The notes under the pieces are model-generated. The model saw only the letters and a program-made list of their open reading frames with translations, did no database searches and was not told the origin of the DNA. Below, piece after piece: positions 1 through 34,234 of a stretch of 34,234 nucleotides of DNA; the stretch's first letter is position 1; each line of letters starts with the position of its first letter. The DNA is from an uncultured Pseudomonadota bacterium (lineage in GTDB: Bacteria > Pseudomonadota > Alphaproteobacteria > RF32 > CAG-239), in contig CASFJK010000015.1 in NCBI GenBank assembly GCA_949295025.1, forward strand, positions 1-34,234, written 5' to 3'. A program made the position numbers and the translations under genes.

Positions 1-49
1 AGAGCAAACAAGCCACAACCCGACAACAGGTTAACACAGATTTTATCAT
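1..49 (-). CDS. N-terminal fragment of a secreted or membrane protein
   Basis: This minus-strand gene runs off the left edge; only its first 16 codons are visible. The start is supported by a strong GGAGG Shine-Dalgarno six bases upstream (complement of 56-60). The visible residues are a short basic start (MIKS) followed by a hydrophobic, cysteine-containing stretch (VLTCCRVVACLL), which looks like a signal peptide or first membrane segment. Nothing more can be said about function. A promoter-like TTGCAA followed by an A tract and TATTAT/TATAGA lies about 40-70 bases upstream on the same strand, but hexamer spacing is ambiguous. Confidence 0.5.
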   Translation of the reverse strand, partial: MIKSVLTCCRVVACLL

Positions 50-207
50 AATACGCCTCCATGAATAATAGAATTAAAGCCTATACTATCTATAATAAAC
101 CTTTTTTTTTTTTTGCAACTGGAAATTAAATTTGTATGACTTTAAAAAGGAAGATAAAAAAATGAAAATTTGTTTTGAATGGAAATAATATTTGTTTAAA
201 TAAAGGA

Positions 208-235
208 AAAGCCTCTCGATTGAGAGGCTTTTTTG
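208..235 (-). terminator. Intrinsic terminator downstream of the cysteine-rich protein gene
   Basis: A seven-base-pair GC-rich stem (GCCTCTC at 211-217, GAGAGGC at 222-228) with a four-base loop is flanked by A and T runs. It starts directly after the TAA of the minus-strand gene. The better T run (229-234) reads on the plus strand, so it may work in both directions. Confidence 0.75.
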
Positions 236-1420
236 TTAAAGTTTGTTTAGACAACTATTAGAAATTTCTTTTCCGTTATCAATGCAAACAATATGGTCGG
301 TATTTTGAACACAGGTTCCGCAAAAAGCTCCTGAATATCCCCAATTACCGCGACCGGCACATTCACAACGAAAAACTTTAGAACCATCTCGTTTAACACA
401 TGTTTCTGCAACTTTAACTACAGATCCATGAACATTATCATAACAATTGGTCATTCCTTTGTCGCTCAAACCTTGATAAAAGCCCATTTTGCAAAGTGGA
501 GTTTTTCTGCGACATTCAACTGTTTTTCCGTCTTTTCCATAAAATTGAGAACCATAACTGCCGTTGCAGTCAGAGCTATAGGTTGTGGGACAATCACAGT
601 TTTTATATAAAGTGATTTCATTGCCATGACCATTAAAAAACTTAATGTAATCTCCACTAACTTCGTATGCCGGATTTTCTGTGCGACAAGAATAACTATC
701 ATATTTATATGCCGTATCAACTGCACACTTAAAAGCAATTTCCTCACTATAGTTTTGGCAGATTAAAAAGTTATTTTCATTACCGCAATGTTTGGCAACT
801 TCATCCAAAAAAGCTTGCGAACGCAATTTGCCTATAAAAGAAAAAGGATAGAGTTTGGGGTTGCATTTGCAATTTTCATAGCGAATTTGTCCGTTATTTT
901 CTCGGCAAGAAGATCTTTCATCAATAATTTTTTCGGGATCAGCACAACTGGCATCATTGGTATATCTAAAATATTTACAATTGCACTCTGAAGCCACCAA
1001 TTGTGAAGATGAACTGTCTTGACATAAATTTCCGCCCAATAAGCGATTGTCATTGGGAAAATAAGGTGATGTAGCTTGATAACTGCATGATTTTGAATCA
1101 TATTTAAATATGGATGGATCACACTGACAATATTTATATTTTGTAGAATCTGTTGGGCAAGGAGTAGAAAGAGTTCTTGGAGCAGAACAATTTTCTTTGG
1201 TATAATTATATCCGTTACAATTTCCAAATTCGGGATAAAAACTATCTGGAGCTTCAAAAGTTAAATCTTTTTCTTGATAATCCGGCAAAAAAATAGCTTC
1301 TGCAGTTTGATAGCTGTTTGACTGTATATGTTCAGACTGCAATTCTAAAGAAAAAGCCCAAATATTGGTCGAGGTAAAAAGAAAACCTGCCAATACAGTA
1401 AAAAATAAATATTTTTTCAT
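236..1420 (-). CDS. Cysteine-rich secreted protein with five CxC modules
   Basis: Function unknown. From the second methionine (preferred start at 1420) the protein begins with a basic tip, a hydrophobic core and an NIWA-like cleavage site, so it is probably exported. The mature part of roughly 370 residues holds about 30 cysteines. Five repeats of a CxC pair (CQC, CNC, CKC, CDC, CEC) are mostly preceded by an aromatic or basic residue and by another cysteine some 10-30 residues upstream, giving a C...CxC...C module. No catalytic motif is recognised. The upstream ATG at 1435 would leave only about a 14-base leader after the predicted promoter and has no ribosome site; the ATG at 1420 has a weak GGAAA. 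An extracellular, disulfide-rich, EGF-like or adhesin-like role is possible but unproven. Confidence 0.8.
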   Translation of the reverse strand: MKKYLFFTVLAGFLFTSTNIWAFSLELQSEHIQSNSYQTAEAIFLPDYQEKDLTFEAPDSFYPEFGNCNGYNYTKENCSAPRTLSTPCPTDSTKYKYCQCDPSIFKYDSKSCSYQATSPYFPNDNRLLGGNLCQDSSSSQLVASECNCKYFRYTNDASCADPEKIIDERSSCRENNGQIRYENCKCNPKLYPFSFIGKLRSQAFLDEVAKHCGNENNFLICQNYSEEIAFKCAVDTAYKYDSYSCRTENPAYEVSGDYIKFFNGHGNEITLYKNCDCPTTYSSDCNGSYGSQFYGKDGKTVECRRKTPLCKMGFYQGLSDKGMTNCYDNVHGSVVKVAETCVKRDGSKVFRCECAGRGNWGYSGAFCGTCVQNTDHIVCIDNGKEISNSCLNKL

Positions 1421-1455
1421 TTGTGTTTTCCGCATTAAAATACAAAACTATCTTG

Positions 1456-1484
1456 TTTATAAGGGATTTGTTACAAAAAATCAA
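1456..1484 (-). promoter_or_regulatory. Sigma-70-type promoter for the cysteine-rich protein gene
   Basis: On the minus strand TTGATT (1479-1484) and TATAAA (1456-1461) are 17 bases apart. The expected transcription start near 1449 leaves about 29 bases before the ATG at 1420. A 9-bp inverted repeat flanks the -35 box. Confidence 0.6.
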
Positions 1485-1510
1485 TAGAGTAAAAGTGACA
1501 GTTTTGTAAC

Positions 1511-1543
1511 AAAAAAAGGTGTTCTGTTAAACACCTTTTTTTT
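1511..1543 (-). terminator. Intrinsic terminator after the M23 peptidase gene
   Basis: GGTGTT (1518-1523) pairs with AACACC (1530-1535) around a six-base loop. Seven A's on one side and eight T's on the other extend the stem and give a U tract in either direction. It lies just past the stop of the minus-strand peptidase gene. Confidence 0.8.
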
Positions 1544-1549
1544 GTTTAT

Positions 1550-2962
1550 TTACTTTTTGGCTAATTTATTTTTATCTTTCATAGCAAACATTTTACTATA
1601 AGAAGATTTTATATCACTGACCATAGTCTTAAATTTCTTCAAGTCTTTTCCAGCCAGATTATTTCCTGTTGCGGCTCTAATCGTGGTCGGGTTAACACGT
1701 TTGCCGTTTCTAACTACTTCATAATGCAAGTGTGGACCTGTAGACAATCCGGTTGAACCTACATAACCAATAACTTGTCCTTGTTTAACGCGAACACCGG
1801 GACGAATTCCTTTGGCAAATTTCCACATATGTCCATAAGCTGTTGAATATTCGGAATTATGGCGAATTTTAATATAATTACCATATCCGCCATTATATTT
1901 TGCCACTTGAACCACACCATCACCACCGGCAAAAATTTTGGTTCCTTTAGGTGCGGCATAGTCAACACCCCAGTGAATAATCCAACGTTTTTTAATCGGG
2001 TGTCTTCTTTTACCGAAAGGAGATGAAATACGAGCATTTTGGAAGGCTAAAGGCTTTTTATGTAAAGTCTTTTTCATAGCTTGTCCTTTTTCGGTATAAT
2101 AATCAGAGTTGCCTTTAGCATCAGTATATCTATATAAAGATACTTTTTCGTTGCGGAGTTGTAAACCGGCATACAAAATATTGCCATATGAAGCAACTTT
2201 ACCGTCTTTGGTGATATTATTTTCAAAAATAATTTCAAATTTATCACCTTTACGAACATCTCTTCTAAAATCAACAGAATAAGAGAAGATTTTGATAAAC
2301 TCTTGAACAATTTTGTTCGGCACACCTTGATTGTTCATGGATTTTGATAAAGATCCGCTGATGCTGCCGTTAGCACTGTTGATTTCGGTGATTAATTCTT
2401 CTTCATTAACGCGAGGAGAAAATTTACCATTCTTATCTTTTTCCAATACATAGCTTTTAATTTTATTTTCATGAATGGTAATACTTTCTAGAGATGAAAG
2501 TTTTTTCAACTTATTATCATAAACACCATTGATAACAATTTTTTGACCAATACGGATGTTAGCCGGATTGTAAACCTTTTTGAAGGATAGATACAAATTA
2601 TGAGCCTCCTCATAGCTGAGACCCATAGATTGCAAAATCGAAATAAAATTATCGCCTTTTTTAATGGTGAACTGTTTTTGAATATCTTTCTCACGCTGAT
2701 AACTGTCCACCATATCAAAGAGCGAGCGTATGTTAACGATTCTTTCAGCGGGATAAACAGTGGACGTATCTTCAATATTTTCGCTGATTGTATTTTCCAG
2801 CATAAGATAATCAGTATGATCCTGATAAGAAACAGAAGCGTTTACACTGGTGTTGTTTGCCAGCGACAAAACAAAAGCAGAAGTCACGGCCAGAGCATAC
2901 CCAAGCGTAATGACTCTATGTTTGTGTTTTGGTTTAATATTATTAATAAGTTTTAACACCAT
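1550..2962 (-). CDS. LysM/M23 family murein DD-endopeptidase, MepM-like
   Basis: Zinc endopeptidase expected to cleave peptidoglycan peptide cross-links in the periplasm and so make room for cell-wall growth. A hydrophobic segment near residues 18-35 is an uncleaved anchor or signal peptide. A LysM-like, OapA-type segment covers about 97-145 (IKKGDNF to IGQKIVI). A middle MepM-type domain precedes the M23 domain at about 308-430. All metal and catalytic residues are visible: H330 and D334 in HWGVD, H378 in YGH, and H411/H413 in GPHLH. An active enzyme is therefore expected. The 470-residue length fits this family. It is a single gene, with its own promoter at 3018-3045 and a terminator at 1511-1543. 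Confidence 0.93.
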   Translation of the reverse strand: MVLKLINNIKPKHKHRVITLGYALAVTSAFVLSLANNTSVNASVSYQDHTDYLMLENTISENIEDTSTVYPAERIVNIRSLFDMVDSYQREKDIQKQFTIKKGDNFISILQSMGLSYEEAHNLYLSFKKVYNPANIRIGQKIVINGVYDNKLKKLSSLESITIHENKIKSYVLEKDKNGKFSPRVNEEELITEINSANGSISGSLSKSMNNQGVPNKIVQEFIKIFSYSVDFRRDVRKGDKFEIIFENNITKDGKVASYGNILYAGLQLRNEKVSLYRYTDAKGNSDYYTEKGQAMKKTLHKKPLAFQNARISSPFGKRRHPIKKRWIIHWGVDYAAPKGTKIFAGGDGVVQVAKYNGGYGNYIKIRHNSEYSTAYGHMWKFAKGIRPGVRVKQGQVIGYVGSTGLSTGPHLHYEVVRNGKRVNPTTIRAATGNNLAGKDLKKFKTMVSDIKSSYSKMFAMKDKNKLAKK

Positions 2963-3017
2963 TAAAAGACCACGTTGTTAAATTTAAAAAAATATTGTTG
3001 GTTCACCAACATCCAAA

Positions 3018-3045
3018 AATATAAAATCAAATTTGCAAAGTTCAA
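3018..3045 (-). promoter_or_regulatory. Probable promoter of the M23 peptidase gene
   Basis: Minus-strand TTGAAC (3040-3045) and TATATT (3018-3023) with a 16-base spacer. The predicted start near 3011 sits at the edge of a 14-base palindrome (2997-3010, GTTGGT/ACCAAC), which could be a 5' hairpin or an operator. The rest of 3046-3216 is AT-rich DNA in which I see no gene. Confidence 0.5.
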
Positions 3046-3216
3046 ATTAAAATTAGTTTTGAATGTGTATAACTAACAATGTATTTTTTTATAATACCTT
3101 AAAAAATTTAATATTTTGATAATAAGATAAAACATTATAAAGTTTGGAAAAACAAAAAGTTATAAAAAATAAAAAACACAAAATGCAAAAATATTATTTT
3201 TTTTATAAAAAAGTAC

Positions 3217-3245
3217 TTGCATTTATTTTTTTTGTTATGTATAAG
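3217..3245 (+). promoter_or_regulatory. Promoter of tRNA-Asp
   Basis: TTGCAT (3217-3222) and TATAAG (3240-3245) are separated by exactly 17 bases, with the tRNA 5' end 18 bases after the -10 box. Confidence 0.7.
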
Positions 3246-3263
3246 ATACCTCGTAGTCACCGT

Positions 3264-3340
3264 GGGGGTGTAGCTCAGTTGGTTAGAGCGCCTGCCTGTC
3301 ACGCAGGAGGTCGCGAGTTCGAGCCTCGTCACTCCCGCCA
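3264..3340 (+). tRNA. tRNA-Asp (anticodon GTC)
   Basis: A complete 77-base cloverleaf. The acceptor GGGGGTG pairs with CACTCCC (one G-U). The D arm contains AGTTGGTTA. The anticodon stem CCTGC/GCAGG carries loop CTGTCAC, giving anticodon GTC for aspartate. The T arm is GCGAG/CTCGT with TTCGAGC. The 3' CCA is encoded. It is a single-gene unit with its own promoter and terminator. Confidence 0.98.
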
Positions 3341-3342
3341 TT

Positions 3343-3371
3343 AAAAAGCCCGTCGAAAGATGGGCTTTTTT
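3343..3371 (+). terminator. Intrinsic terminator of tRNA-Asp
   Basis: GCCCGTC (3348-3354) pairs with GATGGGC (3359-3365) around a GAAA tetraloop, with five A's before and six T's after. It begins three bases past the tRNA CCA. Confidence 0.9.
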
Positions 3372-3489
3372 AGTATAAGTAGCTAAGATGTTTATGTCAG
3401 ATGCATAAGGAAAATTTGCCAATTAAATGTAAAAATTTTTATTCCTTTTAATAAATAATGGATAAAATGTAAAAAAACACGGCGGTAAT

Positions 3490-4143
3490 ATGTTAGAAAT
3501 AGCTTTAGATGAAAATCAAAATAATATATTTTTGAATCAAGTTCGTCCTGTCTTTCTTGTGCAAGAATTTCAGAATCTCGGCTTGGATTCTTATCGCCAA
3601 AAAGCCAGAGAATTAATCTCTCAATATGCAGAAGAACCAATTGTTATTGTGCATAATCATGTTTCTGATTTTTCTTTGAATAAATTTGCATTGGCTTTGT
3701 TTATTGAGTCTTGCCTTCAAGAAAACAAAATAGATTGTGTTGTACTTAAAGTTAAAAATGCCATGGAAGCAACACAAAATTACAAACCTTATGTCGCCTT
3801 ATGTGTTGCGCTCAAATTTGCAATGCGTTTAAGCCAAGAAAAAGTATCTACGGCTTATCAAGAAATTTTTGATACAGGCTATTTGGGATTATACATAAGT
3901 AAAGATTATCTAACCCAAACAGCCACTTTCTTTCTCAAAAATGGAAAAAAATTATTAAATATTGAAGGTAAAAATTTAGAAGATGCCTTAGTTATAATAG
4001 GAATAATGAAAGCGTTTTCTTTGGCACAGCTTCCTTATACAATTCAAGCCAAATTCAAATTTGACAAACAAGAACCTGCCGACAATATTGAAAATATTGT
4101 GCAGCGTGTTTGCAACTTTGTTATTCCTTATCTTCCGGCTTGA
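3490..4143 (+). CDS. Hypothetical protein, 217 aa
   Basis: I do not recognise this protein. It has no signal peptide or clear membrane segment and reads as a mixed alpha/beta cytoplasmic protein. A hydrophobic strand (PIVIVHNHVSDF, near residue 50) is followed by alternating helices and strands. The start has an imperfect GGCGG four bases upstream. It ends in TGA and its last 16 bases overlap the 3' end of the convergent ELM1-like gene, with no terminator between. Codon use and base composition match the neighbours. Confidence 0.75.
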   Translation: MLEIALDENQNNIFLNQVRPVFLVQEFQNLGLDSYRQKARELISQYAEEPIVIVHNHVSDFSLNKFALALFIESCLQENKIDCVVLKVKNAMEATQNYKPYVALCVALKFAMRLSQEKVSTAYQEIFDTGYLGLYISKDYLTQTATFFLKNGKKLLNIEGKNLEDALVIIGIMKAFSLAQLPYTIQAKFKFDKQEPADNIENIVQRVCNFVIPYLPA

Positions 4144-5435
4144 GATTTTATCAAAGGTACAGCTTTATTGATTAAGGTTTCGGCATAAACCCGTAACGGA
4201 TTTGACAACACAAGAGGAGTTAAATCTTGTGGTTCCATATTCATATGGCAAGCCAAATTAACAAACTCATCCCAATCAATGGCATATTTAGGGCACAGAA
4301 GTTTATAGAGATTGTGACAATCATATCGGACAGAAGGGGAGACATATAATCCCAAGCAGCTGATAGATGTTGGAATGGCTGCATTGGCAGTTTCGCAACA
4401 AGAATAGCTATCCATGCTGTGAACGACTAATGTGTTTTCATAGCCTAAAATTCCGGGATAAATATTTCCCAATTTTTGTTGCAATTTAAATTCTTGTTCA
4501 TATTTTCCTGAATAAAGACGCCAGTTTTCAGGAGTTTTATCATTTTCTGTAAGAGCAATTCTTTTGCAGTTGTAAAAAATAATATCCGGATTCGTCAAAG
4601 ACTGTTCATATAAAAAATCAGAAACATTGCTTGGTGTTCGCGGACCGTTTACAAAAATCACGCCATAATTTTGTTTAACCAAGCGCAGCGCATCGGAAAA
4701 CAATTTTTGAGCATAATTAAGGTCAAAAATGATTTCGCCCCCATCGACGCGCCCGCCTAAGCAGAAAACAACTTTTTTGCTTTTATTGATATAAGTTTGA
4801 AACTTTTCCATCAAAGATTTGAGATCGCTATCCTTATTCAAAAGTTTTAATTTTTGTTTGAACTCTTCAAATTTTGTAAGCACCTTTTTTCTGGAAAAGT
4901 TATTAATGGTTCCGATTGTGATTAAAACTTTTTTACGTAGTTTTTTATTTTGCAAAAGTCTGATTCTTGAACTGAGTGTTAAAATATGTTTAGGAACATT
5001 AATGAGGTCAACATATTTATAATTATGCAGTTTACTGGTAATAACACTGGTAAAAACAAAGCCGAGTTGATGCTCTTTATAATATTCTTTTATTGTGCGA
5101 CAAAGCATATCGGCATTTTTACCGGCATTAAGGCTTTCGCTCAAATTATATGCCGTAATAAAAATACGGGGAACAAAATTTATGCGAGAAAAATAAGCAT
5201 CAAGCATCTTAAAAATATCATTTTTAAAAGCTGAATAATTTTTATATTGAGAAAAATGTATAGCTTTTTTAACATCCGTGTAAGTTTGCACATCTAAAGG
5301 AAGTATAAATGCTTTTTCAATGTCTTGATTCGTTCCGGTAATATCATTAATGGCTTGAATCGCACCTAAAACTTGGTTTCTGGAACCAACATCGGCAATG
5401 GCTAATGAAAATGCATAAATTTTATTATAATTCAT
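4128..5435 (-). CDS. ELM1-like putative glycosyltransferase (GT-B-type)
   Basis: Likely a divergent member of the mitochondrial fission ELM1/GtrOC1-like family, which is frequent in Alphaproteobacteria and thought to be GT-B-type glycosyltransferases of cell-surface sugars; the substrate is unknown. Visible signatures in order: an N-terminal DVGSRNQVLG loop (the family's GxxNQ nucleotide-binding region), a P-R-IFITAYNL strand, VDLINVPKH, then in the C-terminal lobe LGGRVDGGE, VNGPRTPSNV, YPGILGYENT and a VVHSMDSYSCCET acceptor-like motif. The start at 5435 is chosen because it has AAGG seven bases upstream; an ATG eight codons earlier has none. No signal peptide. The family call rests on motif resemblance only. 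Confidence 0.6.
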   Translation of the reverse strand: MNYNKIYAFSLAIADVGSRNQVLGAIQAINDITGTNQDIEKAFILPLDVQTYTDVKKAIHFSQYKNYSAFKNDIFKMLDAYFSRINFVPRIFITAYNLSESLNAGKNADMLCRTIKEYYKEHQLGFVFTSVITSKLHNYKYVDLINVPKHILTLSSRIRLLQNKKLRKKVLITIGTINNFSRKKVLTKFEEFKQKLKLLNKDSDLKSLMEKFQTYINKSKKVVFCLGGRVDGGEIIFDLNYAQKLFSDALRLVKQNYGVIFVNGPRTPSNVSDFLYEQSLTNPDIIFYNCKRIALTENDKTPENWRLYSGKYEQEFKLQQKLGNIYPGILGYENTLVVHSMDSYSCCETANAAIPTSISCLGLYVSPSVRYDCHNLYKLLCPKYAIDWDEFVNLACHMNMEPQDLTPLVLSNPLRVYAETLINKAVPLIKSQAGR

Positions 5436-5483
5436 TTTGTTACCTTGAAAATAAAACAATTATGGCAGAAAAAAGTTTTCTGA

Positions 5484-5511
5484 TTGCTAAATAAAATTAA
5501 GTGAATATAAT
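5484..5511 (+). promoter_or_regulatory. Promoter of the 128-aa hypothetical gene
   Basis: TTGCTA (5484-5489), a 16-base spacer and a perfect TATAAT (5506-5511). The start codon lies about 27 bases past the predicted transcription start. Confidence 0.65.
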
Positions 5512-5544
5512 TAAAAAATCGTCAACAAACAAAAGGTTAAGATA

Positions 5545-5931
5545 ATGGACTTTAGTAAGCAGTTAGCTGTTATCAATAAATTAAAATCATTGGTCAAAAT
5601 TCCCAGAAGCTTTCGCAGACAAAATGCTGATAACCTGATATCAGAAGATATCGCTAAAAAAATTCAAAAAAGCTCATATGATAAGTCTCATACTCTGCAA
5701 AAAGATCAATATACACCGCCTTATGAAGAAATTGCTGAACAGTTGCAAGTCGCCAATGATCAAATTTTTCGGGCAGCAGTTTTTAATTTAAGCAATATTG
5801 CTATGAACCGTAAAAATTATATGCCTGCAATTTTAGCCATATTGGAAAAAACTTTGGAAGATAAAAGCAAAACCAAAGAGCAGCTTGATTATGTCCGTTC
5901 GAGAATAACACAAATTAAACAAGTTTTATAA
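5545..5931 (+). CDS. Hypothetical protein, 128 aa
   Basis: Not recognised. A small, basic, helical cytoplasmic protein. The last half (about residues 60-128) looks like a run of amphipathic helices of TPR-like or bundle type (IAEQLQVANDQI to RSRITQIKQVL). No cysteines, signal peptide or membrane segment. AAAAGG eight bases upstream supports the start, and a consensus promoter precedes it. It is transcribed alone, divergent from the ELM1-like gene. Codon use resembles the neighbours. Confidence 0.75.
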   Translation: MDFSKQLAVINKLKSLVKIPRSFRRQNADNLISEDIAKKIQKSSYDKSHTLQKDQYTPPYEEIAEQLQVANDQIFRAAVFNLSNIAMNRKNYMPAILAILEKTLEDKSKTKEQLDYVRSRITQIKQVL

Positions 5932-6070
5932 AATTAAAGAGGCATCTTTGAATGACGCCTCGGAAGGTGTGTTAGATTTTAGGCGATAAAATCTGCTGCA
6001 AGATTAAAAATAGCACAATTTATATATATTGGCAATCAAACCTTAGTTTATAAAACCAAAGTATAATTTT

Positions 6071-6535
6071 TTAGACTTTTTTGCTTCGCTTGGTTCTAAA
6101 AAAATCTTTGAGTAGGGCCGCAGCTTCATCCTTGAGAAATCCATGTTCAACAATAGGCTTGTGATGACAAGTCGGCGCATCAAAAAAACGAACGCCGTTG
6201 ATGACGGCTCCGCCTTTTTCATCAGCTGCAGCAAAATATAAATGTCCTATACGCATAAAAGAAATGGCAGCGGCGCACATGGTGCAAGGTTCTAACGTAA
6301 CATATAAATCCATATCCCATAAGCGGTTTTGAGCCAGTTTCTCACAAGCTTGTCTCATGGCTAAAATCTCAGCATGTGCAGTAGAATCTAAAGAATGTTC
6401 CGATAAATTGTGTGCTTGAGCTATAATTTCTCCGTTTTGAGGATTCACAACAATAGCCCCAATAGGAACTTCATCTTGTTGAGCGGCAAGTTTTGCCTGC
6501 AAAAGAGCCTGTTGCATATAAAAATTTTTATCCAT
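6071..6535 (-). CDS. tadA: tRNA-specific adenosine deaminase TadA
   Basis: Converts adenosine 34 to inosine in the wobble position of tRNA-Arg(ACG). The zinc and catalytic signature of the cytidine/deoxycytidylate deaminase fold is complete: H54-A-E56 supplies a zinc ligand and the proton-shuttling glutamate, and P83-C84-T-M-C87 the two cysteine ligands. The substrate-loop asparagine precedes HAE in AHNLSEHSLDSTAHAE. The length of 154 residues is normal. It lies divergent from the rRNA-modifying rluB-like gene, with a 75-base shared upstream region that holds both promoters. The stretch 5932-6070 downstream carries two small hairpins but no gene. Confidence 0.95.
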   Translation of the reverse strand: MDKNFYMQQALLQAKLAAQQDEVPIGAIVVNPQNGEIIAQAHNLSEHSLDSTAHAEILAMRQACEKLAQNRLWDMDLYVTLEPCTMCAAAISFMRIGHLYFAAADEKGGAVINGVRFFDAPTCHHKPIVEHGFLKDEAAALLKDFFRTKRSKKV

Positions 6536-6610
6536 ACTATTCCGCCCTTATTGAAAAAAAATGTTTTCTATATTAATATAACGCACAAAATAAAAAGGAA
6601 AGAAAATTTT

Positions 6611-7330
6611 ATGTCAGAAAGATTAGCTAAATTTATGGCTCGCAGTGGTGTATGTTCTCGCCGCGGTGCCGAAGAACTAATTAATCAAAAGCGCGTTACC
6701 GTAAATGGGGAGATTGTTTCTTCTCCGGCTTTTAATGTTGATGGTAGCGAAAAAATTTTATTAGATGGTGAGCCATTACCGCAAGTAGAAGATACCAGAC
6801 TTTGGGTCTATTACAAACCGGTTGGTTTGGTTACCACCCATAAAGATGAAAAAGATAGACCGACTGTGTTTCAACATTTGCCGGAAGGTTTACCTCGGGT
6901 TATTTCTATTGGTCGCTTGGACTTAAATTCAGAAGGCTTACTTCTCTTAACCAACAATGGAGAATTATCACGCAAGCTCGAGCTCCCATCCAATGGTTGG
7001 GCTCGTCGCTATAAGGTTCGTGTTCATGGTATATTAGATGAAAAAAAATTAGCAGATCTAAAAAACGGAATTGTGATAGATGGTATACAATACGGCTCTA
7101 TCAAAGCCGAAGTTGTCACCATCAAAGGAACCAATGCTTGGTTGATGGTAACATTGAGCGAAGGTAAAAATCGCGAAATTCGTAAAGTGATGAAAGCGTT
7201 GGGATTGGAAGTAAACAGACTGATTCGTTTATCATATGGTCCATTCCAGTTAGGTAACTTGCGTCCCGGCGAAGTTAAAGAAATTCCTCAAAAAGTATTA
7301 AAGGAACAATTAGGAGCCAAGTTGTCTTAA
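6611..7330 (+). CDS. rluB: 23S rRNA pseudouridine synthase, RluB/RsuA family
   Basis: Isomerises a uridine of rRNA to pseudouridine. An S4 RNA-binding domain covers about residues 1-48 (MSERLAKFMARSGVCSRR). The RsuA/RluB/E/F catalytic domain follows, with GRLDLNSEG at 101-109 and catalytic Asp104, then NREIRKVMKALGLEVNRLIR. At 239 residues it lacks the long C-terminal tail of E. coli RluB, so RluB versus RluE/F specificity is not certain. The ATG at 6611 is chosen because AAGGAAAG precedes it and the S4 domain begins there; the open frame extends further upstream into tadA but without homology. Its TAA overlaps the rsmD start by one base (TAATG), so translation is probably coupled. Confidence 0.9.
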   Translation: MSERLAKFMARSGVCSRRGAEELINQKRVTVNGEIVSSPAFNVDGSEKILLDGEPLPQVEDTRLWVYYKPVGLVTTHKDEKDRPTVFQHLPEGLPRVISIGRLDLNSEGLLLLTNNGELSRKLELPSNGWARRYKVRVHGILDEKKLADLKNGIVIDGIQYGSIKAEVVTIKGTNAWLMVTLSEGKNREIRKVMKALGLEVNRLIRLSYGPFQLGNLRPGEVKEIPQKVLKEQLGAKLS

Positions 7331-7875
7331 TGAGAATTATCGCAGGAATATATCGCGGAAAAAAATTGCTTTCGCCTCTTTCCGATAAAGTGCGACCGAC
7401 TTCAGATCGTGCACGTGAGGCAATTTTTAATATTTTATATTCAAAACTAGAAAAATCATTATCTGAAATAGACCTTTTGGATGTTTTTTCCGGCACGGGA
7501 GCTTTTGCTTTGGAAGCAATTTCTCGCGGGGTGAAATCCGCCACGCTATTGGATATTGATACAAGAGATTTACAAAAAAACATCGCCTTGTTTCCCAATG
7601 AAAAAAAACGTATTTCTGTGTTGCGTTTGAATGCGGCGCAATTGCCACCTGCTGCTAAAAAATTTGATGTTGTTTTTATGGATGCCCCATATAATAAAGG
7701 ATTGAGCGAGCAGGCCTTATTGGGGCTGTCTTCACAAAAGTGGCTGCAAAATGAGGCTCTATGCATTGTTGAAGTTGAAAAAAACGAGCAACTGAATATT
7801 CCACCGGCATATGAATTGATTGATGAAAGACAATATGGCTTAGCGCGAGTTTTATTTTTGCGTTATGCTGCTTAA
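7330..7875 (+). CDS. rsmD: 16S rRNA (guanine966-N2)-methyltransferase RsmD
   Basis: S-adenosylmethionine-dependent enzyme that methylates N2 of G966 in 16S rRNA during 30S assembly. Characteristic residues are the N-terminal MRIIAGIYRGKKL, RPTSDRAREAIFN at 22-34, the SAM-binding motif LLDVFSGTGAFALEA around 49-63, and the catalytic tetrad D118-A-P-Y (family usually DPPY). The length of 181 residues is normal. It is translationally coupled to the rluB-like gene, pairing two rRNA-modification enzymes. The 3' end overlaps the convergent DUF2125 gene by four bases and no terminator is present. Confidence 0.95.
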   Translation: MRIIAGIYRGKKLLSPLSDKVRPTSDRAREAIFNILYSKLEKSLSEIDLLDVFSGTGAFALEAISRGVKSATLLDIDTRDLQKNIALFPNEKKRISVLRLNAAQLPPAAKKFDVVFMDAPYNKGLSEQALLGLSSQKWLQNEALCIVEVEKNEQLNIPPAYELIDERQYGLARVLFLRYAA

Positions 7876-8948
7876 TCAAACTTTTTAACGGAAATTTTCT
7901 CTACCAATAAAGCATCATCACGGATGGCAATAGGGGTCGTCACCGTCAAATGCTCATCATCTTCTTCACTTTTATAAGATTTTCTTGAAAGTAAAATTTT
8001 TGCAACAAATACACCTTTGCTATCCAGCCAATGAAGTTTTTCCAAATCATCAATCAAAACATCAAGAGCTTTTGATGTCGTGTTTAATTGCAAAATCGGT
8101 GTGAAATTTTCATTGAGGTATAAATCTCCTTTTCCCACCAAAAGTAACGGAGACCAATTGACGTTAAAATCATCTATCTCAATATGACCATTTTTTGCAG
8201 ACCAATCATGCAAAGAAGTTTGAATATTTTCTTTAAAATCAATCTTTCCGATAATAGTACTGTTGACGTAAATTTTATGAATTGTCTGAGTGAGCGGATA
8301 ATCCAATAATCCATTGAGTTTTATATTAGAAATTTCAATCAGTGATTTAAAATAAGGTGCATCCCAATTACCATATTGCCCATATACTCTACTTCCGAGG
8401 AACACAATTTTTTCAACATCAGCCAAATCGGCAATGGAAAAATTATGTAAGGTAAAAGAAAAATCCTTAATTTTTCCGTCATCATCAGCTTCAATAAAAA
8501 ACTCGGGTTTTTTCATGGATAGATTATGAACATTTCCATTCAAACTCAGAAATTGTTTTCCTTCAAACTCAATTTGCAGTTTTTGTGTATCCAGAATGCT
8601 GTTATCAAAACTTATTTTTTCGCAGTTCCACGAGGTATGTGCATATCTGTTATATAATTTAACTTGCTTTATCTCACCTAGCGACAATAAAGGAAAAGCA
8701 TTAAACGAAATTTCATTATAAGCCAAATCCCATCCAAACCGATTAAGTGATTGGATGGAATATACCATTTGTTTTTGAATTTCTGAGATTAAAAATTTTC
8801 TTTGGTAAAAAGCATTTGTAAACAGAAGTGTAAACAAGAACATAACAACAAAAGCACTTACTCCCCACTTCCAAAATGAAGGTGAAGATTTTGCAGTTTC
8901 ATCAGGAAACTGGTTGGCAAAAAGTTCTTGTTTTTCAAACTCTGTCAT
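7872..8948 (-). CDS. DUF2125 domain protein, membrane-anchored
   Basis: Function unknown; DUF2125 proteins are alphaproteobacterial envelope proteins. A single membrane anchor lies near residues 26-45 (KWGVSAFVVMFLFTLLF). A long periplasmic beta-rich region follows, ending in the segment typical of the family: VNWSPLLLVGKGDLYLNENF, then a TPIAIRDDALLVEKI-type terminal strand. The ATG at 8948 is preferred: AAAGGA lies upstream and only seven bases separate it from the plsC stop, so the two are co-transcribed. An earlier in-frame ATG would start inside plsC. Last gene of the ftsE-ftsX operon. The domain call is by resemblance. Confidence 0.7.
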   Translation of the reverse strand: MTEFEKQELFANQFPDETAKSSPSFWKWGVSAFVVMFLFTLLFTNAFYQRKFLISEIQKQMVYSIQSLNRFGWDLAYNEISFNAFPLLSLGEIKQVKLYNRYAHTSWNCEKISFDNSILDTQKLQIEFEGKQFLSLNGNVHNLSMKKPEFFIEADDDGKIKDFSFTLHNFSIADLADVEKIVFLGSRVYGQYGNWDAPYFKSLIEISNIKLNGLLDYPLTQTIHKIYVNSTIIGKIDFKENIQTSLHDWSAKNGHIEIDDFNVNWSPLLLVGKGDLYLNENFTPILQLNTTSKALDVLIDDLEKLHWLDSKGVFVAKILLSRKSYKSEEDDEHLTVTTPIAIRDDALLVEKISVKKFD

Positions 8949-8955
8949 TACAATT

Positions 8956-9717
8956 TTAGTCCTTTTGAGCTTGTTGTAAAAGTTGTTTGGCATGAGGATA
9001 TTTTTCTGCACTTTCGCGATTCAACTCAGCACATTTATCTTCAATGCGTTTTTTGAGCTCAGTCATAAATTCTTTTTTTTCCATGCCTGTCGGAAGTGGC
9101 GGCAAAAATTCAATAATAATTTTGCCCGGATATCTCAAAAAAGAATTTTTAGCCCAAAAAAGCCCTGTATTAATGGCAACGGGAATAACTGGAACATTCA
9201 GATTTTGGTATAAAAAGACCAAGCCGGGTTTGTATTCAGTTGTTTTACCTGGTTTTGTTCTTGTTCCTTCGGGAAAGATAATGATTGGGCGTCCTTGCTT
9301 CATACGGTCTTTGGCATCATGAAGAAGTTTTTTCAAGGTTGCTCCGCCTGCGGCTCTGTTAACAGCAATCATACCATAAAGATGTTGAGCCCATCCAAAC
9401 AATGGAACATAGGTTAGTTCTTTTTTCAAAATAAAAACAGCTTTGGTAATATAAGAAGAAAAACAATAAGTTTCCAAGGCTGATTGGTGTTTTGATGCAT
9501 AAATAACACCTTCTTGGCGAATATATTCTTTCCCTCTGATTTCTACATGTATACCACAAATTTTTAACAAAGAGCAGCACATCGGCATCCAAAATTTATT
9601 CCAAAAAGGCATGGTTGCCTTGCGAGAACACAAGCCGATGAGTGTTCCAATAATGCAGCCAATGGCTAAAGTAGAATAAAAAAGCAAATTAAAAATAAGC
9701 GAACGAATGTAAATCAT
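8956..9717 (-). CDS. plsC: 1-acyl-sn-glycerol-3-phosphate acyltransferase PlsC
   Basis: Transfers an acyl chain to lysophosphatidate to make phosphatidic acid, the second acylation of phospholipid synthesis, at the inner membrane. An N-terminal hydrophobic segment (residues 5-29) anchors it. Acyltransferase block I reads KHQSALET with H77 and Glu82 in the usual Asp position, a variant common in alphaproteobacterial PlsC. Block III is FPEGTRTKPG at 148-157, and VPVIPVAINTG forms block IV. AAGGA ten bases upstream supports the start. It sits six bases after the ElyC-like gene and seven before the DUF2125 gene, inside the ftsE-ftsX operon. Confidence 0.93.
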   Translation of the reverse strand: MIYIRSLIFNLLFYSTLAIGCIIGTLIGLCSRKATMPFWNKFWMPMCCSLLKICGIHVEIRGKEYIRQEGVIYASKHQSALETYCFSSYITKAVFILKKELTYVPLFGWAQHLYGMIAVNRAAGGATLKKLLHDAKDRMKQGRPIIIFPEGTRTKPGKTTEYKPGLVFLYQNLNVPVIPVAINTGLFWAKNSFLRYPGKIIIEFLPPLPTGMEKKEFMTELKKRIEDKCAELNRESAEKYPHAKQLLQQAQKD

Positions 9718-9723
9718 ACTAAA

Positions 9724-10302
9724 CTATCCTTGAATATTGAGGCGGCGCATCAGCCACACATATAAAAATTTATTATACTCGGAAGCAATTAAGCAAAAGC
9801 TTCTGTTTTTGGTCCACCATTCTTTTGCAACATAATTTGAATATACCGGATGCGGAATGATGTTTAATTGAGGATTTTGATATTGAAATTCTTGGATGCT
9901 TCGCGGCATATGATAGTTTGATGTCACTAAGCGAATGGATGAAATATTGTTTTTTCTGAGCCAAGCTTGAGTTTCAATAGCATTTTCAATGGTGTTTGTG
10001 GATTTGTTTTCTAAAGCAATTTGTTTTTGATTTTCTGGTAATGGAAAATCTTGCAAATTGCTTATATCTTGAAGTGAGGTATTTTTCTCAACACCTGATA
10101 TAAAAAGCTTATCGGCAAGTCCGTCATTGAAAAGTTTGACAGCTTCACTGATTCTGTTTCGTCCGCCAGTCAACACGACAATAGCTTGAGTGTGAGTAGA
10201 TGAATCTGTTTGATAATGATTAATATTATAGGCAAAAGCACAAAGACCTCCAACCCATAACATCACCATTATTAAACACGAAACAATAAACAGTTTTTTC
10301 AT
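9724..10302 (-). CDS. YdcF/ElyC/SanA-like DUF218 protein
   Basis: DUF218 proteins are envelope proteins linked in E. coli to peptidoglycan and vancomycin tolerance; the biochemical activity is not settled. A membrane anchor or signal covers residues 4-25. The domain runs from QAIVVLTGGRNRISEA through LADKLFISGVE, ENKSTNTIENA and VTSNYHMPRS to INIIPHPV-like strands, all characteristic. The ATG at 10302 is chosen: AGGA seven bases upstream overlaps the ftsX TAG stop, so the start is coupled to ftsX. 192 residues, shorter than ElyC and close to SanA/YdcF. Alphaproteobacterial genomes often place such a gene after ftsX, so a role in wall remodelling is plausible. Confidence 0.85.
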   Translation of the reverse strand: MKKLFIVSCLIMVMLWVGGLCAFAYNINHYQTDSSTHTQAIVVLTGGRNRISEAVKLFNDGLADKLFISGVEKNTSLQDISNLQDFPLPENQKQIALENKSTNTIENAIETQAWLRKNNISSIRLVTSNYHMPRSIQEFQYQNPQLNIIPHPVYSNYVAKEWWTKNRSFCLIASEYNKFLYVWLMRRLNIQG

Positions 10303-10310
10303 CACAAATC

Positions 10311-11228
10311 CTACATCAATTTTTGTAATGTTTGTTTTACCGTATAATAGGCGGTAAGCATGGCAATGATTGCAGCAAATGCCGGCAAACCGATAATACT
10401 GAGCCAATCAAGAGAAGAAAGTTTTGCCTCGCCGATGATGCCTCCTTCAATTTGGTGCGCTAAAGAAGCAATACCAAAAATTGTTGGAATGGCAATAAGC
10501 AACCCAACCACACCACCTTGAAAAGCCAAAATAGCAGAACGTTTGGCATATTGCTGAGCCACATAAGTATCTTTTGCGCCCATTTGGTGCAAAATTTCAA
10601 TTGTATATTTATGTAAACCCAAACTGGTTTGAGTCGTATAAAAAATGGCGCCGGAAGTAATCATAATCACCAAAGCCAAAATACTCAGAGCCAAAATTTT
10701 TATTCCGTCGGCAAATTGGATAAGCTTATTGAGCCACAATTTGTGATTATCAACAGAAGCCATTGGGGTAGCTTGAGCCAATTTGTAGGCCAAGTCCATA
10801 AAATCTATGTCGACATTGCGTTTCAATTTAACATCAATAATTCTTGGAACCGGCAAATCATCAATGGCAATTCCGTCACCAAGCCATGGTTGAATAAGTT
10901 TTTCCAACTGTTTATCCGTTAAAGGATCAGCTTTTTCAACAAAACTCAAGCTGCGTAAGACATCTAAGGCTTTGTTTTGGTGAGCAATAGTTTCTGCAGC
11001 AGCTTTTTCTGGGTTAACATCTGTTGAAGGCATAATTTGAACGGTCAATGACCCTAAAATACTTTCATTCCAGTTTTGTAACATAGTATTAATTGCCAAA
11101 ACGCCGGAGAGAGTAACTGCAAATAAAAATACGGCAATACCTACCATAATTTGTAAGAACAAACTGGTACTGTTATTTTTTAGAGGAAGCTCTTCATGTC
11201 TGGCAATAAAGTTGGGTTGTTTAGACAT
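10311..11228 (-). CDS. ftsX: Cell division protein FtsX
   Basis: Integral membrane partner of FtsE. FtsEX couples ATP hydrolysis to periplasmic activation of murein hydrolases at the divisome. Four membrane segments are visible: LFLQIMVGIAVFLFAVTLSG, then after a roughly 130-residue periplasmic domain ILALSILALVIMITSG, AFQGGVVGLLIAIPTIFGIA, and LPAFAAIIAMLTAYYTV. The ATG at 11228 (MSKQPNF) lies inside the ftsE 3' end with an eight-base overlap, a normal arrangement for the pair; GGGGGT provides the ribosome site. 305 residues is usual for the family. An M23-type hydrolase, a common FtsEX client class, is encoded elsewhere in the window, but no direct link is shown. Confidence 0.93.
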   Translation of the reverse strand: MSKQPNFIARHEELPLKNNSTSLFLQIMVGIAVFLFAVTLSGVLAINTMLQNWNESILGSLTVQIMPSTDVNPEKAAAETIAHQNKALDVLRSLSFVEKADPLTDKQLEKLIQPWLGDGIAIDDLPVPRIIDVKLKRNVDIDFMDLAYKLAQATPMASVDNHKLWLNKLIQFADGIKILALSILALVIMITSGAIFYTTQTSLGLHKYTIEILHQMGAKDTYVAQQYAKRSAILAFQGGVVGLLIAIPTIFGIASLAHQIEGGIIGEAKLSSLDWLSIIGLPAFAAIIAMLTAYYTVKQTLQKLM

Positions 11229-11946
11229 GGCGTACCCCCATTCCGGTTGGATCATTGGGACCAAAGATTCGCAATCCGCGATTATGTAGATGCAAGCGCG
11301 GATAAGCAAAATCAGAAATCAATTTTTCACTATGAGTTGCAATAACCACAGTTGTTCCGAGTTTATTAAGTTCAACAAACAGTTTCATCAATTTTGGAGC
11401 AATGTCATTGTCAACGTTTCCGGTTGGTTCATCGGCCAACAACAAATCAGGACGGTTAATAACCGCACGAGCAATGGCAACACGTTGTTTTTCACCACCG
11501 GATAATGTTTCAGGAGTCGCTTGGATCGAACGATCAAGTTCAACCCATTGCAAAAGTTCCATCACACGTTTGCGTACTTCACGTTCATCCATGCCGCAAA
11601 CACGCAAGGGAAGAGCCACATTATCAAAAGCAGATAAATGGTCAATAAGACGGAAGTCTTGGAATACGACACCGATTTTACGGCGTAATAAAGCCAAAGA
11701 ATCACGATTGGCAAAATTTACATTTTGCCCAAAAACACTGACCGAGCCGCGGCTTGGTTTTTGTGCCAGATACATCATGCTGAGAAGAGATGTCTTACCG
11801 GCGCCGCTTCTTCCGGTTAAAAAGTGAAAAGATCCTTTGCGAAGAGATAATCTGATGTCGCTCAAAATCTCCGGTCCTTGTCCGTAGCGAATTCCCACGT
11901 TTTGCATTTCAATAATGACATTAGACTTATTGTTTGTAGTCAGCAA
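11221..11946 (-). CDS. ftsE: Cell division ATP-binding protein FtsE
   Basis: ABC-type ATPase of the FtsEX divisome complex. Walker A GRSGAGKT, Q-loop VVFQDFRLI, signature LSGGEKQR, Walker B LLLADEPTGNVD and the H-loop ATHS are all intact; FQDFRLI is typical of FtsE. The start is assigned to a TTG at 11946 because GGGGAG sits seven bases upstream; this gives 241 residues. The open frame continues to another TTG at 12009 with no ribosome site, and the first ATG (11907) would remove the first beta strand. First gene of the envelope operon ftsE-ftsX-elyC-like-plsC-DUF2125, divergent from the zinc-ribbon gene. Confidence 0.93.
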   Translation of the reverse strand: MLTTNNKSNVIIEMQNVGIRYGQGPEILSDIRLSLRKGSFHFLTGRSGAGKTSLLSMMYLAQKPSRGSVSVFGQNVNFANRDSLALLRRKIGVVFQDFRLIDHLSAFDNVALPLRVCGMDEREVRKRVMELLQWVELDRSIQATPETLSGGEKQRVAIARAVINRPDLLLADEPTGNVDNDIAPKLMKLFVELNKLGTTVVIATHSEKLISDFAYPRLHLHNRGLRIFGPNDPTGMGVRHV

Positions 11947-12084
11947 TTGTGCGCTCCCCAAAAAACATTTTTGCTTATCATAAGATATGATATGAAATAG
12001 GTCTACCAAAATATTTTACTAATAAAATGTTTTTTTTCTTTTCTAAAATAATTTTTACGCCTATAGTGCAAAACAGAGGTGAAA

Positions 12085-12948
12085 ATGCTTATTTATTGTC
12101 CAAAATGCAAAACTGGTTATGAAATTGAAGCCGACGTCGTGCCCGAACAAGGGCGTCGCTTGCGTTGCGCTGTCTGTAAAAAAGTTTTCAAATGCATGCC
12201 GGAAGATTTAATTGACGGCTCCAAATTGCGTACGGCAGAGTTTACCGAAGAAGAGAAAAAACATCTGGATGGCAATGGTCATTTGCAAGAAAATATTGTA
12301 TCAGAAACAGAAGATAAGCATGAAAATGTTGAAGAAGAAACATCTTCAACCTCCAAAACCTTGGATGATTTGGCTTCCGAAAATCAATATGTAAAAGACA
12401 TTTTTCAACGTTTATCGGCAGAAACGGAAAGTTTGTTCGAGGCAGATAAAAAAGAACCTCAACATAAATACATTTTTAGCCTCAAAAAAATGTTGGGCGT
12501 AGCCAATCCCAAAAACCTACAATATTATTTATATGGATTTTTGTTCCTCTTGGTTTTGGTGTTGTATTATGCTCGTTATGAAATTGTACGTTCATTTCCA
12601 TCTTTGGCTTCAGTGTATGAAAGCATCGGAATAGAAGCCGTTGTTGCCGGAGAGGGATTAGAGTTTCAAAATGTCACACGTCGAGAATTTGAAGAAGACT
12701 ATGTACCAAAAATTGAGATTAAAGGTTTCATAGCTAATAAAATGGATATAAATATTGATATCCCGCGTATAAAAGTTGAGCTTTTAGATAAAGACGGAAA
12801 ATTAATTCAGGCAGAAACATTCGATTCGGTTATCCCTCTTGTTACACCGAAGGCTCAGATTCCCTTTAGTCATGTTATATCTCGTCCGTCTCCTTTAAGC
12901 AAATATATATATCTGACGTTTATTAGTTCTCCAGCCAATAAAAAGTAA
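12085..12948 (+). CDS. Zinc-ribbon and DUF3426 membrane protein
   Basis: Single-pass membrane protein of unknown function, widespread in Alphaproteobacteria beside ftsEX. An MJ0042-type zinc ribbon occupies residues 1-37, with CPKC (C5, C8) and CAVC (C28, C31) as zinc ligands. An acidic linker follows to about 145, then a membrane segment at 147-163 (YYLYGFLFLLVLVLYYA) and a DUF3426-like domain to the C terminus. The ribbon is predicted cytoplasmic and the C-terminal domain periplasmic. The ATG at 12085 is used; a GTG two codons upstream would overlap the AGAGGT ribosome site. It is followed by a strong terminator and divergent from ftsE. Confidence 0.85.
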   Translation: MLIYCPKCKTGYEIEADVVPEQGRRLRCAVCKKVFKCMPEDLIDGSKLRTAEFTEEEKKHLDGNGHLQENIVSETEDKHENVEEETSSTSKTLDDLASENQYVKDIFQRLSAETESLFEADKKEPQHKYIFSLKKMLGVANPKNLQYYLYGFLFLLVLVLYYARYEIVRSFPSLASVYESIGIEAVVAGEGLEFQNVTRREFEEDYVPKIEIKGFIANKMDINIDIPRIKVELLDKDGKLIQAETFDSVIPLVTPKAQIPFSHVISRPSPLSKYIYLTFISSPANKK

Positions 12949-12955
12949 AATGACA

Positions 12956-12987
12956 AAAAGCTCCGATTTATTTCGGAGCTTTTTTTT
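12956..12987 (+). terminator. Intrinsic terminator after the zinc-ribbon gene
   Basis: AGCTCCGA (12959-12966) pairs with TCGGAGCT (12973-12980) around six bases, followed by seven T's. It insulates the flagellar operon from upstream transcription, although leakage would create a different flgF leader (see findings). Confidence 0.92.
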
Positions 12988-13002
12988 ATGCATTTATTTT
13001 TT

Positions 13003-13020
13003 TTGGCACGCATTTTGCAT
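13003..13020 (+). promoter_or_regulatory. Sigma-54 (RpoN) promoter of the flagellar operon
   Basis: TTGGCACG (13003-13010), four bases, then TTGCA (13015-13019) match the sigma-54 -24/-12 consensus TGGCACG-N4-TTGC exactly. The predicted start is near 13030, about 39 bases before flgF. In alphaproteobacteria such as Caulobacter, basal-body operons of this kind are RpoN- and FlbD-type-activator-dependent, so a sigma-54 activator is expected; no enhancer site was identified. Confidence 0.85.
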
Positions 13021-13068
13021 TATATTCCCCAAATGATTTTAATTATCCAAACTATTGGGGAGAATATA
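13021..13068 (+). promoter_or_regulatory. Inverted repeat enclosing the flgF ribosome site
   Basis: TATATTCCCCAA (13021-13032) is complementary to TTGGGG plus AATATA (13055-13060 and 13063-13068), leaving a two-base bulge AG and a 22-base loop. The right arm contains the flgF Shine-Dalgarno GGGGAG. Most of the left arm lies upstream of the predicted sigma-54 start, so the hairpin could form only in longer read-through RNA. Confidence 0.6.
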
Positions 13069-13821
13069 ATGGATAATACAAAATATGTGGCTTTGTCACG
13101 CCAAATGGCTTTGTGGAAACAGATGGATGTTGTTTCCAACAATATGGCCAATATGAATACATCTGGCTATAAACAAGATGAAGCTATCTTCACATCTTTT
13201 TTGCACCAACCGGAAAACACAGCTCAAGTTCAAGGTTTGGCTGCAAAACCTTTATATTTCACACAAGATTATGCAACATATAAAAACTTTCAAGAAGGCA
13301 TATTGGCAGAAACAGGTAATGATTTAGATGTTGCCATTAAGGGAGATGCTTTTTTTGCCGTTCAAACAGCTGATGGCGAAAAATATACAAGAAAAGGTAA
13401 CTTTTCTTTAGATTCGAATGGCATGTTGGTAACTTCAGAAGGGGATGCTGTTTTATCAGAAGCCAATGAACCGTTTTTCTTTGCCCCGGGTGAGAAAGAA
13501 ATTTCAATTCTGGAAAATGGCGAGGTTTATACCGAAAACGGTTTAATCGGAAAATTAAAAATTGTTAGTTTTGCCGATAATCAAAAATTGCAAAAAGTTG
13601 CAAATACCATGTTCGAAAATGTAGATGGCAATGCCATGGTCATTGGCGAAGATAATATCCGCGTAATGCAAGGCAAATTAGAAAAATCAAATGTAAATTC
13701 AATTGAAGAAATGACCAAGTTGGTCAACTTGCAACGTTCTTATGAATATGTACAACAGATGATAGATGAAGAACATGATCGTCTGTCCAACACAATAACA
13801 GCTTTTGCGCAAATGATTTAA
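13069..13821 (+). CDS. flgF: Flagellar basal-body rod protein FlgF
   Basis: Proximal rod component of the flagellar basal body, exported by the flagellar type III system. The N-terminal rod motif is clear (MDNTKYVALSRQMALWKQMDVVSNNMANMNTSGYK, about residues 1-35). The central domain contains GDAFFAVQTADGEKYTRKGNFSLD. The C-terminal rod helix includes NSIEEMTKLVNLQRSYEYVQQMI. 250 residues is typical. The ATG at 13069 has GGGGAGA seven bases upstream. First gene of the sigma-54-driven operon; the 22-base gap to flgG carries the flgG ribosome site. Confidence 0.95.
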   Translation: MDNTKYVALSRQMALWKQMDVVSNNMANMNTSGYKQDEAIFTSFLHQPENTAQVQGLAAKPLYFTQDYATYKNFQEGILAETGNDLDVAIKGDAFFAVQTADGEKYTRKGNFSLDSNGMLVTSEGDAVLSEANEPFFFAPGEKEISILENGEVYTENGLIGKLKIVSFADNQKLQKVANTMFENVDGNAMVIGEDNIRVMQGKLEKSNVNSIEEMTKLVNLQRSYEYVQQMIDEEHDRLSNTITAFAQMI

Positions 13822-13829
13822 TTTATAAA

Positions 13830-13839
13830 TAGGGAATAA
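13830..13839 (+). promoter_or_regulatory. flgG Shine-Dalgarno region, antisense to two downstream RNA loops
   Basis: TAGGGAATAA, containing the AGGGA ribosome site of flgG, is the exact reverse complement of TTATTCCCTA, which occurs in two hairpin loops at 16160-16169 and 16266-16275. The match with the second loop extends to 11 bases. Confidence 0.7.
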
Positions 13840-13843
13840 AAAA

Positions 13844-14632
13844 ATGAGATCTTTAAATATCGGTGCAACCGGAATGCTGGCACAACAAACCAATGTTGAT
13901 GTAATTTCCAACAACATTGCCAATATGAACACCACGGCATATACCAAACGTCGTGCAGAGTTCAATGATTTGGTTTATCAAAATTATATCCGTCCCGGAG
14001 CTCAATCAACAGCCGGACAAACTATCGTTCCTGCCGGTGTACAATTGGGAACAGGTGTTAGAACCGCTGCTATCTACCGCATTACTGATGGTTATGGTGT
14101 CACCAAAACCGATGCCCCGTTAGATTTAGCCATTCAAGGCCGTGGATATTTTCAAATTGAGCTGCCGGAAGGAAAGGGCACAGCCTATACCAGAGATGGT
14201 GCTTTCCAACAAAACGGCGATGGTGTAATTGTCACTCATGATGGCTATGTTGTTCAACCAGAAATTACCATTCCCGATGATGCCGTAGAGGTCTATGTAA
14301 ATACTTCCGGTGAAGTTTGGGTAAAACAAGATGGCGAAACCGATGAGGTTAATGTCGGCCAATTAGAATTAGCCACTTTTGTTAATGAAGCCGGTTTGGA
14401 AGCCATTGGAAATAACTTATTTACAGAGACTGAAGCTTCAGGTGCCCCGGTTTTAGATAATCCGGATGCAGAAGGTTTTGGTTCAATCTTGCAAGGATAT
14501 TTGCAAACATCAAATGTCAATGCCGTATCCGAAATTACCGAGCTGGTTTCAGCACAACGTGCTTATGAAATGAACTCAAAAATCATTCAAACTTCAGATG
14601 AAATGTTAAGCACAATTAATCAGATGAAGTAA
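13844..14632 (+). CDS. flgG: Flagellar distal rod protein FlgG
   Basis: Forms the distal rod that crosses the periplasm through the P and L rings. It carries the conserved N terminus MRSLNIGATGMLAQQTNVDVISNNIANMNT, the Dx-domain segment LAIQGRGYFQIELPEGKGTAYTRDG, and the C-terminal SNVNAVSEITELVSAQRAYEMNSKIIQTSDEML. The normal family length of about 262 residues indicates an intact gene. AGGGA ten bases upstream is the ribosome site. It is the second gene of the flg operon, and its translation start may be a target of the structured RNA further down the operon. Confidence 0.97.
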   Translation: MRSLNIGATGMLAQQTNVDVISNNIANMNTTAYTKRRAEFNDLVYQNYIRPGAQSTAGQTIVPAGVQLGTGVRTAAIYRITDGYGVTKTDAPLDLAIQGRGYFQIELPEGKGTAYTRDGAFQQNGDGVIVTHDGYVVQPEITIPDDAVEVYVNTSGEVWVKQDGETDEVNVGQLELATFVNEAGLEAIGNNLFTETEASGAPVLDNPDAEGFGSILQGYLQTSNVNAVSEITELVSAQRAYEMNSKIIQTSDEMLSTINQMK

Positions 14633-14647
14633 GTAAGGATTGAATAA

Positions 14648-15355
14648 ATGTTCAAATTTTTGCCTTTCATAGTTTTATCAATCTTTGTTTTAGGAATAAC
14701 TTCAGCCAAAGCCGATGTACAAATTTCTTCCGATGAAGTAGGTGCAGCAATAGTTGAAGAATTTTCTAATCAAGGTTTGGATGAAGATATGGAGTTGGAT
14801 GTTTTTGGCGGGCAAAGCAGCTTTTTTATTCCCCAAGCCAAACAAGCCAAAATAATGATAAGCAACTTAAAATATGATGAAACACAAAATAAGTTTTCTG
14901 CTGACGTGGAAATTTTTGCCGATGGTAAATCTGTCGCTAAAAGTTCGTTAGTCGGAAAATATTACATTATGGAAGAAGTTTATGTTCCGGCTCGCAATAT
15001 TGATAAAGGCGAAATTTTACAAGATGATGATTTGAAAAAAATCAAAATTCGCAGCACGCGTCTCAAACCTATGTATGTTACAGATTTGAGCAAACTAAAA
15101 GGAAAAGAAGTAAAACGCGCCTTAAAATTGGGAAAATTGATTAGTGGCAAAGAAGTCGGAGAGCCTTTGTTGGTTCATAAAAATGATAAAGTAGATTTAA
15201 TTTATAAAACCGATCGTATGCAGATAATAGCCAAAGGCATTGCACAAGAAGATGGTTTCAAAGGTCAAAAGATAGAAGTTGAAAACACTCAAAGTCACAA
15301 AAAAATATATGGCACGGTTATCTCTACAGATACCATAGAGATAGAAAGACAATAA
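14648..15355 (+). CDS. flgA: Flagellar P-ring assembly chaperone FlgA
   Basis: Periplasmic chaperone needed to assemble FlgI into the P ring. A Sec signal peptide covers residues 1-22, ending TSAKA before DV. The C-terminal SAF domain begins near YVPARNIDKGEILQDDDL and runs to the end with LISGKEV, VDLIYKTDRMQIIAKGIAQEDG and GQKIEVENTQSHKKIYGTV. 235 residues is typical. AAGGA nine bases upstream. The partner flgI is not in this window, so P-ring genes must lie elsewhere. Confidence 0.93.
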   Translation: MFKFLPFIVLSIFVLGITSAKADVQISSDEVGAAIVEEFSNQGLDEDMELDVFGGQSSFFIPQAKQAKIMISNLKYDETQNKFSADVEIFADGKSVAKSSLVGKYYIMEEVYVPARNIDKGEILQDDDLKKIKIRSTRLKPMYVTDLSKLKGKEVKRALKLGKLISGKEVGEPLLVHKNDKVDLIYKTDRMQIIAKGIAQEDGFKGQKIEVENTQSHKKIYGTVISTDTIEIERQ

Positions 15356-15369
15356 GGAGAGTAAAGAAA

Positions 15370-16137
15370 ATGATGAAGCAAACATGCAACCCTTTAATAA
15401 AGAGCACAATGGCTTTATTAATGGCCACTTCACTTTCCGGATGTGCAGGTATGTGGGATAGATTAACTTCTGTCGGAGCCGAGCCCAAAATGACCAATAT
15501 TGAAAATCCGGTTGAAGCGGAAGGATATAAACCTGTATCTATGCCTATGCCTGAAGCTCCTGAACAAAAACAATATGCCAATTCTCTCTGGCGTCAAGGC
15601 TCAACAGGTTTCTTTAAAGACCAAAGAGCTTCTAAAGTAGGAGATATTATCACCGTAAATATTGTCGCTAAAGATGCCGCCATTATGGAAAACGAAATGG
15701 AACAAAATCGTGATGATAACTCGGATACCATGGGTATTGGTGCTTTAGCCGGTTTTGAAAAGAATATCAGTACAGTTCTGCCGAGTGATAATAAAATGGA
15801 TGCCTTGGTAGATATTTCTTCCAATAGAGAAATTTCTGCTGATGGAAAGGTTGATCGCCAAGAAAAAATAGATGTTACCATGGCAGCTGTTGTGACACAA
15901 GTTTTGCCAAATGGCAATTTAGTTATTGAAGGCACACAAGAAATCCGCGTGAGCTATGAACTTAGAAGATTAACTGTGAAAGGTATCATTCGCAGAGCCG
16001 ATATCAGTTCCAACAATACCATTCAATCAGACAAAATTGCCGAGTTGAGAGTTTCATATGGTGGCAAGGGTGTTGTTTCTGATGTTCAACAACCAAGATA
16101 TGGACGTCAGTTCTTAGATATCATTGCGCCTTTCTAG
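15370..16137 (+). CDS. flgH: Flagellar L-ring lipoprotein FlgH
   Basis: Outer-membrane L-ring subunit. The signal peptide ends in a lipobox LSGC, so it is lipidated and sent to the outer membrane. FlgH motifs include SLWRQGSTGFFKDQRASKVGDIITVNI and the C-terminal GIIRRADISSNNTIQSDKIAELRVSYGGKG and QPRYGRQFLDIIAPF. Two ATGs in a row (15370, 15373) follow AAGGAG; spacing of ten bases favours the first. The stop is followed four bases later by the first hairpin of the structured RNA. Confidence 0.95.
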   Translation: MMKQTCNPLIKSTMALLMATSLSGCAGMWDRLTSVGAEPKMTNIENPVEAEGYKPVSMPMPEAPEQKQYANSLWRQGSTGFFKDQRASKVGDIITVNIVAKDAAIMENEMEQNRDDNSDTMGIGALAGFEKNISTVLPSDNKMDALVDISSNREISADGKVDRQEKIDVTMAAVVTQVLPNGNLVIEGTQEIRVSYELRRLTVKGIIRRADISSNNTIQSDKIAELRVSYGGKGVVSDVQQPRYGRQFLDIIAPF

Positions 16138-16141
16138 CAAG

Positions 16142-16346
16142 TTTTGTTCACTTCTGTTGTTATTCCCTAAGCAGAAGTGGAGCAAAAGAATTATTATGTT
16201 CCCAAAAGCGAGAAAAAATCTCCCCATTTTTTCTCAAAACTTTAGAATATTTTAAGTTCATTGAATTATTCCCTATAGATGAACCGAGAATATTCTGTTC
16301 TTCCCAAGACCTGCCGTTATAAAAAAACGGCAGGTTCCGAAGGAGG
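16142..16346 (+). ncRNA. Five-hairpin C-rich-loop RNA between flgH and the FlaF-like gene
   Basis: Five hairpins stand in a row. HP1 spans 16142-16187 (about 15 bp with one bulged G; loop 16157-16171). HP2 is 16210-16235 (10 bp, loop CTCCCC). HP3 is 16244-16296 (7 bp, internal loop, 6 bp; loop 16263-16277). HP4 is 16299-16309 (4 bp, loop CCC). HP5 is 16310-16334 (9 bp). HP1 and HP3 loops share TTATTCCCTA, the reverse complement of the flgG ribosome site; the HP2 loop is complementary to the flgF ribosome site. Pairs that are G-U on the plus strand (16148/16180, 16252/16288, 16262/16278) would be A-C on the minus strand, so the plus strand is favoured. No internal promoter or poly-U terminator was seen; it may be a processed 3'UTR or leader RNA. 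Confidence 0.5.
16340..16346 (+). promoter_or_regulatory. Perfect Shine-Dalgarno without a nearby start codon
   Basis: AAGGAGG matches the anti-Shine-Dalgarno fully, yet no ATG, GTG or TTG lies at a usable distance. The next ATG is 25 bases away and the real gene start 41 bases away, with its own AAGGAA. It may be a ribosome standby site or a pairing partner in the leader. Confidence 0.4.
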
Positions 16347-16387
16347 CAATAAAATAAATTAAAAAAAATAAATGAAGGAAGTAAAAA

Positions 16388-17065
16388 ATGAACACAACCG
16401 TAAATCAAATTGATGTTGCTGAAAAAGAAGCCAAAGTTTTGAATAGCTTTGCCAATGCTTTGTTAAAAGCAGCAGAGAGTAACAATCAGCAAGAAAAACT
16501 GTTGGCTATAGATCACAATTTGAAACTTTGGGTTGAGATAGAAACATCGCTTAAAAGCGCAAAGAATTTGCTTCCCGATGAAGTCAAAAAGAATTTATTT
16601 AAATTGGCCGATTTTGTAAAATACCTGACTATGAGTAAAGGTATTAATATGACTAAAGAAGATTTCAAAAGCTTGGCCAATATCAATAATCAAATTTCTA
16701 TGGGTATTCAAGAGTCCGTAAAAAACAATTTGGCAGCAGAAGAAGCCTTTTCTTTGTTAAAATGCGCCATGGATTTAACCAAAGCCAAAGAAAAATCTAA
16801 TGCTGGAGAGCTGGCCAAAGCTTTGGATAATAATATGAAATTGTGGGTATATATTAAAACCTTGGCTAATTCTAAAAATAATAAAATACCGGAAGAAATA
16901 AGAGGTAATCTGACCAAATTAGCAGATTATGTTTCTCAAAAGACGATAGAAGTCGGACAAAATATTAATAATGTCAATGCTAAAGCGCTGGATAGTATGA
17001 TCAATACAAACTTGCAAATCAGCGAAGGATTGATGAGTAAACAACTGCAAAGTTTGAAAAAGTAA
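16388..17065 (+). CDS. Tandem FlaF-like flagellar regulator
   Basis: FlaF is an alphaproteobacterial regulator that, with FlbT, controls flagellin expression after transcription. This 225-residue protein contains two FlaF-like domains in tandem. Module 1 is about residues 10-108: NLKLWVEIE, LLPDEVKKNLFKLADFV, NINNQISMGI. Module 2 is about 115-216: NMKLWVYIK, KIPEEIRGNLTKLADYV, MINTNLQISEGL. The LW, (L/I)PxE and LAD(F/Y)V motifs are offset by 105 residues. Known FlaF proteins have one such domain in roughly 110-130 residues. AAGGAA seven bases upstream sets the start. Cytoplasmic, no signal peptide. It is the last gene of the operon and lies directly behind the structured RNA. The family call is by motif resemblance. 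Confidence 0.75.
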   Translation: MNTTVNQIDVAEKEAKVLNSFANALLKAAESNNQQEKLLAIDHNLKLWVEIETSLKSAKNLLPDEVKKNLFKLADFVKYLTMSKGINMTKEDFKSLANINNQISMGIQESVKNNLAAEEAFSLLKCAMDLTKAKEKSNAGELAKALDNNMKLWVYIKTLANSKNNKIPEEIRGNLTKLADYVSQKTIEVGQNINNVNAKALDSMINTNLQISEGLMSKQLQSLKK

Positions 17066-17067
17066 AG

Positions 17068-17104
17068 AAAAAAGCCCTGTTATCAAAGTAACGGGGCTTT
17101 TTTT
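17068..17104 (+). terminator. Terminator of the flagellar operon
   Basis: GCCCTGTTA (17074-17082) pairs with TAACGGGGC (17089-17097; one G-U), with A's before and seven T's after. The A run also makes it usable for the convergent argS. Confidence 0.9.
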
Positions 17105-17131
17105 GTATTTTATAAAAAAGCAATTGCTGTT

Positions 17132-18883
17132 TTATGCAGCTTCAAGCTTACGTTTGAGCATAACTTCCGGAGCTTCAATACCAAGCAGATAAAGAAGCTG
17201 TACCAAAATATCTCTAACCAAACGAGACATTTTGAGACGAGAAGCCGCCAACTCAGCAGATTCGGCATTCATAATTGAAGAAGCATTATAGAAGGTACTG
17301 AATGTTTGTGCCAATGTATAAACATAATCAGAGATAATGCTGGGTTCATGCTCAGTGTGGGCACGCATAATCGTGTTGCTGAGTTGAGAAATTTTGAGAG
17401 CCAAATCTTTTTCTTCTTTGTTAGAAATAATAACATTACCTTCTTTAATACCAGAAGCATTGGCTTTGCGGATAATAGAGTTAATGCGGGCAACGGCATA
17501 TTGAATGTATGGACCGGTTTTGCCTTCAAATTTGGCAAAATCTTCCAATTCAAAAATATAACCGGAAGCAATGTTATTTTTAAGATCTTGGAATTTGATG
17601 GCAGCCATGGCAATTTGGGTGACCATTTTTTCAATTTCTTTTTCGCCATACCCTTCAACCTCATTCGGCAAAGGAAGAGATTCGCGAACTTTGTCTTTAG
17701 AAAGCTTGATGAGATCTTCAAGGTTCATCACGCCGCCGTCACGAGTTTTGAAGGGCTTGCCGTCAGCCCCGTTAACCGTACCGAAACCAATATGCAAAAA
17801 TTTTACATTTGGTGCGAGGTTAAGTTTTTCGGCAACTTCAAAAACTTGTTCAAAGTGCAAAGATTGGCGCTTATCAACCACATAGATGATTTCATCAGCT
17901 TTCAAGTCATCATAACGCATTTTAATGGTGGCAATATCGGTGAGCTGATAGCCGAAACCACCATCACTTTTAACAAGAATAACTGGCGGACGTTGGCTTT
18001 TAGTTTCATCAAGGCGGATGATTGTGGCTCCGTCATCAATTTCGGAAATACCGCGTTCTTGAGCAATTTTGACAACCTCTTTGCAGGTTTCGTGCGCATC
18101 GCTTTCGCCGAGCCAAAGGTCAAAATGAGCATCAAGTTCGGCATAGTTTTTCTTCACATCATCAACCGAAACTTTGCGCAAATGTTGCCAAGCTTTATAA
18201 AATTCAGGGTCTTTATCTTGAATCTTTGTGGTAATCAAACGAGCTTCTTCTTTTGCAGTTTCATCTTCTTTGCAGCGGATGTTGGCTTGTTTATAGAAAG
18301 CAGAAATTTGTTTGATGTCATAAGTTTCAACTTTAGAAAGATTACCGTCTTGACGGATGATTTCAGATAAAATCATACCCATCGGAGTTCCCCAATCGCC
18401 GAAGTGAACATCGGAAATTGTTTCATTGCCGACAAAATTTTCGATTCTGCGGATTGCTTCGCCGACAACGGCAGAACGCAAGTGACCAACGTGTAAAGCT
18501 TTGGCAACGTTAGGACCGCCAAAATCCATCACCACGCGATTCGTTTTTTCAACCTTGGCACAGCCAAAATTTTTATCAGCGGCAATGGCATCAATATTAT
18601 GAGCAAGGAACGTATCAGACAAAGACAGATTGATAAATCCGGGACCATCAATAGAAATCTTAGCAAAATCGGCATCTTTTTGTAACTCTGCAGCAATTTG
18701 GGTAGCAATTTCACGCGGATTTTTGCGCTCTGATTTTGCCAGAGCCAAAGCTCCGTTACATTGAAAGTCGCTCAAATCCGGACGATCTGAAACCTTAACG
18801 GTAGCAAATTTTTCATCCAAATTGAGGGTTTTAAAAACATGAGCCAATTTTTGATTAATCAAATATTCAAGTGATAAGTTCAT
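17132..18883 (-). CDS. argS: Arginyl-tRNA synthetase
   Basis: Charges tRNA-Arg with arginine; class I enzyme. The N-terminal add-1 tRNA-binding domain is followed by the HIGH motif as HVGH at 131-134 within NVAKALHVGHLRSAVVGEAIRR. GGFGYQLTDIATIKMR and GKPFKTRDGGVMNL occupy the KMSKS-loop region. The DALR anticodon-binding domain starts near GPYIQYAVARINSI and the protein ends with LLYLLGIEAPEVM. 583 residues is within the family range. AGGAA eight bases upstream of the ATG. Probably followed by the shared terminator at 17068-17104. No nearby gene suggests special regulation. Confidence 0.97.
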   Translation of the reverse strand: MNLSLEYLINQKLAHVFKTLNLDEKFATVKVSDRPDLSDFQCNGALALAKSERKNPREIATQIAAELQKDADFAKISIDGPGFINLSLSDTFLAHNIDAIAADKNFGCAKVEKTNRVVMDFGGPNVAKALHVGHLRSAVVGEAIRRIENFVGNETISDVHFGDWGTPMGMILSEIIRQDGNLSKVETYDIKQISAFYKQANIRCKEDETAKEEARLITTKIQDKDPEFYKAWQHLRKVSVDDVKKNYAELDAHFDLWLGESDAHETCKEVVKIAQERGISEIDDGATIIRLDETKSQRPPVILVKSDGGFGYQLTDIATIKMRYDDLKADEIIYVVDKRQSLHFEQVFEVAEKLNLAPNVKFLHIGFGTVNGADGKPFKTRDGGVMNLEDLIKLSKDKVRESLPLPNEVEGYGEKEIEKMVTQIAMAAIKFQDLKNNIASGYIFELEDFAKFEGKTGPYIQYAVARINSIIRKANASGIKEGNVIISNKEEKDLALKISQLSNTIMRAHTEHEPSIISDYVYTLAQTFSTFYNASSIMNAESAELAASRLKMSRLVRDILVQLLYLLGIEAPEVMLKRKLEAA

Positions 18884-18953
18884 TTTAGAATTCCTAAATT
18901 TTCAAATTTATTTGGGCATAATTTATAAAATAAAAAACGCAAAGACAACACAT

Positions 18954-19322
18954 TTATTTCTTTTCGGGCATCATCGGTATATCAACAGTTTTTTCTTGGG
19001 CGACACTACCTGCGCAACGAAAATAAAAATGGTTAGGAACAAACAAACGGCAAGTGAAAGATGTTTGTTGTTCAGGAACGGCATAAGATCCGGTCTTTTG
19101 TTTGATGCATTCTTGGTTAGCCAAAGCTAAAACCTCTGAATAGGGGGTCGTTAAAGCATTGTAGCAGATTGCAGGACGATTCGGTTTGGATGCTCCCACA
19201 TATAAAGCTGCTTCGGTCTGAGCACCGGCTTCACGCCTGCGGTCAACAAAAGGCGCAGTAATAGAACAAGCATTGGTCACCAAACTCAAAAGCACAATAA
19301 AAAATAAATTTCTGCTGGACAA
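18954..19322 (-). CDS. Small exported cysteine-containing protein, possible lipoprotein
   Basis: Not assigned to a named family. The preferred start is a TTG at 19322: GGAG lies eight bases upstream, and the product then begins directly with a signal peptide (SSRNLFFIVLLSLVTNAC). An ATG nine codons upstream lacks a ribosome site and would spoil the signal. The Cys after TNA could be lipidated, but the lipobox is weak. The mature part has RREAGAQTEAALYVG, ICYN and cysteines suggesting two disulfides. It lies 70 bases upstream of argS on the same strand. Confidence 0.6.
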   Translation of the reverse strand: MSSRNLFFIVLLSLVTNACSITAPFVDRRREAGAQTEAALYVGASKPNRPAICYNALTTPYSEVLALANQECIKQKTGSYAVPEQQTSFTCRLFVPNHFYFRCAGSVAQEKTVDIPMMPEKK

Positions 19323-19384
19323 ATCATAAAACTCCACTAAATTACACATAAAATTTGCTTTATATATAAACGAAGAAGATTAAA

Positions 19385-19987
19385 ATGAAAAGTGAAAATA
19401 AATATATTGGTGATGAAGGCTTTAAAAAGCTTTTGGAGCACTACAATTGTGAAACTCCGTTAGATATAATCAAAATGCGTTTTGCCGGTGCCATTTGCTC
19501 GCCAAATTTAGAGCTGCGACCATCTGACGTTATTTCTTCTTTTTGGCCGCAAGGTCATGCTCCGCGCCTTCAAACCAAAGAAGAAGCTGATTTGTTTTTC
19601 AAATTTTTCATGGGGTTATGGGATGAAATTTTTGAAAAAGTTAAAGAAAATAAAGTCGAGTTGCCTTTTGTAAAAAAAGAAAAGGACAATTTATCAGCTT
19701 ATTGTCAGGCTCGTTACCACCAAATTGAATGGGGTTATGTAGAAGGCTTCTGGGGTGGCAAGCAAGATTTGAAAATTCCGGCATATTTAGCTGAAGTTAT
19801 AGATTCGCTCAGCGATTTGGCTGGCGTATACGCCACATTGGAGAAAAAACTTACCAATCGCAGTGATTTGGATGAGGTTTCAAAATCTTTGGAACACACC
19901 GATAAAATGGCAGAAAAGGCAATTGCTTTTATTATTGAGAATTCTGTTCTGCCTCGAATTGAAAGCATCACCCGCGTGGTAAATTAA
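19385..19987 (+). CDS. Hypothetical protein, 200 aa
   Basis: Not recognised. A cytoplasmic, mainly helical protein without signal peptide. Notable segments are DVISSFWPQGHAPRLQTKEEADLF, FFMGLWDEIFEKV and QIEWGYVEGFWGG. The aromatic-rich GYVEGFWGG resembles helical bundle proteins such as the UPF0149/YecA group, but the match is too weak to assign. The C-terminal 60 residues look like a long helix with heptad-like spacing. It is divergent from the small exported protein and 63 bases before the nitroreductase, which may be co-transcribed. Confidence 0.75.
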   Translation: MKSENKYIGDEGFKKLLEHYNCETPLDIIKMRFAGAICSPNLELRPSDVISSFWPQGHAPRLQTKEEADLFFKFFMGLWDEIFEKVKENKVELPFVKKEKDNLSAYCQARYHQIEWGYVEGFWGGKQDLKIPAYLAEVIDSLSDLAGVYATLEKKLTNRSDLDEVSKSLEHTDKMAEKAIAFIIENSVLPRIESITRVVN

Positions 19988-20050
19988 CCAAAGATTAGAA
20001 TTTATTTAGTAAAAATAAAATATTACAGAAACAAATTAAGGAGAAATCTG

Positions 20051-20581
20051 ATGGAATTAATGGAAGGGTTGTTAACTCGCCGTTCAGTGCGTAAGTTTGA
20101 TACTTCTAAAAAAATTTCTAAAGAAACCATAAAAGAATTGATAAAAGCAGCGCAATATGCTCCGTCTGCTCACAATACCCAACCTTGGGAATTCTTGGTA
20201 ATTGAAAATCCGGAAGTGTTAAAACAATTCCGCCATATGCAACGTTCAGCTTTGTTTGCCGAAAACGCTACGGCAGTGATTTTGGTTTGTGGTAATACGG
20301 ATAAATCTTTCAGCCGTGAAAAAGAAGGTTGGAGCTATGTGGATATTGATTGCTCCGCTGCAACGGAAAATTTGATTCTTGCTGCCCATGCCAAAGGTTT
20401 GGGCGGATGTTGGTGTGGAGCCTCTCCGATGACCGGTCCGATGGCAAGTTTGAAAGAATATTTCAATTTACCGGAAAATATTAAGCCGTTTTCTATTGTG
20501 GTTTTGGGTTATCCGGCAGAAGAACCGAAACAACCGGAAAACAGATATAACGAAAGCACCATTCACTGGGAAAAATGGTAA
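20051..20581 (+). CDS. Nitroreductase family FMN-dependent oxidoreductase
   Basis: An FMN-binding NAD(P)H-dependent reductase of the nitroreductase superfamily; the physiological substrate cannot be told from sequence. The N-terminal RRSVRKFDTSKKIS (about residues 10-23) and APSAHNTQPWEFLVIE form the flavin-binding signature. CSAATENLILAAHAKGLGGCWCG and VVLGYPAEEPKQP are the C-terminal family motifs. 176 residues, compact like the family's small members. GGAGA lies upstream of the ATG. The strong terminator at 20594-20630 follows. Confidence 0.92.
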   Translation: MELMEGLLTRRSVRKFDTSKKISKETIKELIKAAQYAPSAHNTQPWEFLVIENPEVLKQFRHMQRSALFAENATAVILVCGNTDKSFSREKEGWSYVDIDCSAATENLILAAHAKGLGGCWCGASPMTGPMASLKEYFNLPENIKPFSIVVLGYPAEEPKQPENRYNESTIHWEKW

Positions 20582-20593
20582 AAGAAATTGAAT

Positions 20594-20630
20594 AAAAAAA
20601 AGCGGGGTTTGTAAAAACCTCGCTTTTTTT
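20594..20630 (+). terminator. Bidirectional terminator between convergent genes
   Basis: AGCGGGGTTT (20601-20610) pairs with AAACCTCGCT (20615-20624), with A's on one side and T's on the other. It serves the nitroreductase gene and possibly the convergent 125-aa gene. Confidence 0.9.
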
Positions 20631-20649
20631 ATAGTCAGAAGAAGAACAC

Positions 20650-21027
20650 TTAAAGCTCTTCTAAGAACAAAAGTTCAAATTTTTCGCCAGATTGCTCACC
20701 TTTAATGAAGTAGTAGTTTAACTTTTCTTCACCACGGAACTTAAAAACCTGAATATGAGCATCTTGGCTATATGTTTCTGTATGGAGAATTTCTGCTTTT
20801 TCAAAAGCCTTTTTTATTTCATCCGTCCAAGATTTTTGCGGATGATTATACAGATAGCATCGATGCTCTTTGGCAACGGTTTCGTTAATTTTGGTTAGTG
20901 CATATTTCAGCATACCCGCAAACACCTTTTCAGTATGAAGATGATGTTTACATTTTTGGATATAACCAATTGTTGCTAAAGGTGTGAAGCCTTCGCAGTT
21001 TTTTGAAAGTAAAGCAAAATTTTTCAT
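20650..21027 (-). CDS. Hypothetical protein, 125 aa
   Basis: Not recognised. A small basic alpha/beta protein with no signal peptide. It has a central KEHRCYLYNHPQKSWTDEIKKAFEKA segment and strand-rich ends (HIQVFKFRGEEKLNYYFIKG). No Shine-Dalgarno is seen before the ATG, so the transcript may be near-leaderless or the start may differ. It ends close to a bidirectional terminator. The 21028-21168 stretch upstream is AT-rich and shows no gene. Confidence 0.6.
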   Translation of the reverse strand: MKNFALLSKNCEGFTPLATIGYIQKCKHHLHTEKVFAGMLKYALTKINETVAKEHRCYLYNHPQKSWTDEIKKAFEKAEILHTETYSQDAHIQVFKFRGEEKLNYYFIKGEQSGEKFELLFLEEL

Positions 21028-21173
21028 AATTGAATGAATTTAAGTTAATGTATAGGGTTAATAATTTAAATATTCATAATACGTTTTTCTGTCTTTTTCA
21101 TATCATTTATAGACAAAAAATCAAGCTTTTTTTGTAAAAAAGACGATAAATTGTCAATGAAACAAGATTTGAC

Positions 21174-21201
21174 TTGAAAAAAATTGAATTAATGCTACAT
21201 T
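21174..21201 (+). promoter_or_regulatory. Probable promoter of gapA-pgk
   Basis: TTGAAA (21174-21179), a 16-base spacer and TACATT (21196-21201) preceded by TGC, an extended -10. A six-bp hairpin GTGCGG/CCGCAC (21232-21249) lies in the leader before the AAGGAAGG ribosome site. Confidence 0.5.
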
Positions 21202-21258
21202 ATCGACGATAAAATTTTAGATAAAAAGCCAGTGCGGGGCTGTCCGCACATTAAATAA

Positions 21259-22281
<1,023 letters not shown>

Positions 22282-22286
22282 TGCTT

Positions 22287-22357
22287 AAAAAATCCCCGTC
22301 ATTCCGAGGACAAAATGTGCTATGCGTTTTGTAACAAACTCGGGGCGGGGATTTTGC
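22287..22357 (+). other. Long intercistronic hairpin between gapA and pgk
   Basis: AAAATCCCC pairs with GGGGATTTT across the spacer, with inner stems CCGAG/CTCGG and ACAAAA/TTTTGT. It fills most of the gap. A short broken T run (22358-22362) follows, so it may be a partial terminator or an RNA-stabilising element giving more gapA than pgk message. Confidence 0.6.
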
Positions 22358-22378
22358 TTTTTAGATAGGAAAAATTAA

Positions 22379-23590
22379 ATGACCGAATATAAAACAATTA
22401 AAGATTTAGGTGATTTGAACGGCAAAGTTATTATGCTCCGCGCAGACTTGAACGTTCCTGTTGATGAAAACTTGAAAGTTACCAACACAGCACGTATTGA
22501 TCGTACAGTTCCAACTATCAAATTATTGATGGAAAAAGGTGCTAAAGTTGTTGTAATTTCTCACTTTGGTCGTCCTGAAGGTAAAGGCGACATGCGCAAC
22601 TCTTTGAGCCACATTGTTGCTGATTTGGAAAAATCTTTGGGCAAACATGTTGTTTTTGTTGATGACTGCATTGGTGAAAAAGTTGAACAAGCTGTTAAAA
22701 ACATGAAACAAGATGAAGTTTTGTTGCTTGAAAACCTTCGTTTCTACAACGAAGAGAAAAAAGGTGATGAAGCTTTTGCTAAAGAGTTGGTTAAAGTTGC
22801 TGATGTTTATGTTTCAGACGCATTCTCAACCGCTCACCGCGCTCATGCTTCTATGGTTGCCGCTGCAAAAGACTTACCTGCTGCTATGGGCTTGTTGATG
22901 GAAGAAGAAGTTAATGCTTTGTCAAAAGGTTTGAACAATCCGGAACGTCCGTTGATGGCAGTTGTTGGTGGTTCAAAAGTTTCTACAAAGTTAGATCTGT
23001 TGAACAACTTGGTTAAAAAAGTTGATAAATTGGTTATCTCCGGCGGTATGGCTCATACCTTTATGAAAGCCAGCGGTGTTGACACTGTTAATGAAGCAAA
23101 CTCTCTTGTTCAAATGGACATGATTGAAACAGCAAAAGAAATTATGGCAACAGCTAAAGCCAATGGTTGCGAAATCATTTTGCCGAAAGATGTTGTTGTT
23201 TCTAAAGAGTTTAAAGCTGAAGCAGAGCACAAAACTGTTGATTTGGAACACATTCCTGCTGAAGGTTGGATTTTGATGGATGTTGGCGCAAAAACCATTG
23301 CTGCTATCAATGCCAAATTAGATGAATGCAAAACTTTAGTTTGGAACGGACCTTTGGGCGTTTTCGAATTGAAACCGTTTGATACCGCAACCAACGAAGT
23401 TGCAGCTCATGCAGCAGAATTAACCCAAGCTGGTAAGTTGTTAACTGTTGCTGGTGGTGGTGATACAGTTTCTGCCTTGGCTAATGCCGGTGTAGAAAAG
23501 AAATTCAGCTACATTTCAACCGCGGGCGGTGCTTTCCTTGAATGGATGGAAGGTAAAGAGCTTCCCGGTGTTGTTGTTTTGAAAAAATAA
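22379..23590 (+). CDS. pgk: Phosphoglycerate kinase
   Basis: Transfers phosphate from 1,3-bisphosphoglycerate to ADP, the step after GapA. Motifs: MLRADLNVPVD (substrate loop), VVISHFGRPEGK, LLLENLRFYNEEK, SDAFSTAHRAHAS, VVGGSKVSTKLDLL, and the C-terminal nucleotide-binding TVAGGGDTVSAL and STAGGAFLEWMEGK. 403 residues is standard. AGGA lies about eight bases upstream of the ATG. Codon bias resembles gapA, and the terminator at 23601-23638 closes the operon. Confidence 0.98.
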   Translation: MTEYKTIKDLGDLNGKVIMLRADLNVPVDENLKVTNTARIDRTVPTIKLLMEKGAKVVVISHFGRPEGKGDMRNSLSHIVADLEKSLGKHVVFVDDCIGEKVEQAVKNMKQDEVLLLENLRFYNEEKKGDEAFAKELVKVADVYVSDAFSTAHRAHASMVAAAKDLPAAMGLLMEEEVNALSKGLNNPERPLMAVVGGSKVSTKLDLLNNLVKKVDKLVISGGMAHTFMKASGVDTVNEANSLVQMDMIETAKEIMATAKANGCEIILPKDVVVSKEFKAEAEHKTVDLEHIPAEGWILMDVGAKTIAAINAKLDECKTLVWNGPLGVFELKPFDTATNEVAAHAAELTQAGKLLTVAGGGDTVSALANAGVEKKFSYISTAGGAFLEWMEGKELPGVVVLKK

Positions 23591-23600
23591 ACAAGCTTAA

Positions 23601-23638
23601 AATAAAGCCCACCTTTTGGTGGGCTTTGTTGTTTTTTA
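23601..23638 (+). terminator. Terminator of the gapA-pgk operon
   Basis: AAAGCCCACC (23604-23613) pairs with GGTGGGCTTT (23618-23627) around TTTT, followed by a T-rich tract. Confidence 0.9.
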
Positions 23639-23653
23639 GGTAAGGAAAAGAAA

Positions 23654-24052
23654 ATGAAAATAAATAATGAATTAGATCAAGATGGATGCTTGGATGTAGA
23701 GTTGATTGAAAATAGCGTAGATTGGCATAAAGAAAAGGGTGGCGATAACATTCTTTTGCAATATATCAATGGCGGTGAAAATATGCGTATTATTGAGCGT
23801 TTTCCAGAAGATGTAGATATTGCAGAAGCGCATCATCATGCCAAAAGTTTAATGGTTAAATTTTCTGATGGAAATGTAAGAGGCTATCATCAAGACCAAT
23901 TTGGAAACTATCGTTTATTATCCGAGTTTCGTAGAAAAGAATATGAAAACACAGAAAATAGACAAAATAAATCTGTTGCTATGAAATATGTAAATAGTGA
24001 AAAAATATCGATTGGAACAATGATTGGTGCTATGAAACAAAGAACATATTAA
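23654..24052 (+). CDS. Hypothetical protein, 132 aa
   Basis: Not recognised. An acidic to neutral cytoplasmic protein. A central segment NMRIIERFPEDVDIAEAHHHAKSLMVKFSDGNVRGYHQDQFGNYRLLSEF looks like two beta hairpins with a His cluster. The C terminus is basic. AAGGAAAAG upstream supports the start. It lies between the pgk terminator and the promoter of the next gene; I see no promoter of its own, so it may depend on pgk read-through. The 82 bases after it hold the next promoter. Confidence 0.65.
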   Translation: MKINNELDQDGCLDVELIENSVDWHKEKGGDNILLQYINGGENMRIIERFPEDVDIAEAHHHAKSLMVKFSDGNVRGYHQDQFGNYRLLSEFRRKEYENTENRQNKSVAMKYVNSEKISIGTMIGAMKQRTY

Positions 24053-24073
24053 TACTTTTTTGTCAAAAAAATA

Positions 24074-24101
24074 TTGTTTTTAAATCAAAATATGCTATCA
24101 T
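24074..24101 (+). promoter_or_regulatory. Extended -10 promoter of the 596-aa gene
   Basis: TTGTTT (24074-24079), a 16-base spacer and TATCAT (24096-24101) preceded by TGC, the same TGCTA-type extended -10 as upstream of gapA. Confidence 0.55.
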
Positions 24102-24134
24102 GTACTTAAATTAGAAAAAAGTACGAGGTTAATT

Positions 24135-25925
24135 ATGGCATATAATGGTAATAAGTTTTTATTTACGCATGTCGTTCCAGACAGTTCTGTCTTGCCTGAA
24201 GATGCACCTAAGCCATTGACAGAAGAAGAACAAATGCAATTGCTCGAGGAGCGCTTGCAAGAATATGCCGATGGATACAATCCGGAATACAAATTAACTT
24301 ATGAAAAAACTCAAGAAAATGGTAACAACGGTTATAATATCCATTTGCCTTATGGCATTGATTTTCGTATTGAACATGGAAATATTACGTTCAGTAAATT
24401 TGGTTTAAGCAAAGATGAACTGAAAAATATATACGACTATTTGCATCAACTTGGTATTTCCGGTTTACATTTTGATCCTAATGAAAAAGATCAGGCATTT
24501 GTTCAAAACGTAAAAGATGCAATGCGCGAGCTTCGTAATGAAGAAGGTCTTTACGAACACTCTTATGTGGATGGTGCTAGTCATGAACCAACCTTGCCTC
24601 AGCCGGCTAATACAAACATCCCTCAAGAACATATAGATACAACCGGAATGACCGATGAAGAGGCTATAAAAGCTCGCAGAGATATGGCCAAACAAATCAA
24701 GAAAAATATTCGTCCGGCCATTAAAGAAGAGAAAAAAGCTCAAGAAGAAGTACACCCTTCTATCCAAGATATTGAAAGTTATATTACGGCTCACGTTAAA
24801 GCCACTCAGAAAGACAAATCCGATACCTACAAGAAAATTGCAATCGGCAATGGCTATAAATTAATGTGGTATAAGGATTCTGATCAAAAAAGAGAAGGAC
24901 CCAAAGCAGATAAAAGCGGAAAAGTAGCACCAAACTTTGACGCCGGTTTAAAAGCAGAAATTAATATTGTAAATGGTAAACCGCATTTGGATATATCAAT
25001 CTTAACTCCGAAATTTGGGGATGCTGCAGACTGGGTTTTTGATGAAGCTATGGGACTTGCATCTACGTGTAAAGTTACACATTTGCGCTTCAAAGCTACA
25101 GCCGCTTTTAAAGGAAAATTCTTAAATGCTTGTGGTAAAAAAATGATTGTTCCGACTGGCATTAAATTAAAAGAAAAAGAATTTAATGCCATGATGAAAT
25201 TGGTAAAAGAAAATAATGATGATCCGATCAAACGTGCGGAATATTATGAGCGTTTTGCCGAACAATTGGAAGAAGATTTAATCAAAGATTGGCAAAAGGA
25301 TAAAAATCCAAATCATCCGTATTTGAAGATGATAAAAAATCTAAAAATCCAAATTGCTGTTGAAAAAAGTGAAGAAAAATTCAAAAACTTTAACCGCTTC
25401 TATGAAACCAATATTATGGCTAAAGTTTATACGGATAATAGTGATGAACCTTACAACACATTTAAAGTTCAGAAAAAAGAAGATAAAAGTAACGTAGCTA
25501 AAGAGTTGGCTACTGGTAAAGCTTATGTGGAATTATTAACTCAATATATGGAAGATCCGTCAATGGAGTTGATGTCGCATAAAGAGCTCCAAAAGAAATA
25601 TATAGAGTTCTATAATAAAAACTTGTATCTGACTCATAAAGAATTACGCAGTGAATTAAGAGATGTTCGCGCTAAAAAAGACATGAAAGAAATCATCAAC
25701 AGTAAGTATGATGAGGTTCAAAGTATGATTCAAGCTATTCAGGCTCAGGTTGATACCGAAGGCTTTGATAAGTTGGAAGTACCAAGATTGCGTAAAATTC
25801 CTTATTATGATGTCTATAGCCAAGAACGTAATATGAAAAACAGATTGATTAAAGGTCGTGCAATATATGAACGCGAAAATAGCCGCACTTCAATTCCGGT
25901 GGGACGCGATGGCGGACGAGCTTAA
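24135..25925 (+). CDS. Large hypothetical cytoplasmic protein, 596 aa
   Basis: I do not recognise a family. No signal peptide or membrane segment. Two similar alpha/beta regions can be discerned. One is at about residues 50-130 (YKLTYEKTQ, YGIDFRIEHGNITFS, LHQLGISGLHFDPNEKDQAFVQNV). The other is at about 230-345 (YKLMWYKDSD, LKAEINIVNGKPHLDIS, AMGLASTCKVTHLRFKATAAFKGKFLNACGKKMIV). The second faintly resembles LPD7-type polyvalent-protein domains. The C-terminal 200 residues are charged, helical and probably coiled coil. GAGGT six bases upstream supports the ATG. It is monocistronic, with promoter and strong terminator; composition matches the chromosome, so no sign of recent transfer. Confidence 0.75.
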   Translation: MAYNGNKFLFTHVVPDSSVLPEDAPKPLTEEEQMQLLEERLQEYADGYNPEYKLTYEKTQENGNNGYNIHLPYGIDFRIEHGNITFSKFGLSKDELKNIYDYLHQLGISGLHFDPNEKDQAFVQNVKDAMRELRNEEGLYEHSYVDGASHEPTLPQPANTNIPQEHIDTTGMTDEEAIKARRDMAKQIKKNIRPAIKEEKKAQEEVHPSIQDIESYITAHVKATQKDKSDTYKKIAIGNGYKLMWYKDSDQKREGPKADKSGKVAPNFDAGLKAEINIVNGKPHLDISILTPKFGDAADWVFDEAMGLASTCKVTHLRFKATAAFKGKFLNACGKKMIVPTGIKLKEKEFNAMMKLVKENNDDPIKRAEYYERFAEQLEEDLIKDWQKDKNPNHPYLKMIKNLKIQIAVEKSEEKFKNFNRFYETNIMAKVYTDNSDEPYNTFKVQKKEDKSNVAKELATGKAYVELLTQYMEDPSMELMSHKELQKKYIEFYNKNLYLTHKELRSELRDVRAKKDMKEIINSKYDEVQSMIQAIQAQVDTEGFDKLEVPRLRKIPYYDVYSQERNMKNRLIKGRAIYERENSRTSIPVGRDGGRA

Positions 25926-25927
25926 TA

Positions 25928-25965
25928 AAAAAACTCCTCTGAATTTTCAGAGGAGTTTTTTTTTG
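25928..25965 (+). terminator. Bidirectional terminator between the 596-aa gene and glgP
   Basis: A perfect 12-bp stem (25931-25942 with 25947-25958) around ATTT, flanked by A and T runs that give a U tract in both directions. The most regular terminator in the window. Confidence 0.95.
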
Positions 25966-25977
25966 TATCTGAAAGCG

Positions 25978-28440
25978 TTAGCAAGGTTTAATATGCCATA
26001 TATTTTTAGCATATTCTTCAACGGCACGGTCACTGGTAAAGTATCCCATGTTAGCAACGTTGATGATTGCTTTTTTAGCCCATTTCTTTTTGTCTTGGAA
26101 ATCTGTTTCGGCTTTTTTGAGGGTTTCGTCAAAAGAAGGCAAATCAGCCAAAACAAAGAAGTAGTCGCGATTGACCAATTCTTCAAAAATTGGCTTAAAG
26201 AGCAAGAGATAATCTTTTTCGCAGAACATATTTGAGTTGATTGCGTTCAAAATACGTTTGATGTAATTATTATTCTCATAAATACCGCGAGGATTATAAG
26301 TAGCTCTTTGGCTTTGAATTTCTTCTTCAGTTAAACCGAAGAGATAGAAGTTTTCATCACCGACGTTTTCCCTGATTTCAATATTGGCGCCATCAAGTGT
26401 ACCAATAGTTAAAGCACCATTCAAAGCAAATTTCATATTGCCGGTACCACTGGCTTCAAATCCTGCAGTAGAAGATTGAACACTCAAGTCTGCAGCTGGC
26501 ATCAATGATTCGGCTAATGAAACTTTATAATCCGGAATAAAGACCACTTTAATCATATCTTTAACTTGCGGGTCATTGTTAACCACATCGGCAACATTGT
26601 TAATGAGTTTGATAATGAGTTTAGCAAAGTTATAGGACGGAGCTGCTTTACCGGCAAAAATATAAGTTTTGGGATATTTAGGTTTGTAGTTATCTTTAAT
26701 AATTGCTAAATATTCACCAATTACTTGTAAAATTGTCATAAGTTGGCGCTTATATTCGTGAATACGTTTAGCATGAACAATAAACATGCTGTCCGGATTA
26801 ACCATAACGCCGGTTGTGCGGAAAATAATTTTTGCCAATTTTTCTTTATTTGCACGCTTAATTTCAGAAAAGCTTTTAACAAATTTAGCATCATCGGCAA
26901 AATCTTCCAGCTTTTGTAAATCAGAAAGATGAGTAACCCAATTAAGGCCGATTTTTGAAGAGATAAGATCAGCCAACGCTGTGTTAGCATGCAAGAGCCA
27001 ACGACGCGGTGTAATACCGTTTGTAACGTTGCAGAATTTTTCCGGCCAAAGCTCATAAAATTCGGGAACGAGCTTTGTTTTAATCAAATTTGAATGGATT
27101 TGAGCTACACCGTTGACGGAGAAAGAACCGACAATGGAGAGATTTGCCATGCGAATAATCTGATTATTGCCTTCACCGGAAACAATAGAAACTTTAGAGA
27201 GTTTTTCAGAGTTGTCACCAAATTTTTCACGAGCAAAATCCATAAAACGACGGTTAATTTCGTAAATGATTTGCAGGTGTCTGGGCAAGAGCTCTTGGAA
27301 AATACGAGCCGGCCATGTTTCCAAAGCTTCTGGCAACAATGTGTGGTTGGTATAAGCAAAAGTTCTTGTAACAATATCCCAAGCCGTATCCCATTCTTGA
27401 CCATGAATATCAACAAGCAAACGCATCATTTCAGCAATGGCAATGGCAGGGTGGGTATCGTTTAATTGAATGCAAACCATATCCGGTAACTTTTGGAAGT
27501 CATTGCTCTTCTCCAAAAAGCGACGGATAATATCTTGCATTGCGCAAGAAACAAAGAAATATTGTTGAGTTAGACGTAGTTTCTTACCCGATTCTACAGC
27601 ATCGGACGGATACAAAACCTTAGAAATGGTTTCTGTGGCAATTTTATCTTTAACGGCATCAATATAACCACCTTCATTAAAGATATTGATATCAAGTTCA
27701 TCGTCGGTTTTAGCGGAGAACAAGCGCAAATAGTTTACAGACTTGCCGTTATATCCGACGATAGGAAAGTCATATGGAACACCATAAATATTTTGTGTGT
27801 TCATCCAAATAAAGTTTTTATGTCCGGTACCATCATCAATAACTTCAACATCACCTTTAATTGGAATTTTAACAGTTCTGTCAGGACGTGCAAATTGCCA
27901 TGGAGAGTCTTCACCAAGCCAACTATCGGCCTGTTCTACTTGGTAACCATTTTCAAATTTTTGTTTGAACAAACCGAATTGATAGTTAATTCCGTAACCA
28001 AACCCCGGAATTCCGAGAGAAGCCATGGAGTCAAGGTAGCATGCTGCCAAACGTCCTAAACCGCCGTTACCGAGAGCAGGATCATATTCGGTATCAAAAA
28101 TTTCTTGTAAACTAAAATCGGGCATACCGTCAATTTTAATATCTTGCATAATGTGATATAAACCAAGGTTATGCAAATTATTTTCCAATGAACGTCCAAT
28201 CAAATATTCAACAGAAAGATAATAAATGCGTTTGGTGTTCACTTTGTTATAGCGAGCCATGGTTTCATACATTTTATCCATGGCAAATTCGCGAACAGCT
28301 AAAGCAATGGCATTAAGAGCTTCATCTTTATTAACTTCACTGGTTCTTTTGCCGATAAAATATTTAATATAGTGTTCAATAGAAAGTTTCAGACGTGCTT
28401 TATCAATTTCGTTGATAATTACAGAATTATTTTTAGTCAC
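25978..28440 (-). CDS. glgP: Glycogen/alpha-glucan phosphorylase
   Basis: Pyridoxal-phosphate enzyme of glycosyltransferase family 35 that releases glucose-1-phosphate from glycogen or other alpha-1,4-glucans. The PLP lysine lies in EASGTGNMKFALNGALTIGTLDGAN. Other signatures are GNGGLGRLAACYLDSMASLGIPGFGYGI, VCIQLNDTHPAIAIAEMMR, NVTNGITPRRWL and VHAKRIHEYKRQLM. 820 residues is full length. The start is GTG at 28440, set by a strong AGGAGG eight bases upstream. No glgA, glgB or glgC is in the window, so the gene is isolated. A 9-bp inverted repeat (28491-28537) lies upstream and may be regulatory. Confidence 0.97.
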   Translation of the reverse strand: MTKNNSVIINEIDKARLKLSIEHYIKYFIGKRTSEVNKDEALNAIALAVREFAMDKMYETMARYNKVNTKRIYYLSVEYLIGRSLENNLHNLGLYHIMQDIKIDGMPDFSLQEIFDTEYDPALGNGGLGRLAACYLDSMASLGIPGFGYGINYQFGLFKQKFENGYQVEQADSWLGEDSPWQFARPDRTVKIPIKGDVEVIDDGTGHKNFIWMNTQNIYGVPYDFPIVGYNGKSVNYLRLFSAKTDDELDINIFNEGGYIDAVKDKIATETISKVLYPSDAVESGKKLRLTQQYFFVSCAMQDIIRRFLEKSNDFQKLPDMVCIQLNDTHPAIAIAEMMRLLVDIHGQEWDTAWDIVTRTFAYTNHTLLPEALETWPARIFQELLPRHLQIIYEINRRFMDFAREKFGDNSEKLSKVSIVSGEGNNQIIRMANLSIVGSFSVNGVAQIHSNLIKTKLVPEFYELWPEKFCNVTNGITPRRWLLHANTALADLISSKIGLNWVTHLSDLQKLEDFADDAKFVKSFSEIKRANKEKLAKIIFRTTGVMVNPDSMFIVHAKRIHEYKRQLMTILQVIGEYLAIIKDNYKPKYPKTYIFAGKAAPSYNFAKLIIKLINNVADVVNNDPQVKDMIKVVFIPDYKVSLAESLMPAADLSVQSSTAGFEASGTGNMKFALNGALTIGTLDGANIEIRENVGDENFYLFGLTEEEIQSQRATYNPRGIYENNNYIKRILNAINSNMFCEKDYLLLFKPIFEELVNRDYFFVLADLPSFDETLKKAETDFQDKKKWAKKAIINVANMGYFTSDRAVEEYAKNIWHIKPC

Positions 28441-28571
28441 TTTCTTTTCCTCCTTGGCTTACATACTGACTTATCCAAGTTATAGAAAAAATTGTTTGAA
28501 ATATGGTTAATAAGATGAAACATTTGTCTCAAACAATCGTTATTATATTATAAAAATTTTAATAAAATTCA

Positions 28572-28599
28572 TTGCAAAATTATGATAATAACATATAAT
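28572..28599 (+). promoter_or_regulatory. Promoter of tolC-popZ
   Basis: TTGCAA (28572-28577), a 16-base spacer and a perfect TATAAT (28594-28599). The tolC start follows about 30 bases after the predicted transcription start. Confidence 0.75.
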
Positions 28600-28636
28600 C
28601 AAAACAATTTTGGATACAAGTTTAGAGGTAATGTTT

Positions 28637-30013
28637 ATGAAAAAAACTTTTGTTGCAGGATTGCTTATGGCAAGTGCCATTTCAGCTCCTGCGTCAGCAG
28701 AAACAATATTTGAAGCGTTAAGTGAAACTTATAAATCCAACCCAACCTTGCAAGCCCAAAGAGCTTACTTGCGCTCGGTTGATGAAAACGTGGCCATTGC
28801 TCGTTCAGGCTATCGTCCGACCATTGCCCTAACGGCAGGATATAGCCAAGCCAGTGGTTCAACAGAAAATCCGAGAAGTGTCCCTAATGTTGCAGATGCT
28901 GAAAATGATGGCACCACAACAAGCTATGGCGCAACATTGTCACAGCCGATTTTTAGCGGTTTTCAAACTGTAAATGCGGTAAAAAAAGCTGATAGCTCTG
29001 TAAAAGCAGAACAAAACAATTTATATAGCGTTGAGCAAACGGTTTTCTTGGATGCAGCAACCGCATATATGGATGTGTTGCAAAACCAAGCTATTGTTAA
29101 ATTGCAAATGAATAATGAAAAATTGCTAAAAAAACGTCTTGATGAAACTATTCAACGTTTTAATGTCGGTGAAGTAACAAGAACCGACGTATCTCAAGCA
29201 CGAGCTCGTCATGCTCAAGCCGTTTCTGACCGCATTTCATCAGAAGGAACTTTGGCCGCATCTAAAGCTGTTTATAAAGAAATTATTGGTAGTGAACCGC
29301 AAGAACTGAGCGAACCGAAAGATATTTCCGGAATGTTGCCTAAATCAATGGAAGAAGCTATGAATTTTGCTCTGGAAAACAATTATAGTATTAAAACAGC
29401 ACAACACTCTTTTGATGCTGCAAAATACAATGTTTCCTATAATACAGGTGCATTGTTGCCCTCAGTTTCTTTAGATGCTTCAGCAACCAATTTGGAAAAT
29501 GATTTGGATGCAAATCAAGCTAAAATCAAAACAGATAATGTTGAGGTAGGTCTCAATATGACAGTTCCTCTCTATGAGGCTGGCAAAAACAGAGCTGAGA
29601 TTCGCCAAAGTAAATATTTGAAATGGCAATCACAAGAAAAATTGCTTGAAACTGAACGTTCTGTCAAATCTTTGGTTTCAAGTGCTTGGGAATATATGGT
29701 TTCCAACGATTCGAAAATCAAATCTATCAAAGAACAGGTTAAAGCCAACGAAATTGCTCTCGATGGTGTTCAAAAAGAAGAGGCCTTAGGAAATCGTACC
29801 ATTTTGGATGTTTTGGATGCTTATCAGGAATTGTTAAATTCTAACGTTGAAGAAGTAAAAGCTAGAAGAAATTACTACGTTTCAAGTTTGAATTTGCTCG
29901 TTGCTATGGGAAAATTAACAGCCCAAAATTTGAATCTTGATGTAGAAATTTATAATGCTGACAAGTATTATCAAGATACAAAAGGCAAATGGTTCTCAAT
30001 ATCTGTTGATTAA
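28637..30013 (+). CDS. tolC: TolC family outer membrane channel protein
   Basis: Trimeric outer-membrane and periplasmic channel for type I secretion and drug efflux. The signal peptide covers about residues 1-21, ending SAPASA before ETIFEALSETYKSNPTL. Two OEP repeats are visible: the first has SYGATLSQPIFSGFQTVNAV and FNVGEVTRTDVSQARARHAQA; the second has VGLNMTVPLYEAGKNRAEIRQSKY and NRTILDVLDAYQELLNSNVEEVKARRNYYV. 458 residues is typical. The ATG at 28637 is preferred over the ATG at 28631 and a TTG at 28610, because GAGGT lies nine bases away. No transporter partners are adjacent. The tolC-popZ-valS order is a recurrent alphaproteobacterial arrangement. Confidence 0.93.
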   Translation: MKKTFVAGLLMASAISAPASAETIFEALSETYKSNPTLQAQRAYLRSVDENVAIARSGYRPTIALTAGYSQASGSTENPRSVPNVADAENDGTTTSYGATLSQPIFSGFQTVNAVKKADSSVKAEQNNLYSVEQTVFLDAATAYMDVLQNQAIVKLQMNNEKLLKKRLDETIQRFNVGEVTRTDVSQARARHAQAVSDRISSEGTLAASKAVYKEIIGSEPQELSEPKDISGMLPKSMEEAMNFALENNYSIKTAQHSFDAAKYNVSYNTGALLPSVSLDASATNLENDLDANQAKIKTDNVEVGLNMTVPLYEAGKNRAEIRQSKYLKWQSQEKLLETERSVKSLVSSAWEYMVSNDSKIKSIKEQVKANEIALDGVQKEEALGNRTILDVLDAYQELLNSNVEEVKARRNYYVSSLNLLVAMGKLTAQNLNLDVEIYNADKYYQDTKGKWFSISVD

Positions 30014-30068
30014 TAAAAAAATATTGATAAGCTATATTGCAGGTGAAACTTAACAATTGGTGGAAAAG

Positions 30069-31310
30069 ATGACTCCGGAAGAACAACAGAGTGATATGTC
30101 AATGGAAGATATTTTATCTTCTATCAAAGACATTCTTGAAAATGAATCTCAAGAACAACCAGAAGACGATGAGCCAACAGTGGTAAAGAACGAAGAACAT
30201 GTTAATGAAGCTGTTGAAACTCCCGTATCTCAAGTTTCCGATATTGATCCTGAAGATGATGTCTTTGATTTATCCAAGGCAATGATAGTTGATGATGCAA
30301 CTGAAAACACTCAACCGACAATAGAGTTGGATGAAACAGGTCCTGATTTTGATATCAATGCTCAAATGGATGATGAACCCTTGTTATCTCCTGATGATAT
30401 CGAATTACCAGAGTTTTCTGAAGATACTGGTTTAAATATGAAACCGTCTGAAGAAAAAGAAGAGGTTGCTCCTGTTACCGCTCTTCCTGAAGAAAATGTT
30501 GATCCAACGAGTATTGAAGAAAACGATTCTTTTCTTTCAACAGATGAAGATTTTTCCTTCGATATTGATGATGTTTTAAAATCTGCATCAGAGGTTATTG
30601 CTTCAGACCAAACCATGGCAGGAAGTGTGGCAAAAGAAGAAAATAATATCGAACCGGCTGAAATTGATGTCGAGGCTGATCCTATTTTTGAAATGGAAGC
30701 AGATGCAAATGAACCTATCTTAACATCACCGGAAATTTCCAATGAGCTGACAACAGATTCTGTTGAAAGTGCATTGCCAGATTCGGAACCGGAAGATATC
30801 GTTCCTGAAATTGTTGAAAAGACAGAAATTGAACCAACCTCTTTTGAAGATTTTTCAACTGCAGTAGAAGAACCGCAAAATATATCTGCTAATGCAGAAA
30901 TCATTTCTGAAGCAGAAAACGCATCGGACAATGTTGAAATTGCGGAAGCTCCTAAAACAGCAGATGCAACAGATGTTTCTGCAGATATTATCAACAATTT
31001 TGCTAAAATGTTTGCAGAAAAAACTCAAGAACAACCGATGGAGCCAGCTATTGAACCAGTTGCTCAACCGACAGTAACAGAACTTGGAAATGGAAGCAAA
31101 ACCATAGAACAGGTTGTTGAAAATGTTATTCATGGTATTATCGCCTCAGCTGTTAGCGAAGAGCTGGTTAAGCATGTTGATATTGAAGCTTTGGCAACAC
31201 AAGAAATTAAAAAGCAAATCAAAGATTGGTTGGAAGCTCACTTACCGGCAATTGTTGATGCTGCCGTACAAAAAGAAATTGAACGAGTGATGGCAAAGGT
31301 CGGCAAATAG
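30069..31310 (+). CDS. popZ: Polar organizing protein PopZ with long acidic linker
   Basis: Scaffold that forms a condensate at the cell pole, anchors the chromosome through ParB-parS and recruits polar regulators. The N-terminal binding helix is clear at residues 10-25 (MSMEDILSSIKDIL). The C-terminal oligomerisation region (about 340-413) ends with KDWLEAHLPAIVDAAVQKEIERVMAKV, the DUF2497 signature. Between them lies a strongly acidic Asp/Glu/Pro/Ser/Thr linker of about 310 residues, far longer than in the 177-residue Caulobacter protein. The ATG at 30069 (GGTGG upstream) is chosen; TTG and GTG codons 9-12 bases earlier are alternatives. It lies between tolC and valS, as in other Alphaproteobacteria. 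Confidence 0.93.
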   Translation: MTPEEQQSDMSMEDILSSIKDILENESQEQPEDDEPTVVKNEEHVNEAVETPVSQVSDIDPEDDVFDLSKAMIVDDATENTQPTIELDETGPDFDINAQMDDEPLLSPDDIELPEFSEDTGLNMKPSEEKEEVAPVTALPEENVDPTSIEENDSFLSTDEDFSFDIDDVLKSASEVIASDQTMAGSVAKEENNIEPAEIDVEADPIFEMEADANEPILTSPEISNELTTDSVESALPDSEPEDIVPEIVEKTEIEPTSFEDFSTAVEEPQNISANAEIISEAENASDNVEIAEAPKTADATDVSADIINNFAKMFAEKTQEQPMEPAIEPVAQPTVTELGNGSKTIEQVVENVIHGIIASAVSEELVKHVDIEALATQEIKKQIKDWLEAHLPAIVDAAVQKEIERVMAKVGK

Positions 31311-31339
31311 CTTGACCTTATAGTGTGCCGACCTGCAAA

Positions 31340-31381
31340 TTTTTTGCCCCCAAACAGGTTAAATTCTGTTGAGGGCATTTT
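31340..31381 (+). terminator. Weak terminator-like hairpin after popZ
   Basis: TGCCC (31345-31349) pairs with GGGCA (31373-31377), with an inner AACAG/CTGTT stem and a small internal mismatch, followed by only four T's. Probably a partial terminator before valS. Confidence 0.45.
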
Positions 31382-31441
31382 GCGGTTTATAAAGCCAAAG
31401 TAAAAAGTTTTTTGTAATTACAGATAAAATGGAAAAAACAT

Positions 31442-34087
31442 ATGTTAGAAAAAAATTATAACCCGAAAGATTTTGAAGAAAAAATTTATGCCGATTGGGA
31501 AAATAGCGGCGATTTCAAACCCGATATGCGCTCTTCATCTGAGGCATTTTCAATTGTTATTCCGCCCCCAAACGTTACCGGTGTTTTGCACATGGGACAC
31601 GCTTTGGATGATACTTTGCAAGATATTCTGATTCGTTACAATCGTATGCTTGGCAAAAAAGTTTTGTGGCAACCAGGCACAGACCATGCTGGTATTGCAA
31701 CCCAAATGGTTGTTGAAAGAAACTTGGCCAAAGAAGGTATCTCTCGTCATGATTTAGGCAGAGAAAAGTTCATTGAAACCGTTTGGAAGTGGAGAGAACA
31801 ATCCGGTGGAACCATTTGCCGTCAGTTGCGTCGATTAGGGGCTTCTTGCGACTGGAGCCGCGAACGTTTTACTATGGATGAAGGTTTGAGCCGTGCCGTT
31901 CGCAAAATCTTTGTTCATATGTACAAAGATGGTTTGATTTTCAAAGCCAAAAAATTGGTTAACTGGGATTCTAAGTTGCAAACAGCCGTTTCTGATTTGG
32001 AAGTTGTTCAAAAAGAAACCGTTGGCAAAATGTATTACTATCGTTATCCAATTGAAGGAGAAGAGGGGCAATATATTCAAATTGCCACAACACGTCCTGA
32101 AACTATGTTTGGTGATACTGCCGTTGCCGTCTCAAAAGATAATGAAAAATTGAAACATCTCATTGGCAAAAATTGTATCATTCCGATTATCAATCGCGTT
32201 ATTCCGATTATCGCCGATGACCACGCTGATCCGGAAAAAGGTACAGGTGCGGTTAAAATTACACCGGCACATGACTTTAACGACTTTGAAGTTGGTAAAC
32301 GTCATAACTTGCCGATGATAAATATTTTGAACTTGGATGCTACCTTGAACGAAAACACCCCGTTTGAAGGTATGACAACAATGGATGCTCGCGCTAAAAC
32401 CATTGAAACATTAACCGAACTCGGTTTGATGGATAAGATTGAAGACCACCCGATGGTTATTCCTTATGGTGACAGAACTGGTGTCGTAATTGAACCTTTG
32501 ATGACAGACCAATGGTTTGTAGATGCACCAACTTTGGCTAAAGAAGCCATTCGTGTTGTTGAAAACGGTGAGATGGAATTTGTTCCGAAATCTTATGAAA
32601 AAACTTATTTTGAATGGATGAGAAACATTCAACCATGGTGTATCTCTCGTCAACTTTGGTGGGGACACCAAATGCCGATTTGGTACGGACCGGATGGACA
32701 CATCTTCTGTGAAGAAAATGAAGAAGAAGCTCAAGCTGAAGCTGATAAGTTCTATGGCAAAAGAGAAGAGTTAACAAGAGAAACCGACGTTTTGGATACT
32801 TGGTTCTCCTCTGGCTTATGGGCTTTTTCGACCATGGGTTGGCCGGATAAGAGTGAATATTTGGATACGTTCTATCCCACTTCTGTTTTGGTAACCGGTT
32901 TTGACATCATCTTCTTCTGGCTTGCGCGTATGATGATGATGAGTATGTATGCTATGAAGCGCGTTCCGTTCAAAAAAGCCTATATTCATGGCTTGGTTCG
33001 CGATGAAAAAGGGCAAAAGATGTCAAAATCCAAAGGTAACACCGTTGACCCGATGGAAACCATTGAAAAATATGGTGCCGATGCTTTGCGCTTCTTCATG
33101 GCCGCAATGGAAACTCAAGGTCGTGATGTAAACTTGAGCGAAGCTCGTATTGCCGGCTATCGTAACTTTGCTACCAAATTGTGGAATGCGGCTCGTTTTG
33201 GTGAAATGAACGAATGCAATTTGGTTAAAGACTTTGATGAAACCAAAGTTACTTACGCCATCAATAAATGGGTTGTTGCTAAGGCAAAACAAGCCACCAA
33301 AGAAGTAACCGATAACTTGAATGCTTTCCGCTTCTCTGATGCAGCCAACGCAGTTTACCAATTTGTTTGGGGTTCATTCTGCGATTGGTATATCGAGATG
33401 ATTAAGCCGATTTTGTTTGGCTCTGATGAAACTGCAAAACAAGAAACCAGAGCAACCTTTGCTTGGGTATTGGATAGAATTTTGATTATCTTGCATCCGT
33501 TTATGCCATTTATTACCACAGAGTTGTGGAATAATAATTACGACATGCATGGTGTCAAACTCATTCATGCCGCTTGGCCGAAAGCTGAAAACATTGATGA
33601 AAACGCCTTGAACGATATTGACTGGGCAATTGATTTAATTACGGCCGTTCGTTCTCTGCGCGCTTCAATGAACTTGCCGGCAGGTGCAAAACTGAATGTA
33701 TTTTTGAAAGATGCCAATGCGAAATCTGCCGAAAACTTGCAAACATTCAATCATATCATTTGCTCTTTGGCTCGTTTGGAAAAATTAGAAATCTTTGCCA
33801 AAGATGCCGAAATCAGCAAAGATATGGTTCAAAGCGTATTCAAAGAAGCCGTAATCTTGTTGCCGTTAAAAGGCATTGTAGATTTTGCCGCTGAAAGAGA
33901 ACGCTTGAATAAAGAATTGGCAACTTTGAACAAAAACTTAGAAGGCTACGCTAAGAAGTTGAGCAATCCGAGCTTTGTAGAAAGAGCACCGGCTGCGGTT
34001 GTTGAAGAAGAAAAACGCCGTCAGGCAGAAGCTTTGGAAAACAAAGCCAAAGTTGAAGAAGCTCTGGCAAGAATAGCCAATTTCTAA
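31442..34087 (+). CDS. valS: Valyl-tRNA synthetase
   Basis: Charges tRNA-Val and edits mischarged threonine; class I enzyme. HIGH motif as HMGH at 50-53 in PPPNVTGVLHMGHAL. The CP1 editing domain contains TTRPETMFGDTAVAV and GTGAVKITPAHDFNDFEVG. The KMSKS motif is at 526-530 (GQKMSKSKGNTVDP). An anticodon-binding domain follows, and a C-terminal coiled-coil arm (about 820-881, ERERLNKELATLNKNLEG) is complete. 881 residues is full length. GGAA eight bases upstream of the ATG. A 131-base spacer with a weak hairpin separates it from popZ, so it may have its own promoter. Confidence 0.98.
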   Translation: MLEKNYNPKDFEEKIYADWENSGDFKPDMRSSSEAFSIVIPPPNVTGVLHMGHALDDTLQDILIRYNRMLGKKVLWQPGTDHAGIATQMVVERNLAKEGISRHDLGREKFIETVWKWREQSGGTICRQLRRLGASCDWSRERFTMDEGLSRAVRKIFVHMYKDGLIFKAKKLVNWDSKLQTAVSDLEVVQKETVGKMYYYRYPIEGEEGQYIQIATTRPETMFGDTAVAVSKDNEKLKHLIGKNCIIPIINRVIPIIADDHADPEKGTGAVKITPAHDFNDFEVGKRHNLPMINILNLDATLNENTPFEGMTTMDARAKTIETLTELGLMDKIEDHPMVIPYGDRTGVVIEPLMTDQWFVDAPTLAKEAIRVVENGEMEFVPKSYEKTYFEWMRNIQPWCISRQLWWGHQMPIWYGPDGHIFCEENEEEAQAEADKFYGKREELTRETDVLDTWFSSGLWAFSTMGWPDKSEYLDTFYPTSVLVTGFDIIFFWLARMMMMSMYAMKRVPFKKAYIHGLVRDEKGQKMSKSKGNTVDPMETIEKYGADALRFFMAAMETQGRDVNLSEARIAGYRNFATKLWNAARFGEMNECNLVKDFDETKVTYAINKWVVAKAKQATKEVTDNLNAFRFSDAANAVYQFVWGSFCDWYIEMIKPILFGSDETAKQETRATFAWVLDRILIILHPFMPFITTELWNNNYDMHGVKLIHAAWPKAENIDENALNDIDWAIDLITAVRSLRASMNLPAGAKLNVFLKDANAKSAENLQTFNHIICSLARLEKLEIFAKDAEISKDMVQSVFKEAVILLPLKGIVDFAAERERLNKELATLNKNLEGYAKKLSNPSFVERAPAAVVEEEKRRQAEALENKAKVEEALARIANF

Positions 34088-34101
34088 GGCAAGACAAAAA
34101 C

Positions 34102-34135
34102 AAAAAAAGGCATCTTGAAAAAGATGCCTTTTTTA
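34102..34135 (+). terminator. Intrinsic terminator of valS
   Basis: AAGGCATCTT (34107-34116) pairs with AAGATGCCTT (34121-34130) around a GAAA loop, with A's before and T's after. Confidence 0.93.
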
Positions 34136-34147
34136 TTGTAACAAGAA

Positions 34148-34170
34148 AACTACCGGCTAGGCCGGTAGTT
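34148..34170. repeat. Ten-bp perfect palindrome with TAG loop
   Basis: AACTACCGGC (34148-34157) and GCCGGTAGTT (34161-34170) flank TAG. It follows the valS terminator and has no T run, so it is not a second terminator. GC-rich palindromes with three-base TA-containing loops occur at ends of IS200/IS605-type elements and in REP sequences; the window ends too soon to decide. The remaining bases to 34234 show no gene. Confidence 0.5.
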
Positions 34171-34234
34171 CCAAAGAGCTTACAGCTTTACAGATAAAAA
34201 ACTCCTTTGCTAAAATAAAGTGACGGTCTGGCAA

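Follow-up and report, generated by a model that had tools for sequence, protein, structure and literature searches.

A predicted structured RNA in the flgH-flaF spacer of a flagellar operon carries C-rich loops complementary to the operon's own flgF and flgG ribosome sites

The spacer between flgH and flaF in the flagellar operon of an uncultured alphaproteobacterium is predicted to fold into a structured RNA whose C-rich loops are exactly complementary to the ribosome sites of two genes of that operon, flgF and flgG. We propose, with a probability of roughly 0.6, that this is a 3'UTR RNA which pairs with both ribosome sites and represses its own operon, a reading that is based on comparative sequence analysis. 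The first-pass annotation had suggested a 3'UTR-derived or leader riboregulator, and the fold, the loop motifs and the G-rich sites, which recur across 10 genera, agree with this suggestion, whereas independent drift of loops and sites could be excluded only in part.

The window, by which we mean the whole 34,234-nt stretch of DNA analysed, contains the operon on the plus strand, to which all coordinates refer. The rod protein genes flgF (13069-13821) and flgG (13844-14632) are followed by flgA (14648-15355), coding for the P-ring chaperone, flgH (15370-16137), coding for the L-ring protein and located immediately 5' of the spacer RNA, and flaF (16388-17065), located immediately 3' of it. A match to the sigma-54-type promoter consensus (TGGCACG-N4-TTGCA, 13004-13019) is found 5' of flgF. 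In the window, the FlaF protein (225 aa) consists of two FlaF domains in tandem, recognised as two Pfam stretches, and FlaF of the sister family has a single domain and about 108-112 aa in complete cases.

The spacer is 250 nt long, and the fold of positions 16120-16360 has an energy of -74.1 kcal/mol compared with a mean of -40.1 for shuffled sequences (z -7.75), with none of 200 shuffles folding as well. Five consecutive hairpins had been described at first; four of these are strong, but the fifth (16188-16201) has merely 4 bp, is negligible and does not rank with the others. HP1 (16142-16187) and HP3 (16243-16297) are long hairpins with the loops GUUAUUCCCUA and GAAUUAUUCCCUAUA, respectively, whereas HP2 (16210-16235) presents the hexaloop CUCCCC (16220-16225). 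The element AUUAUUAUGU (16190-16199), near-invariant among relatives, and a linker with a GUUCCC motif (16198-16207) precede HP2. Two further UCCC motifs had been proposed, of which the linker motif is present as described; the last UUCCC lies in the linker CUUCCCAAG between HP3 and HP4 (16300-16308) and therefore precedes HP4 instead of being located inside it. HP4 (16308-16336) is GC-rich, lacks a U-tract and occupies the position that a terminator-like hairpin with a C-rich loop takes in other genera.

The proposed complementarity to both ribosome sites was confirmed. The sequence TTATTCCCTA is present in the HP1 loop (16160-16169) and in the HP3 loop (16266-16275) and is the exact reverse complement of TAGGGAATAA (13830-13839) within the flgG ribosome site AUAGGGAAUAA (13829-13839), so that two copies of UUAUUCCCUA in the RNA face this site, with matches of 10 nt for HP1 and, as the HP3 copy reaches further (16266-16276 versus 13829-13839), 11 nt for HP3. 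Similarly, the HP2 loop lies inside TCTCCCCA (16219-16226), whose reverse complement is TGGGGAGA (13056-13063) within the flgF ribosome site UUGGGGAGA (13055-13063), an exact match of 8 nt in which CUCCCC complements GGGGAG. The computed duplex energies in the window are -12.7 kcal/mol for flgG and -13.8 kcal/mol for flgF. The flgF ribosome site is itself predicted to form a hairpin (13042-13077), in which AUUAUCC and, at the start codon, GGAUAAU form the stem and GGGGAG lies in the loop, and a six-base kissing contact between this loop and the CUCCCC loop of HP2 is possible in this model. A search against Rfam 15 gave no family at gathering score in the spacer interval, a tRNA elsewhere in the window being the sole match. 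Assignment to a known RNA family was rejected on this ground; the three sub-threshold Rfam matches (E 0.16-0.27) are eukaryotic by name. No description of an RNA from the flgH-flaF spacer was found in the open-licence literature of PubMed Central.

In the window's family, 43 of 83 genomes gave a FlgH match, as did 75 of the 154 genomes of the order, with all but one of the 75 belonging to the same family. One closely related genome is an uncultured Alphaproteobacteria metagenome-assembled genome (CALXPK010000074.1, FlgG 98%), and several of the closest records are, by their titles, roe deer gut samples. The record JAISFX010000086.1 (L205), titled Lactobacillus sp., contains the same alphaproteobacterial flagellar operon with an FlgG that is 81% identical, and is probably a mislabelled metagenome bin. 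In the first 43 genomes, a FlaF-like gene follows flgH after 196-423 nt and always on the same strand (43/43), and in 42 of them the start of flgF lies further upstream on that piece of sequence. Spacers from 72 of the 75 genomes were used, leaving out G153, an order-level relative with a masked spacer, and G122 and G123, which have no called flaF start.

Both the hairpins and the C-rich loops recur in these relatives. The 72 spacers, including that of the window, contain on average 3.64 [UC]CCC motifs and never fewer than two, compared with 0.44 in composition-matched shuffles, and GGGR motifs are found at 0.33 per spacer. The C residues of the motifs have a mean unpaired probability of 0.81 versus 0.30 for other C residues, and this value was higher in each of the 72 spacers. 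Folding is on average stronger on the plus strand (mean z -4.74, with 67/72 at or below -3) than on the minus strand (mean z -2.88), and a simple arm scan, which was run without a shuffled control, found hairpins enclosing [UC]CCC in all of the first 43 spacers. The loops are constant and the stems vary from genus to genus. When 58 sequences of the 5' module were simply aligned, RNAalifold gave six pairs, one of which is changed on both sides; because many rows of this alignment are one base out of register, a register-aware swap of the HP2 arms was used instead. HP2 is recognisable in 66 of 72 spacers, and in these 66 genomes two arms of the same spacer form 11.03 of 12 possible pairs, versus 8.93 when arms are swapped between genera, the largest of 300 swaps reaching 9.30. 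The covariance model R1, covering the 5' module and HP2, matched 63 of 135 genomes just downstream of flgH, although many of the matched sequences had been used to build the model. The informative result is therefore that each of the 63 positive genomes gave one match and no second copy, in a search whose stricter filters may miss weaker matches.

Upstream of HP2, the sequence AUUAUU-A/G-UG is near-invariant (66/72 spacers, missing in six spacers of genus g16), and by eye its UAUUAU could pair with AUAAUA in flgF codons 2-4. A small peptide starting at AUUAUU-AUG/GUG was considered and rejected, since the triplet is ATG in 62 and GTG in four cases but its frame relative to UCCCC is split 25/24/17, and since no SD-like sequence precedes it in the 66 spacers. 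Near the flaF end, 31 of the 72 spacers, for example L008, L014 and L025, carry TTTAAA-N13-20-TATATT/TTATAT/TATAAT, of which none was seen by eye in the window; this element is a possible separate flaF promoter.

The putative targets are conserved as well. All 72 flgF leaders contain GGGGA. The best fold leaves it unpaired in 58 leaders, a stem encloses it in 52, and in 51 leaders the stem reaches the start-codon region; the flgF hairpin is absent in six of seven folded genomes of genus g8. At flgG, GGGGA is present in 63 and GGGA in 73 of 74 sites, and GGGGA is also found at flgH in 53 of 75 genomes but at flgA in just 8 of 74. Codons 2-3 of flgF read GAT AAT in 71 of 72 genomes and GAT AAC in the remaining one. 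A constraint imposed on the RNA by the start-codon hairpin would produce such constancy, but an AT-rich codon bias may suffice to explain it.

If the loops pair with these sites, both should change together, and here the results are mixed. Own pairing was compared with shuffled pairing of spacers and sites by counting Watson-Crick matches through GGG:CCC in 70 genomes of 10 genera (G064 and G148, which have no usable flgF start, were left out); relatedness was not removed in this test. The mean own match was 7.94 versus 7.12 for flgG, a value reached by none of 20,000 permutations, and 8.89 versus 8.52 for flgF, reached by 1.0%; the latter difference was gone once G-U pairs were allowed (z 0.04), and within genus g12 the value for flgG was p=0.057. 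When the spacer was read backwards, the match fell from 8.89 to 5.46 for flgF and from 7.94 to 7.00 for flgG, where six of the 10 genera showed no gain over this control (g7, g8 and g10 negative, g2, g13 and g16 zero). The longest exact matches to flgF extend over 14 nt in G012 and 13 nt in G043 and G096, and in G034 and G111 a single loop matches both flgF and flgG over 12 nt each. Matches to flgF of at least 12 nt occur in nine of 70 genomes with the own site, compared with 6.9% when the site is taken from a different member of the genus and 1.5% when it comes from another genus, whereas matches of 9-10 nt are as common with sites from other genera as with the own site. Furthermore, flgG sites with three Gs coincide with motifs with three Cs: at least two three-C motifs are present in seven of nine genomes with a three-G site, all seven in genera g1 and g15, versus three of the 61 others, among which G096, lacking GGGA, was placed. 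The exceptions are G106 and G113 (three Gs without three Cs) and G022, G010 and G024 (three Cs without three Gs).

Tests that take relatedness into account, by exchanging sites between nearest relatives or permuting whole genera, gave a less clear picture. For flgF, the own site was better in seven pairs and worse in four, with 23 ties, which is not significant (p=0.27). For flgG, 12 pairs were better, eight worse and 15 tied (sign test p=0.25; Wilcoxon test, chosen post hoc, p=0.016), and among pairs at least 2% apart the result was 13 versus 8 (p=0.19). When whole genera were permuted and the longest match was taken irrespective of its kind, the values were 0.18 for flgF and 0.011 for flgG. 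The next base of flgF is complementary at 11 of 19 sites; of the eight others, one would form a G-U pair. As a further target, flgH showed a weak difference between own and shuffled pairing (z 1.9 strict, 2.6 with G-U) and a pair swap of 9 versus 2 (p=0.03), but flgA, the intended negative control, gave 6 versus 1 (p=0.06), and the flgH swap should therefore not be read strongly. Since the UCCCC/GGGGA core hardly varies, most of the complementarity cannot reveal co-change. Independent drift of loops and sites is excluded in places, namely by the three-G/three-C pattern in two genera and by the 12-14 nt matches to flgF, but not by the swaps, which gave mixed results for flgG and no significant one for flgF. 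We conclude that the sequences support direct pairing between loops and sites in parts of the tree but do not prove it for the whole of it.

Based on these observations, we propose that the spacer gives rise to a structured plus-strand RNA, which would form the 3' end of the flgF-flgG-flgA-flgH mRNA and might be processed into a separate sRNA. Its hairpins would present their C-rich loops to the ribosome sites, CUCCCC of HP2 to the hexaloop GGGGAG of flgF and the loops of HP1 and HP3 to flgG, and pairing would block ribosomes on flgF and flgG, such that a product of the operon would limit the translation of the operon's own first genes by negative feedback. What the analysis shows is the predicted structure, the conservation of loops and targets and the exact complementarity; we infer that the spacer is transcribed as a 3'UTR, that pairing takes place in cells, that its effect is repressive and that it acts in trans rather than in cis. 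A terminator-like hairpin is found 5' of flaF in 24 of 72 spacers under a strict rule, which favours a 3'UTR RNA in those genomes. It is absent in the window and not called in six of the seven genomes of the window's genus, and since HP4 of the window lacks a U-tract, the RNA may here be a flaF leader. Most likely, it is a self-targeting 3'UTR RNA that is leader-like in the window species. Hfq is present in the genome.

One might go further and speculate that the operon contains a two-sided kissing-loop circuit, in which the GGGGAG hairpin loop of flgF faces the CUCCCC loops of the 3'UTR, a single loop serves in some genomes as a fused antisense element for both flgF and flgG, and the 3' end of the polycistronic mRNA reports completion of the operon and thereby resets the translation of its first genes, in cis or in trans. 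We hold this more elaborate proposal tentatively, as possible rather than probable.

Among the alternatives, we consider it unlikely, but worth weighing, that the same pairing takes place mainly in cis, with the hairpins at the 3' end forming kissing contacts with the ribosome sites at the 5' end of their own mRNA or, in the window species, tying the flaF leader to the operon, and that no free sRNA is made. The constant gene order on one strand with flgF upstream, the single copy found by R1 under its stricter filters, the location of the flgF site within a hairpin loop in the majority of genomes and the scarcity of strict terminator calls in the window's genus (six of seven genomes without one) would all suit pairing in cis. 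On the other hand, such pairing would have to bridge about 3 kb of translated mRNA, and in the 24 spacers with a terminator-like hairpin the RNA would end before flaF. A terminator-like end is usual for 3'UTR sRNAs.

Somewhat more doubtful is a broad anti-ribosome-site RNA acting on many mRNAs with GGGGA, for which flgF and flgG would be incidental. Throughout the genome, GGGGA is located 4-9 nt before an ATG 99 times, compared with 27 for the reversed pattern, and the sRNAs sX13 and NfeR1 are also described as acting on several mRNAs. The frequency of GGGGA also counts against our preferred explanation, as the motif may simply be an SD variant. However, all 63 R1 matches adjoin flgH, and among the operon sites scored the long matches and the three-G/three-C co-change concern flgF and flgG. 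The idea that other flagellar mRNAs are targets, raised initially, found little support: among the flagellar genes recognised in other stretches of the genome that were read, with names assigned from sequence, GGGGA was limited to a second flgF start and one fliN-like gene and was absent before flgE, flgD, flgK and flgL. This second start is located at a contig end in G000 (C26:12904-13303; L086, L127) and has a similar type of leader with a sigma-54-type site and GATTGGGGA. Its protein begins with MDNINYIAL, which is closer to genus g12, and the genome has a single FlgH match; it belongs either to a second operon or to assembly contamination. Because the cis and the broad readings share the pairing with our preferred explanation, the likelihoods that we assign to the different readings overlap and do not add up to one.

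It is more improbable still that the C-rich loops bind a protein, with FlbT as the candidate, and that their likeness to complements of ribosome sites is secondary. Of the 83 family genomes, 41 have FlbT, and all but one of these are among the 43 with FlgH; loops that are kept while stems change, the non-significant flgF swap and the near-invariant AUUAUUAUGU, which has no known partner, would also suit protein binding. A fixed protein motif would, however, not need matches of 12-14 nt or changes that follow the target in two genera, and the conserved element at flgF and flgG is the complement of the loop motif, not the same motif. Lastly, it is very improbable that the minus strand yields a CsrA-type sponge or that the hairpins solely protect or terminate the mRNA: the minus-strand loops do read GGGA and some final hairpins are terminator-like, but folding is on average stronger and terminator-like U-tracts are found on the plus strand, CsrA (PF02599) was not found in the genome although the positive controls were, which led us to reject the sponge, and protection leaves the conserved UCCC loops unexplained.

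By analogy, and with no claim of membership in any of these groups, the spacer RNA may work like sX13, RNAIII, the alpha-r14/cuckoo RNAs and OppZ. RNAIII of Staphylococcus aureus is an RNA from another phylum and is not known to derive from its target operon. Its C-rich stem-loops are described as binding ribosome sites and forming kissing complexes with rot mRNA (PMC3771888). For sX13 of Xanthomonas, three stems with C-rich loops (CCCC, CCCCC) and the regulation of many mRNAs have been reported, the repressed ones predominantly carrying G-rich motifs near the start codon (PMC3771888). C-rich loops and G-rich motifs near the starts of putative targets are also found here, a functional analogy without a claim of homology, but the spacer RNA belongs to a flagellar operon, whose own sites it matches best. 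NfeR1, an alphaproteobacterial alpha-r14 sRNA of the cuckoo group, is described with three hairpins, one anti-SD motif and highly variable stems, and as silencing a translation start (PMC10746234). The spacer RNA shares several hairpins, variable stems and a constant C-rich loop with this group; it differs in its motifs (UCCC(C), CUCCCC), genes and targets. The cuckoo motif CCUCCUCCC, which members of that group carry in the unpaired regions of each hairpin, was found in none of the 72 family spacers, CCTCCTCCC in none of these and in none of 17 sister or outgroup loci, and CTCCTCCC only in the sister locus L295. In Vibrio cholerae, OppZ and CarZ are operon-3'UTR sRNAs reported to pair with their own transcript and inhibit its translation (PMC7398697). 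In 70 genomes the position and complementarity of the spacer RNA would fit this design, whereas the host, the operon and the multi-loop C-rich architecture are different, and processing and repression are here proposed only. An RNA of this type would be stable and released by RNase E. Among flagellar RNAs, Campylobacter jejuni offers a precedent in CJnc230 (FlmE), which is processed from the RpoN-dependent flgE mRNA and whose reported direct targets code for the flagella-interaction regulator Cj1387c and for FlgM (PMC11187230). Like the spacer RNA it is encoded downstream of a flagellar gene, but its reported targets are outside its own operon and its host is unrelated.

Outside the family, GGGGA was found within 32 nt in none of 55 flgF leaders (the start of L213 is mis-called). 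In the sister family f74, of which 11 of 12 genomes were examined (G534 was left out), GGGGA is present at flgF in two (L297, L305), and a single hairpin with a C-rich loop was seen by eye at the flgH-flaF junction in six of 11. In three of these six, L295, L297 and L298, the longest match to flgF is C-rich and 6-9 nt long, as for UUUUCCUCC versus GGAGGAAAA of the own flgF in L298, and in the other three it is not C-rich. A simple anti-ribosome-site hairpin may have arisen first and then been multiplied in the window's family.

Taken together, our analysis points to a possible RNA feedback loop inside the flagellar operon of uncultured, partly gut-dwelling bacteria. If this is true, regulator and targets would share one operon and change together in parts of the tree, and two separately known designs, sRNAs with C-rich loops and self-targeting 3'UTR sRNAs, would be united in one RNA. 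The approximately 70 natural variants of loops and targets would then provide a system with which to learn how short loop-loop contacts set the translation of rod genes.
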